This document shows positions 1 to 64,000 of a stretch of 64,000 nt of DNA, one piece after another (the first letter of the stretch is position 1; the number at the start of each line of letters is the position of its first letter). The position numbers and the translations under genes were made by a program. The DNA is from Mycetocola sp. (GTDB lineage Bacteria > Actinomycetota > Actinomycetes > Actinomycetales > Microbacteriaceae). The notes under the pieces were generated by a model, which did no database searches, was not told where the DNA came from, and worked only from the letters and a program-made list of their open reading frames with translations. The DNA lies in the NCBI RefSeq assembly GCF_025464835.1, contig NZ_JAODMP010000047.1:1-64000 (forward strand), written 5' to 3'.

Positions 1-271
1 CGTGCTCCTGGTATCTCCGCTCCGCCTGGGCGGTGAGCACGGTATCCCGCTCGGCGGCCAGCATGAGGCGACGTAGCCGCCGGTAGGTCGCAGGCAACGG
101 TTCTTCCCCGACGGACGGCCGCTCGAGGGCGTCCGCCAGGAAGGCCGCATTGGTGCGAAGGGCGCCGACCGCGACGAGCGCCGACCAGCCGACCCGGCGC
201 GAAAGCCCGGTGACCGCAACGGTGACGAGCACGAATGACACGATCCAGGCGATGGCGGCAGTCGATTCCAT
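1..271 (-). CDS. Partial hypothetical membrane protein (N-terminal 90 residues)
   Basis: The reading frame starts at ATG 271 and runs off the left edge, so only the first 90 residues are visible. A hydrophobic segment follows the start (residues about 6-22, containing IVSFVLVTVAV), then a mostly polar region rich in Arg, Ala and Leu that looks helical. An AGAGGG Shine-Dalgarno lies about 12 nt upstream. It is divergent from the small gene at 376. I do not recognise the family; a membrane-anchored protein with a cytoplasmic helical domain is all the sequence supports. Confidence 0.6.
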   Translation of the reverse strand, partial: MESTAAIAWIVSFVLVTVAVTGLSRRVGWSALVAVGALRTNAAFLADALERPSVGEEPLPATYRRLRRLMLAAERDTVLTAQAERRYQEH

Positions 272-375
272 AGCAATCCATAACCCTCTTCGGAATCGGA
301 GATTCCGGTCTTGGCGTGTCGGGATAATCCGTCTATGCTTCGTTAACATTCGAACATATCTACGAAGAAGGCATT

Positions 376-642
376 ATGAGAACAGCGACGGATCGAACGG
401 CGACGATCTGGACCGACGGCACGCTGCCGTTGCGGATGTACTGGCGCGACCGTCGGTGGCGCGTGACCGACACCCCGACAGCGCTCTTCGGCGAACCCGA
501 GTACGCGCATCCCCTTCTGACGCATTCGCCGTCGGTTCGGATCGGCTGGCGGTTCCAGGCGACCGACGACAACGGTGAGTCTGTCGTGGTCGACGCGGTG
601 AAAATCGAATCCGAATGGGTGATCGTCCGCTCCTACCAGTGA
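376..642 (+). CDS. Small uncharacterised protein (88 aa)
   Basis: An 88-residue protein with no membrane segment. It is rich in Trp and Arg (YWRDRRWRVTDTPT near residues 22-35, then IGWRF and a C-terminal KIESEWVIVRSYQ), suggesting a small beta-sheet fold. The start is supported by a GAAGAAGG ribosome-binding site just before the ATG and by the AT-rich promoter region at 320-375. Small actinobacterial proteins of this layout (DUF6504-like) exist, but I cannot assign this one firmly. Function unknown. Confidence 0.65.
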   Translation: MRTATDRTATIWTDGTLPLRMYWRDRRWRVTDTPTALFGEPEYAHPLLTHSPSVRIGWRFQATDDNGESVVVDAVKIESEWVIVRSYQ

Positions 643-703
643 GGAGGTATCGAATTTTTCGAGCGGGAAGCCTTTCCGCGATGCCCACGGCCCGGATCGT
701 TCC

Positions 704-718
704 TAGGATGAAGGCGTG
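704..718 (+). promoter_or_regulatory. -10 box of a leaderless transcript (TAGGAT-N6-GTG)
   Basis: TAGGAT at 704-709 lies 6 nt before GTG 716, which opens a 17-codon ORF ending in the start codon of the DUF1206 gene. The spacing matches the leaderless promoters elsewhere in the window. Confidence 0.4.
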
Positions 719-769
719 ACAGCCCCACCTACACGCAAGCGCACCGGACCGAGGAGCGGTGACGCGTGA
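716..769 (+). CDS. Possible 17-aa leader peptide coupled to the DUF1206 gene
   Basis: GTG 716 opens a 17-codon ORF (start MTAPPTRKRT when initiated with Met) that stops at TGA 767-769. That stop overlaps the GTG at 766 of the next gene in a GTGA arrangement, typical of translational coupling. A TAGGAT box 6 nt upstream would produce a leaderless mRNA beginning at this ORF. The peptide is basic and too short to classify. It may be a real small protein, a coupling device, or chance. Confidence 0.35.
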   Translation: MTAPPTRKRTGPRSGDA

Positions 770-1647
770 CATCCGGCGATGACCGTCCCGACGAGGACCG
801 GGGACGCAAACGCGACGAGGTCAAGGAAGCGGCTCGACGAGCAAACCGCGATCCGAAGGTCAGGGGTATCGGCAGGGCTGGTCTTCTCGCCAACGGGATC
901 ATCCATGTGCTCATCGGGGCGATCGCGATCAGTGTGGCCTGGGGTTCACGTGGTGAGGCGGACCAGTCGGGTGCGCTCCGAACCGTTGCCGATGGGCCGG
1001 GTGGCATGATTCTGCTCTGTGCCGCCGCGATCGCCCTGTTCGGGTTGGCTCTGCTGCAATGGACCGAGGCTGCCCAGGTGGTCTCGAAGAAACGGCGGCT
1101 CGTCATCATGCGGCGCCTGACGAATGTGGGAAAAGCGATCGGCTACGCGGCCATCGGCATTGTCGTCGGTTCCTATGCCCTCGGTGCGCGATCCGACGCT
1201 TCGAAGACCTGGCAGGGGTTCAGTGCCGCGCTCCTTGAACTTCCCGGAGGTGTCCTTTTGCTGGCCGCGGTCGGCGTCCTCGTCGGCACCGTAGGCGGAA
1301 CTCTGGTCTTCCGAGGGGTGACGAGGAATTTCCGGGAGGAATTGCGGCCACTACACGGCTTGCTCTCCGGGTTCGTGGGGGCGCTCGGCATCGTCGGGCA
1401 TGTGGCCAAGGGGCTGGCCCTGATGATTACGGGTGTACTCTTCGTCGCGTCAGCCGCTTTCACGGATCCGAAGGTGGCCCGCGGGCTGGACGGGGCTCTC
1501 AAATGGGTCGCCTCGGTGCCATGGGGTGGCGGGACGCTGCTCATGCTGATGGCGGGCGGGTTCATCGCATACGGTTTCTACCTTTTCGCGCGGGCACGCT
1601 TCCTTCGGAAGGGTCCGATGGTCGTGACCTCGGTCAACGAACGATGA
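766..1647 (+). CDS. DUF1206 domain-containing integral membrane protein
   Basis: A 293-residue membrane protein. The motif GRAGLLANGIIHVLIGAIA near residues 39-57 and its weaker repeats (IGYAAIGIVVGSYALG, VGHVAKGLALMITGVL) mark the triplicated DUF1206 domain of actinobacteria, each unit contributing a pair of membrane helices, six in all. The first 40 residues are charged and cytoplasmic in character. Biochemical function is not established for the family. The GTG start is chosen for the GAGGAG site about 10 nt upstream and the GTGA overlap with the short leader ORF. No close operon partner follows; the next gene, CsbD, is convergent. Confidence 0.85.
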   Translation: MTSGDDRPDEDRGRKRDEVKEAARRANRDPKVRGIGRAGLLANGIIHVLIGAIAISVAWGSRGEADQSGALRTVADGPGGMILLCAAAIALFGLALLQWTEAAQVVSKKRRLVIMRRLTNVGKAIGYAAIGIVVGSYALGARSDASKTWQGFSAALLELPGGVLLLAAVGVLVGTVGGTLVFRGVTRNFREELRPLHGLLSGFVGALGIVGHVAKGLALMITGVLFVASAAFTDPKVARGLDGALKWVASVPWGGGTLLMLMAGGFIAYGFYLFARARFLRKGPMVVTSVNER

Positions 1648-1690
1648 CCGTGCGATCGTCAGATCTGCATTGATCGCGTTAACGAGGTGT

Positions 1691-1724
1691 GGCCCGGTCT
1701 CCGCAAAGGCAGCGGAGCCGGGCC
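1691..1724. terminator. Strong hairpin between DUF1206 and csbD genes
   Basis: Arms GGCCCGG and CTCCG pair with CGGAG and CCGGGCC around a short loop. It lies between two convergent genes (766-1647 and 1740-1910), so it probably terminates both. No long T-run is present, as is usual in high-GC actinobacteria. Confidence 0.7.
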
Positions 1725-1739
1725 ACGGGTGAAGTCGCG

Positions 1740-1910
1740 TTACTTGAAGGCGTCCTTCACGTTCTCGCCAGCCTGCTTGAGGTTGGCCTTGGCCTGGTCG
1801 CCTTGACCTTCGGCCTGAAGTCGTTCGTTGTCGGTCGCATTGCCGATGCCTTCTTTGGCCTTGCCGCCAGCTTCTTGAGCGGCGTTACCGATCTTGTCTC
1901 CGAGTCCCAT
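1740..1910 (-). CDS. CsbD family stress protein (56 aa)
   Basis: Translation begins MGLGDKIGNAAQEAGGKAKE and ends QAGENVKDAFK. This is the Lys/Ala/Gly/Asn-rich, intrinsically disordered or helical composition of CsbD-like proteins (about 55-70 aa), which are general-stress-induced in many bacteria but have no known biochemical activity. A GAGGGACC ribosome-binding site precedes the ATG at 1910. The gene ends at the hairpin at 1691-1724. A longer plus-strand ORF across this locus is only its antisense shadow. Confidence 0.85.
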   Translation of the reverse strand: MGLGDKIGNAAQEAGGKAKEGIGNATDNERLQAEGQGDQAKANLKQAGENVKDAFK

Positions 1911-2036
1911 AAGGTCCCTCGCTTTCTGTGTTGGCGATCCGCGATATATCGCGGCCTAACCCTTCTAACGCTAGGCGCGGTCATCCCGGTGCTCAAGGGC
2001 CTTGACATCGAGCGCCGGCCAGATGACTTGCCGAAA

Positions 2037-2240
2037 TCAGAGGTCCGGCTGCCGGGAATGCTCGTCCGCGAGCTGGGTCGATCCCGGGCCATCCGGGTCA
2101 AGCGGCTGCACCGGTTTGTTCTGGCCGGTGTCTCCGCCCTGCGACGTGCCGCCACCGGTTGCTGTGCTGCCAGGGCCGATGAGCGCCTCGTCGGGCGCGC
2201 TCTGTTCTTCCGGAACGTTCCGGTCGCGTGGATCGTTCAT
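2037..2240 (-). CDS. Small hydrophilic protein, Gly/Pro/Asp-rich (67 aa)
   Basis: The start at ATG 2240 is fixed by a strong AAAGGAG site 5-6 nt upstream; an upstream in-frame extension of 12 codons lacks such a site. The protein (MNDPRDRNVPEEQSAPDEAL...) is rich in Gly, Pro, Asp, Gln and Thr with no hydrophobic core, so it is probably disordered. It is transcribed toward csbD with 126 bp between them, suggesting a shared stress context. Family not recognised. Confidence 0.6.
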   Translation of the reverse strand: MNDPRDRNVPEEQSAPDEALIGPGSTATGGGTSQGGDTGQNKPVQPLDPDGPGSTQLADEHSRQPDL

Positions 2241-2354
2241 TGCATCTCCTTTGTCTGGGCCAGTCTGTCCCGGCACTGTACATGGGTCAAGCGATCACCG
2301 CCCGCTTCGAGCAAGGCCTTGACTGGGTGTTGTGAACCTTGCTTCACTGGCCCG

Positions 2355-2972
2355 ATGGAATCCTCGAACCTGAGCGCTGTGGCCCTGATCTGCACCCTCA
2401 CCCCCTCTCCCGGAGAGTCGAGCAGCGACCTGCTTGCCGACCAGTTCCTCGAGGCCTTGAGGAGCCACGGCGTCGATGGAAGCAAAATACGCGTCGTCGA
2501 CCACGACGTTCGACCCGGAGTGCAGACCGACATGGGTGACGGTGACGCGTGGCCGTCGATCCGCGAGAAGGTTCTCGCCGCGGACATCCTCCTCGTGAGC
2601 ACGCCGACCTGGGCGGGCCACATGTCGAGCGTCGCTTCCCGCGTCGTGGAGCGGCTCGACGCAGAGCTTTCGGAGACGGATGCCGACGGCCGGCCGATCC
2701 TCTATGACAAGGTCGCGCTCGTCGCCGTGGTCGGCAACGAAGACGGCGCCCACAAAGTCAGTGCTGACCTGTTCCAGGCGCTCAACGACTACGGGTACAC
2801 CATCCCGGCCCAGGGTGTCTCGTACTGGAACGGCGAGGCCATGCACACCACCGACTACAAGGACCTGGACAGCACGCCTGAGGTCACCGCATCCGCGCTT
2901 TCTGCCGCCGTGTCGAACGCCGTCCACCTGGCCCGGCTGCTGAAGGCCGGGCGCTACCCGAAGACGGACTGA
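2355..2972 (+). CDS. Flavodoxin family / NADPH-dependent FMN reductase-like protein
   Basis: A 205-residue protein with the flavodoxin-like fold: an N-terminal beta-strand and phosphate loop (VALICTLTPSPGESSSDLL, residues 8-26), a central ILLVSTPTWAGHMSS segment resembling the FMN isoalloxazine-binding loop, and VALVAVVGNEDGAHKV. Relatives bind FMN and reduce quinones, iron or other acceptors with NAD(P)H; the exact substrate cannot be inferred. The ATG at 2355 is chosen because the upstream frame is antisense to the CsbD and disordered-protein genes. A weak -10-like TTCACT lies 6 nt before the start. Confidence 0.8.
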   Translation: MESSNLSAVALICTLTPSPGESSSDLLADQFLEALRSHGVDGSKIRVVDHDVRPGVQTDMGDGDAWPSIREKVLAADILLVSTPTWAGHMSSVASRVVERLDAELSETDADGRPILYDKVALVAVVGNEDGAHKVSADLFQALNDYGYTIPAQGVSYWNGEAMHTTDYKDLDSTPEVTASALSAAVSNAVHLARLLKAGRYPKTD

Positions 2973-2996
2973 CCGCGGGGTGTGACAGCATCCGGA

Positions 2997-3725
2997 TCAG
3001 GCCGAGATCGACCGTCGTCGCCGTCTGGCGACCGGTGATTCCCTGAGCACGTTCAGGGCTACGGTGATCACGCCGAGGCGAACCCGGCGGATGAACCCGT
3101 TCCAGAGAATGAACGGGCGCGCGGATACCAAGACCCGGAGCGCGGGGTCGAAATGCACAGTCATGCCCGGGCGGAACTGGAAGCTCAGGTCGAGGTCGTC
3201 GTGCACATCGGACCGGTCGAGATGGGCGGACTCCCGAACTTCACGCCATGCGGTCGCCCGGATGGCGTAGTTCGAACCGAACAGCGGGGGGTGACCGAGC
3301 AGCATCCCCATCGCTCCGAAGTAAGCGGGGAGGTAGCACGAGCCGCCGAACCAGCGCTGAAATCTGTTCCCGCCGTAGAACTCGGCGGTCCCGGTGACGG
3401 CGGACGCTTCCGGGTGCGCGTCCAGCAAGGCTTCCATCCGTTCCAGCCAGTCCGGCGCCGGTATCGAGTCCGCGTCCAGCCGGGCGAGGATGTCGCCGTG
3501 GGCTGAATCGAACCCGGCACTGGTTGCCGCAGGGATCCCGCGGGTCGGTTCGGGAACCACGCGGGCGCCGGCCGACCGGGCGACGTGTGCCGAGGCATCC
3601 GTGCAGGCGTTGTCGACGACGACAATCTCGTCGGCCAGGCGGGTCTGACGTGCCAGCGCGTCCAGGCAGATCTGAAGCATGTGGGCGTCGTTGTAGACGG
3701 GGATCACGACGGAGACGCTGGCCAC
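2997..3725 (-). CDS. Family 2 glycosyltransferase
   Basis: The protein opens with VASVSVVIPVYND, the nucleotide-binding first strand of GT2 (GT-A fold) enzymes, followed by EIVVVDNACTD and a D-A-D metal-binding triad (ARLDADSIPAPDW). It transfers a sugar from a nucleotide donor, probably to a surface glycan or lipid; the acceptor is unknown. I chose GTG 3725, giving 242 residues, because GT2 proteins start only a few residues before the VSVVIPVYN strand; TTG 3800 would add 25 residues without a good Shine-Dalgarno. It is divergent from the small membrane protein at 3841. The C-terminus is Arg-rich and may include a membrane-proximal segment. Confidence 0.8.
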   Translation of the reverse strand: MASVSVVIPVYNDAHMLQICLDALARQTRLADEIVVVDNACTDASAHVARSAGARVVPEPTRGIPAATSAGFDSAHGDILARLDADSIPAPDWLERMEALLDAHPEASAVTGTAEFYGGNRFQRWFGGSCYLPAYFGAMGMLLGHPPLFGSNYAIRATAWREVRESAHLDRSDVHDDLDLSFQFRPGMTVHFDPALRVLVSARPFILWNGFIRRVRLGVITVALNVLRESPVARRRRRSISA

Positions 3726-3840
3726 AATTTCAGGATAAGAGGTGGCGTCGCCGGGCCGAAGGGGTTGCGGTTCGCTGCCAGTTCCCGGCAGCACGGGCAA
3801 GCCCTACCTGCTTTGCGCGGGCGACGATTATGGTGAAAAC

Positions 3841-4101
3841 ATGGCTGATGCGAATGGCGTCGTGATGACGCTCCCCACCGACCGACGCGATCGCGACAAC
3901 AACATGGGGGAGCACGTGCAGATTCTCAACCTGGAGGAAATCCGGGAAGACCTGGCGTCCACGGTAGCGGAGATCCGCCGCCGGGTGTCCGGCGGGATAG
4001 TCATCGCGGTGGTCGCCGGCTTCGTCGCGATCGTCATCGCCGCGGTAGTGGCCATCACGACGGGTGAACACGGGCGGGACGGCGACCATGGTCCGCGATA
4101 A
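3841..4101 (+). CDS. Small single-pass membrane protein (86 aa) upstream of YihY/BrkB
   Basis: An 86-residue protein with a polar N-terminus containing an amphipathic helix (ILNLEEIREDLASTVAEIRRRV) followed by one long transmembrane segment (GGIVIAVVAGFVAIVIAAVVAI). The ATG at 3841 is supported by TATGGT at 3829-3834, 6 nt upstream, a leaderless arrangement. Its end overlaps the start of the YihY/BrkB gene by 14 bp, so the two are very likely co-transcribed. Family unknown. Confidence 0.65.
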   Translation: MADANGVVMTLPTDRRDRDNNMGEHVQILNLEEIREDLASTVAEIRRRVSGGIVIAVVAGFVAIVIAAVVAITTGEHGRDGDHGPR

Positions 4102-5188
4102 CACTGACACCGACCAGGATGAGGCCGCGAAGGAGGACAGGGACACCGCCCTCGCTGGGGCTCCGTCCGACGCGGAACTCGCCGAGATGGCGCCGTCGGA
4201 TGCCGAAGTGCGTACGCCGCCGCGGTTGCGACCCAAGGATGTGCTGCCCGTGTACCGCCGGGCGCTGGGAGAATTCGGCAAGGACGAGGTGGCCGACGTC
4301 GCCGCCGGTCTCACCTACTTCGCGGTGCTCGCGCTGTTCCCAGCGCTCCTGGCGATCGTCTCACTGCTGTCGCTCGTCAACCAGGGCTCGAACGTGACCG
4401 AACAGCTGGTCGCCCTGTTCTCGTCGATTGCGCCGCAGGACACCGCGGAGGCGCTCAAGGGTCCGATCCAGGACCTCACGGCCACGCCCGCCGCGGGTCT
4501 CGGTTTCGTCGTCGGTCTGGTCGGTGCGATCATGTCGGCGTCCGGCTTCGTCCGTGCGTTTTCACGGGGCATGAACCGGATCTATGGAGTCCGTGAGGGC
4601 CGGCCGTTCCTGAAATTGCAGCCGGTGATCCTCTTTGTGACCGTCATCTCGCTCATCATTCTTACGACGATGTCGCTCATCCTGGTGCTCAGTGGAGACG
4701 TCGCCGAAGCCGTCGGGAACATGATCGGGCTCCCGGACGCGGCGATCCTCGTCTGGGACCTGGCCAAGTGGCCTGTGCTCGCGCTTCTGGCGATGCTGAT
4801 TCTCGCCACGCTCTACTACGCAACGCCCAACGTGAGGCAGCACAAATTCCGCTGGCTCACCATAGGCTCGGCCACTGCCCTCGTCGTCTGGGCCGCTGCG
4901 ACGTTCGGCTTCTTCTTCTACGTGTCGAACTTCGGCAACTATGACAAGACCTACGGGACCCTTGGCGGCGTGATCGTGTTCCTGCTGTGGCTGTACCTCA
5001 GCAACATGGCGATCCTCTACGGTGCCGAAGTGGACTCGGAGATCGAGCGAGTGCGTGAATTGCGAGCGGGGATCAAGGCCGAGTATGCGGTGCAGCTGCC
5101 GTTGCGGGGGACTGCCGGGATCGAGGCCGCGATCGAGGCGGAAGCCAAGGCCGTGCTCGAGTCGAAACGACTGCGCCAGGAGGGCTGA
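4088..5188 (+). CDS. YihY/BrkB family inner-membrane protein
   Basis: A 366-residue polytopic membrane protein. After a hydrophilic 60-residue N-terminus come the family hallmarks DEVADVAAGLTYFAVLALFPALLAIVSLLSL, then FVVGLVGAIMSASGFVRAFSRGMNRIYGVREGRPFLK and a C-terminal YGTLGGVIVFLLWLYLSNMAILYGAEVDSEIER, giving about six helices. The family was once mis-annotated as ribonuclease BN; its role (possibly envelope transport or assembly) is unresolved. The start is ATG 4088, overlapping the small membrane gene by 14 bp; an upstream in-frame GTG at 4064 is less likely. Confidence 0.9.
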   Translation: MVRDNTDTDQDEAAKEDRDTALAGAPSDAELAEMAPSDAEVRTPPRLRPKDVLPVYRRALGEFGKDEVADVAAGLTYFAVLALFPALLAIVSLLSLVNQGSNVTEQLVALFSSIAPQDTAEALKGPIQDLTATPAAGLGFVVGLVGAIMSASGFVRAFSRGMNRIYGVREGRPFLKLQPVILFVTVISLIILTTMSLILVLSGDVAEAVGNMIGLPDAAILVWDLAKWPVLALLAMLILATLYYATPNVRQHKFRWLTIGSATALVVWAAATFGFFFYVSNFGNYDKTYGTLGGVIVFLLWLYLSNMAILYGAEVDSEIERVRELRAGIKAEYAVQLPLRGTAGIEAAIEAEAKAVLESKRLRQEG

Positions 5189-5230
5189 GCGGCGCCCTTG
5201 CGTGGCCAGGAATGGCTTCGATACGCCGCG

Positions 5231-5279
5231 TTGCCAGGAACGGCTGGAGTTTCCGCGGCGACGCGACCGTTTCGGGCAA
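5231..5279. repeat. 49-nt hairpin element, copy 1
   Basis: A 49-nt unit bounded by TTGCC and GGCAA, with a left half reading TTGCCAGGAACGGCTGGAG. A second unit of exactly 49 nt with nearly the same left half is at 12729-12777. It lies in the convergent gap between the YihY/BrkB and Ogt genes and may act as a terminator or be a REP-like sequence. Confidence 0.5.
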
Positions 5280-5303
5280 CGCGATGTGACGTGAGCACCG
5301 AAG

Positions 5304-5816
5304 TCAGCTGGCGGCAGCCTCCCGGGCAAGGAGGGAGCGCTTGACCTCGACTCCCCAGGCGAAACCGCCGATAGTGCCGTCGGTGCGGAGCACTCGGTGG
5401 CAGGGGACGAACAGAGCTGGGGCGTTCGTCGCACACACGCTGGCCGCTGCTCTCACCGCGCGCGGGTTGCCGATGGCCGCGGCGAACTCGGTGTAGCTCT
5501 GCGGGTGACCTGGGCGGATCCGGCGAAGCTGGGCCCAGCCGCGCATGCGGAACTCGCCGCCGTGCTGGACGACAGGGACGGCGTCGATGGCCGAGACGTC
5601 TCCGTCGTAGTAGGCGCCGACGGCGTCGGCTGCCGCTTCAACGTGTCCCGGCTCCACGGCGTCCGGGCGAAGGCCATGAGCGATGCGCGCGAGCAGTGGG
5701 TCGATGGATGCCGTCCAGCCGGATGCGAGGACGGTGCCGTCGGCGCGGGCCAGGATGCCGAAAGGTCCGTCCGGGGTGTCGAGAATCTCGTGGATGGCCG
5801 GTGCTGTGGCGGTCAT
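5304..5816 (-). CDS. ogt: Methylated-DNA--protein-cysteine methyltransferase (Ogt type)
   Basis: A 170-residue suicide repair enzyme that takes the methyl group from O6-methylguanine (and O4-methylthymine) onto its own cysteine. The active-site motif PCHRV is at residues 138-142 (C139), preceded by the helix-turn-helix region ([20 protein letters not shown]) that flips the base. Start ATG 5816 has a GGAGA site and overlaps the stop of the upstream Ada-AlkA gene by 4 bp (ATGA), so the two are translationally coupled and form a compact alkylation-damage operon. Confidence 0.93.
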
Positions 5817-7312
5817 GGGATCTCCTGGGGGATCGGTGCCTGCTGTTCGGCAGGCGAAGCGGAAGGGGCCGGAAGGCCGGCGGCGCGCCAGAGGTGCAGG
5901 CACAGGTAGGAACGCCAGGGGGCGAGGCCTGCGGCGTACGCGGTCAGCGGCCGGGGTTCGGCGGGCAGACCGAGTGCACGCGCCCCGGAGCGGACCGCGA
6001 CGTCACCGGGGAGGAAGACGTCAGGGTTGCCGAGCACACGCATCCCCACATAGCCTGCGGTCCAGTCGCCGATGCCGGCGATCGCGGTGAGCCGAGCGTG
6101 CTGCTCGGCCGGGTCGTCGCCGAGGCCGAGGTCCAGTTCGCCCGAAGCGAGGGCGTTCGCAACACGCATCACGGTGTCGATCTTTGCCCGAGGTCCGACG
6201 AGCACCTCGCGGCCGGTCGCCGCGATCTGGGCGGCCGTGGGGAACAGGCGGCTGAGCCCTGAGCTTTGCCCGACGAATTCGAGTTCGGTGCTGCAGGCGG
6301 CGGCAAGGCGGTTGAGCTGGGTGCGCGCTGCGGCGACGGTGATCTGCTGCCCCATGATGGCGCGGAAAAGCATCTCCTCGGCGTCGACGGCACCGGGAAG
6401 ACGGATGCCGGGAATGGCGGCAACGCGCGGCGCAAGCGTCGGGTCGGCTCGAAGCGCGGTGTCGACGGCGATCGGGTCGGCATCGAGATCGAACACGCGC
6501 CGTACCCGCGACGTCAACACAGGAAGGTCGCCGAGGTGTGTGAGTTGTGCATCGAGGCGGAGCGCGTTTTCGTCGAAACGCACGGTGAAGCGGGCAGGAC
6601 CGCCCGGCAGCTGCAGAGTCCGGGAGTAGGAGTTCGCAGCTGCGATCTCCACGCCGGTCACCGCGCGAGGGGCGAGCCAGCCGAACACCCCGGCGGCGTC
6701 GAACGGCGCCCGGAATGGCAGCGAGAGCGACAACACCCCGGGCGTCGCCGAGCGCCGGGAGCCTTTCGCCCTGATCTGCACAGGGGTGAGCTCGAATACC
6801 TCGGAGATGGTGTCGTTGAATTGCCGGATACTGGCGAACCCGGCCGCGAAGGCGATGTCGGCGACGGGCAGGTCGGTTGAGGTGAGCAACGTCCTCGCGG
6901 TCTGTGCCCGATGTGCCCTGGAGAGGGCGAGCGGACCGGCGCCCAGTTCTTCATGCAGGACGCGAGTCAGATGCCGCGACGAATAGCCGAGCCGCCCGGC
7001 CAGCCCTGGCACGCCTTCACGTTCGACGACGCCGTCGCCGATCAAGCGCATCGCCCGTGAGGCGAGGTCGTTGCGCAGGTTCCATGCCGGAGTGCCCGGC
7101 ACGGCTTCGGGCAGGCAACGTTTGCACGCCCGATAGCCCGCCTCGTGGGCTGCAGCGCTCGTGGCGTAGAAGGTGACATTCTCGGGCTTCGGCGTCCGCG
7201 CCGGACAGGAGGGGCGGCAGTAGATGCCAGTGGAGCGAACCGCGGTGATGAATTGCCCGTCGAATCGGGAGTCCTTCGCCTGGATGACGCGGTAACGTTC
7301 GGTGAAGTCCAC
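5813..7312 (-). CDS. Ada-AlkA fusion: DNA-3-methyladenine glycosylase with regulatory domain
   Basis: A 499-residue multidomain protein. Residues about 5-70 form the Ada zinc/methyl-acceptor domain with Cys32, Cys36, Cys63 and Cys66 (CRPSC and CKRC). An AraC-type double helix-turn-helix follows (about 85-180, with [19 protein letters not shown]). The C-terminal half is AlkA: an N-terminal sheet domain and the HhH-GPD fold with [11 protein letters not shown] and [22 protein letters not shown] followed by the catalytic Asp of LPGDVAV. Methyl-phosphotriester capture by the Ada domain probably turns it into an activator of its own operon while AlkA excises alkylated bases. GTG 7312 is chosen because the Ada domain begins directly there. 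Confidence 0.92.
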
Positions 7313-7440
7313 GCGTTCAGCCTGACACAGCGGATGCCGACGGGCTAGCGGGAATCGGACATAGCGATTGGGCCGGCGGCCGTCGCCCGCCTCGTTATGG
7401 TCGAGCTGCACGAGGGAAGGGCGTAGGCGTGAGCTCGCTG

Positions 7441-7905
7441 CTACTCGTCCTCGAGGCGGACCTGCGGATCCGGGTTCGAACGGCGCAGCTTCGCTGTCAG
7501 AGCGGCCAGCTGGCGCAATTCGTCGTCGCTCAGCGCAGAACCCATGAGATCGGTGATCGTTTCCATATGCAGCCGGGCGACGTCCCGGTACTGGTCGAAG
7601 CCGGCATCCGTTATCGCGACGATCGTCCCGCGTTTGTCGGTGGGGTCCGGATGCTTCGACACGTATCCGCGGGCGACGAGCCGGTCGATGAGGCGGCTGA
7701 CGCTGGGCTGGCTCAGCAGCACAAGCTGGTTGATGTCGCGGAGCCGAGCACGGTGCTCCGGCTGAAGTGAGAGGTTGAAAAGAACGTCGTACTCATTGAG
7801 CGACATCGTGCGGGTGGGGAATTCGGAGGCCAGCACGCGGATGACTCCGACCTGCGCGCGAAACAGTGACTCCCACGCTGCTACCGCTAGTTCACGATCC
7901 GTCAT
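7441..7905 (-). CDS. MarR family transcriptional regulator
   Basis: A 154-residue regulator with the MarR winged-helix layout: [14 protein letters not shown] begins the DNA-binding domain, [29 protein letters not shown] is the recognition helix region, and [16 protein letters not shown] the wing. N- and C-terminal helices form the dimer interface. MarR proteins usually repress an adjacent gene and release DNA on binding a small phenolic ligand; the ligand here is unknown. ATG 7905 has a GGAGG site 6 nt upstream and overlaps the end of the preceding small membrane protein gene by 14 bp, so they share an mRNA. Confidence 0.9.
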
Positions 7906-8203
7906 GAGGGCCTCCCTGTCGACCAAGCCTAGGGGGTTCGGTGCCGCCTCCCGGCTCGTTGCCAGGGCGGGTCACGCCCCGGTAGAGCATGACCAGCCCG
8001 GTGATGTTCGTGGCGATTCCGACGATCACGAGGAGAAGCCCGACGACGAGAAGCGCGACATCCCCGTTGAACAGCCATTGGGCGGCGAGGAGCATCCCGC
8101 CCGCGACGACGAGAAGTCCGATGCCGAAGCACCCGGCGCCAAGCAGCGTTGCACGGGAGAACATGCGAGGAGGAGGCGGCGAGGCGGCGTCCGGGTGATT
8201 CAT
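7892..8203 (-). CDS. Two-helix small membrane protein (103 aa)
   Basis: A 103-residue protein with a proline-rich N-terminus, two hydrophobic helices (LGAGCFGIGLLVVAGGMLLA and VALLVVGLLLVIVGIATNIT) and a Gly/Pro-rich tail. It is first in a two-gene unit with the MarR regulator. The start ATG 8203 has TAGCCT (plus-strand 8210-8215 read in reverse) 6 nt upstream, a leaderless promoter. Function unknown; it could be the regulated target of the MarR protein. Confidence 0.7.
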   Translation of the reverse strand: MNHPDAASPPPPRMFSRATLLGAGCFGIGLLVVAGGMLLAAQWLFNGDVALLVVGLLLVIVGIATNITGLVMLYRGVTRPGNEPGGGTEPPRLGRQGGPHDGS

Positions 8204-8251
8204 CTACTCAGGCTAACGGCCCCGGCCCGGGTTGCCCGTTAACGGATTGAA

Positions 8252-8279
8252 GGCCGGTCGTAGAGGCTTACGACCGGCC
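8252..8279 (-). terminator. Perfect 11-bp stem hairpin
   Basis: GGCCGGTCGTA and TACGACCGGCC flank a 6-nt loop (GAGGCT). It lies downstream, on the minus strand, of the decayed reading frames at 8564-8794, and is probably the terminator of that lost gene. Confidence 0.6.
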
Positions 8280-8563
8280 CTCCCCTTGCACCAAGAGTGT
8301 CCTGCAATCACATTCCGCGGTAGCTGCCACAGCAAACAACTAACGCTCTTTGAATATATAACGGAAAGGTAACAGCGTCTAGTTATCCAAACGTTATTTT
8401 TTGAGAATTCGCTTCGGCGAGGGGAGTCAGGCAGGAGCCCCGGACGGCGCAGACTCCGATTGCCTTCGGAAGCCGAAGTTCGAAGTCCCGGTCTGGAGCG
8501 CGAACCCCGCGTTTCCGGCGCCGGTGCACCGGATCGTCCAGCCGAACACCCGGTTGGCGACGA

Positions 8564-8794
8564 TCAGCTTCCAGGCCCGCCGAAGCTTGCGGCGCTCATC
8601 TCGCCGTCGAACTCCCGCATGGCAGCCAATGCCCTCCGTGCCGCGCGCCGTTTCCGGAGGATGAAGGTTGCCGTGAGCGTGTACGGGACGGCGCGGACCG
8701 TGAGGACGCAGGCCAGAGGAAGCATCACCATGATCAGGAGGGATGGCGCCCATGCCGAGGATCACGCCGAGCACACCAGAGGTGATGACGCCCT
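8564..8794 (-). pseudogene. Decayed membrane-protein gene
   Basis: Two minus-strand frames each contain credible membrane-protein sequence but neither forms a gene. The upstream piece reads GVITSGVLGVILGMGA directly after an in-frame stop. After a frame change the downstream piece reads LLIMVMLPLACVLTVRAV, then a basic segment ILRKRRAARRALAAMREFDGE, and stops at 8564-8566. The hydrophobic-then-basic pattern suggests the C-terminal part of a small integral membrane protein. The family could not be named and the call depends on fragment plausibility only. Confidence 0.35.
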
Positions 8795-8988
8795 AGGGTT
8801 CAGCTCGCCGTAGCGGCCGTCCGCGGCGCAGGGTCGACCACGTCGGATGCGTCATGGTGTGTCAGTTCTGTAGCGTAGCTGCCGCCCGTGTTGCCGGTTG
8901 ATCGATTGACCCGTTCGGGGGCTCACATCCACCCGTGGCAGAGAACCGCGCTTGTTGCAAGGCCAGAGGTTCCCGCGGACTCCCGGCC

Positions 8989-9004
8989 TAGCATGGAGAC
9001 GATG
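8989..9004 (+). promoter_or_regulatory. Leaderless promoter of the UvrA-like gene
   Basis: TAGCAT at 8989-8994 precedes ATG 9002 by 7 nt. This also decides the start codon, since the longer in-frame ORF begins 114 bp upstream without such a signal. Confidence 0.45.
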
Positions 9005-11539
9005 TCGACTTCACTCCAGGACCCCGTCTTTACTTCTCACAACCTGCCAGACGAAGGATTCGTCCGGGTGAGAGGAGCGCGCGAGAACAACCTGCACAAC
9101 GTCGACGTCGACGTTCCCCGCGGCAGCATTGTCGCCTTCACCGGGGTATCGGGCTCGGGCAAGTCCTCGCTCGCATTCGGCACGATCTTCGCCGAGGCGC
9201 AGCGCCGGTTCCTCGAATCCGTTGCGCCATACGCCAGGCGGCTCATCGCCCAGGGCCACACCCCGCACGTCGACTCCATCACAGGGCTGCCTCCCGCTGT
9301 GGCTCTCCAGCAGCGCCGGGGAGCGCCCAGCTCCCGGTCGACGGTCGGAACGCTCACCACCCTGTCGAACTCGATGCGGATGCTGTTCTCTCGCGCGGGC
9401 ACCTACCCACCGGGTGCGGCCCGGCTGGATTCGGATTCGTTCTCCTCGAACACGGCAATCGGCGCCTGTCCCCGCTGCCACGGTCTCGGTATCGCACACA
9501 CGGTGACGGAGTCGTCGGCCGTCCACGATCCGTCGCTGAGCATCCGCGATGGCGCCATCACCGCCTGGCCGGGTGCCTGGCAGGGCAAGAACCTGCGTGA
9601 TGTCGTCGCTGAACTCGGCCACGACATCGACATCCCGTGGCGTGACCTGCCCGAATCCACCCGCGAGTGGCTGGTCTCCACCGATGAGCAGCCAGTCGTC
9701 GAGGTGACACCGCAGAGGGACCGGGTCGCAAAACCATACAAGGGCCGGTTCTGGAGCGCGAAAAGCTACATCATGCACACCCTCGCCGACTCGAAGAGCG
9801 AGACCGCGAGGGCGCGAGCGATGCGCTTCGTCGATACCGGCCCCTGTGACGAGTGCGGCGGGAGCGGCCATATCCAGGCGGCGCTCGCCGTGACCTTCGC
9901 CGGTCACACGATCGCCGATCTCAACGGGATGCCGCTGTCTGGCCTCGCCGAGATCCTCCGGCCCACCGCACGGCTGGGTACCGCGACGGCCGCCGTGTCT
10001 TCCGCCTCATCCGGCGAGGTCACGGAAGTTGCGGTGACCATCGCCGCCGATCTTCTCAGCCGGATCGAGGTGCTCACAGGGCTGGGCCTCGGCTACCTCA
10101 GTCTCGCCCGCAAGACGCCCACACTGTCGCCGGGGGAGATGCAGCGACTGCGCATCGCCACACAGCTGCGCTCGGGGCTGTTCGGCGTGGTCTACGTGCT
10201 CGATGAACCGTCCGCCGGCCTGCATCCGGCCGACGCCGAGCCTCTCCTCGTGGTGCTCGAACAGCTCAAGGCCTCTGGCAACACGGTATTCGTCGTTGAG
10301 CACAACATGGACGTGGTCCGCCACGCCGACTGGCTCGTCGACGTCGGCCCGCGCGCCGGTTCGGGAGGCGGCTCGGTGCTCTACAGTGGCCCGGTTGCTG
10401 GGCTTGCCGAGGTTGACGCATCCGTCACCCGGCCGTTCCTCTTCCGGGATCCGGCCGCCAGGGCGGCGCCACGGCTGCCGCGTCTCGTCGCCGACTGGCT
10501 TCGGCTGTCAGGGGTCACCCGCCACAATCTCAGCGATCTCGACGTCTCGGTGCCGCTCGGCGTGCTCACCGTGGTGACCGGTGTGTCCGGATCGGGTAAG
10601 TCGACGCTCGTCAGCCGCGTTCTCGCGGACACCGTGCGAGCAGGGCTCGGCCGCGGCCCAGAGACCGAGGCCTCCATCGTCGAGGTGGACGCCGAGGCAG
10701 GCGAAGGCGCTACCGTCGTCGCCGGGGTGAGCGGACTCCACACAATCGACCGTCTGGTCCGGGTCGACCAGCGGCCGATCGGCCGCACACCGCGCTCCAA
10801 CCTGGCCACATACACCGGGCTGTTCGATGCGGTCCGTTCGACATTCGCCGCCACTCCGGATGCCGTCAGCCGCGGCTACGACGCGGGCCGGTTTTCCTTC
10901 AACGTCGCAGGTGGACGCTGTGACACCTGCCTGGGCGAGGGATTCGTCACCGTCGAACTGCTCTTCCTGCCCGGCAGCTATGCGCCGTGCCCGGTGTGCG
11001 AAGGCGCCCGCTACAACGCGCAGACCCTCGAGATCCACTACCGGGGCAAGAGCATCGCGGAGGTGCTCGGCATGACAGTGGACGACGCCGCGAAGTTCCT
11101 CGCCGATGTTCCGGCTGCCGCTCGGAGCCTCGCGACCCTGGCAGACGTCGGACTCGGCTACCTGCGTCTGGGTCAGCCGGCAACGGAGCTCTCGGGCGGT
11201 GAGGCGCAACGCATCAAACTTGCCACCGAGCTGCAGCGTGCCCGCCGTGGCCACACCCTCTACCTGCTCGACGAACCGACGACCGGGCTGCACCCAGCCG
11301 ACGTCCAACTGCTGATGACCCAGCTGAACCGGCTCGTCGACGCCGGAAATACCGTCGTTCTGGTCGAACACGACATGGACGTGGCCGCGACCGCCGACTG
11401 GATCATCGACATGGGCCCCTCGGGCGGAGACGCCGGGGGTCGCATCCTGGCGGCTGGCGTGCCGGCGACGGTGGCGGAGCATCCGGAAAGCCGGACGGCA
11501 CCGTATCTCGCCGCGCGGCTCACCGAGCTGGCCGGCTGA
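9002..11539 (+). CDS. UvrA-like (UvrA2 type) excinuclease ATPase subunit
   Basis: An 845-residue tandem ABC ATPase of the UvrA family. Walker A loops are GVSGSGKSS (near residue 48) and GVSGSGKST (near residue 532). Signature motifs are LSPGEMQRLRIA and LSGGEAQRIKLA, with Walker B regions VYVLDEPSAGLHPAD and LYLLDEPTTGLHPAD. Zinc-finger cysteines appear in CPRCHG, CDECGGSG and CDTCLGEGF/CPVCEG. It is about 100 residues shorter than canonical UvrA, as expected for UvrA2/DrrC-type paralogues that lack the UvrB-binding domain and are linked to resistance to DNA-binding drugs or to repair. No UvrB or drug-biosynthesis gene is adjacent. Confidence 0.9.
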   Translation: MSTSLQDPVFTSHNLPDEGFVRVRGARENNLHNVDVDVPRGSIVAFTGVSGSGKSSLAFGTIFAEAQRRFLESVAPYARRLIAQGHTPHVDSITGLPPAVALQQRRGAPSSRSTVGTLTTLSNSMRMLFSRAGTYPPGAARLDSDSFSSNTAIGACPRCHGLGIAHTVTESSAVHDPSLSIRDGAITAWPGAWQGKNLRDVVAELGHDIDIPWRDLPESTREWLVSTDEQPVVEVTPQRDRVAKPYKGRFWSAKSYIMHTLADSKSETARARAMRFVDTGPCDECGGSGHIQAALAVTFAGHTIADLNGMPLSGLAEILRPTARLGTATAAVSSASSGEVTEVAVTIAADLLSRIEVLTGLGLGYLSLARKTPTLSPGEMQRLRIATQLRSGLFGVVYVLDEPSAGLHPADAEPLLVVLEQLKASGNTVFVVEHNMDVVRHADWLVDVGPRAGSGGGSVLYSGPVAGLAEVDASVTRPFLFRDPAARAAPRLPRLVADWLRLSGVTRHNLSDLDVSVPLGVLTVVTGVSGSGKSTLVSRVLADTVRAGLGRGPETEASIVEVDAEAGEGATVVAGVSGLHTIDRLVRVDQRPIGRTPRSNLATYTGLFDAVRSTFAATPDAVSRGYDAGRFSFNVAGGRCDTCLGEGFVTVELLFLPGSYAPCPVCEGARYNAQTLEIHYRGKSIAEVLGMTVDDAAKFLADVPAAARSLATLADVGLGYLRLGQPATELSGGEAQRIKLATELQRARRGHTLYLLDEPTTGLHPADVQLLMTQLNRLVDAGNTVVLVEHDMDVAATADWIIDMGPSGGDAGGRILAAGVPATVAEHPESRTAPYLAARLTELAG

Positions 11540-11553
11540 GAAGCACGCGACCC

Positions 11554-12246
11554 CTAGAAGAGATCCGGTGACGGGGTCGAGGAGTGACGGATCGACACAT
11601 CGGCGTGACGGTCGAAGCGGTAACCAACGCCCCGAACGGTGCGGACGATGTCCTCGTAGCGGCCGAGCTTGGCGCGCAGGCGGCGCACGTGTACGTCGAT
11701 CGTGCGCTCGTTGGGCACCTCGTCCTCGTCACCGGCTTTCCAGAGCGACGAGATGAGTTCGGTCCGATCAATCGTGCGGCCTTCCCGCAGCACGAGATAC
11801 TGCAGCAGTTCGAACTCCTTGTAGGTCAGGCTGACCGACTCGTTGTCGAGCACCAGGCGCTTACGGGAGATGTCGATGACAACACCGGAATGAGCCCGAT
11901 CGAGCTCTTCCTGCTCTTCGGCCTGGCGGTGTTTGGCGAGGGCCGACGGGTCCTGCAGGGCGAGCCGGACGACATCGACGTCGCGGCCGCCTGCGCCCTC
12001 CGGCGCCAGGGCGACTGCCGCGTAGGTCTCGGACTCTGGCGCCAGGTCGGCGGCGAGAGCTTTGAGCGCCTGGACGATTGCGCCGAGGCTCGTGCCCGCT
12101 GCCGCCGCCTTGGCATCGTCGATCCCGACATAGAGGACGAACCCGCGAGCTTCGGTTCCGGCCGGAACGGCTCGAAGGTGCGGAGCGGATGACGAAGCGG
12201 AGGAGGTGTTGGACGGCGCGAAAGAGGTTGCGTGTGCGAGGGACAT
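11554..12246 (-). CDS. Winged-helix (OmpR/PhoB-type) transcriptional regulator without receiver domain
   Basis: A 230-residue protein. The C-terminal 100 residues are a textbook OmpR/PhoB DNA-binding domain: SLTYKEFELLQYLVLREGRTIDR, then ERTIDVHVRRLRAKLG and IVRTVRGVGYRF. The N-terminal half is not a response-regulator receiver; it lacks the acidic pocket and phospho-Asp and instead reads FVLYVGIDDAKAAAAGTSLGA followed by a predicted helical segment. Similar orphan winged-helix regulators occur in Microbacteriaceae. No histidine kinase is adjacent, so the signal is unknown. AAAGGAA lies 9-10 nt before ATG 12246. It converges on the UvrA-like gene with only 14 bp between stops. Confidence 0.85.
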   Translation of the reverse strand: MSLAHATSFAPSNTSSASSSAPHLRAVPAGTEARGFVLYVGIDDAKAAAAGTSLGAIVQALKALAADLAPESETYAAVALAPEGAGGRDVDVVRLALQDPSALAKHRQAEEQEELDRAHSGVVIDISRKRLVLDNESVSLTYKEFELLQYLVLREGRTIDRTELISSLWKAGDEDEVPNERTIDVHVRRLRAKLGRYEDIVRTVRGVGYRFDRHADVSIRHSSTPSPDLF

Positions 12247-12459
12247 CAGGAAGTTCCTTTTGATGATGAGTCTGCGTCGAACCGCGGCCCCGCGATGCGC
12301 GGGTGCCGGTGGGCGGCGGCGGTTCGGAATGTGGCCTGTGCGGTGGCCGGAGCGGATGCGGAGTGTGGCATCCGGGACGCGAGCGGCGACGAGATCGGTC
12401 GACGGGCGCGTGGCGACGGGTTACGCGGTTAGCGACACATTCGACAACACATGCCTGCG

Positions 12460-12484
12460 CTGCCGGCCATCATCATGCCGGCAG
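12460..12484. terminator. 8-bp perfect stem hairpin
   Basis: CTGCCGGC and GCCGGCAG flank a 9-nt loop (CATCATCAT). It sits in a non-coding region about 215 bp upstream of the winged-helix gene start; there is no obvious gene for it to terminate. Confidence 0.4.
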
Positions 12485-12728
12485 TTCCACGAGGCTCGAA
12501 GGAGCTCAAGGGGAAGGCGTTATCAGTCATGTCGAGAAGTTAACAGCACCGCGTCGAAGTGTGTCAAATCTTTGCACCGGATGACGATAAAACCCCAGAT
12601 TTAGAAGTTTCTGCATCGAATCCGTGGAAGAGGCACAGATTCTGTCGATGCGATTCGCGTGGTGGCGACGCGGCGCAGGACCTGCGTGAGGTGCCGGGGC
12701 CCGGATCGACGCAGCAGCGTGCGCTACA

Positions 12729-12777
12729 TTGCCAGAAGCGGCTGGAGATCTCGCCGGAACCCGACCCTTCCTGGCAA
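12729..12777. repeat. 49-nt hairpin element, copy 2
   Basis: Bounded by TTGCC and GGCAA, exactly 49 nt, with left half TTGCCAGAAGCGGCTGGAG, which differs from copy 1 (5231-5279) at two positions in 19. It lies about 110 bp past the upp stop codon (transcribed leftward) and could be part of its terminator region. Confidence 0.5.
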
Positions 12778-12886
12778 TGGAACGCTTCTGCGGAGCGGAT
12801 GCCGTGGCATCCGTCGCGCAGTTACGAAGCGGGCGACGGCACGATCTGCCGAGGGTGTGGTCGGGCGGGTGAAAAAGGGTGTCGTC

Positions 12887-13519
12887 CTAGACGAGCCCGT
12901 AGAGGCGGTCACCGGCGTCGCCGAGACCCGGAACGATGTAGCCGTTCTCGTCGAGGCGTTCATCCATGGCGCCCAGGACGATCGTGACGTCGCGGCCCTC
13001 CGTCGCCTTCTCGAGCGCAGCGATTCCTTCGGGCGCGGCGAGCAGGCAGATGGCAGTGACGTCGACGGCTCCGCGGGCGAACAGGAACTCGATCGCCGCA
13101 CCGAGCGACCCACCGGTCGCGAGCATCGGGTCGAGGACGAAGCACTGCCGGTCGGAGAGGTCGTCGGGCAGGCGCTCCGCGTAGGTGGCGGGCTCGAGCG
13201 TCTCTTCGTTACGCACCATGCCGAGGAAACCGACCTCAGCGGTCGGCAGAAGCTTCACCATGCCCTCGAGCATGCCGAGTCCGGCGCGAAGGATAGGCAC
13301 GACCAGGGGTCGCGGTTGACTGATCGCCAGGCCCATCGTCGTGGTGACCGGGGTCTCGATCTCGACCGGCTCGGTGCGCACATTCCGTGTCGCTTCATAG
13401 GCGAGCAGGGTGACAAGCTCCTCGGTGAGGGCGCGGAACACCGGCGACGGTGTGGTCCGATCCCGCAACACGGTCAGCTTGTGGGTGATCAGGGGATGGT
13501 CCGCTACGTGCACTCGCAT
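12887..13519 (-). CDS. upp: Uracil phosphoribosyltransferase
   Basis: A 210-residue pyrimidine salvage enzyme making UMP from uracil and PRPP in the cytosol. Diagnostic segments are [36 protein letters not shown] (PRPP-binding loop near residues 120-145) and the C-terminal uracil-binding [20 protein letters not shown]. Length matches the family (about 208-212). ATG 13519 has TAGGTT (plus-strand 13526-13531 in reverse) 6 nt upstream, a leaderless promoter. It is divergent from tadA. Confidence 0.96.
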
Positions 13520-13662
13520 GGTTCAAACCTACCGCCTGCGGTCCGATCCCCCGTCGACGAAAGGTTCGGATCCACCGGTGCGGGTGGGTACTGTTCGCTG
13601 AGAACGCTGAACCCGCTCTGAACCACGCGTCCAATAGGCTTTCGGCAGAACAGGAGGCCCGG

Positions 13663-14139
13663 ATGCCGCTGCCCATCGACCCCGTCGATCAGAGGTGGAT
13701 GCTCCGCGCCCTCGACGAAGCGCAGGCGGCGCTGATCACCGAAGACGTCCCTGTCGGTGCCGTCATCGTCGGTTCCGACGGGCTCCTCCTCTCGACCGGG
13801 CGCAACGCCCGCGAGGCGAGGAAAGACCCGACCGCCCACGCGGAGGTCGAAGCGATTCGGGCCGCGGCTGCGGCATCAGGGAATTGGCACCTCACGGACG
13901 TGACCCTCTACGTCACCCTCGAACCATGTGTCATGTGCGCTGGAGCGATCCTCGCAGCGCGGATTCCCCGGGTCGTTTTCGGCGCGTGGGATGAGAAGGC
14001 GGGAGCATCGGGCAGCGTCTACGACGTGTTGCGGGATCGTCGGCTCAACCACCGGGTCGAGGTGGTCGCCGGTGTCGAAACGGATGCCTGTTCGTCGCTT
14101 CTGACGGACTTCTTCCGTTCCTCCGGCCGGCCGCGCTGA
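13663..14139 (+). CDS. tadA: tRNA-specific adenosine-34 deaminase
   Basis: A 158-residue zinc deaminase converting A34 to inosine in tRNA-Arg(ACG). The catalytic HAEVE motif has His59 and Glu61, and PCVMC supplies Cys89 and Cys92 for zinc; VPVGAVIV and the C-terminal tRNA-contact region (DVLRDRRLNHRVEVVAGV) are also present. An AGGAGG site precedes ATG 13663. It converges with the universal stress protein gene with only 4 bp between stop codons. In many actinobacteria upp and tadA are neighbours, as here. Confidence 0.96.
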   Translation: MPLPIDPVDQRWMLRALDEAQAALITEDVPVGAVIVGSDGLLLSTGRNAREARKDPTAHAEVEAIRAAAAASGNWHLTDVTLYVTLEPCVMCAGAILAARIPRVVFGAWDEKAGASGSVYDVLRDRRLNHRVEVVAGVETDACSSLLTDFFRSSGRPR

Positions 14140-14143
14140 GAGC

Positions 14144-14989
14144 TCAGCGGGCGATCACCGTCGGCGCGGAGAGTCGCGCGAGGACCCCATGGCTCACCGA
14201 GCCGAGCAGGAAACGGGCGACGGCACCCCGGCCGTGGCTGCCCACCACGATGAGTGAGGCATCCTCCGCCACCTCGGAGAGGACGGTGACCGGGTCGCCC
14301 TCCGCAACGATGCGGCGGACCTGAAGGTTCGGGTGGGCACCCATCACCCCGTCAAGCGCACGGGCGAGGGTCTGGTTGCCGATCTCTGTCAGGTCCTCGA
14401 CGTACTCGACCGGGAAAGCGAGGTCGTAGCCGTAGACAACCGGGTTGGGCCAGGCATTCACGGCGATGAGGGGCTGCCCCAGCCTCTCGGCTTCCTCGAC
14501 GGCGAACACCAGCGCGTGCTCGGAACTTGGTGAACCGTCCACCCCGACGACGACGCCGGACCTGCCGGAGTAATCGACGGCAGGGACGACAGCGACAGGA
14601 GTGGTGCTCGCTGCCGCGATGCGGAAACCGCGGTTGCCGTGCCTGCGCGAGGTGTCCTGGCCCGTCGAGTCGCTGCCAACGACGACCATCTCGACATCCC
14701 GCGAGAGGGCGATCAGGTCCGCCTGAGGGTCACCCACCCGCGTTTCCGACGCCACCTCGAGTCCAGGAGCCACCGTCCGCGCCAGCTCCTCCGCTGATGC
14801 GAGCATCTGCCCGATGTCGGAGCGGGCGGCTTCCAGAAGTCCTGCGCTGCCTGCGCGACGCATCCCCTCGTCGACGATGTGAACGAGATGGAGTCCCAGG
14901 CCGCGGGACTTGGCACGCTCGGCGGCCCAGCGTACCGCCGTCCTGCTTGTGTCGAAGTTCTTGACACCGACCAGCATTCGTGTGGCCAT
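14144..14989 (-). CDS. Universal stress protein, tandem UspA domains
   Basis: A 281-residue protein with two UspA domains (about 4-140 and 150-281). The second carries the ATP-binding signature VVGSHGRGAVARFLLGSVSHGVL (G-2X-G-9X-G-S); the first has a degenerate equivalent around VVVGSDSTGQDTSRRHGNRG. Such tandem proteins bind ATP and support survival under hypoxia or starvation in actinobacteria. A GAGAGCGGGA site precedes ATG 14989. The HhH-GPD gene ends up to 24 bp upstream in the same direction, so an operon is likely. Confidence 0.92.
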   Translation of the reverse strand: MATRMLVGVKNFDTSRTAVRWAAERAKSRGLGLHLVHIVDEGMRRAGSAGLLEAARSDIGQMLASAEELARTVAPGLEVASETRVGDPQADLIALSRDVEMVVVGSDSTGQDTSRRHGNRGFRIAAASTTPVAVVPAVDYSGRSGVVVGVDGSPSSEHALVFAVEEAERLGQPLIAVNAWPNPVVYGYDLAFPVEYVEDLTEIGNQTLARALDGVMGAHPNLQVRRIVAEGDPVTVLSEVAEDASLIVVGSHGRGAVARFLLGSVSHGVLARLSAPTVIAR

Positions 14990-15013
14990 CGGGTCCCGCT
15001 CTCTTTTCGGTAT

Positions 15014-15592
15014 TCAGGTCGCTTTCTTCGCGGCGGCCTTCGCCGCCCGTTTGGTCTCCCGCACGCGCGAGAGTGACTCGGTGTCGATGATGTCGGCGAC
15101 GGAGCGGAAGCTGCCGTCGTCACCGTACGAGCCGGCGGCTTCACGCCATCCGGAACCGGTGAAACCATACTGCTTGCCGAGGAGCGCGACGAAGATGCGG
15201 GCTTTCTGCTCGCCGAAGCCGGGAAGCCCGGTGAGCCGCCGGTACACCTCGTGCCCATCGGGGGCGCCGCGGGTCCACAGGGCGGAGGCGTCGCCGCCCC
15301 ACTCGGCGACGAGGCTGCGGCACAGCACCTGGATTCGGCCGGCCATGTTGCCGGGGTAGCGGTGAACGGCTGGCGGCGTGCGGCACACCTCGACGAAAGC
15401 CTCAGGGTCATGTTCTGCGATCGACGCGGCGTCGAAGGATCCCAGACGGTCGCGGATCTTCGCCGGCCCCGCGAACGCCGTCTCCATCGGCACCTGCTGG
15501 TCGAGCAGCATGCCGATCAGCAGAGCCAGGGGGTCCGCCGACAGCAGCTCGTCAGCGTCGGGGTCCCCGGTAATACTCAACTGCGGCGTCAT
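15014..15592 (-). CDS. HhH-GPD family base-excision DNA repair protein
   Basis: A 192-residue protein with the HhH-GPD glycosylase fold: LLIGMLLDQQVPMETAFAGP (helical N-domain), then the helix-hairpin-helix LTGLPGFGEQKARIFVALLG near residues 120-140. The C-terminus is Lys/Arg/Ala-rich (RVRETKRAAKAAAKK) and probably binds DNA. Actinobacterial relatives are annotated as HhH-GPD-type repair proteins with unknown lesion specificity. No Fe-S cysteine cluster is seen, unlike Nth or MutY. It is transcribed toward the universal stress protein gene. Confidence 0.88.
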   Translation of the reverse strand: MTPQLSITGDPDADELLSADPLALLIGMLLDQQVPMETAFAGPAKIRDRLGSFDAASIAEHDPEAFVEVCRTPPAVHRYPGNMAGRIQVLCRSLVAEWGGDASALWTRGAPDGHEVYRRLTGLPGFGEQKARIFVALLGKQYGFTGSGWREAAGSYGDDGSFRSVADIIDTESLSRVRETKRAAKAAAKKAT

Positions 15593-15657
15593 GCCTCATG
15601 CCTACCACGCTCCCGGGAGAAGTACGAGCCATACGGCTCCATAGTGCGGAACGAGCG

Positions 15658-16295
15658 TCAGTCCTCGCTCGTGAGCACGATCGCTTCTGTCGCAGGAGCG
15701 TCTGCGGATGCGTGACGGTCGACATCCGGATCGAGATCACTCGCGCGGCTGGCACAGCGGTGCGGATACGTTGATCGATGGCGTCGATGTGGGCGGAGAC
15801 GACGTCGAGCGGCAGATCGGCTGAGAATGCGAGCTTGGCTGCTACGAGGAGTTCGTCCGGCCCCAGGTACAGCGTCTTCATCTGGATGAGCCTCTCGATC
15901 TCGCCGCCGTTCTCGATGGCGGCCGTGATCGCTGAAGAGACCGTTGTGAATGCCCTCGTAAATGGAGAACACCCCACTGACCGAGAACAGGATGATCGAG
16001 ACGACGAACGCGTGAACGTAGCGTTCCTGGCCGTAGCCGTAGCCGTAAGCCCTAGCCCTAGCCCTAGCCCTAGCCGTAGCCGTAGCCGTAGCCGAAGGGA
16101 TGCTGCGTGTCTGCCGCACGTTTTGGCCTTGCGTCCACCGAGCAGAAGCAGCAACTGGTTGTCAGAGTCGGCCACCGAACGCTCTCAGCCAGCATCGACG
16201 ACGATCCTGAGAAGAGAGACGCGATAAATTTCGTCACCGCTATCCCCAAGTTTGCGAGGTATGCCGCGACGATTGCCCTGCTGCCGCGTGCTCAC
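15658..16295 (-). pseudogene. Decayed cation diffusion facilitator (CDF) family transporter
   Basis: Pieces of one CDF protein lie in order in different minus-strand frames: a GTG start at 16295 after AGAGGGAG; AIVAAYLANLGIAVTKF and SGSSSMLAESV (first helix); SVADSDNQLLLLLGG (second); ADTQHPFGYGYG then a hexanucleotide expansion; QERYVHAFVVSIILFSVSG and VFSIYEGIH (third); then a jump to MKTLYLGPDELLVAAK and IDAIDQRIRTAVP (cytoplasmic domain), with stop at 15658. The region for helices 4-6, roughly 110 residues, is missing, and at least three frameshifts are visible. Intact members export Zn2+, Mn2+ or Fe2+. This copy cannot be functional. Confidence 0.85.
16031..16097. repeat. Compound hexanucleotide tandem repeat in the CDF pseudogene
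   Basis: Eleven adjacent units: CCGTAG x2, one 7-nt CCGTAAG, CCCTAG x4, CCGTAG x3, CCGAAG. Read on the minus strand the core unit is TACGGC, encoding Tyr-Gly, and it starts exactly at the conserved HPFGYG motif of the CDF protein. The array therefore looks like slipped-strand expansion of the Gly-Tyr-Gly codons, followed by drift to the CTAGGG variant. Confidence 0.9.
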
Positions 16296-16323
16296 TGTCG
16301 ATCTCCCTCTTCTGCGAGGAAGT

Positions 16324-17274
16324 TCAGGGAGTGATCGAGCCGGTGTGGGCGGTGTAGACAAACGGGTGAAGCGGATGCGACGGGGCGAGGTCGAGAAGCG
16401 CCTGCACACCGTCGAGTGGCCGGCCGAGCGGCTTTTCCAGGGACGCCCCTGGGGCGCGGGCGGCAAGCGCTGCGACCAGGGCGTCCCGTACCGGGATGGC
16501 CTGGGTCGCGAGCGCGCCGACAGCGCCGACTCTGGCGTACTGGCCAGGCTGCCAGCCGACGCTCCGCAAGGCGCTCGCCGCCGAGTGCGCGAGTTCACCG
16601 GCCGCTGCGGCGACGATGCCGCCGGCGGTTTCGTCGCCCGCGGCCGCGGCATCCACAACGTCACGGCAGAAGGAAGCGATGAGCGAAACCCGCTTCGGGT
16701 CCGCCTGCACCACCATGTAGACCTCGTCCAGAGGCCCGAATCGTTTGACGGCGGTGGCTTCGAGGATCGAATGTGGGGCACGGCCGTCGAAGGCGCGCAG
16801 CGCCGCGTCCAGCCCAGCCCGTCCGATCCAGTATCCGCTGCCTGCGTCGCCGAGCAGCGAACCCCACCCGTCGACCTTCGCCACGCTCGACTCGGACAGC
16901 GCCAGGACGACGACGCCGGTGCCAACCGCGAGCATGACGCCCGGCTCGGTGCCGTTGGCGGCGAGGTAACCGGTGACCGAATCGTGAGCGAGGGCAACTC
17001 GCTGTACGCCGATCCCGCGGGTGGCTGCAAGCAGGGCTTCGGGATTGGCGGCGGCCGGAGTCAGGCCGGACGTTCCCACGGCGAGCTCATCGATGCGCGA
17101 CCCGGTGGCATCCGCCAACCGGCCGGCGAGTTCGGTGAGCTGGTCGACGACCGGCCGGTCGGTGAGGACGCCTGGCCCCTCGGTTTCGGAGAGGATGCCG
17201 GCGGAGTTGCTGAGCCGCAGGCGCGTTCCGGTCTGGCCACCGTCGATCGAGAGGCGGGTGGAATGTGGGGGCAT
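16324..17274 (-). CDS. BadF/BadG/BcrA/BcrD-type ATPase, probable N-acetylglucosamine kinase
   Basis: A 316-residue ASKHA-fold kinase. The N-terminal phosphate loop LSIDGGQTGTRLRL, the central ALAHDSVTGYLAANG, VMLAVGTGVVVLAL and the GWGSLLGDAGSGYWIGRAGLDA motif match the eukaryotic-like GlcNAc kinase/BadF group. It probably phosphorylates an amino sugar or a related sugar with ATP; the adjacent beta-mannosidase supports a glycan-salvage setting. ATG 17274 follows a GGACGA stretch. It is divergent from the PLDc_N protein gene, and its stop lies 28 bp before the CDF pseudogene. Confidence 0.82.
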   Translation of the reverse strand: MPPHSTRLSIDGGQTGTRLRLSNSAGILSETEGPGVLTDRPVVDQLTELAGRLADATGSRIDELAVGTSGLTPAAANPEALLAATRGIGVQRVALAHDSVTGYLAANGTEPGVMLAVGTGVVVLALSESSVAKVDGWGSLLGDAGSGYWIGRAGLDAALRAFDGRAPHSILEATAVKRFGPLDEVYMVVQADPKRVSLIASFCRDVVDAAAAGDETAGGIVAAAAGELAHSAASALRSVGWQPGQYARVGAVGALATQAIPVRDALVAALAARAPGASLEKPLGRPLDGVQALLDLAPSHPLHPFVYTAHTGSITP

Positions 17275-17411
17275 GAGTCGTCCAGGTTCGAGGTTCCAGG
17301 CGAACGGGAGCGGACCAGGTCGACGATCCGCGTGTCGGCCCCTCATCCTACGGTCGGGGCGCACTCCCGGGCTCCACTGTGGGGTCTTGGCACGAGCTGC
17401 CGTGCCCTCAA

Positions 17412-17427
17412 TAGACTGTGCCGCATG
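17412..17427 (+). promoter_or_regulatory. Leaderless promoter of the PLDc_N gene
   Basis: TAGACT at 17412-17417 precedes ATG 17425 by 7 nt. Confidence 0.45.
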
Positions 17428-17805
17428 TACGTCGTCGTATCGGTCGTGACTCTTCTTCTCGTCGTCGGCGCGCTCGTCGACATCAGCACCCGATCCGAGT
17501 GGCAGGTGAAGCACCTGCCGAAGACGGTCTGGGTACTGCTGGTCGTCTTCCTGCCGCTCATCGGCAGCATGCTGTGGTTCCTGATCGGCCGCGAATACAG
17601 CAAGCCACCAGGGGAGATCTTCACCGTCCGGCCGACGGCCAGCGAGCATCCGGACCAGTGGTCGCAGGCCCCAGCAGCCAGCCGCCCCGAACCCACGGAG
17701 AAACAACTTCTGAGGGTCGAGCGTGAGATCGAGTTTCACGAGAAGCAGGCCAGGATCACGCAGCTGCAGGCCGACCTCGACCGGAGGCACGCAGAGGCGG
17801 AGTAA
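17425..17805 (+). CDS. PLDc_N domain (phospholipase D N-terminal-like) membrane protein
   Basis: A 126-residue protein with two membrane helices: MYVVVSVVTLLLVVGALVDI and VWVLLVVFLPLIGSMLWFLIG, the latter ending in the IGR that marks PLDNc-type proteins. A charged coiled-coil C-terminus follows (LLRVEREIEFHEKQARITQL). The catalytic HKD motif of phospholipase D is absent, as in most stand-alone actinobacterial copies, so no lipase activity is implied. A second protein with the same plan is at 39619-40035. Confidence 0.85.
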   Translation: MYVVVSVVTLLLVVGALVDISTRSEWQVKHLPKTVWVLLVVFLPLIGSMLWFLIGREYSKPPGEIFTVRPTASEHPDQWSQAPAASRPEPTEKQLLRVEREIEFHEKQARITQLQADLDRRHAEAE

Positions 17806-17897
17806 GCCGCGCCCGCCGTGGCGACGGCCACGAGCGGCATGGTTGACGACGCCTGCCCCGCAGCAACGGCCCTGATCCGAAAGAAGAGACCCTCCAC

Positions 17898-20378
17898 ATG
17901 ACACTCATCTCACTGAACTCCGATGCCACGAGCTGGGCACTCCGCGCGGTCGCCGGCCCGGTCGATGCGGGCGTCGCGGACCGCGACATTCCCGCTGCGG
18001 TACCCGGCGAAGTGCAACTCGACCTGCTCGCCGCCGGGCTCATCGCCGACCCGTTCGACGGCGCAAACGAGAAGACCCAGGCCTGGATCGGGTACTGCGA
18101 CTGGCGATACAGCACAACGTTCTCCTGGACGGCGAAGAACGCCGAGCGTCACGACCTCGTCGCAGACGGGCTGGACACCGCAGCAACCGTCACCCTCAAC
18201 GGGAGGGAGGTCGCCCGCACCAGGAATCAGCACCGCGGTTACCGTTTCGATGTCACCGCACTGCTTCGAGAAGGGAAGAACGAGCTGACCGTCGACTTCC
18301 GATCGCCGATCGAATTCGCGCGCGAGCAGGAGGCGCTCCTCGGCGAACGACCGACGGTGATGCACCATCCTTTCAACGCCATCCGCAAAATGGCGTCCAA
18401 CTTCGGCTGGGACTGGGGCATCGATGTCTCGAGCTCCGGCATCTGGAAGTCCATCGGAATCGATTCGTGGTCCGGAGCGCGCATCGCCTCGGTGCGGCCC
18501 CTGGCCGAGACCGACGGGAGCACCGGCATCCTCACCGCCCATGTCGCGCTCGAATGGGCGGCCGGCGCCACAGCGACCGACGTTTCCGTCACCGTGAACG
18601 GCCGCACCGAAACTGTACGAGCAGCCCCGGGCCAGACGGATGCCGTCGTCAGCGTCGACGCCGGAAGTGTCGCCCTGTGGTGGCCACGCGGGTACGGCGA
18701 CCAGCCGCTCTATCGCGTCGACGTGGCCGCTGGCGATGCCGCCTGGACGGGCCACGTCGGGTTTCGCACCGTCGTGCTCGACACCGCACCGGACGAACAC
18801 GGCTCTCGGTTCCACCTCACGGTGAACGGGACAGTGATCGGCATCCGGGGCGCCAACTGGATCCCCGACGACGCTTTCGTCACGCGGCTCACCCGCGAAC
18901 GCTACCGCGCGAGAATGGCGGATGCCGTCGACGCCAATCTGAACCTCCTCCGGGTCTGGGGCGGTGGCCTCTACGAATCCGACGACTTCTACGACGCGTG
19001 CGACGAGCTCGGCTTGCTGGTCTGGCAGGACTTCCTGTTCGCCTGCGCCGCATACGCGGAGGAGGACCCGCTGCGAAGTGAGGTCGAAGCGGAGGCCCGT
19101 CAGCACATCACGCGGCTGAGCGCGCATCCCAGCCTCGCGCTCTGGAACGGCTGCAACGAGAACATCTGGGGCTACCTCGAGTGGGACTGGCGTCGCGAAC
19201 TCGGCGAAAGAACGTGGGGTGAGGGGTACTACTTCGATCTGCTGCCTGCGCTGGTCGCCGAACTGGACCCCACGACTCCGTACTCGCCAGGGAGCCCGTT
19301 CTCGTACACGCGGTACGCGCACCCGAACGACCCCCGCCACGGAACCAGCCACATCTGGGATGTTTGGAACGACAAGGACTACACCGTCTACGGCGAGTAC
19401 CGGCCGAGATTCGTGAGCGAGTTCGGGTTCCAGGGGCCGCCTGCGTGGTCGACGCTCACAGCATCCGTTCACGACGAGCCACTCGATCCGTACGGCGAGC
19501 AGATGCTCGTGCACCAGAAGGCCGCGGACGGCAACCTCAAACTCGACCGCGGACTCGGCCAGCACCTGCCCAGCCCGCGCTCGATCGAGGAATGGCACTG
19601 GGCGACGCAACTCAACCAGGCCCGGGCACTGCGGTTCGGGATCGAGCATTTCCGCTCCCTGACGCCGCTGAACAGCGGGTCGATCATGTGGCAGCTCAAC
19701 GACAACTGGCCGGTCATCTCCTGGGCCGCCGTCGACTATGCCGGCCACCGCAAACCGTTATGGCACGCGCTCAAGCACGCATACGCCGACCGGTTGCTCA
19801 CCATTCAGCCACGCGACGGCCGGCCGACCCTTCTCGCCCACAACGACTCAGCCGAGCGGTGGCGCGACACCGTTCGTGTCAGCCACCAGTCCCTCGACGG
19901 GACCGAGATCGCCAGCCAGGTCGTCGACGTCGACATCGAGCCGCGCGGCATCGTCTGTGTCGACCTCGAGTCGCGGGTGATCACGGCGACGGATGCTTCG
20001 ACCGAATTCATCTCGGCGACCGCATGCGAGGCAACCCCGGCGTTCTGGTACTTCGTGGAGGATCCCGGCCTGGCGCTGCGCCCGTCATCCGAAGCATTGA
20101 CGGTCACGACGGAGGCAACACCGACCGGGCTCCGGATGACCGTGACGGCGATGTCGCTCGTCAAGGACATCGTGATCCAGGCTGACAGGCTGGATGCCGC
20201 GGCATCCGTCGATCGCGGACTGGTCACCCTCGTCGCTGGAGCGAGCGCGGTGTTCACGATCACCGGTGAGATCGGACCGGATGTCCCGAGCGGGTTCCCC
20301 GTGGTGAGCTCCGCCAACGATCTTGTCACCGGTGAACGAAATCAGAGGCCACACGGTGGTTCCCCCGGCCGCGATTGA
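17898..20378 (+). CDS. Glycoside hydrolase family 2 beta-mannosidase
   Basis: An 826-residue retaining hydrolase. Residues 1-180 form the sugar-binding jelly roll (including GYRFDVTALLREGKNELTV and NFGWDWGI), 190-290 an Ig-like domain, and about 300-620 the TIM barrel. Glu421 of WNGCNENIWG fits the acid/base and Glu508 of VSEFGFQ the nucleophile. The NFGWDWG and WNGCNEN motifs point to beta-mannosidase rather than beta-galactosidase. No signal peptide is seen, so it should act in the cytosol on imported mannosides or on N-glycan fragments. It sits beside a sugar kinase, but in the opposite direction. AAGAAGAG precedes the ATG. Confidence 0.92.
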   Translation: MTLISLNSDATSWALRAVAGPVDAGVADRDIPAAVPGEVQLDLLAAGLIADPFDGANEKTQAWIGYCDWRYSTTFSWTAKNAERHDLVADGLDTAATVTLNGREVARTRNQHRGYRFDVTALLREGKNELTVDFRSPIEFAREQEALLGERPTVMHHPFNAIRKMASNFGWDWGIDVSSSGIWKSIGIDSWSGARIASVRPLAETDGSTGILTAHVALEWAAGATATDVSVTVNGRTETVRAAPGQTDAVVSVDAGSVALWWPRGYGDQPLYRVDVAAGDAAWTGHVGFRTVVLDTAPDEHGSRFHLTVNGTVIGIRGANWIPDDAFVTRLTRERYRARMADAVDANLNLLRVWGGGLYESDDFYDACDELGLLVWQDFLFACAAYAEEDPLRSEVEAEARQHITRLSAHPSLALWNGCNENIWGYLEWDWRRELGERTWGEGYYFDLLPALVAELDPTTPYSPGSPFSYTRYAHPNDPRHGTSHIWDVWNDKDYTVYGEYRPRFVSEFGFQGPPAWSTLTASVHDEPLDPYGEQMLVHQKAADGNLKLDRGLGQHLPSPRSIEEWHWATQLNQARALRFGIEHFRSLTPLNSGSIMWQLNDNWPVISWAAVDYAGHRKPLWHALKHAYADRLLTIQPRDGRPTLLAHNDSAERWRDTVRVSHQSLDGTEIASQVVDVDIEPRGIVCVDLESRVITATDASTEFISATACEATPAFWYFVEDPGLALRPSSEALTVTTEATPTGLRMTVTAMSLVKDIVIQADRLDAAASVDRGLVTLVAGASAVFTITGEIGPDVPSGFPVVSSANDLVTGERNQRPHGGSPGRD

Positions 20379-20386
20379 GTGACCCA

Positions 20387-20401
20387 TACACTGGCAGGGT
20401 G
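20387..20401 (+). promoter_or_regulatory. Leaderless promoter of proC
   Basis: TACACT at 20387-20392 precedes GTG 20399 by 6 nt and lies just after the beta-mannosidase stop. It favours GTG 20399 over the in-frame TTG 20375. Confidence 0.5.
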
Positions 20402-21244
20402 AGCGACGACGGAACGATCCCCAGTATTGCGATTCTCGGTACCGGTTCGATGGGGTCGGCGATCCTGTCAGGGCTGCTGCAGCCGGGAGTGGCCGTCCCT
20501 GGAGGCGTCCGCGTCACCAACCGGACTCGAGCCAAGGCCGACGAGCTGGCGAAGCTGCCCGGGGTCACCTCGCTCGCACTCGAGGACCAGCCCGACGCGA
20601 ACCGCACCGCTGTGGCCGGCGCCGGCGTCGTCCTCGTCGCGGTCAAGCCGGCCATGGTGCCTGACCTGCTGCGCGAAATCGCCGACGCCCTCGAGCCTGG
20701 CACGATCGTCATCAGCGTCGCCGCCGGGGTGACTGTGGCCACCTTCGAGTCGCTTCTGCCCGACACCATCTCAGTGCTTCGCTCGATGCCCAACACCCCG
20801 GCCGTCGTTGGCCGCGGCGTCACCGGGCTGTCGGCCGGCACGCGCTCGAGCGAGGAGGACCTTGCTCTCGCCCGTACCGTTTTCGAGACCGTCGGCACAG
20901 TGGTCGAGGTGCCCGAAAGCCAGCTGGACGCCCTCAGCACGATCTCAGGCTCCGGCCCTGCCTATGTCTTCCTGCTCATCGAGGAACTGACGAAGACCGC
21001 CGTGTCCAAAGGGTTCACCGCCGAGCAGGCTGCCGTGCTCGTGAACGGAACCTTCCTCGGTGCGTCTGAGCTGCTCGCCCAGTCCGATAAGACGCCCGAG
21101 CAGTTGCGCATCCAGGTCACGAGTCCCAAGGGGACGACCGAGCGCGCGGTTGCCGTCCTGCAGCAGGCGAACCTCAAACGCCTGTTCGATGAGGCAACGG
21201 ATGCCGCCCTGGCGCGGGCGAAGGAACTCGCGGCCGGCGCCTGA
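20399..21244 (+). CDS. proC: Pyrroline-5-carboxylate reductase
   Basis: A 281-residue enzyme for the last step of proline synthesis, reducing 1-pyrroline-5-carboxylate with NAD(P)H. The Rossmann loop IAILGTGSMGSAILSGLL is at the N-terminus, VSVAAGV and LRSMPNTPAVVGRGVTGLS in the middle, and the dimerisation/active-site helices (LDALSTISGSGPAYVFLLIEEL and PKGTTERAV) near the end. Length is normal for the family. It is followed by a 60-nt hairpin element before the convergent trkA gene. Confidence 0.96.
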   Translation: MSDDGTIPSIAILGTGSMGSAILSGLLQPGVAVPGGVRVTNRTRAKADELAKLPGVTSLALEDQPDANRTAVAGAGVVLVAVKPAMVPDLLREIADALEPGTIVISVAAGVTVATFESLLPDTISVLRSMPNTPAVVGRGVTGLSAGTRSSEEDLALARTVFETVGTVVEVPESQLDALSTISGSGPAYVFLLIEELTKTAVSKGFTAEQAAVLVNGTFLGASELLAQSDKTPEQLRIQVTSPKGTTERAVAVLQQANLKRLFDEATDAALARAKELAAGA

Positions 21245-21259
21245 CCCACGTGCGGGGGC

Positions 21260-21319
21260 GTCACCTGTTTCGCACGCGCTCACCCGGTGCGCCGGATGCT
21301 TTCCTCCGAAACGGGTGAC
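21260..21319. repeat. 60-nt palindromic element, copy 1
   Basis: Outer arms GTCACCTGTTTCG and CGAAACGGGTGAC (one mismatch) enclose CACCCGG/CCGGATG inner pairs. The total is exactly 60 nt, as in copies at 26357-26416 and 63694-63753, with about two thirds identity to the former. It lies between convergent proC and trkA and could terminate both. Confidence 0.6.
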
Positions 21320-21341
21320 CAGGCGGTGGCGGGTTGTGTCC

Positions 21342-22013
21342 CTAGCTGGTCAGGGACGCGAACTTCTCGATGTCGCCCGTTGTGCCGGACACGATGATGA
21401 GATCGTGGTCTGTGACGACGGTGTCCGCCGTTGCGTAGGTGAACGGTTTTCCCGGTGATTTCACGCCGACGACGGTGATGCGGTACTTCGAACGAACGCC
21501 GCTCCGCCCGAGCGGAAGTCCGCGGATGGGTTTCGGCGGGTACATCTTGACGAGGGCGAAATCGTCGTCGAACTGGATGAAGTCGAGCATCCGGCCGCTC
21601 ACGAGGTGGGCGACACGTTCACCGGCCTCGGCTTCCGGGTAGATGACATGGTTTGCCCCGACCCTGGCCAGGATTTTTCCGTGCGACTGTGAGACCGCCT
21701 TGGCCCAGATCTGCGGGATTTTGAGGTCGACAAGGTTGGCGGTGATCAAAACGCTGGCCTCGATCGACGATCCGACGGCGACCACGGCGATGGAGAAGTC
21801 CTGCGCCCCGACCTGCTTGAGGGCCTCGATGTTTCGCGCGTCCGCCTGAACGGTGTGTGTGATCCGCTCTGACCATTTCTGCACCAGCTCGGCACCCTCG
21901 TCGATGGCGAGGACCTCACGGTCGAGCCTGTCGAGTTCGCCCGCGCACGCTGCTCCGAAGCGACCGAGCCCGATAATGAGGACGGGGGCGTCGTGTTTGA
22001 TCCGATCAACCAA
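21342..22013 (-). CDS. trkA: TrkA/KtrA-type potassium uptake regulatory subunit
   Basis: A 223-residue cytosolic RCK protein. The N-terminal NAD/ATP-binding Rossmann domain begins VLIIGLGRFGAACAGELDRL and includes VLAIDEG; the C-terminal RCK_C domain covers about residues 135-223 (YPPKPIRGLPL, then DTVVTDHDLIIVSGT). It gates the TrkH/KtrB channel encoded immediately upstream; the genes overlap by 8 bp. I chose TTG 22013, 7 nt after a GAAAGG site; TTG 22016 is the alternative. One RCK unit, rather than the two of E. coli TrkA, fits a Ktr-type system. Confidence 0.92.
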   Translation of the reverse strand: MVDRIKHDAPVLIIGLGRFGAACAGELDRLDREVLAIDEGAELVQKWSERITHTVQADARNIEALKQVGAQDFSIAVVAVGSSIEASVLITANLVDLKIPQIWAKAVSQSHGKILARVGANHVIYPEAEAGERVAHLVSGRMLDFIQFDDDFALVKMYPPKPIRGLPLGRSGVRSKYRITVVGVKSPGKPFTYATADTVVTDHDLIIVSGTTGDIEKFASLTS

Positions 22014-23487
22014 CAATGGGCCTTTCTTCGGGTCTCCGGTAGAGCCTGGAGCTCGTCGTCGCGGCAACGGCCGCAGCGAGAGTCACTGTACCAACTCGGC
22101 CGAGGAACATTGTCATGGCCAGCACATACTTCGCCGGGTCGTCGAGGTCCGCAGTGAGGCCGGTGGAGAGCCCGACGGTGCCGAAAGCCGAAATGACGTC
22201 GAACAGCACATGGTCGAGCGGCGCTTTCGTCAGCTGAAGCAGTGTGATGCACGACAACGCCACGATGGTGGCGCCCCACAGTACGACGCTGAGCGCGACC
22301 CGCAGAACGTCTGGCGGAACCCGGCGCCCGAAGGCCTCCATGTCGGGGCTGCCCTTCGCCTCGGCCATTGCCGCGAGGAAGATGACCGCGAGTGTCGTCA
22401 CCTTGATACCACCGCCTGTTGACGCGGAACCGCCACCGATGAACATGAGCATGTCGGCGACGAGCAGGCTGGAACCGTTCAGGTCCGAAATTTCGATCGA
22501 CGCGAACCCGCCCGACCTCGTCATCATCGACAAAAAGAGTGACTGGAACACCGTGTCGCTGGCGTTGAGACCGCCGAAGGTCTCCGGATTGTCGAACTCA
22601 AGCAAGGCGAAGACCCCGGCACCGAGGAACAGCAGGACGAGCGTGGTGACGACGGTGAGCTTGACGTGCAACGACCAGAACCGGGTGTGGAAGAGGTGGC
22701 GCTTGAGGGCATAGATGACGGGGAAGCCGAGGGCGCCGAGAAAAACGCCGACCATGAGGATCGACAGGAACCAGTAGTCGTTGGCGAACGTTCCGAGTCC
22801 CTCCGCGTTCGGCGTGAACCCGGTATTGGTGAACGCCATGGCGGAGTAATAGAAACTGTGCCAGATGGCGTTGCCGAGCGGGATGCCGTCGATGAGCATC
22901 CGCGGGAACAGCAGGATCGCGATGGCAACCTCGATGACGACGAGGCTCAGGGCCACGGTCGCGAGCATGCTGCCGATCTCACCGAGCCGGACGGCCTGGC
23001 CTTCGGCGACGGGCCCGCGGTGCCCGCGCATCGGGTTGGAGTCGCTCGCTGCCATGAGCTTCGCCCGCAGGCCGAGGCGCCGTGAGATCACCATGCCGAG
23101 GATGGAGGCCAGAGTCAGGACACCGACCGCACCGATCTGCACGCCGATGTAGACGAGGATGTGGCCGACGACCGACCAGTGCGTCGCCATGTCGACCGTC
23201 GAAAGCCCGGTGACACAGATGACGGAAACCGCCGTGAAGAAGGAGTCAGCCAGGGGAGTCCACGTTCTGTCCGCTGACGCGATGGGGAGCGAGAACAGCA
23301 GCGTGAAGACGAGGATCAGCGCGGAGAAAATCAGGATCGCGAACCGCGATGGAGATTCGCCGGTGAAATTGTCGATCAACTCGCGCACCCGGGCGAAACC
23401 GGAGCGGACGAGGATGTGGGGCCGAGCGTCGGTGATGCTGCCTGCCACGGTTCCCCCGTTCTTGGCTTGGTTTGGGACCGTTGTCAT
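22006..23487 (-). CDS. TrkH/KtrB-type potassium uptake membrane subunit
   Basis: A 493-residue channel-like transporter with four membrane-pore-membrane repeats. The selectivity-filter segments are visible in order: CVTGLSTVD, FTNTGFTPN, MTRSGGFAS and GTVGLSTGL, each with the conserved central Gly. Most of the remaining sequence is hydrophobic helix. With the downstream RCK subunit it forms a K+ (or Na+-coupled K+) uptake system at the plasma membrane. It is divergent from the ArsR gene at 23522, with 34 bp between starts. Confidence 0.94.
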   Translation of the reverse strand: MTTVPNQAKNGGTVAGSITDARPHILVRSGFARVRELIDNFTGESPSRFAILIFSALILVFTLLFSLPIASADRTWTPLADSFFTAVSVICVTGLSTVDMATHWSVVGHILVYIGVQIGAVGVLTLASILGMVISRRLGLRAKLMAASDSNPMRGHRGPVAEGQAVRLGEIGSMLATVALSLVVIEVAIAILLFPRMLIDGIPLGNAIWHSFYYSAMAFTNTGFTPNAEGLGTFANDYWFLSILMVGVFLGALGFPVIYALKRHLFHTRFWSLHVKLTVVTTLVLLFLGAGVFALLEFDNPETFGGLNASDTVFQSLFLSMMTRSGGFASIEISDLNGSSLLVADMLMFIGGGSASTGGGIKVTTLAVIFLAAMAEAKGSPDMEAFGRRVPPDVLRVALSVVLWGATIVALSCITLLQLTKAPLDHVLFDVISAFGTVGLSTGLTADLDDPAKYVLAMTMFLGRVGTVTLAAAVAATTSSRLYRRPEERPIVG

Positions 23488-23509
23488 GGTACTCCGTGCT
23501 GAGAGTCAC

Positions 23510-23524
23510 TAGCCTTGTGCCATG
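23510..23524 (+). promoter_or_regulatory. Leaderless promoter of the ArsR-type regulator
   Basis: TAGCCT at 23510-23515 precedes ATG 23522 by 6 nt. Confidence 0.45.
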
Positions 23525-23962
23525 GCTGACATTTTTGACGTGATTGCAGATGCCACACGGCGTGACATACTGCAGATCCTCCTCGACCGGTACGAGAGTG
23601 ATTCGACGATCTCGCACGGCGGAACGAGCGTCTCCGAGATTGTCACCGCACTCGGCCTCAGCCAGCCGACGGTGTCGAAACATCTCAAGGTTCTGCGTGA
23701 AGCGGGCCTCGTCGCCGTGCGTGAGGAGGGGCAACACCGCTACTACCGGCTCGAGTACAGCCCGCTCGAAACGGTCGAGGACTGGCTCATCCCGTTCCTC
23801 AGCGTCGACTTCGACATCGCCGAGGCCGTCGGGCTGGGTGAGCACGCAGCGCTGACCGACCAGGCGAAGCAGATGGCGGATGCCATCGGGCACGCCGTCG
23901 CGGACACCACCCACCGCGTCTCCTCGGCCGTGCAGGCCGTCAGCAAGAAGCTGGGCAAGTAG
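23522..23962 (+). CDS. ArsR/SmtB family transcriptional regulator
   Basis: A 146-residue winged-helix protein. IADATRRDILQILLD begins the domain, VSEIVTALGLSQPTVSKHLKVLREAGLVAVREEGQHRYYRLE is the recognition helix and wing. The metal-binding CxC of ArsR/SmtB is absent, so the ligand is not obviously a metal. The C-terminal 60 residues (LTDQAKQMADAIGHAVADTTHRV) form an added amphipathic helical tail. It is divergent from the trkH operon, but no evidence links their regulation directly. Confidence 0.88.
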   Translation: MADIFDVIADATRRDILQILLDRYESDSTISHGGTSVSEIVTALGLSQPTVSKHLKVLREAGLVAVREEGQHRYYRLEYSPLETVEDWLIPFLSVDFDIAEAVGLGEHAALTDQAKQMADAIGHAVADTTHRVSSAVQAVSKKLGK

Positions 23963-24044
23963 TAGCTCGATCCCTCGACACCGTCGGCTCGTGGGAGCTA
24001 AAGTGGGCGACACATCACCGGCCACGCCCCCTTCAGGAGTCATT

Positions 24045-24248
24045 ATGACCAATGGTTTGGAAGACGTTCGTTTTCTGACTGTTGCCGAGGTCGCCGAGAT
24101 GATGCGTGTGTCCAAAATGACGGTCTACCGCATGGTGCACGCGGGAGAATTGCCTGCCATCCGGTTCGGGCGGTCGTTTCGGGTTCCGGAGTCGGCGGTT
24201 GCCCATGTGGTATCCATGCCCGTCGTCGTCGTCGCCGACAGCGCGTGA
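24045..24248 (+). CDS. BldC/excisionase-type helix-turn-helix protein (67 aa)
   Basis: A 67-residue MerR-like DNA-binding protein: FLTVAEVAEMMRVSKMTVYRMVHAGELPAIRFGRSFRVPESAV covers the helix-turn-helix and wing of the excisionase/BldC family. In actinobacteria such tiny proteins act as global or developmental regulators; the gene is typically near proC and the bS22-type gene, as here, so it is unlikely to be a phage excisionase. A CAGGAG site precedes ATG 24045; the longer in-frame extension back to 23880 overlaps the ArsR gene and is rejected. Confidence 0.85.
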   Translation: MTNGLEDVRFLTVAEVAEMMRVSKMTVYRMVHAGELPAIRFGRSFRVPESAVAHVVSMPVVVVADSA

Positions 24249-24311
24249 CTCCGGCGTGGGAGCTTGCGCCTCGAGGATCAGCTAGACTGCTCCGAGGCAT
24301 TTTTTTCTGCC

Positions 24312-24336
24312 GGCCGTGGCATTCGCGGCCACGGCC
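24312..24336 (+). promoter_or_regulatory. Hairpin in the leader of the bS22-type ribosomal protein gene
   Basis: GGCCGTGGC and GCCACGGCC form a perfect 9-bp stem with a 7-nt loop. It ends about 10 nt before the GAGGT Shine-Dalgarno of the gene at 24356 and follows a short T-run (about 24300-24306). A -10-like TAGACT lies at about 24282-24287. It may be an autoregulatory or mRNA-stabilising element. Confidence 0.5.
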
Positions 24337-24355
24337 AACCTTTGTGAGGTAATTA

Positions 24356-24454
24356 ATGGGTTCTGTAATCAAGAAACGCCGTAAGCGCATGGCGAAGAAG
24401 AAGCACCGCAAGCTGCTTCGTAAGACTCGTCACCAGCGTCGCAACAAGAAGTAA
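24356..24454 (+). CDS. bS22-type mini ribosomal protein (AURKAIP1/COX24 domain, 32 aa)
   Basis: A 32-residue, extremely basic peptide: [20 protein letters not shown] followed by a further Arg/Lys-rich dozen. This is the AURKAIP1/COX24-like motif of the actinobacterial small-subunit protein bS22, which was overlooked in most genomes because of its size and was seen in mycobacterial ribosome structures. A GAGGT site lies 6-7 nt before the ATG. The gene is followed by a clear terminator hairpin. High confidence because both the motif and the gene order are conserved in actinobacteria. Confidence 0.93.
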
Positions 24455-24472
24455 GCAGCAACGCACCAGTTA

Positions 24473-24502
24473 AGCGTCAGGCCTTTCGGACTGGCGCTTT
24501 TT
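24473..24502 (+). terminator. Intrinsic terminator of the bS22-type gene
   Basis: AGCGTCAG pairs with CTGGCGCT (one G-U pair) around a 10-nt loop and is followed by five T. This is the most classical intrinsic terminator in the window. Confidence 0.8.
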
Positions 24503-24652
24503 GGCGTCCCCGCGGCCCTTCCCCAGAACGGGCGTGTCGAGCGGGCTAACCGCCCCGGACCGCGACGCTCGACGGGCGATGTTGCGCGACATGCGCGCTC
24601 AACAGCAGAAACGGTCCCTTGCCGACAGGCTGTTCCTGTTCAGCGTGCGGCG

Positions 24653-25114
24653 CTACTCGCCCGGTGTCGGCGCCGGCTGGAACCCGCCGACCACGGAGCT
24701 GGGAAGCGTGTGGTCGACGGCGTCGAGTGGCGGCAGGCTCACAACCGCTTCGATGCCCACGAGAGCGCCCGCCCGGCCGAGAGCGTGGACCTGCAGCACC
24801 GTGATCGCGGTCGGCTGTGTGCCCCAACGCTCGATCGCGGGCCCGAACACCTCGTCGAGCGTCACATCCTTCGAGAAGTAGACGGTCAGCTTGGCGACAG
24901 CTGAGGTGTCAGCGCCCACATCGGCGAGGACCGCCTTGACCTGCTCGACCGCCTGGGCCGCCTGCGCTCCGGCACCTCCCTCGACGATCTCCCCGGAGGC
25001 ATCCACCCCGTTCTGCTCCCCGATGAACAGAAGCCTGCCGCCGTCGACGAGAGTTGCCTGCGAGAAGTACGGGCTCCTGTGCATGGTCGACGGGTTCACG
25101 TGTGCCAGGGTCAT
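24653..25114 (-). CDS. RidA (YjgF/YER057c/UK114) family protein
   Basis: A 153-residue protein with the RidA layout: SPYFSQATLVDGGRLLFIGEQNGVD near residues 14-38, QAVEQVKAVLADVGADTSAVAKLTVYF, and PTAITVLQVHALGRAGALVGIEAVV, where the Arg and Glu match the family's carboxylate-binding and catalytic positions. RidA deaminases hydrolyse reactive enamine/imine intermediates. The C-terminal 20 residues are an added tail. A GGAGG site precedes ATG 25114. It is divergent from the SRPBCC gene. Confidence 0.88.
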   Translation of the reverse strand: MTLAHVNPSTMHRSPYFSQATLVDGGRLLFIGEQNGVDASGEIVEGGAGAQAAQAVEQVKAVLADVGADTSAVAKLTVYFSKDVTLDEVFGPAIERWGTQPTAITVLQVHALGRAGALVGIEAVVSLPPLDAVDHTLPSSVVGGFQPAPTPGE

Positions 25115-25157
25115 GATGCCTCCAGTGCCATCGGTCTCGTCCGAGAATTGTAAGCAT

Positions 25158-25173
25158 TAAGCTCGAGTACATG
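25158..25173 (+). promoter_or_regulatory. Leaderless promoter of the SRPBCC gene
   Basis: TAAGCT at 25158-25163 precedes ATG 25171 by 7 nt. Confidence 0.4.
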
Positions 25174-25584
25174 AGCGAATCGAACGACACCACAGGGCAC
25201 AGCAAGGATGCCGGCTGGAACGTCGGCGTTCGCAAGACCGTCGCAGCGCCGGTAGCCGAAGTCTGGGCCTACCTCCTCGGCAAGGGACTGCCGATGTGGC
25301 TCGGCGACATTGACGAGCTGCCCGCCAAGAAAGGCGTGCGCTACCGCACGAACGACGGCGTCCGCGGCACCATCCGGGGTTTCGAGGAGAAGAAGCACGT
25401 CCGCCTGACCTGGCAGCCCGAGGATTGGCCGCACGACACCGCCCTGCAGCTCACCGTCAGCAAGTCCGCCGCGGGCGCGACGATCGAGATCTCGCACGAG
25501 GAACTCGCCGACCGCGAAGAACGTCGCATGATGCTCGGTCACTGGCACCGGGTGGTTGATTCGCTCGTCGCGCACTTCGAGTAG
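25171..25584 (+). CDS. SRPBCC (AHSA1/START-like) domain protein
   Basis: A 137-residue protein with the helix-grip fold typical of AHSA1-like proteins: VGVRKTVAAPVAEVWAYLLG at the N-terminus, then GVRYRTNDGVRGTIRGFEEKKHVRLTWQPEDW and the long C-terminal helix LADREERRMMLGHWHRVVDSLVAHF. These proteins bind hydrophobic ligands or assist chaperones; nothing here indicates a particular ligand. The next gene (25598) begins 13 bp later with its own -10 box. Confidence 0.86.
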   Translation: MSESNDTTGHSKDAGWNVGVRKTVAAPVAEVWAYLLGKGLPMWLGDIDELPAKKGVRYRTNDGVRGTIRGFEEKKHVRLTWQPEDWPHDTALQLTVSKSAAGATIEISHEELADREERRMMLGHWHRVVDSLVAHFE

Positions 25585-25597
25585 TTAGGCTGGGGCG

Positions 25598-25867
25598 GTG
25601 GAAACGGCATCCCTCACCCTCATCGGCAGACCCGGCTGTCATCTCTGTGATGACGCGCGCACGGTCGTCACGCGGGTGATGGACGAGCTTTCATCGCGAC
25701 CGGATGCTCCGGCACTCACCCTCGACGAGGTTTCGATCCTCGACGACGCGGAGCTGAACGCGAAATACGCTGAAGAGATCCCCGTCCTGCTCATCAACGG
25801 GCGGGTCCACAACTACTGGCGGATCGACCCGGTCCGCCTGACCAACGCACTCCTGGAGCTCACATGA
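25598..25867 (+). CDS. Glutaredoxin family protein
   Basis: An 89-residue thioredoxin-fold protein with the CxxC redox motif in LIGRPGCHLCDDA (Cys14 and Cys17) and the cis-Pro segment EIPVLLINGRV. This is the DUF836-like/glutaredoxin-like group that reduces disulfides in the cytosol. GTG 25598 follows TAGGCT (25586-25591) by 6 nt, a leaderless promoter. The stop overlaps the start of the Dabb gene by 4 bp (ATGA), so the two are co-translated. Confidence 0.9.
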   Translation: METASLTLIGRPGCHLCDDARTVVTRVMDELSSRPDAPALTLDEVSILDDAELNAKYAEEIPVLLINGRVHNYWRIDPVRLTNALLELT

Positions 25868-26163
25868 TCCGCCACATCGTCTGCTGGAAACTCGCCGCAA
25901 CGGATGACGCCACCAAGTCCGAACACGCCGCCGAGATCGCCCGTCAGATGAACGAGCTGCCCGCGCTGATCCCCGAGATCCGTGCGCTGCAGGTCGGCAA
26001 GAATGTGCTGTTCCCGGAAGTCAACTGGGATGTCGTGCTCATCGCCGACTTCGACGACGCCGACGCGCTCGAGCGCTACTCGGTGCACCCGGAGCACCAG
26101 CGGGTCGGCAAGTACATCGGTGAAGTGCGCGAGGACCGGGTCGCCGTCGACGTCGAGGTCTGA
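25864..26163 (+). CDS. Dabb (stress-responsive A/B barrel) domain protein
   Basis: A 99-residue protein beginning MIRHIVCWKLAATDDATKSE with LPALIPEIRALQVGKNVLF and a conserved YSVHPEHQRVGKYI near residue 80, the signature of dimeric alpha/beta-barrel (Dabb) proteins. Family members are stress-induced in plants or act as cyclases or monooxygenases in polyketide pathways; the role here is unknown. It overlaps the glutaredoxin gene by 4 bp. A repeat array (26174-26349) follows. Confidence 0.88.
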   Translation: MIRHIVCWKLAATDDATKSEHAAEIARQMNELPALIPEIRALQVGKNVLFPEVNWDVVLIADFDDADALERYSVHPEHQRVGKYIGEVREDRVAVDVEV

Positions 26164-26173
26164 CCCGCGCAGC

Positions 26174-26349
26174 CGTTGATCGAGTAGCGACGAAGGAGCG
26201 TATCGAGATCCTCGCTGCGGGAGGCGGATCTCGATACGGCCGCAAGCGGCCTACTCGATCAGCGGGCTGTGGCGGCAGGCGGCCTACTCGATCAGCGGGC
26301 TGTGGCGGCAAGCGGTCTACTCGATCAGCGGGCCGTGGCGGCAAGCGGG
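26174..26349. repeat. GATC-type inverted repeat plus three 33-bp tandem copies (locus A)
   Basis: A left arm starting GTTGATCGAGTAG (26174) and ending GTATCGAGATC pairs with a right arm from GATCTCGATACGG (26227) to CTACTCGATCAGC (26263). The tail CTACTCGATCAGCGG... then repeats in three tandem 33-bp units starting at 26251, 26284 and 26317. Related elements are at 32983-33226 and 36320-36359. Confidence 0.85.
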
Positions 26350-26356
26350 GCGCCGT

Positions 26357-26416
26357 TTCACTCGTTCCGGCCCGGTTCACGCGTTACGCCGGGTGAATCC
26401 GTCCGGAACGCGTGAA
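26357..26416. repeat. 60-nt palindromic element, copy 2
   Basis: Outer arms TTCACTCGTTCCGG and CCGGAACGCGTGAA (one mismatch) with an inner CCCGG/CCGGG pair. It lies 12 bp after the aspS stop on the minus strand, so it may serve as the aspS terminator. Confidence 0.65.
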
Positions 26417-26428
26417 TTCGCGTGCCCT

Positions 26429-27769
26429 CTACGGCAGCAAGCGGGTGGGGCCGCGGAAGAGGTAGGTGACCTCGCGGATCGACGTCTCGTGCAGCATGAG
26501 CATGAGCACACGGGCGAGGCCCATGCCGAAACCACCATGTGGCGGCACGCCATAACGGAAGAAGTCGAGGTAGAAGTCGAGCTCTTTCGGGTCGAGACCC
26601 TTCTCCTTCGCCTGCTCGATGAGCACGTCGACACGGTGTTCGCGTTGTGCCCCCGTGGAGATCTCCACACCGTTGAAGATGAGGTCGTAGCTCTTCGTGA
26701 TCGACGCGTCGCCGTCATGGCGCATGTGGTAGAACGGCCGGATGCTCGAGGCGTAGTCGGTAAGGAAGACGAATTCGTGGCCGAACGTCTCGGCGACATA
26801 CGCGGAGATCTGGCGTTCACCTTCCGGGTCCATGTCGTCGTCTGCGCGGGGAACCTCATAGCCGCGCTCGGCGACGATGCGCTTCGCCTCTGCGAGCGGG
26901 ATGCGGGGGAACGGGGTGGACGGGACGGTGACCTCGAGGTCGAACAGCGCCTTGATCTCGTCACCGTGCTTGGCCTGAACGGCGGTGAACCCGGCGACGA
27001 TGAGGTCCTCGTGCAGCTGCATGACGTCTTCGTGCGAGTCGATCCAGCTCACTTCGGAGTCGATCGACGTGAACTCGGTCGCGTGACGTGAGGTGAACGA
27101 CGGGTCGGCGCGGAACGCTGGCCCGACCTCGAAGACCTTGCCGAAGCCGGCCGGCTGGGCCATCTGCTTGAAGAACTGCGGGCTCTGCGCGAGGTAGGCC
27201 TTGGTGTCGAAGTACTCGATCTCGAACAGTTCGGCGCGCGACTCGCTGGCGGAGGCCATGAGCTTCGGTGTGTGCAGCTCGATGAAGTCGTTGTCGATCC
27301 AGTAGCTGCGGAGCGCGTGCTCGAACGTGGTCTGGATACGGAAGATGAGGTTCTGTTTCGGGTTGCGCAGGTCGAGAAAACGCCAGTCCATGCGCTTGTC
27401 GAGGCTGGAGTCAGCGGCGATCGGCGTCTCGGGGAGGGCCTCTCCGACGACATCGAGCGACTCGAGCTTGATCTCGAGCCCGCCGAGCTTCACGCGTTCG
27501 TCATGCTTGAGCGTGCCGGTGACGGTGATGAACGAGCCGTGGGCCAGAGCCGAGATGGATTCGGTGATGGCGAGTTTCGTCGCGGATGCCTCATCCTCGT
27601 CGTTCAGTTCGCGAACGGCCGGATTGACCAGCTGAGCAGCGCCGGACTCATCGCGGAGCACGATGAACTGGACCTTCTTCTGATCACGGACGGTCTCGAC
27701 CCATCCGGAGACGGAGACGGGGCCCTCAGGGAGGTCGGCCAGGTTCTTGATCAATACGCGTGTGGTCAC
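26429..27769 (-). CDS. aspS: Aspartate--tRNA ligase, short (archaeal-type, AspRS2 / aspartate--tRNA(Asn) ligase)
   Basis: A 446-residue class IIb synthetase. The OB-fold anticodon domain (about 1-110, VSVSGWVETVRDQKKVQFIVLRD) precedes the catalytic core with motif 1 region (IFRIQTTFEHALRSYW), motif 2 (VGPAFRADPSFTSRHATEFTSID) and motif 3 (GMGLARVLMLM). The bacterial GAD insertion is absent, which explains the length (bacterial AspRS is about 590). The type is often non-discriminating, so it may also charge tRNA-Asn for GatCAB amidation; this is inference. GTG 27769 is used, with TAAGCT about 8 nt upstream. Confidence 0.93.
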   Translation of the reverse strand: MTTRVLIKNLADLPEGPVSVSGWVETVRDQKKVQFIVLRDESGAAQLVNPAVRELNDEDEASATKLAITESISALAHGSFITVTGTLKHDERVKLGGLEIKLESLDVVGEALPETPIAADSSLDKRMDWRFLDLRNPKQNLIFRIQTTFEHALRSYWIDNDFIELHTPKLMASASESRAELFEIEYFDTKAYLAQSPQFFKQMAQPAGFGKVFEVGPAFRADPSFTSRHATEFTSIDSEVSWIDSHEDVMQLHEDLIVAGFTAVQAKHGDEIKALFDLEVTVPSTPFPRIPLAEAKRIVAERGYEVPRADDDMDPEGERQISAYVAETFGHEFVFLTDYASSIRPFYHMRHDGDASITKSYDLIFNGVEISTGAQREHRVDVLIEQAKEKGLDPKELDFYLDFFRYGVPPHGGFGMGLARVLMLMLHETSIREVTYLFRGPTRLLP

Positions 27770-27863
27770 GAGGGTCTAGCTTACGCGAGCGGTCCAATCT
27801 GACGGATTCCTGCGAGAAGTACCGGGCGCAGGCCCCCGGTACTTCGCCGAGTTCTACGATACG

Positions 27864-27879
27864 TAGACTGGGACGTGTG
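27864..27879 (+). promoter_or_regulatory. Leaderless promoter of the histidine phosphatase and cytochrome c maturation unit
   Basis: TAGACT at 27864-27869 precedes GTG 27877 by 7 nt. The following genes are closely spaced or overlapping to 32954. Confidence 0.45.
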
Positions 27880-28512
27880 GTAGCCAGTCAGATTCATCTC
27901 GTCCGACACGGCGAGGTGCATAATCCCTTGCGCGTGCTCTACGGACGCCTCCCCGGCTACCGTCTCTCCGAACTCGGTGAACAGATGGCGGCCGCCGCAG
28001 CCGACGACCTCGCCAGCCGCGGCAGGGAGATCACGCGATTGCTGGCATCCCCGCTGCAACGCGCACAGGAGTCGGCCGTCCCGATATCGGGACGCTTCGG
28101 TATTCCGATCGAGACCGACGAGAGGGTCATCGAACCGACAAACCACTTCGAGGGCACGGTCATGCGCCTCGCGCTGCGCAACCCCGCCAACTGGGTCGCG
28201 CTGCGCAACCCGCGCAAACCCAGCTGGGGCGAGCCGTACGTGTCGATCGTTGCCCGCATGCTCGACGCTGTGCGCGATGTCTGGGAGTCGACACCGTCTG
28301 GAGATGTTGTCCTCGTCAGCCACCAGTTGCCGATCTGGATGGTTCACTCCGCGCTCGGCGACGGCCGCCTGCCGCATGACCCGCGGGAGCGCCGCTGCGC
28401 CCTGTCGAGCATCACATCGTTCGAACACCGAGACGGCGTCTTCGTCGAGGTCGACTACACCGACCCCGCAGGCGTTCTCGCAGCGGGTGCGACGGACGTG
28501 GGAGCGGTATGA
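27877..28512 (+). CDS. Histidine phosphatase family protein
   Basis: A 211-residue protein of the phosphoglycerate-mutase-like superfamily. The catalytic LVRHGEVHNP (RHG) is near residue 10, a second region LASPLQRAQESAVPIS follows, and VLVSHQLPIWMVHSALG carries the second catalytic His. The substrate is unknown; family members dephosphorylate sugars, phosphoproteins or cofactors. The stop overlaps the start of the TlpA-like gene by 4 bp (ATGA), so it is first in the cytochrome c maturation operon, a common actinobacterial arrangement. Confidence 0.9.
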   Translation: MVASQIHLVRHGEVHNPLRVLYGRLPGYRLSELGEQMAAAAADDLASRGREITRLLASPLQRAQESAVPISGRFGIPIETDERVIEPTNHFEGTVMRLALRNPANWVALRNPRKPSWGEPYVSIVARMLDAVRDVWESTPSGDVVLVSHQLPIWMVHSALGDGRLPHDPRERRCALSSITSFEHRDGVFVEVDYTDPAGVLAAGATDVGAV

Positions 28513-29096
28513 GGCGACGGATGCGCGTGGCTGCGATCGGGATCGCCGCTGTTCTGCTTCTCACCGGTTGCGCAAGCGACCCCCTCGCTGAGCAATATAA
28601 AGAGGGCAGCAACAAGGGATACATCGCCGGAGACGGTTCCGTGACCGAGATCCCCGAGGCGGAGCGCGGGGACTCGATCAGCTTCGCCGGCGCGACCGAG
28701 AGCGGCGAGAAGATCTCCTCGGAGGACTTTCCCGGCGAGGTCCTCGTCGTGAACTTCTGGTACGCCGCGTGCGCCCCCTGCCGGGCGGAAGCGCCCGACC
28801 TTCAGGAACTCAGCGCCGAGTACGACGGCAAGGGCGCTCAGTTCATCGGGGTCAACGTGTACGACCAGGCCGACACGGCGCTCTCCTTCAACGAAACCTA
28901 CGGCATCACCTACCCGTCGATCCTCGACGTGCAGGACGGCGCCGTGAAACTCGCTTTCACCGGAACGGTGCCGCCGAAAGCGGTGCCGACAACGATCGTG
29001 CTCGACAAGGAAGGCAGGGTCTCGGCCCGCATCCTCGGGCAGTTGAAAGAAGCATCCATCCTCGGCACGCTCATTCGCGACGCGATCGAAGAGTAG
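28509..29096 (+). CDS. resA: ResA/TlpA-like thiol-disulfide oxidoreductase lipoprotein
   Basis: A 195-residue extracytoplasmic thioredoxin-fold protein. A signal peptide (MRRRMRVAAIGIAAVLLLTG) ends in the lipobox LLTGC with Cys21 as the lipidated residue. The active site is WYAACAPC (Cys88 and Cys91) and the cis-Pro segment is AVPTTIVLD. It would keep apocytochrome c CxxCH cysteines reduced for haem attachment, receiving electrons from CcdA. It overlaps the phosphatase gene and is followed by ccdA 9 bp later. Confidence 0.93.
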   Translation: MRRRMRVAAIGIAAVLLLTGCASDPLAEQYKEGSNKGYIAGDGSVTEIPEAERGDSISFAGATESGEKISSEDFPGEVLVVNFWYAACAPCRAEAPDLQELSAEYDGKGAQFIGVNVYDQADTALSFNETYGITYPSILDVQDGAVKLAFTGTVPPKAVPTTIVLDKEGRVSARILGQLKEASILGTLIRDAIEE

Positions 29097-29105
29097 AGCG
29101 CCGTC

Positions 29106-29852
29106 ATGAATCCGGGTGAGATCGTCCTCAATGGGCAACTTTTCGCGGCCATCCCCATCGCCCTGCTGGCCGGGCTGGTCTCATTCGCGTCGCCCTGCGT
29201 GCTTCCGCTGGTGCCCGGCTACCTCGGTTACGTCAGCGGGATGTCGAACGGCCCCCGCGCCAAACAGGCTCCTGCCCGATCACGGGTGATGCTCGGAGCT
29301 GTGCTCTTCGTGCTCGGCTTCAGCCTTGTCTTCGTGCTGATCGGAGCATTCGCGGGCACCATCGGCGCATTCGTCGTGCAGTGGGAGGATGTCATCACCC
29401 GCGTGCTCGGCGTCGTCGTCATCGTCATGGGCCTCGTCTTCGTCGGGCAGTTCTCGTTCCTCCAACGCACGGTCAAGTCGAACTTCCGCCCGGCGACAGG
29501 ACTCGCAGGGGCGCCCGTCCTCGGGCTTGTCTTCGCGGTCGGCTGGGCGCCCTGCCTGGGGCCGACGCTCATCGCCATCCAGGCGCTCAGCCTCACCTCT
29601 GGTTCTACCGGTCGGGGAGCGCTTCTCGGACTGGTCTACTGCCTCGGCCTTGGGATCCCTTTCCTTCTGGTGGCCGCCGGGTTGAACTGGGTCACCGGAT
29701 CCGTAGCATTCCTGAAACGGCATATCCGCGCGATCAACGTGGCCGGCGGCATCCTGCTCGTCTTCATCGGCGTGCTGATGGTCTCCGGTGTCTGGGGAAT
29801 GCTCATGTCACGAGTCGGAGTGCTGATCGACGGTTATGTCACGACCATCTGA
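29106..29852 (+). CDS. ccdA: Cytochrome c biogenesis protein CcdA (thiol-reductant transporter)
   Basis: A 248-residue membrane protein with about six helices. Conserved cysteines are in FASPCVLPLVPGYLGYVSG (near residue 27) and GWAPCLGPTL (near residue 148), the pair that relays electrons across the membrane from cytoplasmic thioredoxin to ResA-like proteins. Length is standard for CcdA. It overlaps the start of resB by 17 bp. Confidence 0.95.
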   Translation: MNPGEIVLNGQLFAAIPIALLAGLVSFASPCVLPLVPGYLGYVSGMSNGPRAKQAPARSRVMLGAVLFVLGFSLVFVLIGAFAGTIGAFVVQWEDVITRVLGVVVIVMGLVFVGQFSFLQRTVKSNFRPATGLAGAPVLGLVFAVGWAPCLGPTLIAIQALSLTSGSTGRGALLGLVYCLGLGIPFLLVAAGLNWVTGSVAFLKRHIRAINVAGGILLVFIGVLMVSGVWGMLMSRVGVLIDGYVTTI

Positions 29853-31518
29853 TTACGTCGATGCGGGGGCCCGCCCGCAGCAGGAGCGCCCTGACGACGA
29901 CATCGTCCAGCCGAAGCTCGGTTTCACCGGCACCCTGCGGTTCATCTGGCGACAGCTCACGAGCATGCGCACCGCGCTGATGTTGTTGCTGCTCCTGGCA
30001 ATTGCCGCGGTGCCAGGATCACTCGTGCCGCAGCGCAGTTCGGACCCGAACGGCGTCATCCAGTACTTCGACGACAACCCTGACCTCGCGCCGGTGCTCG
30101 ACAGCATCCAGATGTTCGATGTCTACGGGTCCGTGTGGTTCTCGAGCATCTACCTGCTGCTGTTCATCTCGCTGATCGGCTGCGTGGTGCCGCGCACCAA
30201 ACACCACTTCCAGGCGATGCGGTCGCGTCCCCCGCGTACCCCCGCCAGGCTCCAACGCCTCGCCGCTCACACCGAGATCACCCTGGAGGGTGGGAACGCC
30301 GGCTCCGCGATCGAATCGGCACACGCGCTGCTCAAGAAGTCCGGCTACCGGACGGAGCTCTACCAGGGCCGGAACGGCGACGTGTCGGTCTCGGCCGAGC
30401 GCGGTTACCTCCGCGAGACCGGAAACCTCGTCTTCCACTCCGCTCTCGTCGGCATGCTCCTCACCGTCGCCATCGGCGGCGGGCTCGGCTATGCCGGCCA
30501 GCGGGTCATCGTCGAGGGGCAGACCTTCGTGAACACACTGCTCGACTACAACTCGTTCAACCCGGGGCGGTTCTACAACCCGGACGACCTCGCCCCGTAC
30601 TCCCTGTCGCTCGACAACTTCGACGTGACGTACGAGCAGAAGAACCTCGACGCCTACGGCCAGCCCATCGACTTCACAGCCCACGTCACCACGCGGTTGC
30701 CGAACGGCGACACCGAGGAACGGGCCATCAAGGTGAACGACCCGCTTCGGTTCGAGGGTACGGATGTCTTCCTCCTCGGCAACGGCTACGCGCCGAAGGT
30801 CACCGTCCGGGACCCGGACGGCACTGTGGTCTGGACCGATTCGGTTCCGTTCCTCCCGCAGGACGGCAACCTCACCTCTCTCGGCGTCATCAAGATCCCG
30901 GACGGCCTCGAGGAGCAGATCGGCATGATCGGCTTCCTCTACCCGACCGCATACGAGCTGGAGACCGGCGCGTATACCTCCACCTACCCCGACCTCGTCT
31001 TTCCGGTGCTGACACTCAACGTGTACTCCGGTGACCTCGGCATCAACGACGGTGCTCCCAAATCGGTGTACGAGCTCAACGTGGACGATATGACCCAATT
31101 GACCGGCGGGGAAACCGGCGTGGATTCGATCGAACTGATGCCGGGGCAGAGCCAGGAGCTGCCGGGCGGTCGAGGGTCCATCACCTTCGAGAACGCGAAT
31201 CCGGATGCTGCGGCGTCCGCCGACGAGAACGCCACGACCGCAGACTTCAGCGGTTCCGTCGCCCGCTTCGCCTCCTTCGACGTGCATCGTGACCCGACCC
31301 AGGGCTGGGTGCTCACCTTCGCAATCCTCATCCTCGGCGGACTGCTGACCTCGCTGTTCATCCCGCGCCGGCGGGTCTGGATCAAGGCGACCGACAACGT
31401 CGACGGCACGGTTCGCGTCGAATACGCCGGCCTCGCCCGCGGTGAAGACCCCGGGCTCGGTGAGGCCGTCGACGCCATCGCTTACCGTCACGGCACCGCT
31501 CTCGGCCTGCAGCGATGA
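29836..31518 (+). CDS. resB: Cytochrome c biogenesis protein ResB (Ccs1)
   Basis: A 560-residue protein with three N-terminal helices (TALMLLLLLAIAAVPGSLVP, SIYLLLFISLIGCVV, LVFHSALVGMLLTVAIGGGLG), a large extracytoplasmic domain (about 225-480) and a C-terminal helix (WVLTFAILILGGLLTSLFI). Together with CcsB it forms the system II haem lyase that delivers haem and attaches it to apocytochrome c. It overlaps ccdA by 17 bp and the DUF3054 gene by 4 bp. Confidence 0.95.
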   Translation: MSRPSDYVDAGARPQQERPDDDIVQPKLGFTGTLRFIWRQLTSMRTALMLLLLLAIAAVPGSLVPQRSSDPNGVIQYFDDNPDLAPVLDSIQMFDVYGSVWFSSIYLLLFISLIGCVVPRTKHHFQAMRSRPPRTPARLQRLAAHTEITLEGGNAGSAIESAHALLKKSGYRTELYQGRNGDVSVSAERGYLRETGNLVFHSALVGMLLTVAIGGGLGYAGQRVIVEGQTFVNTLLDYNSFNPGRFYNPDDLAPYSLSLDNFDVTYEQKNLDAYGQPIDFTAHVTTRLPNGDTEERAIKVNDPLRFEGTDVFLLGNGYAPKVTVRDPDGTVVWTDSVPFLPQDGNLTSLGVIKIPDGLEEQIGMIGFLYPTAYELETGAYTSTYPDLVFPVLTLNVYSGDLGINDGAPKSVYELNVDDMTQLTGGETGVDSIELMPGQSQELPGGRGSITFENANPDAAASADENATTADFSGSVARFASFDVHRDPTQGWVLTFAILILGGLLTSLFIPRRRVWIKATDNVDGTVRVEYAGLARGEDPGLGEAVDAIAYRHGTALGLQR

Positions 31519-31931
31519 GCCGCCGCGCCAGGGTGATGCTTGCTGCCGGGATCGACCTGGCGGCGACGCTGCTGTTCGTCCTCGTCGGGCGCGGCAGCCA
31601 CAACGCGGATGCCAGCATCCTCGGGCTCCTCACCACCTGGTGGCCGTTCGCCGCTGCGCTCGCGGTCGGCTGGGGAGTGACCGCCGCCTGGAAACGGCCG
31701 TTCGGCATCCTCTGGCCCGGTGTCGGCGTCTGGCTGATCACCGTGGCCGGCGGGATGCTGCTCCGCACAGCATCGGGGCAGGGAACGGCCGTACCCTTTC
31801 TCCTCGTCGCCACGATATCCCTTGCCGTACTGCTGATGGGTTGGCGAGCGATCGCCGCCGTGACTTCCCGCTGGCACTCCAACCGGGCGGCATCCGCAGA
31901 CCTTCCCCGCAAAACCGAGAGGTACCCTTAG
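31515..31931 (+). CDS. DUF3054 membrane protein inside the cytochrome c maturation operon
   Basis: A 138-residue protein with four hydrophobic helices beginning AAGIDLAATLLFVLVGRGSH, the DUF3054 signature, then LLTTWWPFAAALAVGWGVTAAW. Its start overlaps resB by 4 bp and ccsB follows 3 bp after its stop. Function unknown. The tight packing between resB and ccsB suggests a role in the haem-lyase system, but this is inference from position. Confidence 0.85.
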   Translation: MSRRARVMLAAGIDLAATLLFVLVGRGSHNADASILGLLTTWWPFAAALAVGWGVTAAWKRPFGILWPGVGVWLITVAGGMLLRTASGQGTAVPFLLVATISLAVLLMGWRAIAAVTSRWHSNRAASADLPRKTERYP

Positions 31932-31934
31932 ATC

Positions 31935-32954
31935 GTGGATCTGAACGAACTTTCCGTGCTGTCCCTCTGGTCGGCCATGGCGATGTACATGCTCGCCTTC
32001 ATCGCCTTCGCGCTCGACCTCGCCCGTCGGTCGGCCGACGTGACGGCCGCCGCCAACCAGCTGGCCGCGGCGGGCGCCCACCACAATGCCTCCCTGTCGT
32101 CGTCTCTGGAAACAGCTGAAGTCGGCCGTGCGTCCGGTCGACCGGTGACCACATTGACCCGGACGGACACCGACGCGCCGCAGGTCCAGGCCCGCCAGTC
32201 GCCGGTGCTGCGCGTCGCGCTCGCGCTCACCGTTCTCGGGTTCCTGCTGCACCTCACGGCAGTGGTCACTCGCGGTGTCGCCGCCGGCCGGGTGCCGTGG
32301 GCGAACATGTACGAGTTCGGGCTCACCGGCACTCTGCTCATCATCGCCGTGTACCTCGTCGTGCTGCTCCGGATCGACCTGCGCTTCCTCGGCACGTTCA
32401 TCACCGGGCTGGTCCTGGTGCTGCTCGGTATCGCCGCGGTCGACTTCTACGTCGAGATCGTTCCGCTGCCGCCGGCCCTGCAGTCGGCCTGGCTCGTCAT
32501 CCACGTCTTCGTCGCCTCGGCCGGGACCGCGTTCTTCGCTCTCGGTTTTGCGCTGGCGGTGCTGCAGCTCGTTCAGCACCGTCGTGAAGTCGGCGGCGCT
32601 GACCTCTCCGGGCTCAAACTGAAGTTCCTGGCGACGCTGCCGACGGCGGAACGGCTGGAGAACCTCGCGTACCGCACGAACATCGTCGGCTTCATCCTCT
32701 GGACGTTCACGCTCATGGCTGGTGCGATCTGGGCCGAGCGGGCCTGGGGTCGCTACTGGGGCTGGGACACCAAAGAGGTCTGGACCTTCATCATCTGGGT
32801 GATCTACGCGGGCTACATCCACGCGCGGGCGACTCGCGGCTGGCGCGGATCCCGGTCGGCATGGCTTGCCATCATCGGATTCGTCGCCGTGATGTTCAAC
32901 TTCTCGGTGGTCAATCTCTTCTTCAAGGGCCTGCACGCCTACTCGGGACTGTAG
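31935..32954 (+). CDS. ccsB: c-type cytochrome biogenesis protein CcsB
   Basis: A 339-residue polytopic haem-handling protein. The tryptophan-rich WWD-type signature is WGRYWGWDTKEVWTFIIWVIYAGY near residues 272-295, with conserved His residues in flanking helices (FLLHLTAVVTRGV, IHARATRGWRG). With ResB it forms the CcsBA-type synthetase. A GTG start is used, 3 bp after the DUF3054 stop, with a GAGAGG site upstream. It is the last gene of the operon and a repeat array follows. Confidence 0.95.
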   Translation: MDLNELSVLSLWSAMAMYMLAFIAFALDLARRSADVTAAANQLAAAGAHHNASLSSSLETAEVGRASGRPVTTLTRTDTDAPQVQARQSPVLRVALALTVLGFLLHLTAVVTRGVAAGRVPWANMYEFGLTGTLLIIAVYLVVLLRIDLRFLGTFITGLVLVLLGIAAVDFYVEIVPLPPALQSAWLVIHVFVASAGTAFFALGFALAVLQLVQHRREVGGADLSGLKLKFLATLPTAERLENLAYRTNIVGFILWTFTLMAGAIWAERAWGRYWGWDTKEVWTFIIWVIYAGYIHARATRGWRGSRSAWLAIIGFVAVMFNFSVVNLFFKGLHAYSGL

Positions 32955-32982
32955 CCCGCCGGTCTAACGGTCGCCCTCCTCC

Positions 32983-33226
32983 GTTGATCGAGTAGCGACG
33001 AAGGAGCGTGTCTTCGTTGATCGAGTAGCGACGAAGGGGCGTGTCTTCGTTGATCGAGTAGCGACGAAGGAGCGTATCGAGATCGTTGGCGTCGGCTGAC
33101 GGATCTCGATACGGCCGCAGGCGGCCTACTCGATCAGCGATGGGGTGGCTGCAGGCGGTCTGCTCGCTTGTCCACAGACTGATCTCGATACGCGGACTCG
33201 CTCCGCTCGGTCGCTACTCGATCAGC
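32983..33226. repeat. GATC-type repeat array with 33-bp tandem period (locus B)
   Basis: The forward arm GTTGATCGAGTAGCGACGAA occurs at 32983, 33016 and 33049, exactly 33 bp apart; the third copy continues into GTATCGAGATC. Two inverse arms follow: 33102-33138 (GATCTCGATACGG...CTACTCGATCAGC) and 33181-33226, the latter with a different centre. It fills most of the 288-bp gap between convergent ccsB and menC. Confidence 0.85.
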
Positions 33227-33242
33227 GATGGGGACGGAGTCG

Positions 33243-34244
33243 TCAGAGCAGCGCGTGGCAGCGGCGCAGGCGGTCCAGCCACCAGTCGCGACGCTCAGCG
33301 GATGCCGCGTAGCCGTCGAGCAGGCGTTGCGACGGGACGACCCGGCGCACGTCGATTGACCCGTTCACCGCCTGCAGCGGGTCATCGGTCACGTCGGCTG
33401 ACAGCAGCGAGGCGGTACCAAGGCCGCAGTCGTACTCCAGGTCTGGCACGGCCGCAGCCAGCCACGCGCCCATCGACAAGCCGACCGAGGTGTCCAGCGC
33501 GCTCGACACGACCACGGGAAGCCCGGCCTGCGCGATGATGTCCAGCGACCGGCGGATGCCGCCGAGCGGCTGCGCCTTCAGTACGAGGATGTCCGCTGCA
33601 CCGGCTTCAGCGACGGTGAGGGGATCGGCGGCCTTCCGCACACTTTCGTCTGCGGCGATCGGCACACCCATGTATTTGGTCCGCCGGCGGATCTCCACGA
33701 GCTCCGGGACGGTCGCACACGGTTGCTCGACGTACTCGAGATCGAACTCAGCGAGCGCGTGGATCGCGTGCTCGGCCTCATCGATGTTCCAGCCTCCGTT
33801 GGCGTCGACGCGGATGCGGCCCTCAGGGCCCATGAGCTCCCGCACTTTGCGCACCCGCGAGAGGTCCTCGACCAGGCTCTGCCCGCGTTCGGCGACTTTG
33901 ATCTTGGCGGTGCGGCATCCGTCGAACCGTTTCAGGATGCCGGTGACCCGGTCGACGTGGACGGCAGGCACCGTCGCGTTGACCGGGATGCTGCGGCGCA
34001 ACGGAGCTGGAAGCTCGCCCCACGCGAACTCAACGGCCGCCCGCAACCAGGTCGCGCTTTCAGCATCGCCGTATTCGACGAACGGAGAGAACTCCGCCCA
34101 GCCGTTCTCGCCCTCCAGGAGCAGCGCTTCACGCTCGTCGATGCCACGGAACCGCGTCGCGAGCGGCAGCGCGACCACGCGGGCCGACGCGAGCAGATCT
34201 GCGAGGTCCGGCACTGTCTGGTTGAGCGGCGGGATGTTCGACAT
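33243..34244 (-). CDS. menC: o-Succinylbenzoate synthase
   Basis: A 333-residue enolase-superfamily enzyme that dehydrates SHCHC to o-succinylbenzoate in menaquinone synthesis. Catalytic features: the Lys pair in TAKIKVAERG, metal ligands in RVDANGGWN, EQP and ADESVRK, and SSALDTSVGLSMGAWLAAA. ATG 34244 is chosen because the upstream frame is antisense to the menB promoter; CAGAAT lies 6 nt before it, a leaderless-like box. It is divergent from menB. Confidence 0.94.
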   Translation of the reverse strand: MSNIPPLNQTVPDLADLLASARVVALPLATRFRGIDEREALLLEGENGWAEFSPFVEYGDAESATWLRAAVEFAWGELPAPLRRSIPVNATVPAVHVDRVTGILKRFDGCRTAKIKVAERGQSLVEDLSRVRKVRELMGPEGRIRVDANGGWNIDEAEHAIHALAEFDLEYVEQPCATVPELVEIRRRTKYMGVPIAADESVRKAADPLTVAEAGAADILVLKAQPLGGIRRSLDIIAQAGLPVVVSSALDTSVGLSMGAWLAAAVPDLEYDCGLGTASLLSADVTDDPLQAVNGSIDVRRVVPSQRLLDGYAASAERRDWWLDRLRRCHALL

Positions 34245-34406
34245 GGAATCATTCTGCCGTGCCCGGAGCGGAACCGGCCCATCGACCCCGTCCAGCGCAG
34301 ATTCGACAGGGCAAGTCCCCCCGGGACGCTCAACATCTCCTGTTCCCCGTGGTATTCGCGCAGAACCTCCTGTTCGGCGCAGGCACAGGGCGAAGCATCC
34401 GCGCTC

Positions 34407-34421
34407 TAGGCTGAATTCATG
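34407..34421 (+). promoter_or_regulatory. Leaderless promoter of menB
   Basis: TAGGCT at 34407-34412 precedes ATG 34419 by 6 nt. Confidence 0.5.
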
Positions 34422-35324
34422 ACGGTGTCTGAAATCTTCGACCAAAGCGAGTGGGCAGAGGTGGCCGGAATCGGGCCTCTGACCGATATCACCTACCATC
34501 ACGACATCTCGGGCCGGATCGCCCGGGTCGCGTTCAACCGACCAGAGGTGCGCAACGCGTTCCGCCCGCACACCGTCGATGAGCTGTACCGTGCCCTCGA
34601 GGACGCCCGCACGAATCCCCGCATCGGCGTCGTCCTGCTCACCGGCAACGGGCCAAGCCCCAAGGACGGCGGGTGGGCGTTCTGCTCCGGCGGCGACCAG
34701 CGCATCCGCGGGCGTGACGGCTATCAGTACTCCGCGAGCGATGAGGCGTCGGGCGTCGACACCGCACGCAGCGGACGCCTGCACATCCTCGAGGTCCAGC
34801 GACTCATCCGGTTCATGCCGAAGGTCGTCATCGCGGTCGTTCCCGGGTGGGCTGCCGGCGGCGGTCACTCATTGCACGTCGTCTGCGACCTGACGATCGC
34901 CAGCCGGGAACACGGCAAGTTCAAACAGACGGATGCTGACGTCGGCTCCTTCGACGCCGGGTACGGCAGTGCGTACTTCGCCCGGCAGATCGGGCAGAAA
35001 TTCGCCCGCGAGATCTTCTTCCTCGCCGAGGAATACTCGGCTGAGCGCGCCTACGAGATGGGCGCTGTGAACGCCGTCGTGCCGCATGCGGAACTGGAAT
35101 CGACTGCACTGGACTGGGCGCGCACCATCCTGACCAAGTCGCCGACCGCTATCCGCATGCTCAAGTTCGCCTTCAACGCCGTCGACGACGGGCTGATGGG
35201 CCAGCAGGTGTTCGCGGGGGAGGCGACGCGTCTCGCCTACGGCACCGATGAGGCGGTGGAAGGGCGGGACTCGTTCCTCGAGAAGCGGGAGCCGGACTGG
35301 TCGCCGTACCCCTGGCAGTTCTGA
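34419..35324 (+). CDS. menB: 1,4-Dihydroxy-2-naphthoyl-CoA synthase
   Basis: A 301-residue crotonase-fold enzyme performing the Dieckmann-type ring closure of o-succinylbenzoyl-CoA. The oxyanion-hole segments are FCSGGDQRIRG (near residue 88) and VPGWAAGGGHSLHVVCDLTIAS (near residue 142), and TDADVGSFDAGYGSAYFARQIG carries the catalytic Asp/Tyr region. The C-terminus W-S-P-Y-P-W-Q-F is typical of MenB. A terminator hairpin follows. Confidence 0.97.
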   Translation: MTVSEIFDQSEWAEVAGIGPLTDITYHHDISGRIARVAFNRPEVRNAFRPHTVDELYRALEDARTNPRIGVVLLTGNGPSPKDGGWAFCSGGDQRIRGRDGYQYSASDEASGVDTARSGRLHILEVQRLIRFMPKVVIAVVPGWAAGGGHSLHVVCDLTIASREHGKFKQTDADVGSFDAGYGSAYFARQIGQKFAREIFFLAEEYSAERAYEMGAVNAVVPHAELESTALDWARTILTKSPTAIRMLKFAFNAVDDGLMGQQVFAGEATRLAYGTDEAVEGRDSFLEKREPDWSPYPWQF

Positions 35325-35739
35325 GGAACGGGGACGTGCGGCCGGTCACGTCCCGTGACGCCGTGATTGGGGGTCGGGAGCCGGCGCGGGCTGATACCAG
35401 TGGCGGAGCCGGCCGAATCGCCAGATGACGTCTTCAGCGGCGGCACCTGGGCGGCGAAAAGGCGCACTCTTCCTGGGATGATGCGCTGGTCGACAAGGCG
35501 CTCCTCTGGGAAAGGGTCTCGCGTTCGATGAGCAGGGCGAGTCCCTGTGGTGGAGACTCGCCGGGCTCGCGCTCCTCGTCATCAGAGGGCGCCGTCTTGG
35601 GTCGACACGGCCACCGGGGTATCAGCTGGCGAAGGCGTAGCCGGGTGATGAACTGACGCATCGTCGGCAATAGGCGCATACTGTCCCCGAGGGCCCATTC
35701 GGTCTGCGTCTGCACGATGAGAGCGAACGGAGAACCGCA
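35325..35739. other. 415-bp intergenic stretch with possible gene remnant
   Basis: Apart from the menB terminator no intact gene is apparent. On the plus strand pieces in neighbouring frames look protein-like: WDDALVDKALLWE (about 35478-35516), then FDEQGESLWWRLAGLALLVI and a basic tail ending at a stop near 35640. This could be a frameshifted small membrane gene, but the family was not recognised and chance cannot be excluded. Confidence 0.3.
35331..35354 (+). terminator. menB terminator hairpin
   Basis: GGGACGTG and CACGTCCC form a perfect 8-bp stem with an 8-nt loop starting 7 bp after the menB stop. Confidence 0.65.
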
Positions 35740-36312
35740 ATGACCGCTACCAGCGACATTCGACCGACAGACCACACGCCAGAACGACCACCGGCTGCCG
35801 ACGTCCCGGGAGGCGTCATCGGGCGTCGGGCCCTGGCTCTCCTCCGGCTGGGGACCGGTTTCATCTTCCTCTGGGCGTTCCTCGACAAAACGTTCGGGCT
35901 CGGGTTCGCCACTCCCACCGATCGGTCCTGGCTGAACGGTGGAGCCCCCAGCCAGGGGTTCCTCGGCAGTGATGCCGTCACCGGACCGCTGAAGCCCTTC
36001 TTCGCCGGAATCGCCAGCCCCGCCACCGACGTGCTGTTCATGCTCGCCATGCTGGCGATCGGCTCGGCCGTGATGCTCGGCATCGGTCTGCGAGTCAGCG
36101 CTGTCGCCGGCTCGCTCGTCATGGTGCTCATGTACCTCGCCGAGTGGCCGTTCGTGGCGAACGCCTCCTCCACCAACCCGTTCGTGGACTACCACATCAT
36201 CTACGCCTTCGCCCTGGTGGCGGTCGCCGCAACCTCGGCTGGTGACACCTGGGGTCTCGGTCGCTCATGGAAGCGGCTGCCGCTGGTGCGCAAGAACCCG
36301 TGGCTGATCTGA
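35740..36312 (+). CDS. DoxX-like membrane protein
   Basis: A 190-residue protein with a 28-residue polar N-terminus and four helices: ALALLRLGTGFIFLWAFLDKTFGLGF, VLFMLAMLAIGSAVMLGIGL, VAGSLVMVLMYLAEWPF and YHIIYAFALVAVAA. The RLGTGFIFLWAFLDK opening and the late DYHIIYA motif resemble DoxX/thiosulfate:quinone oxidoreductase-like proteins. The substrate is unknown; placement among menaquinone genes would suit a quinone-linked role, which is inference. GGAG precedes the ATG. Confidence 0.78.
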   Translation: MTATSDIRPTDHTPERPPAADVPGGVIGRRALALLRLGTGFIFLWAFLDKTFGLGFATPTDRSWLNGGAPSQGFLGSDAVTGPLKPFFAGIASPATDVLFMLAMLAIGSAVMLGIGLRVSAVAGSLVMVLMYLAEWPFVANASSTNPFVDYHIIYAFALVAVAATSAGDTWGLGRSWKRLPLVRKNPWLI

Positions 36313-36319
36313 GCCTTCC

Positions 36320-36359
36320 GTTGATCGAGTAGGCCGCTTGCGGCCGTATCGAGATCAGC
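36320..36359. repeat. GATC-type palindromic repeat (locus C, single copy)
   Basis: A 40-bp near-palindrome from GTTGATCGAGTAG through GGCCGCTTGCGGCC to GTATCGAGATCAGC, the same arms as loci A (26174) and B (32983) but without the tandem units. It lies between the DoxX-like gene and menE. Confidence 0.85.
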
Positions 36360-36375
36360 GCGGAGTCGATCAGCG

Positions 36376-36390
36376 TATGGTGAAAGCATG
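36376..36390 (+). promoter_or_regulatory. Leaderless promoter of menE
   Basis: TATGGT at 36376-36381 precedes ATG 36388 by 6 nt; the gene at 3841 has the same hexamer and spacing. Confidence 0.45.
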
Positions 36391-37563
36391 ACGCGGATGC
36401 TCGTTCGGGTGCCGGCGACGAGGCCCCTCGACCTCATGGTCGAGTTGCGGCGCGCCCTCGACCTCTCGGGGCCCGCCATCACGCCGGTTCCTGATGACGA
36501 ACCCCGTGGCGTCGAAGCCGAGGAGGTTCCGCAACCAGTCGGTGTCGTCATCGAAACGTCAGGATCGACCGGCGTGCCGAAGCGGGTCGCCCTCACCTGC
36601 AACGCCCTCCTCGCGAGTGCGGCGGCCAGCGCCACCGCGCTGGACGGACAGGGCCAGTGGCTGCTCGCGCTTCCCGCTCACTACATCGCCGGACTCCAGG
36701 TCCTCGTGCGATCGATCGCCGCAGGAACAGTACCCGTTGTTCTTCCCCCTGGCCGGTTCGAACCCGCCGCCTTCGTCGAGGCATCCCGGAAGCTGAGCGG
36801 CGAGCGGCACTACACCTCGCTCGTGCCGCTGCAGCTGTCGCGACTTCTCGAGAGCCGAGCCGGGCTGATCGCGCTCCGCCGTTTCGACGGTATTCTCGTC
36901 GGCGGGCAGGCAACTCCGCCTCAGCTGCTCCGGCGTAGCGAGCAGCTTGGCCTGCCGATCTTCCGCACCTACGGGTCGAGCGAAACTGCCGGCGGCTGCG
37001 TCTACAACGGCGTGCCACTGCCCGGGGTGCACGTCCGCATCGTCGACGGCCAGGTGGAACTGGCCGGTGCCATGCTGGCCGAAGCCTACCTCGGCGACGC
37101 GGAACTCACCGCTCGTACCTTCCCCGTCGCCGACGGCCTTCGCTGGTACCGCACCGGCGACCTGGGCGAGTTCAGTGACGGTGTGCTGCGCGTCACCGGG
37201 CGAGCCGACAACGTCATTGTCTCCGGCGGCGTCAACGTGTCACTCGACCGCGTCGAGCACGTGGTGCGCGGCCTGCCCGACCTGACCGAGTCGGTCGTCG
37301 TGGCCACCCCGCATCGCGACTGGGGCGAGGTTCCGGTCGTCGTGACGACGGCGGGGCATCCGTCGCTATCTCAGATCGCGGATGCTGTCGCCGACTCCCT
37401 GGGCAAGCCGGCTCGCCCCGCCCACATCGTGCGACTGGATGAACTGCCGCTGCTGCCGTCAGGCAAACCCGACCGGCTGGCGATCGTGGCGATCGTCGCT
37501 GTTGCTCTCCAGGGCGACCAGGAGGGCGAGTTCCCCGCTGTCGGATCCGGCGACTCCGCCTGA
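36388..37563 (+). CDS. menE: o-Succinylbenzoate--CoA ligase
   Basis: A 391-residue ANL-superfamily AMP-forming ligase that activates o-succinylbenzoate. The ATP loop ETSGSTGVPKR spans residues 56-66, RTYGSSETAGG is the adenine-binding motif, WYRTGDLGE holds the ribose-binding Asp and LPSGKPDR the catalytic Lys of the C-terminal lid. It is shorter than most acyl-CoA ligases (about 500), as actinobacterial MenE proteins usually are. Its position between menB and menA confirms the assignment. It converges on the hsp20 gene at a strong terminator. Confidence 0.95.
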   Translation: MTRMLVRVPATRPLDLMVELRRALDLSGPAITPVPDDEPRGVEAEEVPQPVGVVIETSGSTGVPKRVALTCNALLASAAASATALDGQGQWLLALPAHYIAGLQVLVRSIAAGTVPVVLPPGRFEPAAFVEASRKLSGERHYTSLVPLQLSRLLESRAGLIALRRFDGILVGGQATPPQLLRRSEQLGLPIFRTYGSSETAGGCVYNGVPLPGVHVRIVDGQVELAGAMLAEAYLGDAELTARTFPVADGLRWYRTGDLGEFSDGVLRVTGRADNVIVSGGVNVSLDRVEHVVRGLPDLTESVVVATPHRDWGEVPVVVTTAGHPSLSQIADAVADSLGKPARPAHIVRLDELPLLPSGKPDRLAIVAIVAVALQGDQEGEFPAVGSGDSA

Positions 37564-37567
37564 ACAC

Positions 37568-37604
37568 AAGACGGCGGCCGGGGCGCTGCCCCGGCCGCCG
37601 TCTT
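37568..37604. terminator. Perfect 17-bp stem terminator between menE and hsp20
   Basis: A 17-bp perfect stem, AAGACGGCGGCCGGGGC and its complement, with a 3-nt loop (GCT). It lies between convergent genes and ends in TCTT on one strand and in CTTG on the other, so it probably works in both directions. Confidence 0.85.
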
Positions 37605-37614
37605 CCGCGCGGCT

Positions 37615-38067
37615 TCAGGCGTCCACGGACTTCTGATTGCCTTCATTCACGGTGAGGGTGTCCTGATCGTTGCCCGCCGCGACCTCGATCTTGCGTGGCT
37701 TCGCTCGCTCACTGACAGGGATGGTGACGCTGAGCACGCCGTTGGTGTAGTTGGCGGCGATCCTCTCGATGTCGATTCCCTGGCCGAGGTTCAGCTGGCG
37801 GAGGAACGAGCCGGCCATGCGTTCGCGTGCAATCCACTTGGCGCCCTCCGCTGCGCCGAGTGTGCGCTCAGCGCGGATCGTGAGCAACTGGCCGTCCACG
37901 TCGATGTCGACGGAGCCAGGGTCGATGCCCGGCAGATCAGCCGCGAGCACGTAGTGGTCGCCTTCGCGGTACAGGTCCATCGGCATCAGACGGGGACCCT
38001 GCCTGGCACCCAGGAGCGTCTCGCTCATGCGGTCGAGTTCACGGAACGGGTCGAAGTTCATTGCCAT
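37615..38067 (-). CDS. Hsp20/alpha-crystallin family small heat-shock protein
   Basis: A 150-residue ATP-independent chaperone. The N-terminus is MAMNFDPFRELDRMSETLLG; the alpha-crystallin domain runs about 40-135 with DHYVLAADLPGIDPGSVDIDVDGQLLTIRAER and the A-x-x-x-n-G-V-L motif AANYTNGVLSVTIPV. The canonical C-terminal IxI is not obvious. An AGAGGA site precedes ATG 38067. A palindrome 40 bp upstream (38106-38128) matches the HspR HAIR operator, so heat induction by loss of HspR repression is likely. Confidence 0.94.
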   Translation of the reverse strand: MAMNFDPFRELDRMSETLLGARQGPRLMPMDLYREGDHYVLAADLPGIDPGSVDIDVDGQLLTIRAERTLGAAEGAKWIARERMAGSFLRQLNLGQGIDIERIAANYTNGVLSVTIPVSERAKPRKIEVAAGNDQDTLTVNEGNQKSVDA

Positions 38068-38105
38068 CTGAATTGTCCTCTCTGTTCGTCTCTGTGCTGT
38101 AGAAG

Positions 38106-38128
38106 AGTTGAGTCGATGTGACTCAACT
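38106..38128 (-). promoter_or_regulatory. HAIR-type operator (HspR binding site) upstream of hsp20
   Basis: AGTTGAGTC and GACTCAACT form a perfect 9-bp inverted repeat. Its core TTGAGT-N7-ACTCAA matches the HAIR consensus CTTGAGT-N7-ACTCAAG bound by the repressor HspR in Streptomyces and other actinobacteria. It sits 39-61 bp upstream of the hsp20 start. Confidence 0.85.
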
Positions 38129-38244
38129 TCTGAAAACCATGTTAATGAGCGCCGGAAAAATGTCTAGTCTGCCGCGTTTGCCGTCAGCGAACAGCGAGCG
38201 GGGGCGGCCCGGTAAACTGCGTACGAACAGAGGGAGGTTGCCCC

Positions 38245-39234
38245 GTGGCAGCTAAATCACAACGACTCACGCCCCCGCAACGGCCGAAGGCCGCACGGCC
38301 GGTGGGCCGAGGCTCGAGCGGTAACCCAGCAGCCAAGCGGTACGAGAAGATCCGCCCAGCCACATTCGGCGACTGGGTGGCCGGCGCTCGCATCTTCACC
38401 CTCTCCATGTCGGTTTCCCCCGTCCTCGTCGGCACGGGGGCGGCAGTCGTCGCCAACGACCCTGGCGAGTTCCACTGGGTTCGGGCACTGCTTTGCCTCG
38501 CGGTTGCGGTCTGCCTCCAGATCGGCGTCAACTACGCGAACGACTATTCCGACGGCATCCGCGGCACCGACCAGCACCGGGTCGGCCCCTTCCGGCTCGT
38601 CGGAAGCGGCAAGGCGCGTCCGAAGACCGTTCTGATCGTTGCTCTGGTCTTCTTCGCCCTCGCGGCGGTGGCCGGGCTCATTCTCACCGTGCTTACCGGC
38701 TTGTGGTGGCTTCTCGCCGTCGGCGCCGCCGCGATCCTCGCCGGCTGGTTCTACACCGGTGGTCGCCGGCCTTACGGCTACAACGCGCTCGGCGAACTGT
38801 TCGTGTTCGTGTTCTTCGGCCTGGTGGCGACGCTCGGCACCGCGTACGTCCAATCGTTCGTGCTGAACCAGGAAGCCTGGCTCGGAGCGGTCGGCGTCGG
38901 ACTCATCTCTGTCGCCACCCTGATCGTCAACAACATCCGGGACATCACCCAGGACAGGGATGCCGGCAAGCGCACGCTCACCGTCCTGCTCGGCGACACC
39001 GCCAGTCGGATCCTCTACATCCTCTGCCTGCTTGCGCCGTTCGGCATCGCCGCTTGGCTGGCCATGTTCTACCCGGTGGCTTGGTTCGCGCTGTTCGGGC
39101 TGCTCGCCGCACTGCCTGCCGCCCTCATCGTGGCAACGGCTCGGACCGCACACGAATTCGTGCTCGCACTCAAGCTGACCGGCCTGGTGCAACTACTGTT
39201 CGGCGCCGCACTGCTCTGGGCGTTCTGGAAGTAG
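38245..39234 (+). CDS. menA: 1,4-Dihydroxy-2-naphthoate polyprenyltransferase
   Basis: A 329-residue UbiA-superfamily membrane enzyme attaching the prenyl tail to DHNA. The first aspartate-rich site is NYANDYSDGIRGTD (Asn99/Asp100 to Asp109), the second NNIRDITQDRDAGKRT near residues 232-247; about eight to nine helices surround them. The N-terminal 45 residues are basic and cytoplasmic. GTG 38245 follows GGGAGG. It converges on the DUF4229 gene with a single base between stops. Confidence 0.95.
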   Translation: MAAKSQRLTPPQRPKAARPVGRGSSGNPAAKRYEKIRPATFGDWVAGARIFTLSMSVSPVLVGTGAAVVANDPGEFHWVRALLCLAVAVCLQIGVNYANDYSDGIRGTDQHRVGPFRLVGSGKARPKTVLIVALVFFALAAVAGLILTVLTGLWWLLAVGAAAILAGWFYTGGRRPYGYNALGELFVFVFFGLVATLGTAYVQSFVLNQEAWLGAVGVGLISVATLIVNNIRDITQDRDAGKRTLTVLLGDTASRILYILCLLAPFGIAAWLAMFYPVAWFALFGLLAALPAALIVATARTAHEFVLALKLTGLVQLLFGAALLWAFWK

Positions 39235-39235
39235 G

Positions 39236-39526
39236 TCAGCGCTCGCTGCGTGTCACTGTGTCGGATGCCGCGGCATCCGACACCGTGTCTTCGGCGTTCT
39301 CGTCTTCGGCGGGTTTCTTCGCGCCGTGACGCAGTTCGTAGAGGTCCCGTGACACCGCTTCGCGCGGGCGCTGCAGGAAAATGTAGGAGACGCTGAGGCC
39401 GATCAGCGCGGCGAGGATCGTCGCGATCCACGGCTCGATCCCCAGCAGCAGCAGAACCGCCAGGGGCACCGCGAAGGTGAGCAGGCGGAGCACGGTGTAG
39501 TAGATGACGGGAGGGATGCGTTTCAC
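39236..39526 (-). CDS. DUF4229 membrane protein (96 aa)
   Basis: A 96-residue protein with two helices (VIYYTVLRLLTFAVPLAVLLLLGI and WIATILAALIGLSVSYIFL), then QRPREAVSRDLYELRHG, the typical DUF4229 end, and an acidic tail. Function unknown; the gene is commonly beside menaquinone genes in actinobacteria. GTG 39526 has TACACT (plus-strand 39533-39538 in reverse) 6 nt upstream, a leaderless start that replaces a longer ORF. Confidence 0.82.
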   Translation of the reverse strand: MKRIPPVIYYTVLRLLTFAVPLAVLLLLGIEPWIATILAALIGLSVSYIFLQRPREAVSRDLYELRHGAKKPAEDENAEDTVSDAAASDTVTRSER

Positions 39527-39606
39527 GTTCCCAGTGTAGGCGCGCACTCTGGGAGGACCGCCGGGAAGCAACCGTCGACAGGGGGGAAGTTCCCAGAACT
39601 CGGGGC

Positions 39607-39621
39607 TACGATGGGGGTATG
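39607..39621 (+). promoter_or_regulatory. Leaderless promoter of the PLDc_N gene before menD
   Basis: TACGAT at 39607-39612 precedes ATG 39619 by 6 nt. Confidence 0.45.
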
Positions 39622-40035
39622 CGTTGGTGGATCATACTGATAGTCGGTCTCGTCGTCGCGACGATCTATTCGGTAATCGACTGCGCCATGATTCCGGCCA
39701 ACCGGGTCCGCGGGTTGAAAAAGCCGGCCTGGATCGCCATCATCCTCCTGTTGCCCGTCCTCGGCGTCGTTCTCTGGTTCACCATCGGCCGCGCCCGCGC
39801 TGGGCAGGAGGCGAAACCGCGACTCGCGCCGGACGACGACCCAGCCTTCATCGGCACCCTTGGCCGCGATCGGGAACAGGATGAACGCATCCGTCGCCTC
39901 GAAGAGGAACTCGCCTCGCTCGACTCCGACGCACCAAACCCTGACGTGACCGGCAAGGCCACGCCGACACCGGACGACAGTCCAGACGGCTCGGCCGGGC
40001 ACTCGCCCGACGAGTCGGGCAGAACGGATGCCTGA
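39619..40035 (+). CDS. PLDc_N domain membrane protein upstream of menD
   Basis: A 138-residue protein with two helices ([20 protein letters not shown] and [21 protein letters not shown] ending in IGR) and a long acidic, Asp/Pro/Ser-rich tail. It has the same plan as the protein at 17425. It overlaps menD by 8 bp, so the two are co-transcribed. There is no HKD catalytic motif, so enzymatic activity is not implied. Confidence 0.83.
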
Positions 40036-41716
40036 CGCCGGTCCGGCAACCACATACTCGGTCGCGCTTCTCGAAGAGTTCGTGCGCCTCGGAGTGCAGG
40101 ACGTCGTGGTCTGCCCAGGGTCACGGTCGCAAGCGCTCGCGCTGGCTGCCGCAGCGCTCGAAAGGGCCGGGTCGATCCGGCTGCACGTGCGCATCGACGA
40201 GCGGGTCGCCGGCTTCCTCGCGCTCGGGCTCGCCATCGAGAGCGGCGTCCCGGCCGCCGTCATCGTCACAAGCGGCACAGCGGTCGCGAACCTGCACCCT
40301 GCGGTGCTCGAGGCGCACCATTCCGGCGTTCCCCTCCTGCTGCTGACCGCCGACCGGCCGGACGAGCTCCGCGGCATCCGTTCCAACCAGACCACCCACC
40401 AGGCCGGCATCTTCGGCCTTGCTGCCCGGCTGACCCGCGACGTGCCGGCGCCGATGGGCGCGCCAGGCGATGCGGCATCCGCGAGGACGCTCGCCCGGCT
40501 GGCGGTCGACGCGGCTGTCGGGGTGGGGCCCGCAGGGGCGGGGCCGGTGCACCTGAACCTTGCCCTCCGTGAACCGTTGTCGACACCCATCGCGGTTCTC
40601 GACAGGGTTGAGCCGGTCGCGCGACCGGACGTCAGCGGCGGCCGGATCACCCGCCCAGGCATCCTCCTCGAGCGCGGCAAACGCACCGTCGTCATCGCCG
40701 GTCACGGCGCAGGGCCTGTCGCCGAAGCGCTAGCCCACGCCGGCGGCTGGCCGCTCCTCGCCGAGGTGTCGAGCGGTGCCAGGTACGGCAGGAACCTCGT
40801 CGTCGCGTACCGAGAACTGCTTTCGGATCCGGAATTCGGTGGCCGCGTCGAACGGGCTGTCGTGTACGGCCACCCCACCCTCAGTCGGCAGGTCCCCGCC
40901 CTGCTGACGCGGGACGGTGTCGAAGTCATCGTCGTCGCACCCAGCGGCGACGAGGTGTACAACCCGGGCCGCCGCGCCGCCCACATCGTCGGTGCTGCGA
41001 CCGTCGTCGACGGCAGCATCGACAGGGCCTGGGTGGGCTCGTGGGTGCAGGCGTCGCGACGGATCTCCGACGAGAAGTCCCAGGATGTCGCTCCCGATCT
41101 GGAGGCTGCACAGTCCCATGACCCTGCCACCCGGCTCGGTTACGTTCGATCGGAATTCCAGGCGATCCGCGCCAGGGTGGACCGGCGGATGCTCGCGCTC
41201 GCGGTGTGGGGAGCGACCTGGCCGCACGACCGGCTCGTGCTTGGAGCATCCCGTCTCATCCGTGATGTCGACGCCGCCGTGCCAGGCAAGAAGATCCGCG
41301 TCCACTCCAACCGGGGTCTCGCGGGCATCGACGGGACCGTCGCCACCGCTCTCGGCATTGCCGTCGCCAGTCAGGCCGACGGCGCCGGAGTGACCCGCGT
41401 GCTGCTCGGCGACCTCACCCTGCTGCACGACGTCGGAGCGCTGCTCGGCGGGACGGGTGAAGCAATGCCCAGGATTCAGGTCATCGTCGGCAACGACGGC
41501 GGTGGCACCATCTTCGACGGCCTCGAGGTGGCTGAATCCACCGAAAGCGCAGACTTCGACCGGGTGCTGTACACGCCGCAACGGGCGGACTTCGCTGCTC
41601 TCGCCGCGGCATACGGCTGGACGTACCTGAAGGCGAGCACCCGCGGAGAGCTGGATCAGGCGCTCACAGCACCCGTGGCATCCGGAACCCTGATCGAGGT
41701 CCCGCTCGAACGGTGA
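40028..41716 (+). CDS. menD: SEPHCHC synthase (2-succinyl-5-enolpyruvyl-6-hydroxy-3-cyclohexene-1-carboxylate synthase)
   Basis: A 562-residue ThDP-dependent enzyme joining isochorismate and 2-oxoglutarate. The N-terminal PYR domain has [17 protein letters not shown] and [15 protein letters not shown] with the catalytic Glu; the C-terminal domain has the [19 protein letters not shown] and [10 protein letters not shown] ThDP-region motifs and [13 protein letters not shown]. Length matches actinobacterial MenD. It is co-transcribed with the PLDc_N gene and followed 61 bp later by the PPK2 gene. Confidence 0.96.
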
Positions 41717-41777
41717 GCGCCGCTCGCTCGATCCGCAAGCGGTTGAACGGCCCGGTTTTCGCCGCCACAATGTGCAG

Positions 41778-42638
41778 ATGACGTCACAGAAAAAATCCGG
41801 ATGGGAGGCCGACCCCGCACCGCTGCTGCGGGTCGGCGACGGTTTCACACTCGACGCCGTGGACGCGAACGGCAGCCCAGGGTTCGTCGGGAACAAGGCG
41901 GCGGGAAAAGCGGAACTCAACAAGGATGCCGAGCTTCTCAGCGAGAAGCAGGAACGCCTGTTCGCAGCGTCGAAGGGTGAGGCGACGGATGCCGTCCTGC
42001 TCGTCCTGCAGGCGATGGACACCGCGGGAAAGGGCGGCATCGTGCGGCACGTCGTCGGTTCGGTCGACCCGCAGGGAGTCGCGTTGTCGGCGTTCAAAGC
42101 CCCGACGGAAGAGGAGCTCTCACATGATTTCCTTTGGAGGATCAAGCGCGCCGTTCCCGAGCCTGGGCTGATCGGCGTCTTCGACCGCTCGCACTACGAG
42201 GACGTCCTGATCGCGCGGGTCCGTGGCTTGGCCGACGACGTAGAAATCGAGCGGCGTTACGGGGCGATCCTCGAGTTCGAGCAGGAACTGGTCGACAGGG
42301 GCATCCGGATCGTCAAGGTGATGCTGCACATCAGCGCCGATGAGCAGAAGGCACGCCTTGCCCAGAGGCTCGACCGCCCTGACAAGCACTGGAAGTTCAA
42401 TCCAGGCGATATCGATGAACGCCAGCATTGGTCCGCCTACCAGGACGCGTACCAGGCGGTGTTCGAACGCACGTCAAGCGAAGCGGCACCGTGGCACGTC
42501 GTCCCGGCGAACAAGAAATGGTACGCGCGGGTCGCAGTGCAACGCCTCCTGCTCGACGCTCTCACCGAGATCGACCCGCAGTGGCCGCCCGCAGACTACG
42601 ACGTCGAGGAGCAGAAGACGCGCCTGGCGGCCACCTGA
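41778..42638 (+). CDS. PPK2 family polyphosphate kinase
   Basis: A 286-residue P-loop enzyme. The Walker A-like motif is VLQAMDTAGKGGIVRHV (near residue 75), then VPEPGLIGVFDRSHYEDVLIARV carries Walker B and the lid Arg region, and PDKHWKFNPGDIDERQHW the C-terminal signature. One-domain PPK2 enzymes phosphorylate nucleotides from polyphosphate; the subclass (AMP or ADP preference) cannot be told by eye. ATG 41778 is preferred over in-frame GTG 41772. Confidence 0.93.
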   Translation: MTSQKKSGWEADPAPLLRVGDGFTLDAVDANGSPGFVGNKAAGKAELNKDAELLSEKQERLFAASKGEATDAVLLVLQAMDTAGKGGIVRHVVGSVDPQGVALSAFKAPTEEELSHDFLWRIKRAVPEPGLIGVFDRSHYEDVLIARVRGLADDVEIERRYGAILEFEQELVDRGIRIVKVMLHISADEQKARLAQRLDRPDKHWKFNPGDIDERQHWSAYQDAYQAVFERTSSEAAPWHVVPANKKWYARVAVQRLLLDALTEIDPQWPPADYDVEEQKTRLAAT

Positions 42639-42656
42639 TCCGGCCAGCGGTGGGCT

Positions 42657-42710
42657 CATCCGTCCCGGATGTCGGGTTTGGTGCCGGGGGGTCGGCGTTT
42701 GCGACGGATG
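42657..42710. terminator. Inverted repeat between convergent PPK2 and menF genes
   Basis: CATCCGTC (42657-42664) pairs with GACGGATG (42703-42710); the 38-nt centre is GC-rich with weaker internal pairing. It occupies the short convergent gap and may terminate both genes. Confidence 0.4.
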
Positions 42711-42724
42711 GACGGGGTGGCGGC

Positions 42725-43984
42725 TCAGCCGAACGCGTCGACGATCGGCCGGAACTTCATCCGCGTCTCGGTGAGCTCCTTCTCGGGCACGGATTCGCCG
42801 ACGATGCCGCAGCCCGCCCAGGCGGTGACGTCGCCGCCCGGCTCCACCATCGCGCAGCGGAGTGCTATGGCCCATTCGCCGTCGCCGTCAGCGCCGACCC
42901 AGCCGACGGGCCCCGCATATCGGCCGCGATCGAATGGTTCGAGTTCGTCGATCAGGGCAACCGCGGCGGGGGTCGGCGACCCGGCCACAGCGGCGGTGGG
43001 GTGAAGGGCATCGATCAGGTCGAGTGAGGTGGCGTCGTCGGTGAGGGTGCCTTCGATGTCGGTGGCGAGGTGCCACAGGTTCGGAAGCTTGAGGGTGAAC
43101 GGCATCTCGCTGGTGAGCACATGAGAGGTGTGCGGTCGCAGCGACGCCAGCACGCTCTGCACGGCGAACTGGTGCTCGTCCTGGTCCTTCGCGCTCGTCA
43201 CAAGGTCGACGGCGGCCTGCTGGTCCGCCTCGGCGTCGACCCCGCGCGACGCCGTCCCGGCGAGCACGCGTGCGGTGACGGATCCGTCCTGCACCCCGAC
43301 GAGGGTCTCGGGGCTTGAGCCGACGAGGCCGTCGACCGCGAAGGTCCAGCAGTCCGGGTACCCGAGCGCGAGATCCGAGACGACCCGGCGGAGATCAGCG
43401 TCGGCCGGGATGCGACCGAGGAGGTCGCGTGAGAGGACCACCTTGCTCAATTCCCCGCCGAGGATGCGCTCCACCGCCTGGGTCACATGCTCCCGGAATC
43501 CGTCGGCTGACTCAGCGCCAGGGGTGAGGGTGATCCGGTACTCGGGGCCGAATGCGGTCGACCGCGGGCTTGCCGGAGCATCCGGTGCGTTTTCCGCGTC
43601 CAGGCGAATGCGAGTGACCCACGTCACCCCCTCGCGCCGGCCGATGAGGAGCTGCGGCACGATCAGCACACTCGACTGCGCAGAGTGATCGGCGAACGCG
43701 AACGTGCCGAACGCGACCAGGCCGGTGCCGGGCATCCGCAACGGGTCGGTGACGGTTGCCGCGGCGGCGATCTCACGCCAGACGGCTGCGGCGTCCTGCA
43801 TCCGGTTCGGACCTGAGAATTCCAGCCGGAGCGCTTCACCCACTCCGGCGAGGCCGCAGCCTTTGCGCAGCCACAGCAGCGGGCGCTGCGGGTCGACAAG
43901 GGCGATGAGCGAACGGACGTCGTCAACCTGTTCGGTTTCGACGACGAGGTGCTGTGTGGACGCAAGCGTGCCGGGTGAAGTCAC
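42725..43984 (-). CDS. menF: Isochorismate synthase
   Basis: A 419-residue chorismate-binding enzyme that begins menaquinone synthesis by isomerising chorismate. Conserved C-terminal features include GGELSKVVLSRDLLG, DGLVGSSPETLV, ARVLAGTASRG, KDQDEHQFAVQSV (metal-binding Glu), TDIEGTL, HPTAAVAGSPTPAA and GRYAGPVGWVG. GTG 43984 is chosen because TACGCT (plus-strand 43991-43996 in reverse) lies 6 nt upstream. It is divergent from menG; both appear leaderless within a 65-bp shared promoter. Confidence 0.94.
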   Translation of the reverse strand: MTSPGTLASTQHLVVETEQVDDVRSLIALVDPQRPLLWLRKGCGLAGVGEALRLEFSGPNRMQDAAAVWREIAAAATVTDPLRMPGTGLVAFGTFAFADHSAQSSVLIVPQLLIGRREGVTWVTRIRLDAENAPDAPASPRSTAFGPEYRITLTPGAESADGFREHVTQAVERILGGELSKVVLSRDLLGRIPADADLRRVVSDLALGYPDCWTFAVDGLVGSSPETLVGVQDGSVTARVLAGTASRGVDAEADQQAAVDLVTSAKDQDEHQFAVQSVLASLRPHTSHVLTSEMPFTLKLPNLWHLATDIEGTLTDDATSLDLIDALHPTAAVAGSPTPAAVALIDELEPFDRGRYAGPVGWVGADGDGEWAIALRCAMVEPGGDVTAWAGCGIVGESVPEKELTETRMKFRPIVDAFG

Positions 43985-44037
43985 GCATCCAGCGTACGCC
44001 GGTTGCTGCGGATCGGCCGTGACGAGGGGTCCGGTCG

Positions 44038-44052
44038 TACACTGGGGACATG
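44038..44052 (+). promoter_or_regulatory. Leaderless promoter of menG
   Basis: TACACT at 44038-44043 precedes ATG 44050 by 6 nt. Confidence 0.5.
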
Positions 44053-44757
44053 AACAAGGCAGATCTTTCCAAGCAGCCGTCGCAGGTTTCCGCCATGTTC
44101 GACCAGGTTTCCACGCATTACGACCGGACGAACGCGGTGATGAGCGTCGGTAACGACGTGCTCTGGCGCGTGGCAACCACCCGCACGATCGATCCGCACC
44201 CCGGCGACCGCATCCTCGACCTCGCCGCCGGCACCGGAACCTCAAGCGCTTTCCTCGCCAAGTCGGGTGCCACCGTCGTCGCCGCCGATTTCTCCCCCGG
44301 CATGATCGAGGTGGGCCGCAAGAAGTACGGCCGTGTGCGCAACATGCAATTCGTCGAGGCGGATGCCACGAATCTTCCGTTCTCCGACAACGAGTTCGAT
44401 GCCACGACCATTTCGTTCGGGCTGCGCAACGTCGTCGAGCCGAAGAAGGCGATCGCTGAGATGTTCCGCGTCACGAAGCCGGGCGGGCACCTGGTCATCT
44501 GCGAGTTCTCCACTCCGCCGAACCCGGTGATGAAAGGTCTCTACGACTTCTACCTGAAACGAGTCACTCCGGTCCTCGTGAAGTTCTCGAGTTCGAACCC
44601 GGACGCGTACGACTACCTCAACGACTCGATCCAGGCGTGGCCGGGGCAGGGGGAGCTCGCCTCCTGGCTGCGCGGTGCCGGGTGGACCGAGGTCAAGTAC
44701 CGCAACCTCACCGGCGGTATCGTCGCGCTGCACCGGGGAACCAAACCGCGCGGCTGA
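44050..44757 (+). CDS. menG: Demethylmenaquinone methyltransferase (UbiE family)
   Basis: A 235-residue SAM-dependent enzyme for the final C-methylation of menaquinone. The N-terminus VSAMFDQVSTHYDRTNAVMS and the SAM loop ILDLAAGTGTSSAFLAKSG with VVAADFSPGMI are hallmark, as are TISFGLRNVVEPKKAIAEMFRVTKPGG and the C-terminal YLNDSIQAWPGQGELASWL. Length is standard for the family. The neighbouring Cys-rich pentapeptide gene starts 30 bp later in the same direction. Confidence 0.96.
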   Translation: MNKADLSKQPSQVSAMFDQVSTHYDRTNAVMSVGNDVLWRVATTRTIDPHPGDRILDLAAGTGTSSAFLAKSGATVVAADFSPGMIEVGRKKYGRVRNMQFVEADATNLPFSDNEFDATTISFGLRNVVEPKKAIAEMFRVTKPGGHLVICEFSTPPNPVMKGLYDFYLKRVTPVLVKFSSSNPDAYDYLNDSIQAWPGQGELASWLRGAGWTEVKYRNLTGGIVALHRGTKPRG

Positions 44758-44787
44758 GGTCGGTTGCCGACAGCCAAAGGAGGCCGT

Positions 44788-45633
44788 GTGAGAGACCCGA
44801 TTCCGCTGACGCCGGTCGACCGGCGACGAGAACTGCGGGCGGACTGCTCCCGCTGTGTCGGCCTGTGCTGTGTCGCCCTGGCCTTCGCCCGCTCCGCCGA
44901 TTTCGCCTTCACCAAGGACGCAGGCGAGCCGTGTGTCAACCTCGAGGAGGACTACCGCTGTGTCATCCACCCCGAGCTGCGGGAGCGCGGGTTCAAGGGG
45001 TGCACCGTCTTTGACTGCTTCGGCGCCGGGCAGAAGGTGACTCAGCACACCGACGGCGGCGCGAGCTGGCGCGACGATGCCGACATCCGGGCGTCGATGT
45101 TCGCCGTGTTCCCCGTGGTGCGTCAGCTGCAGGAACTGCTCTGGTACCTGGCCGACGCCGCCGGGCGTCCAGAGGCGGCGCCGCTCAAGAACGACCTCGA
45201 GCGCGCATACGGCGAGACCGAAGCCCTCACGACGGCATCGCCTGACGAGATCCGTGCGCTCGACGTGGATGCCTACCAGGGCACACTGACTGGACTGTTG
45301 CGGCAGGCCAGCGCCCTCGTGCGCGAGGGAACCGGCACCTCGGAAGCGGCTCGGCGCCTGGAGCCGGGAGTTGATCTGATGGGCGCTCACCTCGCCGGGC
45401 AGGACCTGCGCGGAGCGCACCTGCGCGGAGCCTGGCTGATCGCCGCGGACCTCCGCTCCGCCGACCTGTCGAACGCCGACGTTCTCGGGGCGGACTTTCG
45501 TGATGCGGAATTGGGCGGTGCGACCATGCAGGACGCGCTCTACCTCACCCAGTTCCAGGTGAATGCTGCGCGCGGGGATGACCTGACGGTGCTGCCCGAG
45601 TCAGTGACGCGGCCGTCGCACTGGCGGCGCTGA
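44788..45633 (+). CDS. Cys-rich (YkgJ-like) protein with pentapeptide repeats
   Basis: A 281-residue two-part protein. Residues about 13-80 hold eight Cys in a pattern like zinc/iron-binding YkgJ proteins: CSRCVGLCCVAL, then CVNLEEDYRC, GCTVFDC. After a helical middle, residues about 190-265 are pentapeptide repeats of the A(D/N)LxxA type (MGAHLAGQDLRGAHLRGAWL, ADLRSADLSNADVLGADF), which form a right-handed beta-helix. GTG 44788 follows AAAGGAGG by 4 nt. Function unknown; the combination may sense metal or redox, or simply be structural. Confidence 0.82.
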   Translation: MRDPIPLTPVDRRRELRADCSRCVGLCCVALAFARSADFAFTKDAGEPCVNLEEDYRCVIHPELRERGFKGCTVFDCFGAGQKVTQHTDGGASWRDDADIRASMFAVFPVVRQLQELLWYLADAAGRPEAAPLKNDLERAYGETEALTTASPDEIRALDVDAYQGTLTGLLRQASALVREGTGTSEAARRLEPGVDLMGAHLAGQDLRGAHLRGAWLIAADLRSADLSNADVLGADFRDAELGGATMQDALYLTQFQVNAARGDDLTVLPESVTRPSHWRR

Positions 45634-45708
45634 GCCGCGGCATCCGCTCATCCGCTGCGGCCCAGGGCGTGAACAGGCAGGGTTCCCCGCGAGACGTGCC
45701 GATCCGGG

Positions 45709-46554
45709 TCAACCGCGCGTACCGGTGACGACGGTCGCGTCCCATCCGGCGGAGTGCTCGGTGACCGGCGCGAGGCCGGCCCGGGCGAGGATCTCCGCCG
45801 TGTGATCCGCCTGCCGCCCACTGGTTTCCATGACGAGATGTGCCCCAGGCTTCAACCAGGCGGATGCCTCGACGGCGATCCGCCGCTGGAGGTCCAGCCC
45901 ATCGTCCCCTCCGTCGAGCGTGGCCCTGGCCTCGTGCAGCCTGGCCTCGCGAGGCATGGTGGCGATGCTCGCTGTCGGCACATACGGCGCGTTGGCGGTC
46001 AGGAGGTCGACGCGACCGCGCAGTGCCGACGGCAGCGGCGCATAGAGGTCCCCCTCGAAGACGCGACCGCGCTCGCCGAGGTTTCCCCGGGCGCACCGGA
46101 CGGCGACCGGATCGATGTCCGTCGCGCACAGTTCGACGCCACCCAGCCGTTCGGCCAGCGCTCTCCCGATGGCTCCTGACCCGCAACACAGGTCGACGAC
46201 GACCGGATGCTCGACCCCGACCGCGAGGGCCGCCGCCCGGTCGACGAGGAACTCGGTCCGACGGCGAGGAACGAAAACCCCGGGGCTGACCCGGACACGC
46301 AGGCCACAGAACGCAGCCCAGCCGAGGACGTACTCGAGTGGTTCCCCGGCGCAGCGGCGCGAGACGAGCAGGTCGAGTTCCGCCACGGATGTCGCCGCCC
46401 CACCCAACAGCCCGGCCTCCTCGTCAGCGAAGACACACCCCGCCTCGCGGAGCAACCGGACAATCCGATTCCTCGAGACACCAAAAAGAGCCCACTGATC
46501 GCTCGAATTCGCGCCTGGAGCAGCCCTTTTCGGTATCTCGTGGGGGAGGCTCAC
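45709..46554 (-). CDS. HemK/PrmC-like methyltransferase (putative protein N5-glutamine methyltransferase)
   Basis: A 281-residue SAM-dependent methyltransferase. The SAM site is VVDLCCGSGAIGRALAERLG, and VFVPRRRTEFLVDRA and CGLRVRVSPG resemble the PrmC upstream region. The catalytic NPPY is NAPYVPT here, as in a group of actinobacterial PrmC paralogues, so the substrate may differ from release factors. GTG 46554 overlaps the stop of the YdeI-like gene by 4 bp (GTGA); the 20 or so residues before the SRNRIVRLLREAG segment may be non-conserved. Confidence 0.83.
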   Translation of the reverse strand: MSLPHEIPKRAAPGANSSDQWALFGVSRNRIVRLLREAGCVFADEEAGLLGGAATSVAELDLLVSRRCAGEPLEYVLGWAAFCGLRVRVSPGVFVPRRRTEFLVDRAAALAVGVEHPVVVDLCCGSGAIGRALAERLGGVELCATDIDPVAVRCARGNLGERGRVFEGDLYAPLPSALRGRVDLLTANAPYVPTASIATMPREARLHEARATLDGGDDGLDLQRRIAVEASAWLKPGAHLVMETSGRQADHTAEILARAGLAPVTEHSAGWDATVVTGTRG

Positions 46555-47126
46555 CCGTAGGTCTTCTCTCCGCGGGCCAGCCGTTCGATGAAATCCTCGA
46601 TCCGCCTCGCTCGGGTCTCCGGCCGCTTGGCGTCCTGGACCCGGTAGTAGATCGCATAGCGGTTCTGGCTGTTGAGCGAGGAGAAGAACGCCGCGGCTTC
46701 GGGGTTGTTCTCCAGCGCCGCAAGAAAATCGGGGTACGGCTCCGCGTTCTTCGGCCCGTGGTAGGCCCGATCCCAGCGGCCATCCGCCCGAGCCCGCTCC
46801 ACCTCGGCCAGCCCGCGCGGCTTCATCCGACCGTCGGCGATCATCGCTTCGGCGATGCCCACGTTGCGCACCGACCACGGGCTCCGGGGCCGTCGCGGCG
46901 TGAACCGCTGCACATACGTGGCCTCATCGACGCTTCGGGTCTGTCCGTCGATCCAGCCGTACGCGAGGGCGACGTCGAGCGCTTCGGCATACGTCACGGT
47001 CGTCTGCCCTGATCCCTTTTTCGCGATCACCAGCCAGACCCCCGGCGACGAATCCTGATGCTGCTCGATCCACCCCCGGAAGGCGTCTGGCCCCTCGAAG
47101 CGGATCGTCTCCTGCTCTCTCGCCAT
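46551..47126 (-). CDS. YdeI/OmpD-associated family protein
   Basis: A 191-residue protein with the YdeI-like signatures FRGWIEQHQDSSPGVWLVIAKKGSG, VTYAEALDVALAYGWIDGQTRSVDE and YVQRFTPRRPRSPWSVRNV; the C-terminal part has FFSSLNSQNRYAIYYRV and the R-x-R-R-I-x-x-x-I end. The family is uncharacterised biochemically. ATG 47126 shares a base with the preceding VOC-protein stop (TGATG), and its own stop overlaps the methyltransferase start, giving a three-gene coupled operon. Confidence 0.9.
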   Translation of the reverse strand: MAREQETIRFEGPDAFRGWIEQHQDSSPGVWLVIAKKGSGQTTVTYAEALDVALAYGWIDGQTRSVDEATYVQRFTPRRPRSPWSVRNVGIAEAMIADGRMKPRGLAEVERARADGRWDRAYHGPKNAEPYPDFLAALENNPEAAAFFSSLNSQNRYAIYYRVQDAKRPETRARRIEDFIERLARGEKTYG

Positions 47127-47557
47127 CACTCGCCCAGCATCGAACCGTTGTGGAGCTCGAGGATCTCCTGGTCGTGCGGGTTCTGCATGACGCCGAGGAC
47201 GTTCCCGAACCCGTCGACGACGGATGCCGTCACGAACCCCGCCTCACGGGCGGTGATCGCCTCGTGTTCCTTCGCACCGAGGGTGAGAAGCTTCGCCGCC
47301 GCGTCCTCGACATCCGCAACATGCCAGAACACGACAGCGCCGCCGGGCCCCACCGCGGACGGGTGTGGTGAGTACCTCCGATCGATGATGCCCAGCTCGT
47401 GCTCGTAGTCACCGATCCGATCCTCGATGTACGCCGCAGGCCCCGAGTCCGGGCGCACGAAGTACGGCTGGATGCCGAGGAGTTCGGAGTACCATTCCCC
47501 CGCCGAATCGATGTCGTCCGCGAAGGACCTGACGGTGGCCAGTCCTCTCAGCATCAT
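47126..47557 (-). CDS. VOC family protein (glyoxalase/bleomycin resistance-like)
   Basis: A 143-residue vicinal-oxygen-chelate protein with two beta-alpha-beta-beta-beta units: MMLRGLATVRSFADDIDSAGEWYSELLGIQPYFV and VVFWHVADVEDAAAKLLTLGAKEH, ending VVDGFGNVLGVMQNPH. Metal ligands are not fully obvious, so the activity (dioxygenase, glyoxalase or antibiotic binding) is undetermined. First gene of the unit with the YdeI-like and PrmC-like genes. ATG 47557 is chosen; the longer frame is antisense to the saccharopine dehydrogenase remnant. Confidence 0.86.
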   Translation of the reverse strand: MMLRGLATVRSFADDIDSAGEWYSELLGIQPYFVRPDSGPAAYIEDRIGDYEHELGIIDRRYSPHPSAVGPGGAVVFWHVADVEDAAAKLLTLGAKEHEAITAREAGFVTASVVDGFGNVLGVMQNPHDQEILELHNGSMLGE

Positions 47558-47636
47558 GTGCGTTCCCGCTTTCCCGTCGCTCGCCTGCCCGAGGGGTTCC
47601 ATGATGCGCCGGTCGGAAGCATCAGTCAACGAGTGC

Positions 47637-48029
47637 GGAAAGCGCGTCGCAGGGGTATTGACAGCCGAAACCACACCACGCGACGTCGTCGCGGCCGCCC
47701 TCCAGGACCCGGCAACCCTCGGCGACCGCATGCACGGCAAGACCGGCGCAGGGGTCTGGGTGCGGCACCGGAAAGGACGGCAAGCCGCGCTCCTCCTACC
47801 TCGACCATGTCGTCGACGACGAGCAGTCGACGGCCGAGTGCGGCTCACAGGCCGTCGTGTGGCAGACGGCGATCAACCCGGTCGTCGCCCTCGAACTGCT
47901 GGCCGCCGGGGTCTGGACCGGGGCCGGTGTCCTCGGCGCTGCGGCTTTCGACGCCCGGCCCTTCCTCGATCTGCTGGCAGCGGACGCTCCCGACGGCTAC
48001 GTTCCCCGTGGGGGATCGAGGAGAAGTAA
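47637..48029 (+). pseudogene. Remnant of a saccharopine dehydrogenase family gene (C-terminal part)
   Basis: Three plus-strand frames in sequence give the C-terminus of a saccharopine dehydrogenase-like protein: PRDVVAAALQDPATLGDRMH with GKTGAGVWV, then GTGKDGKPRSSYLDHVVDDE followed by GSQAVVWQTAINPVVALELL and DARPFLDLLAADAPDGY, then SPWGIEEK and a stop at 48029. Two frame changes and the missing N-terminal two thirds show it is dead. Intact relatives oxidise saccharopine or related amino-acid adducts with NAD(P). It fills the gap between the VOC and prenyl synthase genes. Confidence 0.8.
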
Positions 48030-48048
48030 TTGCCAGCCCCGGCACGGG

Positions 48049-48064
48049 TAGGCTAGACCACGTG
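48049..48064 (+). promoter_or_regulatory. Leaderless promoter of the polyprenyl synthase gene
   Basis: TAGGCT at 48049-48054 precedes GTG 48062 by 7 nt, favouring this start over ATG 48077. Confidence 0.45.
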
Positions 48065-49129
48065 AATCCGAGTGCCATGCGGCGTGCCACGAGCCTCTCC
48101 AGCCACCTGGGCCAGACCGACCGCATTTTCGCCTCCCCCAGAACCAGGCAACTCCTCGCCGCCGTCGATGACGGCCTCGAGCAGATCGAGCGCGGGCTCG
48201 ATTCTGAACTCATCTTCGCCGACACCATCGCAGACGCCTCCACGCGGTACCTCCTCGAGGCAGGAGGCAAGCGCGTGCGGCCGATGCTCATCCTGCTCAC
48301 CGCCCAGCTCGGCGCGGGCAACACCGTCGACGTGATCACAGCGGCCGAGGCCATCGAGATCACCCACCTCGCCTCGCTGTACCACGACGACGTCATGGAC
48401 GACGCCGACCGCAGGCGCGGAGTGCCGAGCGCACACGCCGTCTTCGGCAACTCCGTCGCGATCCTCACCGGTGATCTGCTCTTCGCCAGAGCCAGCCAGC
48501 TCATGGCGGGCCTCGGCGAACGGGCGATCCGCTTGCAAGCCCACACCTTCGAGCGGCTGGTGCTCGGTCAGCTCCACGAGACGGTCGGCCCGCAGCACGG
48601 TGACGATCCGGAGGAACACTACATCCAGGTGCTCGCCGACAAGACCGGTTCGCTCATCGCTGCGGCCGCACAGGCCGGCGTCATCTTCTCCGGCGCAGAC
48701 GAAGCCTTCGAGCCTGCTGTCGTCCAGTACGGCGAGAAGATCGGTGTGGCCTTCCAGCTCATCGACGATGTCATCGACCTGTCGCCGCAGCCGGAGGAGA
48801 CCGGCAAGGTCCCGGGCACCGACCTCCGAGCCGGTGTCGCCACCCTCCCGCTGATCCACCTGCGGGTCCTCGCCGAGACCGACGCGGATGCCGCTGCTCT
48901 CCTCGCCCGGATCGAGGCGGAAGCCGCAGCGGGCACCGACGGGGAGACATCCGACGACTTCGCCGCCGCGATCACCGAATTGCGCCAGCACCCCGTGACC
49001 ACCCGCACGCTGACCGAGGCCCACCGCTGGGCGAACGACGCCGTCGCGGCGCTCGAACCCCTGCCCGACGGACCAGTGAAGCAGGCACTGACACGATTCG
49101 CGGAGACGATCGTCGACCGCAGCAAGTAA
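48062..49129 (+). CDS. Trans-isoprenyl diphosphate synthase (menaquinone side chain)
   Basis: A 355-residue enzyme condensing isopentenyl diphosphate units. The first Asp-rich motif is LYHDDVMDDADRRRG (near residue 110), preceded by GGKRVRPML; the second is FQLIDDVIDL (near residue 240). The position at the end of the menaquinone region and after menG suggests it makes the C35-C50 tail used by MenA; exact chain length cannot be read. Upstream lies the dead saccharopine dehydrogenase gene; the FprA gene starts 15 bp downstream. Confidence 0.93.
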   Translation: MNPSAMRRATSLSSHLGQTDRIFASPRTRQLLAAVDDGLEQIERGLDSELIFADTIADASTRYLLEAGGKRVRPMLILLTAQLGAGNTVDVITAAEAIEITHLASLYHDDVMDDADRRRGVPSAHAVFGNSVAILTGDLLFARASQLMAGLGERAIRLQAHTFERLVLGQLHETVGPQHGDDPEEHYIQVLADKTGSLIAAAAQAGVIFSGADEAFEPAVVQYGEKIGVAFQLIDDVIDLSPQPEETGKVPGTDLRAGVATLPLIHLRVLAETDADAAALLARIEAEAAAGTDGETSDDFAAAITELRQHPVTTRTLTEAHRWANDAVAALEPLPDGPVKQALTRFAETIVDRSK

Positions 49130-49144
49130 AGGAACCAGACGCAG

Positions 49145-50515
49145 ATGACCAAATTGAGAATCGCGATTGTCGGCGCCGGCCCCGCAGGAATCTACGCCGC
49201 GGACATCCTCCTCAAAGCCGAACGCAAGTTCGATGTGTCGATCGACCTGTTCGACCGGCTTCCGGCACCGTACGGGCTCGTTCGTTACGGGGTCGCGCCT
49301 GACCACCCTCGGATCAAAGGCATCATCAATGCGCTGCGCGAAGTGCTCGACCGTGGTGACATCCGGGTCTTCGGCAATGTCGACTTCGGCACGGACATCT
49401 CTCTCGATGACCTCAAGCGCCACTACCACGCGGTCATCTTCGCCACAGGGGCGGTGCGCGACGCGCCCCTGAACATCCCCGGCATCGATCTGGAGGGCTC
49501 GTACGGAGCCGCCGACTTCGTGAGCTGGTTCGATGGGCACCCCGATGTGCCCCGCGAGTGGCCGCTCACCGCGAAGTCCGTTGCCGTGATCGGCAACGGC
49601 AACGTTGCCCTCGACGTGTCGCGGATGCTCTCGAAGCACGCCGACGACCTGCTCTCCACCGAGATCCCACAGAACGTCTACGAAGGGCTCAAGACGTCGC
49701 CGGTGACCGACGTGCACGTGTTCGGTCGACGGGGGCCCGCCCAGGTCAAATTCACACCCCTCGAACTGCGCGAGCTCGGCGAGCTGAACGATGTCGACAT
49801 GGTGCTGCACGACGAGGACTTCGACTATGACGAGGCCTCCAAGACCGCGATCGCGAGCAACAAGCAGGTCATGGTCATCGACAAGATCCTGCAGAAGTGG
49901 CGTGAGCGCCCCATCGGGAACGCGTCCCGCCGGCTGCACCTGCACTTCTACGCGCGGCCTCTCGAGGTCGTCGGCGACGAGGACGGCCGGGTCGCCGCCT
50001 TCCGTTACGAACGCACGCGCCCGGATGCCGAGGGCGGCGTCGTCGGGACGGGAGAGATCCGCGAGGTGCCCATCCAGGCCATCTACCGGGCGGTCGGCTA
50101 TTTCGGGTCGCCGCTCGACGGCATCCCGTTCGACAAGAAGCATGGTGTCATCCCGAACCGGGAGGGTGTCGCCCTGCAGAAGGGCAGCAACGACGTCGTG
50201 CCCGGTGTCTACGCCACCGGCTGGATCAAACGCGGGCCGGTCGGGCTCATCGGCCACACCAAGTCGGATGCCATGGAAACGATCCGCCACGTGATCAACG
50301 GGGAGGGCAGCTGGTGGAACCCGGAGTTCCCGTCTGAGCAGTCGGTGCTCGACCTTCTCGACTCCCGTGGGATCAGGTACACGGACCTCGACGGGTGGCA
50401 CAACCTCGATCAGCACGAGGTTGCCCTGGGCGAGCCACACGGGCGCGCCCGGGTCAAGGTCGTTCCCCGTGACGAGATGATCGCGATCTCACGGGCGGAA
50501 TTCCCGGTCGCTTAG
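49145..50515 (+). CDS. Ferredoxin--NADP+ reductase, adrenodoxin-reductase-like (FprA type)
   Basis: A 456-residue FAD enzyme. The N-terminal FAD loop IAIVGAGPAGIYAADILLK, then DLFDRLPAPYGLVRYGVAPDHPRIKGI (FAD contact), the NADP loop VAVIGNGNVALDVSRML with VHVFGRRGPAQVKFTPLELREL, and the late YATGWIKRGPVGLIGHTKSDA. These match mycobacterial FprA and adrenodoxin reductase, which feed electrons to ferredoxins and P450s. It is likely co-transcribed with the prenyl synthase gene 15 bp upstream. Confidence 0.94.
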   Translation: MTKLRIAIVGAGPAGIYAADILLKAERKFDVSIDLFDRLPAPYGLVRYGVAPDHPRIKGIINALREVLDRGDIRVFGNVDFGTDISLDDLKRHYHAVIFATGAVRDAPLNIPGIDLEGSYGAADFVSWFDGHPDVPREWPLTAKSVAVIGNGNVALDVSRMLSKHADDLLSTEIPQNVYEGLKTSPVTDVHVFGRRGPAQVKFTPLELRELGELNDVDMVLHDEDFDYDEASKTAIASNKQVMVIDKILQKWRERPIGNASRRLHLHFYARPLEVVGDEDGRVAAFRYERTRPDAEGGVVGTGEIREVPIQAIYRAVGYFGSPLDGIPFDKKHGVIPNREGVALQKGSNDVVPGVYATGWIKRGPVGLIGHTKSDAMETIRHVINGEGSWWNPEFPSEQSVLDLLDSRGIRYTDLDGWHNLDQHEVALGEPHGRARVKVVPRDEMIAISRAEFPVA

Positions 50516-50550
50516 GGACAGGACTCCCCGGCCGGCGTCAGGCCGCCCGA

Positions 50551-50566
50551 TAGGGTGGTGGGCATG
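50551..50566 (+). promoter_or_regulatory. Leaderless promoter of the membrane protein at 50564
   Basis: TAGGGT at 50551-50556 precedes ATG 50564 by 7 nt. Confidence 0.4.
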
Positions 50567-51232
50567 TCTAACCCCGGTAATTTCCAGACTCCTTACAGCC
50601 TCGAGCCGCAGCAGGGTGCCCCGACCGGGTATTCCCAGCAGGCGCAGCCGCGCCCGCCGTTCGACAGGGCCGTGACACGACAGGTTCTGTTCGGCGGAGT
50701 TCTCGTGGTGGGCGTCGCGGCCGTCGCAAACCTTCTGTCGATCATCGGCAGCGCGATGTACTCGTTCCGCGGTGAGCTGATCTTCTCCCTCGTCTGGAGC
50801 GTGTTCATCGCCGTGGTTTTCGTCGTCGGAGCAGGAGTGAGCTCCCTTTACATCTCGCCGCTCGCCAGGGCCACATCGGCCGCAGACCTGCTCAAGAAGC
50901 TGGCGATCGCCGCCGCGGTCGGTACCGCGGCCCTGCTCGTGCTCAACTTCATCTGGGCGGTCATCTCCGGCGGCCAGTACCTGTTCCAGATGATCGTGAG
51001 TTCCGGCATCCTGGGGTCCATCTCGACCGGGCTGCACTACGGCGCTTTCTTCGCCCTCGGCGTGTTCATCGCGCGCGCACTGCCGCCGAAGCAGCTGGTC
51101 TACCCGGGAGTGCCGCAGGGCTACGCCGGGCAGCAGCAGGCCCAGGGGGCACCCGAGGGGTACCCGCAGCCCGGCTCCGTTGCTCCTCGCGGGTACGGTC
51201 AGCCGCAGGCGCCTGGCGCGCCCCAGGCGTAG
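50564..51232 (+). CDS. Uncharacterised four-helix membrane protein with Gln/Pro/Gly-rich tail
   Basis: A 222-residue protein. A disordered N-terminus (about 40 residues, Pro/Gln-rich) leads to four hydrophobic helices: VLFGGVLVVGVAAVANLLSII, IFSLVWSVFIAVVFVVGAGV, LAIAAAVGTAALLVLNFIWAVI and GLHYGAFFALGVFIARAL. The C-terminal 40 residues are low-complexity (PQGYAGQQQAQGAPEGYPQP). Family not recognised. It converges on the pucR gene. Confidence 0.7.
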   Translation: MSNPGNFQTPYSLEPQQGAPTGYSQQAQPRPPFDRAVTRQVLFGGVLVVGVAAVANLLSIIGSAMYSFRGELIFSLVWSVFIAVVFVVGAGVSSLYISPLARATSAADLLKKLAIAAAVGTAALLVLNFIWAVISGGQYLFQMIVSSGILGSISTGLHYGAFFALGVFIARALPPKQLVYPGVPQGYAGQQQAQGAPEGYPQPGSVAPRGYGQPQAPGAPQA

Positions 51233-51277
51233 CCCGGATCGACGCTCCCAGCCGGAAGGCCGGGGGCGTCCGCCGGC

Positions 51278-52828
51278 TCACGCCAGTTGCAGGGCGAGCC
51301 AGAGGTTCGTCCGCGCCTCCACGGTCGCAAGGGGGCGGCCGCTGAGTTTCTCGACAAGCGCGACCCGGTTCTTCAGGGTGTGCCGGTGGATGCCAAGGGC
51401 TCGCGCCGCCGGGTCCCATTGCCCATGGTGCTCGAGCCACATCTTCACGTCGCCCGTCAGGTCTGTGCCGTTCTCGGCGTCGTGATCGCGCACCGGTTTC
51501 AGCAGCGTGCGCGCGATCTCGACGGCATCCGCGCGGGGCAGGAGAGCGGCGAGGCCCCGTTCGGCCACGTCCGAAAAGACCAGGACGGATGCCGCAGCGT
51601 CGCCCGCGCCCCCGCTTGCGTCGACCGCCCGCTTCAGCGCCTGCGCGGCCTGCCTGGTGCCGGTTGCCGTCTCGGCCCAGCGCACCGGTTCGGAGATGCC
51701 GGCCGCCAGGTTCGAAACACGGGCCAGTTCCTCGGCGAGGGGGAGGGCATCCGCTGAGGGCACGCCGACGAAGATCCGCCCGTCGCTCGCCGCGAAGAAC
51801 AGGTTCCCTGCGACGTCGCGTGCCTCGAGGTCGCTGAACAGTGCATCCCTGGCGAGGGCAGGGGGAGCGAACGCGACGAAGCGGACGGGCTCCGCAGGAA
51901 GCTCCCCGCCCATCTGCTGCACGATCCGTCGCACGAGCGCAACGTTGCCCTCGAGCAGAGTCTGCAACAACCCGCTGCGCAGGAGCCCCCGCGCCCGGTT
52001 GAGTTCCCGGTTCTGCTCGAGCGCGAGCCCGGCGAGAGCGACGACGCTGGTCACAACGGTCTGGTCAGCTGAGTCGAGCGGTACCAGCCCGGCGATCACG
52101 AGCACTCCACGCAGCGCGTCGCGCCGGCCGAGCGTCTGCAGGTTCACCTGCCCGGACTTCTCGCTCATCGTTGAGCTCGACCGCTGACCCCGCCCGATCA
52201 GCCGCTCCGCCTCCTGCAGTATCGGTTGGCGGGCGTGGGGCGTCGTCAGCGCCGGCATCGAGGATGCCTCGTCGAAGGCGAGGGAGAACTCGCCGCGTGC
52301 GTCGACAAGCGCTACGAACCGGCCCAGCTGGCGCGAGAGCTCCTTAAGGATCGCAGCGGTGGCATCCGGCCGCAGCGCGGCGAACGAGATGGCCCGCTGG
52401 GCGTTGAGCGCCCAGGTATCCCTCGCGTGTGCTGCCTCGGCGAGGAGATCGGCCGCCTCGCGGATGACGGCGATGAACGGCACTCGATACGGGACTTCGA
52501 ACAGCGGCATCCCGAACCGCTCGCACGCCGTCACGAGCTCGAATGGGGTCCCCCTGACCACCTCAGTGCCGAAGCCGATGCCGAGGATCCCGTGCGAGGT
52601 GAGCCGCTCGACGTATTCGTCGTACGCACTCTGTGCCGTCGAAGCCCGGTCGAACTGCGTGCCGGTGGTCAGCACGATGTGCCCGGCGTCGAGGAACGGC
52701 GTCGGATCGGCGAGGTCTGAACTGTGAATCCAGGAGATCGGCGCCGTTCTTCGCTCGGGCGATCCGCCGGCGAGCAGGCTGAGCTCGAGTGCGGGAGTGT
52801 CGAGGAGTCGGCGCACGGAAGGTTGCAT
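51278..52828 (-). CDS. PucR family transcriptional regulator
   Basis: A 516-residue regulator. The N-terminal PucR domain (about 1-130: MQPSVRRLLDTPALELSLLAGG, then TTGTQFDR and FELVTACERFGMPLFEVPYRVPF) senses purine-related or amine ligands in characterised members. A central GGDEF-like CdaR region follows, and the C-terminal helix-turn-helix is DVKMWLEHHGQWDPAARALGIHRHTLKNRVALVEKLSG. It is divergent from gabT, with an inverted repeat (52851-52876) in the shared promoter, and so is the prime candidate to control the polyamine/GABA operon. ATG 52828 has TACGTT 6 nt upstream. Confidence 0.9.
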   Translation of the reverse strand: MQPSVRRLLDTPALELSLLAGGSPERRTAPISWIHSSDLADPTPFLDAGHIVLTTGTQFDRASTAQSAYDEYVERLTSHGILGIGFGTEVVRGTPFELVTACERFGMPLFEVPYRVPFIAVIREAADLLAEAAHARDTWALNAQRAISFAALRPDATAAILKELSRQLGRFVALVDARGEFSLAFDEASSMPALTTPHARQPILQEAERLIGRGQRSSSTMSEKSGQVNLQTLGRRDALRGVLVIAGLVPLDSADQTVVTSVVALAGLALEQNRELNRARGLLRSGLLQTLLEGNVALVRRIVQQMGGELPAEPVRFVAFAPPALARDALFSDLEARDVAGNLFFAASDGRIFVGVPSADALPLAEELARVSNLAAGISEPVRWAETATGTRQAAQALKRAVDASGGAGDAAASVLVFSDVAERGLAALLPRADAVEIARTLLKPVRDHDAENGTDLTGDVKMWLEHHGQWDPAARALGIHRHTLKNRVALVEKLSGRPLATVEARTNLWLALQLA

Positions 52829-52850
52829 CTGCCCAACGTACAAGATTTGC

Positions 52851-52876
52851 CAGAATGGCGACAGCGATCCATTCTG
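52851..52876. promoter_or_regulatory. Candidate operator between pucR and gabT
   Basis: CAGAATGG and CCATTCTG form a perfect 8-bp inverted repeat with a 10-nt spacer, centred about 35 bp upstream of the pucR start and about 90 bp before gabT, where the divergent promoters meet. Confidence 0.55.
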
Positions 52877-52954
52877 CTGGCCAGTCCGGCAGTTCCTCGT
52901 GGGGGCGGGAACTCCTAGTCTGGCAACACGGCACGTCAAAGGAGAACGACAACG

Positions 52955-54301
52955 ATGACCCTCACCACGACCGCCATCGGCGGGCCCGCGCTCGCCCAGG
53001 AACGCCGGATCGTGACCGCGATTCCGGGGCCGCGATCCGAGGCGCTGATGGCTCGCAAGAACAGCGCCGTCGCATCCGCTGTCGGGACCACCATGCCGGT
53101 CTTCGCGCAGGCGGCGGGCGGCGGAGTTGTCGTCGACGTCGACGACAACTCGTTCATCGACCTCGGCTCGGGAATCGCCGTGACCGGCGTGGGGAACAGC
53201 GCGCCGCGCGTGGTCGAAGCGGTCCAGGCGCAGGTTGCGGCGTTCACGCACACCTGCTTCATGATCACGCCGTACGACTCCTACGTCGAGGTAGCGGAAA
53301 AGCTCAACGAGCTGACGCCGGGCGATCACGAGAAGCGCAGCGCGCTGTTCAACTCCGGTGCCGAAGCCGTCGAGAACGCGATCAAGGTGGCTCGCAGCTA
53401 CACCGGCAAGCAAGCCGTCGTCGCGTTCGACCACGCTTACCACGGCCGTACGAACCTCACCATGGCCCTCACCGCCAAGTCGATGCCGTACAAGAGCGGC
53501 TTCGGGCCGTTCGCCTCCGAAATCTACCGTGCCCCGATGTCCTACCCGTTCCGAGACGGACTCAGCGGGCCGGAGGCCGCGAAACGCGCCATCTCGATGA
53601 TCGAGAAGCAGATCGGGGCGGCGAACCTCGCCGCCATCATCCTCGAACCGATCCAGGGTGAGGGCGGATTCATCGTGCCAGCGGAGGGGTTCTTGCCCTC
53701 CCTGGTCGAGTGGGCCCGGGCGAACGACGTCGTGTTCATCGCCGATGAGGTGCAGACCGGTTTCGCCCGCACCGGAGACATGTTCGCGAGCGAGCACGAA
53801 GGAATCGTGCCTGACATCGTCGTGACCGCAAAAGGTATCGCCGGCGGGCTGCCGCTGTCGGCGATCACCGGCAGGGCCGAGATCCTCGACGCGACCCACG
53901 CAGGCGGCCTCGGTGGAACGTACGGCGGCAACCCGCTGGCCTGCGCGGCCGCACTCGCCGCCATCGATACCTACGTCGAGGACGACCTCGCCGCGGCGGC
54001 GCGGCGGATCGGCAGCACAATCGTCGATCGGTTCACCGCAGCCCAGGCAACCGACCCACGCATCGGCGACATCCGGGGCCGAGGCGCGATGATCGCCATC
54101 GAGATCGTCGACCCGGGAACGAACGAGCCGGATGCCGCGTTGACCGGCCGCGTCGCAAAGGCGTGCCACGCGGAGGGAGTCATCGTGCTCACCTGCGGGA
54201 CGTACGGAAACGTCATCCGCTTCCTCCCGCCCCTCTCAATTTCTGCCGAGCTGCTCACCGAGGGGCTCGACGTCGTCCTCACCGCATTGGAGAACGCATG
54301 A
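52955..54301 (+). CDS. gabT: 4-Aminobutyrate--2-oxoglutarate transaminase
   Basis: A 448-residue class III PLP aminotransferase converting GABA and 2-oxoglutarate to succinate semialdehyde and glutamate. The cofactor region includes FNSGAEAVENAIKVARSYTGKQ, FDHAYHGRTNLTMALT, the Asp in VVFIADEVQTGFARTG, and the Schiff-base Lys in VTAKGIAGGLPLSAITG. AAAGGAG precedes ATG 52955. It overlaps gabD by 4 bp and belongs to a complete putrescine/GABA pathway. Confidence 0.95.
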   Translation: MTLTTTAIGGPALAQERRIVTAIPGPRSEALMARKNSAVASAVGTTMPVFAQAAGGGVVVDVDDNSFIDLGSGIAVTGVGNSAPRVVEAVQAQVAAFTHTCFMITPYDSYVEVAEKLNELTPGDHEKRSALFNSGAEAVENAIKVARSYTGKQAVVAFDHAYHGRTNLTMALTAKSMPYKSGFGPFASEIYRAPMSYPFRDGLSGPEAAKRAISMIEKQIGAANLAAIILEPIQGEGGFIVPAEGFLPSLVEWARANDVVFIADEVQTGFARTGDMFASEHEGIVPDIVVTAKGIAGGLPLSAITGRAEILDATHAGGLGGTYGGNPLACAAALAAIDTYVEDDLAAAARRIGSTIVDRFTAAQATDPRIGDIRGRGAMIAIEIVDPGTNEPDAALTGRVAKACHAEGVIVLTCGTYGNVIRFLPPLSISAELLTEGLDVVLTALENA

Positions 54302-55779
54302 CCACCCAGACCGACCTGCAGCAGAGTACCGCCCAGCAGGACTTGCTCGCGAAGGTACCGACCGGCCTCTTCATCGGCGGCGAATGGCGCCAGACCGAGA
54401 AGACCATCGATGTCTTCGACCCGTCGACAGGCGGCCTGCTCGCATCGATCGCCGACGCATCCGCCGCCGACGCCACCGCGGCACTCGACGCCGCTGTCGC
54501 CGTGCAGGACGAGTGGGCGGCCACCGCTCCACGCACACGCTCGAACATCCTCCGCACGGCGTTCGACCTGATGCAGGAACGCCGGGACGAATTCGCCCTC
54601 CTCATGACGCTGGAGATGGGTAAACCCCTCGCCGAGTCCAACGGTGAAGTCACCTACGGCGGGGAGTTCCTGCGCTGGTTCAGCGAAGAGGCCGTGCGGA
54701 TCACCGGCCGGTACGGCACCAACCCTGAAGGCACCGGCCGCATGATCGTGTCGCAGCACCCCGTCGGACCCTGCTACCTCATCACCCCGTGGAACTTCCC
54801 GCTCGCGATGGCCACCCGCAAGATCGCCCCCGCCCTTGCCGCCGGCTGTACCGTCATCATCAAGCCGGCCTCGCTGACGCCGCTGACCACCCTGTACTTC
54901 GCGAAGCTGCTCGAAGAGGCAGGGGTGCCCGCGGGCGTCGTCAACGTGCTCACCACCTCCTCGTCCGGCGCCGTCACCGAACCACTGCTCGACGACCCCC
55001 GCCTCCGCAAGCTGAGCTTCACCGGATCCACTCCGGTCGGGCAGAAGCTCATCCAGCAGTCGGCGAAGAACATCCTCCGCACATCGATGGAGTTGGGCGG
55101 CAACGCCCCGTTCGTCGTCTTCGACGACGCCGACCTCGACAAAGCCGTCGACGGTGCCCTCGCCGCCAAGTTCCGCAACATCGGACAGGCCTGCACCGCC
55201 GCAAACCGGTTCATCGTACACGCGTCGATCGTTGAGGAATTCGCCCGCCGGGTAACCGAGCGGGTTCAGGGGTTCTCGATCGGTCGCGGCACCGAAGACG
55301 GCGTCACCATCGGCCCCCTCATCGACGACCGTGCGGTCAAGAAGGCCGGCGAACTCGTCGACGACGCCGTCGCGAAAGGCGCGACGCTGCTCATCGGCGG
55401 CAAGGCCGTCGACCGCGAAGGAACCTTCTACGAGCCGACCGTGATCACCGACGTTCAGCAGGGGTCGAAGATCCTCCGCGAGGAAATCTTCGGACCGGTT
55501 CTCGCGATCGTGCCGTTCACCGACGAAGCGGATGCCGTCCGGCTCGCCAACGACACCGAATACGGCCTCGTCAGTTACGTCTTCACGCAAGACCTCGCCC
55601 GCGGCCAGCGGATGATCGACAAACTGCAGACGGGCATGATGGGCCTGAACGTCGGCGTCATCTCGAACGCCGCAGCCCCCTTCGGCGGCGTGAAGCAGTC
55701 CGGTGTCGGCCGGGAGGGCGGATTCGAGGGAATCCACGAATACCTGTCGACCAAGTACACGATGACGCCGGCCACCTAG
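54298..55779 (+). CDS. gabD: Succinate-semialdehyde dehydrogenase (NAD(P)+)
   Basis: A 493-residue aldehyde dehydrogenase completing GABA breakdown to succinate. The NAD-binding segment ITPWNFPLAMATRKIAPALAAG, SFTGSTPVGQKL, the Glu general base in SMELGGNAPFVVFDDADLD and the catalytic Cys in NIGQACTAANRF are in the right order, with EEIFGPVLAI near the end. ATG 54298 overlaps the gabT stop (ATGA). It is the second gene of the operon and 31 bp precede the next ALDH gene. Confidence 0.94.
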   Translation: MTTQTDLQQSTAQQDLLAKVPTGLFIGGEWRQTEKTIDVFDPSTGGLLASIADASAADATAALDAAVAVQDEWAATAPRTRSNILRTAFDLMQERRDEFALLMTLEMGKPLAESNGEVTYGGEFLRWFSEEAVRITGRYGTNPEGTGRMIVSQHPVGPCYLITPWNFPLAMATRKIAPALAAGCTVIIKPASLTPLTTLYFAKLLEEAGVPAGVVNVLTTSSSGAVTEPLLDDPRLRKLSFTGSTPVGQKLIQQSAKNILRTSMELGGNAPFVVFDDADLDKAVDGALAAKFRNIGQACTAANRFIVHASIVEEFARRVTERVQGFSIGRGTEDGVTIGPLIDDRAVKKAGELVDDAVAKGATLLIGGKAVDREGTFYEPTVITDVQQGSKILREEIFGPVLAIVPFTDEADAVRLANDTEYGLVSYVFTQDLARGQRMIDKLQTGMMGLNVGVISNAAAPFGGVKQSGVGREGGFEGIHEYLSTKYTMTPAT

Positions 55780-55810
55780 GCGCCACCGAAAAGTGATGGA
55801 AGGAAGAACA

Positions 55811-57232
55811 ATGAAGTCGCTTCAGAACTACATCAACGGCTCGTTCGTCGACGCCGCAGGTTCCGAAACCATCGACGTGGTCAGCCCCGCAACGGGCGAG
55901 GTCGTCGCGGTGTCACCCGTCTCCACCGATCTCGACGTCGATGCGGCCTTCGGCGCAGCGCGAACCGCCTTCGCCACCTGGAAACGCACGACACCCAGCC
56001 AGCGTCAGGCCATGCTGCTGAAGATCGCGGATGCCATGGAGGCGAACGCCGAGGAACTCGTCGAAGCGCAGCACCGCAACACCGGGCAGCCACGGGAAGC
56101 CATTCGCGTCGAAGAGGTGATCACGGGCGCCGACCACCTGCGCTTCTTCGCCGGCGCCGCCCGGGTACTCGAAGGCAAGAGCGCCGGCGAGTACCTCGAT
56201 GGTCACACGTCCTGGGTCCGCCGCGAACCGATCGGCGTCGTCGCCCAGGTCACCCCGTGGAATTACCCCCTCATGATGGCGATCTGGAAGATCGCTCCAG
56301 CACTGGCCGCAGGGAACACCGTCGTGCTCAAGCCGAGCGACACAACCCCGGAGTCCACCCTCGTCCTCGCCAGGCTGACGCAGGGCATCCTGCCGGAGGG
56401 TGTGCTCAACGTGGTCCTCGGGAACGCGTCGACGGGGCAGCTGATGACGGAGCATCCTGTGCCAGGGCTCGTGTCCATCACCGGTTCCGTCCGCGCGGGA
56501 ATGGCGGTCGCGGCATCCGCGGCCAAGCACCTGCACCGGGCACACCTCGAACTCGGCGGGAAAGCGCCGGCGATCGTCTTCGCCGATGCCGACATCGCCG
56601 CGACGGCGGAAGGTGTTGCAGGGGCAGGATATTTCAACGCCGGGCAGGACTGCACCGCCGTGACCCGGGTTCTCGTCCACGAGTCGATCCACGACGAGTT
56701 CGTCGCCGAACTGGTCAAGGCGGCTGAGGCCACGAAGACGGGCGACGCTGAGGACCCCGATGCGTATTACGGACCACTCAACAACGCCTCCCACTTCGAG
56801 AAGGTGTCGACGGTGATCGACAGCCTGCCCGCCCACGCGAAAGTCGTCACGGGAGGCCACCGCGTCGGTGACACGGGCTTCTACTACGCCCCGACCGTCA
56901 TCACCGGGGTCAACCAGATCGACGCCTGTGTGCAGGAGGAGACGTTCGGCCCGGTCCTGACGGTGCAGACCTTCTCCACCGAGGAGCAGGCAATCGAGAT
57001 GGCGAACGACGTGCCGTACGCGCTCGCCTCGAGCGTCTGGACCAGCGATCATGGCACCGCATTGCGGGTGTCCCGCGACCTGGACTTCGGGGCCGTGTGG
57101 ATCAACACCCACATCCTGCTTGCCGCGGAGATGCCCCACGGCGGGTTCAAGATGTCGGGTTACGGCAAGGACCTCTCGTCGTACGGGCTCGAGGACTACA
57201 CCCGGATCAAGCATGTGATGTCGGCGCTGTAA
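55811..57232 (+). CDS. Gamma-aminobutyraldehyde dehydrogenase
   Basis: A 473-residue aldehyde dehydrogenase. The length equals that of E. coli PatD (474) and motifs include VTPWNYPLMMAIWKIAPALAAG, ELGGKAPAIVFADADI (general base Glu), NAGQDCTAVTRVL (catalytic Cys) and MPHGGFKMSGYGKDLSSYGLEDYTRIKHVM at the end, typical of PatD/betaine aldehyde types. In this operon it should oxidise 4-aminobutanal produced by the putrescine oxidase to GABA. A GGAAGGAA site precedes the ATG. The stop overlaps a small ORF (TAATG). Confidence 0.92.
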   Translation: MKSLQNYINGSFVDAAGSETIDVVSPATGEVVAVSPVSTDLDVDAAFGAARTAFATWKRTTPSQRQAMLLKIADAMEANAEELVEAQHRNTGQPREAIRVEEVITGADHLRFFAGAARVLEGKSAGEYLDGHTSWVRREPIGVVAQVTPWNYPLMMAIWKIAPALAAGNTVVLKPSDTTPESTLVLARLTQGILPEGVLNVVLGNASTGQLMTEHPVPGLVSITGSVRAGMAVAASAAKHLHRAHLELGGKAPAIVFADADIAATAEGVAGAGYFNAGQDCTAVTRVLVHESIHDEFVAELVKAAEATKTGDAEDPDAYYGPLNNASHFEKVSTVIDSLPAHAKVVTGGHRVGDTGFYYAPTVITGVNQIDACVQEETFGPVLTVQTFSTEEQAIEMANDVPYALASSVWTSDHGTALRVSRDLDFGAVWINTHILLAAEMPHGGFKMSGYGKDLSSYGLEDYTRIKHVMSAL

Positions 57233-57312
57233 TGAACGCAGCTCATCACAGCGCCGAGATCGAGCGATCCGGCACGCTTGCCGGATCAGTCGAGATCAGC
57301 GTTACGAAATAA
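57232..57312 (+). CDS. Possible 26-aa coupled small ORF between patD-like and putrescine oxidase genes
   Basis: ATG 57232 shares one base with the upstream stop (TAATG). The ORF reads MNAAHHSAEIERSGTLAGSV plus six residues and stops 8 nt before the GTG of the oxidase; the oxidase Shine-Dalgarno GGAG starts directly after that stop. A perfect 9-bp stem hairpin (57266-57287) lies inside it. It could couple translation through the intergenic region or be chance. Confidence 0.35.
   Translation: MNAAHHSAEIERSGTLAGSVEISVTK
57266..57287 (+). promoter_or_regulatory. Perfect 9-bp intra-operon hairpin
   Basis: GATCCGGCA and TGCCGGATC flank a 4-nt loop (CGCT), 34 nt before the putrescine oxidase start. 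It has no T-run, so it is more likely an mRNA-processing or attenuation element than a terminator. Confidence 0.45.
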
Positions 57313-57320
57313 GGAGAACC

Positions 57321-58730
57321 GTGCAAGAAGAACTGCAACGCGACGTCGTCATCATCGGCGCCGGAGCATCCGGACTCACCGCCGCCACGAAACTGCGTGA
57401 CGCCGGCCTGAGCGTCGCGGTGCTCGAGGCGCGCGATCGCGTGGGCGGGCGGCTGTGGACGAAGGACGTCGACGGCGCCACTCTCGAGATCGGCGGGCAG
57501 TGGGTTTCCCCGGACCAGGAGGCGCTGATCGAGACGCTCGCTGACCTCGGGCTGCAGACCTATTCGCGGTACCGGGACGGCGACAGCGTGTACATCAACG
57601 CGGTCGGGGAACTGACCCGGTTCACCGGGGAACTGTTCCCGGTGCGGGCGTCGACGCAGCGCGAGATGGAACGACTGATCCACGTGCTCGACGCTCTCGT
57701 CGCCGACATCGGCCCCAGGGCGCCGTGGGCGCACCCGATGGCGGAAGAACTCGACGCTGTCACCTGGCTGGAGTGGCTCGAGAGCCAGACCGACGACGTC
57801 GAAGCCCGCGACAACATCGCGCTCTTCGTCGCCGAGGCGATGATCACCAAGCCGGCGCACGCGTTCTCGGCGCTGCAGGCGGTCCTGATGGCGGCATCCG
57901 CCGGCAGTTTCTCCCACCTCGTCGACGCGGACTTCATCCTCGACAAGCGCGTGATCGGGGGACTGCAGCAGGTGCCACTGTTGCTCGCCCAGAAGCTGGG
58001 CGATGACGTGTTCCTCGGCCAGCCGGTGCGCAGGCTCGACTGGAGTGACACCGGCGTCACCGCTACGGCTGACGGCGTGACGGTGCACGCTCGACACGCG
58101 ATCGTCGCCGTTCCGCCGAACCTGTATTCGCGGATCGACTTCCAGCCGCCGCTTCCGCGCCGCCAGCAGCAGATGCACCAGCACCTCTCGCTCGGCTTCG
58201 TCATCAAGGTCCACGCCGTTTACTCGACGCCGTTCTGGCGGGACGCCGGACTCTCCGGCACCTCGTTCAGCCCGTACGAGATCGTGCACGAGGCGTACGA
58301 CAACACCAACCACGACGACCCGCGTGGAACCCTCGTCGGTTTCGTCTCCGACCGAAAAGCCGATGCTGTCTTCGGGCTCTCGGCCCAGGAACGCCAACGC
58401 GTCATCCTCACCTCCCTGTCGCACTATTACGGCGAGCAGGCCCTGCACCCTGTCGTCTATTACGAGAGCGACTGGGCGTCCGAGGAATGGACGCGAGGCG
58501 CTTACGCGGCGAGCTTCGACATGGGCGGCCTATCGCGCTACGGCGCCGACCTCCGCACGCCAGTCGGTCCGATCCACTGGTCGTGCAGCGATCTCGCCGC
58601 TGAGGGCTACCAGCACGTCGACGGCGCCATCCGCGTCGGGAGGGAAACCGCCGAGGCCATCCTCGCCCGGCACTCCGCCACGACGACGGCTCAGCCACAA
58701 CCGGCCCAACCTCACGCCGCCCGTCACTGA
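57321..58730 (+). CDS. puo: Flavin amine oxidase, probable putrescine oxidase
   Basis: A 469-residue FAD enzyme of the monoamine oxidase family. The FAD dinucleotide loop VVIIGAGASGLTAATKL, the ARDRVGGRLWT motif, GGQWVSPDQEALIETLADLG and the late WASEEWTRGAYAASFDMGGLSRYG are typical; the C-terminal FAD part is HVDGAIRVGRETAEAIL. Neighbours (aminobutanal and succinate-semialdehyde dehydrogenases, GABA transaminase) point to oxidation of putrescine to 4-aminobutanal and H2O2. AAGGAG precedes GTG 57321. Confidence 0.9.
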   Translation: MQEELQRDVVIIGAGASGLTAATKLRDAGLSVAVLEARDRVGGRLWTKDVDGATLEIGGQWVSPDQEALIETLADLGLQTYSRYRDGDSVYINAVGELTRFTGELFPVRASTQREMERLIHVLDALVADIGPRAPWAHPMAEELDAVTWLEWLESQTDDVEARDNIALFVAEAMITKPAHAFSALQAVLMAASAGSFSHLVDADFILDKRVIGGLQQVPLLLAQKLGDDVFLGQPVRRLDWSDTGVTATADGVTVHARHAIVAVPPNLYSRIDFQPPLPRRQQQMHQHLSLGFVIKVHAVYSTPFWRDAGLSGTSFSPYEIVHEAYDNTNHDDPRGTLVGFVSDRKADAVFGLSAQERQRVILTSLSHYYGEQALHPVVYYESDWASEEWTRGAYAASFDMGGLSRYGADLRTPVGPIHWSCSDLAAEGYQHVDGAIRVGRETAEAILARHSATTTAQPQPAQPHAARH

Positions 58731-58778
58731 CCCTGCAACACCCGGCGACACCTGCTCGACCCGAATCGCAAAGGAGCG

Positions 58779-59645
58779 ATGAGCCAGATGCGTTACATCG
58801 TTGGTTACACCGACACGCCAGCCGGCGCCGACGCGCTCGCGCTCGGGGTGCGGCTGGCGCGGTCCATGACTGCCACACTCGACATCGTCACCGTGCTGAG
58901 GAGTGAAGCCCGGCCGACGCTGGTGCCCTCGGATGCCGGTTACGAACGGTTCCTCCATGAAACAGCGCAGGGCTGGCTGAAGGACGCCGCCGCGGTCGTT
59001 CCGCGCGACGTCCCGTCGGAGGGGCACATCGTCTACGCCGAATCCTTCGCGCGGGGCCTTCTCGATGTCAGCCGGGACCTCGAAGGGTCGATGATCATCG
59101 TCGGGGCAGCCCGCGGTGGCCTGCTTGGCCGCGCCACCGTCGGCAGCGTGGCGAGCGCGCTGCTGCACTCCGCGGTCGTCCCGGTCGCCCTTGCCCCCGA
59201 GGGATCGGGTTCGACTGTCGGCCTGAACGGGCTCACTCGCATCACCTGCGCACTCGGAACCAGGGCCGGAGCCGATGAGCTGCTGGATGCCGCCGTCCTG
59301 GTCGCCCGCGCCGCCCACATCCCGCTGCGGCTGATCTCGCTCGTCACCCTTGACATGGACGACATGACCACCCCACCGGAGGTCGCCGAACGCGCCGCGA
59401 CGCACGCGGAACAGGTGCTCGCCTACGCCGCCGAGCACCTGCCCAACGACCTCGATGTCGCCGTGCTGACGGCATCCGGGAATCGCGTCGAGGATGCGAT
59501 CAAGCACGTGGACTGGGAACCGGAGGAGCTGGTCTTCGTCGGCTCCAGCCGTCTGGCCAAACCCCGCCACATCTTCCTGGGCACGACCGCGGCGAAGATG
59601 CTGCGTGAACTGCCTGTTCCCATGGTCGTGGTTCCCCGCGACTGA
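58779..59645 (+). CDS. Universal stress protein in the polyamine operon
   Basis: A 288-residue protein with two UspA-like domains. ATP-loop-type sequences are IIVGAARGGLLGRATVGSVASALLH in the first and LVFVGSSRLAKPRHIFLGTTAAKML in the second, both with the G-x-x-G...G pattern partly preserved. AAAGGAG precedes ATG 58779. It sits between the putrescine oxidase and the permease, 48 bp and 26 bp away. Usp genes beside transporters are common; a regulatory or protective role against H2O2 from the oxidase is plausible inference. Confidence 0.88.
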   Translation: MSQMRYIVGYTDTPAGADALALGVRLARSMTATLDIVTVLRSEARPTLVPSDAGYERFLHETAQGWLKDAAAVVPRDVPSEGHIVYAESFARGLLDVSRDLEGSMIIVGAARGGLLGRATVGSVASALLHSAVVPVALAPEGSGSTVGLNGLTRITCALGTRAGADELLDAAVLVARAAHIPLRLISLVTLDMDDMTTPPEVAERAATHAEQVLAYAAEHLPNDLDVAVLTASGNRVEDAIKHVDWEPEELVFVGSSRLAKPRHIFLGTTAAKMLRELPVPMVVVPRD

Positions 59646-59671
59646 AGTTCTGACAATTGAGGATTGAATTC

Positions 59672-61213
59672 ATGACCACAACGAAGCCCGCGACCGGGCT
59701 CTCCAAGAAGGGACTGAGCGCTGGCTCGGTCGGCCTGATCGGCGCGATCGTCATCGGCATCTCGTGTATCGCTCCCGCGTACACGATGACCGCGGCGCTC
59801 GGGCCTACCGTGTCCGAAGTGGGCCTGCAGGTGCCCGCGATCATCCTCGTCGGCTTCATCCCGATGCTCCTCGTTGCCTTCGGTTACCGGGAACTGAACC
59901 GTGCCATGCCCGACAGCGGAACGTCGTTCACCTGGGCCACTCGGGCGTTCGGGCCGTGGATCGGCTGGATGGCCGGCTGGGGTCTGATCGCGGCGACCAT
60001 CCTCGTTCTGTCGAACCTGGCAGGCATCGCCGTTGACTTCTTCTACCTGATGCTCGCGCAGATCTTCAACAACCCGGATCTCGCGGACCTCGCCCTCAAC
60101 CCGTTCATCAACGTCGTCACCTGCCTCGCCTTCATGCTCGGCGCCACCGCGATCTCCTACCGTGACATGCGGACCACCCAGAAAGTGCAGTACGTGCTGG
60201 TCGGTTTCCAACTGCTCGTCCTCGTTCTCTTCGGTATCGTCGCTTTCATCCACGTCGCCAACGGCACCGCGTTCGATGCGACACCGATCAGCCTGGAGTG
60301 GTTCAACCCGTTCGCCGTGGAGTCGTTCAGCGCATTCGCCGCGGGTCTTTCCCTGTCGATCTTCATCTTCTGGGGCTGGGACGTCACACTCACGATGAAC
60401 GAGGAGACGAAGGGATCCCGCTCCACACCGGGGCGCGCCGCCACACTCACGGTGATCATCATCGTCGTCCTCTACCTGCTCATCGCCACCGCGTCGATCA
60501 GCTTCGCCGGCATCGGAACCGGCGAGTTCGGGCTCGGCAACGAGGACATCCAGGGCAACGTCTTCTTCGCGCTCGCCGGGCCGGTCCTCGGACCCCTCGC
60601 CATCCTCGTCTCCATCGCCGTGCTCTCCAGCTCAGCTGCCTCGCTGCAGTCGACGTTCGTGTCGCCCGCCCGCACGCTGCTCGCGATGGGCCACTACGGC
60701 GCTTTGCCGTCGAACTTCGCGCGGGTGAGCCCCCGGTTCCTGACGCCTGGCTACGCGACGATTGTGTCGAGCGTAGTGGCATCCGCTTTCTACGCGATCA
60801 TGCGATTCGTCTCTGAAGACGTGCTCTGGGACACGATCACGGCGCTTGGCATGATGATCTGCTTCTACTACGGCATCACGGCATTCGCAGTGGTCTGGTA
60901 TTTCCGCAAGCAGTTCCTGGCATCGGCTCGGAACGTCTTCTTCCAGTTGCTGTTCCCGCTGCTCGGAGGGGTCATTCTCGCCGTGCTGTTCTTCACCACG
61001 ATCATCGACAGCATGGACCCGGATTATGGCAGCGGCTCGAACATCGGCGGAGTGGGCCTTGTGTTCATCCTCGGGATGGGCGTCATTCTGTCTGGCATCG
61101 TGATCATGATCATCCAGGCAATCCGCCGGCCGGCGTTCTTCCGCGGTGAGACGCTCTCTGTGGGAGTCTCCAACGGCGCGGAGGACGACGCGCTCGACGA
61201 GCTGCCGGTGTAG
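59672..61213 (+). CDS. APC family amino acid/polyamine permease
   Basis: A 513-residue transporter with about 12 helices. The first helix region GLSAGSVGLIGAIVIGISCIAPAYTM and the consensus-like ELNRAMPDSGTSFTWATRAFGPWIGWMAGWG are the APC signature; WGWDVTLTMNEETKGSRSTPGRA matches helix 6-7 loops. Placement at the end of the putrescine/GABA operon suggests putrescine, GABA or a related amine as substrate. A GAGGA site precedes ATG 59672. A 58-nt palindromic repeat follows. Confidence 0.9.
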   Translation: MTTTKPATGLSKKGLSAGSVGLIGAIVIGISCIAPAYTMTAALGPTVSEVGLQVPAIILVGFIPMLLVAFGYRELNRAMPDSGTSFTWATRAFGPWIGWMAGWGLIAATILVLSNLAGIAVDFFYLMLAQIFNNPDLADLALNPFINVVTCLAFMLGATAISYRDMRTTQKVQYVLVGFQLLVLVLFGIVAFIHVANGTAFDATPISLEWFNPFAVESFSAFAAGLSLSIFIFWGWDVTLTMNEETKGSRSTPGRAATLTVIIIVVLYLLIATASISFAGIGTGEFGLGNEDIQGNVFFALAGPVLGPLAILVSIAVLSSSAASLQSTFVSPARTLLAMGHYGALPSNFARVSPRFLTPGYATIVSSVVASAFYAIMRFVSEDVLWDTITALGMMICFYYGITAFAVVWYFRKQFLASARNVFFQLLFPLLGGVILAVLFFTTIIDSMDPDYGSGSNIGGVGLVFILGMGVILSGIVIMIIQAIRRPAFFRGETLSVGVSNGAEDDALDELPV

Positions 61214-61220
61214 CAGCACT

Positions 61221-61278
61221 CGAGGTGCCCACTTCCGCGGGTGTCACGGCGACGACACCCGTGGAAGCGGGCACCTCG
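61221..61278. repeat. 58-nt palindromic element, copy 1
   Basis: Arms CGAGGTGCCCACTTCC / GGAAGCGGGCACCTCG with an inner GCGGGTGTC / GACACCCGT pair; two mismatches in about 24 pairs. A second unit of 58 nt sits at 62579-62636. It lies between two tandem permease genes and may terminate the polyamine operon. Confidence 0.7.
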
Positions 61279-61315
61279 TGGTGTCACCCGCCGTTTACTC
61301 CAATGTGGTTGAGTG

Positions 61316-62572
61316 ATGGCCGTGACACAGCATCCACGACTCTCACGGCGCCTTGGGCTCGGCGATGCCATTTTCATCGGCCTCGGCTCGATGATCGGAG
61401 CCGGTGTCTTCGCCGCCTTCGCCCCCGCAGCGGCGACGGCCGGCTGGGGGCTGCTCGTCGGTCTGGTCGTTGCCGCGATCATCGCCTACTGCAACGCGAC
61501 CGCGTCCGCCCAGCTCGCCGCCGAATACCCGTCATCCGGGGGCACCTACCTGTACGGCAGGGAACGCCTCGGTGAGTGGTGGGGCTTCGCCGCGGGGTGG
61601 AGCTTCGTGATCGGCAAAACCGCGAGCTGTGCGGCCATGGCTCTCACCTTCGCCGCGTACGCCGCCCCGGCCGGCTGGGGAAAACCGGTTGCAGCGCTCG
61701 CGGTCGCCTGCCTCGTGCTCGTCAACTACTTCGGCGTGACCCGCACAGCGTTGGTGACGAGAATCCTCGTCGTCGTGTCGCTCCTCGTGCTCACGGTGGT
61801 TGTGGCGGCTGGGCTTGCCTCGCCGCCCGCGGCACCGGAGGTGTCGGGTGCATGGCCTGCTGGGATGTTCGACGCGGGCGTCTACGGCATCCTGCAGTCG
61901 GCTGGCCTGCTCTTCTTCGCCTTCGCCGGTTATGCGCGCATCGCGACGATGGGGGAGGAAGTCCGCGATCCGACGCGCACCATCCCCCGCGCCATCCTGG
62001 CCGCGCTGGGGATCGTGGTCGTGGTGTACGCCATTGTCGCGGTCGTCGCCCTTCGAACGCTCGGGCCCGCGAAGCTCGGGTTGTCGGCAGCGCCGCTCGT
62101 CGACGTGGTCGTCGCGGGAGGCTGGGACTGGGCGACGCCGGTGGTTCAGGTCGGGGCTGCGGCCGCGTCACTCGGGGCGCTGCTGGCGCTCATCGCCGGT
62201 ATCGGACGGACGAGCCTCGCCATGGCGCGGGAAGGGGACCTGCCGCGCTTCCTGGAGGCGGTGCATCCGCGTTACCGCGTTCCCCACCGTGCCGAACTCG
62301 CGCTCGGGGCGATCGTGATCGTCGTCGTTCTCCTCGCCGATCTCCGTGGTGCTATCGCGTTCTCGTCCTTCGGGGTGCTGTTGTACTACTTCATCGCGAA
62401 CCTGGCGGCGCTGGGGCAGGAGAGCTCGGTGCGCCGCTTCCCGCGGTGGCTGCAGGTGGTCGGTATGGCCGGATGCCTCCTGCTCGTTGCGATGTTGCCC
62501 CCGCTCGGGATCGCGGCAGGCGTCGCGGTGCTGGCGGTCGGCCTCGGAGGTCGGCTGCTGTTGCGGCGGTAA
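61316..62572 (+). CDS. APC family permease (second)
   Basis: A 418-residue permease with 11-12 predicted helices: LGDAIFIGLGSMIGAGVFAAFAP, then YPSSGGTYLYGRERLGEWWGF (APC signature) and FFAFAGYARIATMGEEVRDPTRTIPRA. It is about 100 residues shorter than the preceding permease and belongs to a different APC subgroup (cationic amino-acid/YfnA-like). Substrate unknown. ATG 61316 is used; GTG 61313 is adjacent. It is flanked on both sides by 58-nt palindromes. Confidence 0.88.
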   Translation: MAVTQHPRLSRRLGLGDAIFIGLGSMIGAGVFAAFAPAAATAGWGLLVGLVVAAIIAYCNATASAQLAAEYPSSGGTYLYGRERLGEWWGFAAGWSFVIGKTASCAAMALTFAAYAAPAGWGKPVAALAVACLVLVNYFGVTRTALVTRILVVVSLLVLTVVVAAGLASPPAAPEVSGAWPAGMFDAGVYGILQSAGLLFFAFAGYARIATMGEEVRDPTRTIPRAILAALGIVVVVYAIVAVVALRTLGPAKLGLSAAPLVDVVVAGGWDWATPVVQVGAAAASLGALLALIAGIGRTSLAMAREGDLPRFLEAVHPRYRVPHRAELALGAIVIVVVLLADLRGAIAFSSFGVLLYYFIANLAALGQESSVRRFPRWLQVVGMAGCLLLVAMLPPLGIAAGVAVLAVGLGGRLLLRR

Positions 62573-62578
62573 CCGCAT

Positions 62579-62636
62579 CGAGTTGCCCGGTATCGCGGGT
62601 ATCGCGGGACCGGAACCCGTGAGAGTGGGCAACTCG
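62579..62636. repeat. 58-nt palindromic element, copy 2
   Basis: CGAGTTGCCC and GGGCAACTCG bound a unit of exactly 58 nt. The copy at 61221-61278 has CGAGGTGCCC and GGGCACCTCG, the same bases but for one compensatory pair, and shares the GCGGGT core. It starts 7 bp after the permease stop. Confidence 0.65.
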
Positions 62637-62647
62637 TGACAGGGAGG

Positions 62648-63012
62648 CTACCTGCGGTAGGACGCCACCGTGGCGTCGAGGGCGGTACCCCATGCGGTCG
62701 CGCTCACGCCGAGCTCCGGTTCGGTCTCGGTCGCATTGGAGAAGAACGGCATCCGGAACTGGTAGCTCGACGCCGCGACCTCCCGCAGCACCGGGTTGAA
62801 CACGCCGAGGGCCCGGATCAGCCTCGTCGGCAGCCCCGAGATCGACCCTGAGACCCCATAGCGTTCATCGACCTGGCGGCAGATCTCGGTGCGGCTGAGG
62901 TTCGTGGCGGCCGGGACATGCCAGATGCGGGACCAGTCGCCCATGTATCCGGCGGCGGCGAGGACCGTCACTGCGAAATCTGGCAGGTACGCCCAACTGT
63001 GCGGCTGGGCCG
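62648..63012 (-). pseudogene. C-terminal remnant of an NAD-dependent epimerase/dehydratase gene
   Basis: The minus strand encodes HSWAYLPDFAVTVLAAAGYM, IWHVPAATNLSRTEICRQVD and MPFFSNATETEPELGVSATA with a stop at 62648. This is the C-terminal third of an extended SDR (NAD-dependent epimerase) protein. The N-terminal Rossmann domain (GxxGxxG) is missing; the frame loses similarity at about 63012. Frame-internal start codons exist, so a short peptide could be made, but not a functional enzyme. Confidence 0.75.
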
Positions 63013-63024
63013 GGTCCCCGATGG

Positions 63025-63146
63025 CCCATGAGCGTCTGCTCGCCAGGATCGATGCGGGGCACGATGTCCACGAGAACCGGCCCGATGCGTTCGTGTCCGC
63101 TGTGCTCGGGTGGCTCGACGAGAGAAGAGGGGCTGCCCTGCCCTGA
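63025..63146 (+). pseudogene. C-terminal remnant of an alpha/beta hydrolase-like gene
   Basis: On the plus strand the end of an ORF reads HERLLARIDAGHDVHENRPD and AFVSAVLGWLDERR, stopping at 63146. The DAGHDVHENRPDAF segment resembles the catalytic-His region of alpha/beta hydrolases, where AGHxxxxExPxxF is the usual end. The preceding part of the frame overlaps the epimerase remnant antisense and is not hydrolase-like. It abuts the epimerase remnant, which points away from it. Confidence 0.6.
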
Positions 63147-63147
63147 C

Positions 63148-63636
63148 TCAGCGGAAGTTGATGAACTGCAGGTCGATGTCGAGGTCCTTGCCCTTGAGCA
63201 AGGCGATCGTCTCCTGGAGGTCGTCACGGCTCTTCGACTGCACTCGCAGTTCGTCACCCTGGATCTGGCTCTTGACACCCTTGGGGCCTTCGTCGCGGAT
63301 GAGCTTGTTGATCTTCTTCGCGTTCTCCTGCGTAATGCCGTCCTTGAGTTCCGCTTCGATGCGGTACTCCTTGCCGCTCGCGTACGGGTCGCCGGCGTCG
63401 AGGCTCTTGAGCGAGATGCCCCGCTTGATGAGCTTGGTCTGGAAGACGTCGAGGATCGCCTTTACGCGCTCCTCGCTGTTCGCCTTCATGAGGATCTTGT
63501 CGCCGGACTGCGCGATCGACGCCCCGGTGCCCTTGAAGTCGTAGCGCTGCTCGATCTCCTTGTGCGCCTGGTGGAGGGCGTTGTCCGCCTCCATCTTGTC
63601 GACCTTCGAAACCACGTCAAACGATGAATCAGCCAT
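63148..63636 (-). CDS. YajQ family nucleotide-binding protein
   Basis: A 162-residue protein with two ferredoxin-like subdomains. The N-terminus [20 protein letters not shown], the [10 protein letters not shown] segment and the C-terminal [35 protein letters not shown] are diagnostic of YajQ. Characterised members bind cyclic di-GMP or nucleic acid; which applies here is unknown. ATG 63636 has TACCAT (plus-strand 63643-63648 in reverse) 6 nt upstream, a leaderless start. Confidence 0.95.
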
Positions 63637-63693
63637 GGCCCCATGGTACGTGCTTCCGCGGCGGACGGGGCCGGACGCACTGCCGCCGACGAT

Positions 63694-63753
63694 TTCACGC
63701 GATCCGGACCGAAACATCCGGTACACCGAGTGAGTTCGCCCGCAACGCGTGAA
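63694..63753. repeat. 60-nt palindromic element, copy 3
   Basis: Bounded by TTCACGC and GCGTGAA, 60 nt long as in copies 1 and 2; the right end AACGCGTGAA is identical to copy 2. It lies 9 bp after the stop of the LacI-type gene on the minus strand, as copy 2 does for aspS, and 58 bp upstream of yajQ. Confidence 0.55.
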
Positions 63754-63762
63754 CGCGACGCG

Positions 63763-64000
63763 CTACGCGGCCGGCCTGGCCGTCGAGGACCTCACGATGA
63801 GTTCGTACGGCAGTGGCACACCGGCACTCTCCGGAGCCCCTGCTGCCGGTTCGAGCAGCTGCATGAGCGCCTCAACGGCGTGCTCCCCCTGACGGCGTGG
63901 GAACTGCGCCACCGTCGTGAGGCCGAAGAACGCTGACAGCTGATGATCGTCGATGCCGACCACTGAGAGGTCCTGCGGTACATGAAGGCCAAGATCCCGC
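63763..64000 (-). CDS. LacI/GalR family transcriptional regulator, C-terminal fragment
   Basis: The 5' part lies beyond the right edge, leaving 78 codons. The visible protein contains VPQDLSVVGIDDHQLSAFFG, the periplasmic-binding-protein-like effector domain motif of LacI regulators, then LTTVAQFPRRQGEHAVEALMQLL and a C-terminal LPYELIVRSSTA, both conserved in the family. The ligand is probably a sugar but unspecified. The stop TAG is at 63763-63765. Confidence 0.88.
   Translation of the reverse strand, partial: RDLGLHVPQDLSVVGIDDHQLSAFFGLTTVAQFPRRQGEHAVEALMQLLEPAAGAPESAGVPLPYELIVRSSTARPAA

Follow-up and report, generated by a model that had tools for sequence, protein, structure and literature searches.

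The window analysed here, a stretch of 64,000 nucleotides on contig 26 of a Mycetocola sp. draft assembly (2.66 Mb, 106 contigs), holds on its minus strand, between positions 16295 and 15658, 638 nt with pieces of a cation diffusion facilitator (CDF) protein in different frames. The three genes around this locus are open, with lengths as in Mycetocola miduiensis CGMCC 1.11101 (G005). Upstream lies a syntenic gene (16324–17274, minus; start codon picked by comparison), which we take to encode a BadF/BadG-type N-acetylglucosamine-kinase-like protein. Downstream lie a gene for a HhH-GPD-type base excision repair protein (15014–15592, minus; TIGR03252) and a gene presumably encoding a universal-stress-type protein (Usp; 14144–14989, minus), which is likewise syntenic. 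No Rfam matches were obtained in the window.

The assignment to the CDF superfamily is based on profile and protein searches. The piece at 16085–16270 matches PF01545 with 28 bits, above the Pfam cut-off of 26.6 bits, and the adjoining minus-strand piece at 15925–16059 reaches 24.1 bits, below it. A tblastn search of the window with the intact G005 orthologue returned three minus-strand pieces in different frames and in the order of the protein: 16082–16288 (G005 residues 5–74, 61% identity), 15946–16068 (residues 61–101, 66%) and 15714–15947 (residues 224–301, 71%). These results bear out two claims of an earlier sequence-only reading, namely that the reconstructed protein resembles CDF transporters and that its fragments are ordered and lie in different frames. 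The G005 orthologue itself scores 116.6 bits against TIGR01297 (cut-off 82.35) and aligns with FieF over residues 9–295 of 320. The genome of the window contains further PF01545 matches, on contigs C31 (two), C19 and C59; three of these four align to the CDF of the locus at 26–30% identity, and the fourth does not match it. A plasmid search gave distant CDF-like matches only, in two records.

An alignment (MAFFT) with the intact orthologues of G005 and a second congener, G002, placed the remnant between the former GTG start codon and the TGA stop (15658–16295, minus) and revealed six frame-changing lesions, in gene order −5, −4, +1, an inserted repeat array (+55), −368 and −4 nt. The 5-nt deletion lies directly after the start codon (junction 16287/16288) and the last 4-nt deletion in the C-terminal domain (junction 15735/15736), both placed to within a few nucleotides. 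The first 4-nt deletion (junction 16178/16179) strikes the HxxxD motif of helix 2; about 50 nt further on, a 1-nt insertion near 16126 restores the frame, leaving about 17 residues out of frame in between. The 368-nt deletion (junction 15943/15944), placed by the alignment, by tblastn and by comparison with FieF, removes approximately residues 102–223. With helix limits that we take from FieF/YiiP, this corresponds to about helices 4–6, the same helices whose deletion had been read from the sequence beforehand; here the loss appears as a single event. The four smaller indels had not been noticed in that reading.

Thus, no continuous frame encoding six helices plus the C-terminal domain is left in this interval, which carries six frame-changing lesions including the 368-nt deletion. 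The ligands of metal site A, located in helices 2 and 5, are likewise not kept: the 4-nt deletion disrupts the HxxxD motif, which falls out of frame, and the helix-5 stretch is deleted. In the intact gene, the helix-2 HxxxD aligns with DxxxD of FieF, and residues of site A have been named for a CDF transporter (PMC10617992). Since the copy is disabled and two congeners have an intact orthologue at this site, the minus strand at 15658–16295 is, as far as its sequence can tell, a broken CDF gene, and the earlier description as a pseudogene stands.

Within this pseudogene, a tandem array of 11 units occupies positions 16027–16093 of the minus strand at the HPFGYG motif, as determined with the tandem-repeat finder TRF, by alignment and by direct reading. 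From 16093 down to 16027 the order is (GGCTAC)3 (GGCTAG)4 GGCTTAC (GGCTAC)2 GGCCAG. The 7-nt unit GGCTTAC (16045–16051) shifts the frame. The four GGCTAG units (16052–16075), which had escaped the earlier reading, are TAG stops in the HPFGYG frame. That reading had correctly counted eleven units, one of them 7 nt long, and had placed the array at 16031–16097, 4 nt off its actual position. The array measures 67 nt compared to 12 nt in orthologues (+55), and in the intact G005 and G002 genes the same 12 nt consist of one unit, half a unit and an Arg codon. It lies exactly on the ancestral GGC TAC GGC codons, and a perfect 9-nt seed, GGCTACGGC, is found in G002 and at eight further loci out of 19 orthologue loci. 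The near-identical short tandem units exceed chance expectation, as the TRF score of the array is 93 and 50 first-order Markov sequences of equal length reach at most 79. Elsewhere in the genome of the window the exact GGCTAC triple is absent; outside the array locus, one 18-mer on contig 101 matches it with one mismatch. When two mismatches were allowed, the genome search gave eight matches and the backward control nine, i.e. no enrichment. A hairpin as an aid to slippage found no support, since the predicted single-strand DNA fold is weaker than that of shuffled sequences (z +3.18; the model does not score quadruplexes).

In order to place the array among relatives, we compared 19 orthologue loci, the best matches among 67 matching genomes, comprising 18 of the same family and one from a different family within the order. 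All 19 carry one unit, with His in place of Tyr in the unit of one locus (L012). The single motif HP[F/Y]GYG[R/S]E occurred in 68 of 120 family genomes, against none for the control. The longer pattern HP[F/Y]GYGYG, indicative of two or more units, matched one of 398 family genomes, that of the window itself, so the array is rejected as a family trait. The finding of one unit in each locus and of two or more units in none of the 397 other family genomes supports the proposed expansion from a short ancestral motif. An intact orthologue with the same long repeat, which would have spoken against this proposal, was sought among those 397 genomes and not seen.

In the intact orthologue, ADKEHPFGYG lies opposite ADDNHSFGHG of FieF, with the spacing of YiiP site B. 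In Shewanella YiiP, this zinc site is formed by D70, H73 and H77 on the TM2–TM3 loop; according to PMC10617992, CDF transporters do not share a conserved sequence there. The HPFGYG motif is nevertheless common in the present subfamily, whose intact members retain the Asp and the first His of site B and have Tyr at the second His, so that even the intact gene differs from YiiP here. Overall, the locus resembles the CDF superfamily (TIGR01297/PF01545; FieF/YiiP) in that the intact G005 orthologue exceeds the TIGR01297 cut-off and the window pieces match PF01545. In contrast to FieF and YiiP, the window copy lacks about helices 4–6 and a continuous frame, and carries an array at the site-B loop.

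Next, we compared the locus across the genus, which was represented by six genomes, one per species. Of the five congeners, two (G005 and G002) have an intact syntenic orthologue and three lack it at the site (G001, G003 and G004, the last being Okibacterium sp. HSC-33S16), which indicates that loss is common in the genus. In G005 the order is kinase-like gene, intact CDF gene, repair gene and Usp; in G002 it is kinase-like gene, intact CDF gene and Usp, with the repair gene located elsewhere. In G001 the kinase-like gene is followed 56 nt on by the repair gene, with no CDF gene between them, and in G003 and G004 the Usp gene directly follows the kinase-like gene and the repair-gene match lies elsewhere. 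The closest CDF matches in these three genomes are distant paralogues (≤ 37% identity). The CDF gene also adjoins the kinase gene in Okibacterium fritillariae, outside the genus, and its presence at this site is therefore probably ancestral. The CDF gene was thus probably lost up to four times in the genus, with regain by transfer as an alternative. A tree of the kinase-like neighbour places the window next to M. miduiensis with 98/94 support; the other forks are weaker. The locus accordingly offers a snapshot of gene decay, in which six genomes of one genus show the gene intact, half-decayed or gone.

We consider it highly probable (about 0.85) that the locus is a decaying CDF orthologue in which a seed at the HPFGYG codons expanded, most likely by slippage, and in which the TAG units multiplied after function had been lost. 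According to this history, the ancestor of the genus probably had an intact gene for a CDF divalent-metal transporter. In the lineage of the window, after the split from M. miduiensis, function would have been lost, and small indels as well as the 368-nt deletion would have gathered. The 1.5-unit hexamer seed at the codons for Gly-Tyr-Gly in the HPFGYG loop would have expanded, most likely through replication slippage. A change of C to G in one unit would have created TAG, and this unit would itself have multiplied to four, a step expected only without selection on the gene. The 1-nt insertion in one unit would have occurred at some point. We infer both the process of array growth, replication slippage, and the spread of the TAG units later than inactivation.

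With respect to timing, the sequence-only reading had left open whether slippage killed the gene or the array grew after its death; the latter is now favoured for part of the array, the GGCTAG units. Since each GGCTAG is an in-frame stop, three of the four copies were most likely added after inactivation, and growth from one to four most likely took place in an already dead gene. This order of events follows from a single argument, that of the in-frame stops, and assumes one C-to-G change common to the four units. Because GGCTAG growth most likely post-dates gene death, the whole array is not simply the killer of the gene. The GGCTAC copies, being frame-neutral, could predate inactivation; no relative examined carries extra ones. 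The variants of the unit hence indicate which part of the array most likely grew once selection had ended.

Substitutions in the CDF gene of the window lineage are distributed over codon positions 1, 2 and 3 as 10, 10 and 29 (n = 49; excluding gapped columns, three-way differences and everything from residue 302 onwards), which is far from uniform (P = 0.0006). This bias suggests, on the strength of codon positions, a recent inactivation, with selection acting over most of the period since divergence from M. miduiensis. Positions 1 and 2 together account for 20 of 49 changes in the CDF gene versus 31 of 109 in two neighbours (P = 0.14, a weak test with few changes), which leans towards relaxed selection in the CDF gene, and versus 12 of 37 in the CDF gene of the G005 lineage (P = 0.50); neither difference is significant.

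A different sequence of events, in which expansion of the hexamer preceded the other lesions and killed the gene through in-frame gain of GGCTAC followed by a TAG or 7-nt unit, appears rather unlikely to us. In its favour are the placement of the array exactly on the ancestral codons and the perfect seed in G002 and eight further loci. Frame-neutral GGCTAC gain could moreover start in a living gene, and, owing to the −4/+1 pair, the GYG codons are still in frame where the array lies. However, two units were seen in none of the 397 other family genomes, so that expansion in living genes has no observed example, the increase of the TAG units from one to four should come after inactivation, and the −5 lesion alone puts the start codon out of frame. 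This scenario overlaps with the preferred history, as the later growth of the TAG units still falls after gene death.

Errors of sequencing or assembly as the source of the array or of the lesions might be suspected in a draft of 106 contigs, and are very improbable: the lesions are concentrated in the CDF gene, and the open neighbours, all three of the same length as their G005 counterparts, speak against noisy sequence and sequencing error. The 67-nt array is also below the usual short-read length and has unique flanks, and it is accompanied by substitutions and a large deletion. We find it hardly credible that the remnant encodes a functional short protein. An ORF of 153 aa (15658–16119) does run openly through the array, reading it as Ala-Thr, Ala-Arg and then Tyr-Gly before helix 3. 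Past helix 3, however, most of the C-terminal domain is read out of frame, and long chance ORFs are common, with 57 ORFs of at least 60 aa overlapping 12000–20000.

Microsatellites in bacterial pseudogenes arise by slippage in DNA that is free of selection. The locus shares with them the short unit, the near-perfect tandem copies, a frame-breaking unit and the dead gene, and differs in that the seed of the array is a conserved protein motif and that one stop-bearing unit variant multiplied alone. In general terms, the locus adds to a known kind: it shows ordinary gene decay, accompanied by the history of a tandem repeat. Among the literature listings and the beginnings of abstracts, neither this gene nor the growth of a hexamer in a pseudogene of the genus was a subject.

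The C-to-G change had a further consequence, as it produced (CTAGGG)4 from the GGCTAG units. A regular-expression scan predicted a canonical G-quadruplex sequence motif, GGGCTAGGGCTAGGGCTAGGG, at 16050–16070 of the minus strand, with four GGG tracts and three short CTA loops. The window shows no enrichment of such motifs, with five distinct places compared to 4.4 on average across 50 random sequences. The array shares the hexamer, the four GGG tracts and the CTA loops with the human telomere variant (CTAGGG)n, from which it differs in that its locus is no telomere. Four successive CTAGGG repeats are reported to be prone to G-quadruplex formation in vitro, and contiguous CTAGGG arrays to cause telomere instability, which according to the same report cannot be explained by G-quadruplex formation alone (PMC8136832). 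A folded quadruplex structure of the CTAGGG repeat has been reported as well (PMC3867476). The exact 21-mer GGGCTAGGGCTAGGGCTAGGG occurs in three of 394 class genomes and the same letters reversed, as a control, in about 26; the 21-mer is thus the rarer of the two, which fits the scarcity of CTAG (24 observed in the window versus 43 expected from trinucleotides, four of the 24 lying in the array). The other two matches in the class lie outside any ORF of at least 110 aa in their loci.

A role of the quadruplex in promoting array growth is speculation. We regard it as improbable that the C-to-G change in a single Tyr codon, by making CTAGGG, a hexamer that forms quadruplexes and is unstable as an array in human telomeres, gave rise to a unit that drove its own multiplication in the dead gene to four copies, the number required for one quadruplex. 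If this were true, the array would document the birth of a repeat driven by DNA structure in a bacterium. A natural (CTAGGG)4 in a bacterium would make repeat instability measurable without telomere biology.

Further observations concern the remainder of the window. An ORF of 826 aa at 17898–20378, presumably beta-mannosidase-like, is the best match of no G005 ORF of at least 120 aa from 320001–400000. The segment 47664–48053 matches only the C-terminal end of the G005 gene 334613–335917, the remainder being unmatched nearby, and is a possible second gene remnant; the next G005 gene (335875–337440) has only a 47% relative in the window, at 59681–61159. Two tandem arrays with a 33-nt period are present at 26238–26348 and 32982–33075, with 3.4 and 2.8 copies and 93 and 96% matches, respectively (TRF); their units have the cores CTACTCGATCA / TGATCGAGTAG in common in opposite orientations, and they may constitute one repeat family. 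Finally, the spacing between matched ORFs is about 0.1 kb at 21241–21345 and about 0.5 kb at 8354–8894 compared to about 4.9 kb each in G005 (364069–368953 and 381213–386160), which fits the smaller genome (2.66 versus 3.1–3.3 Mb).
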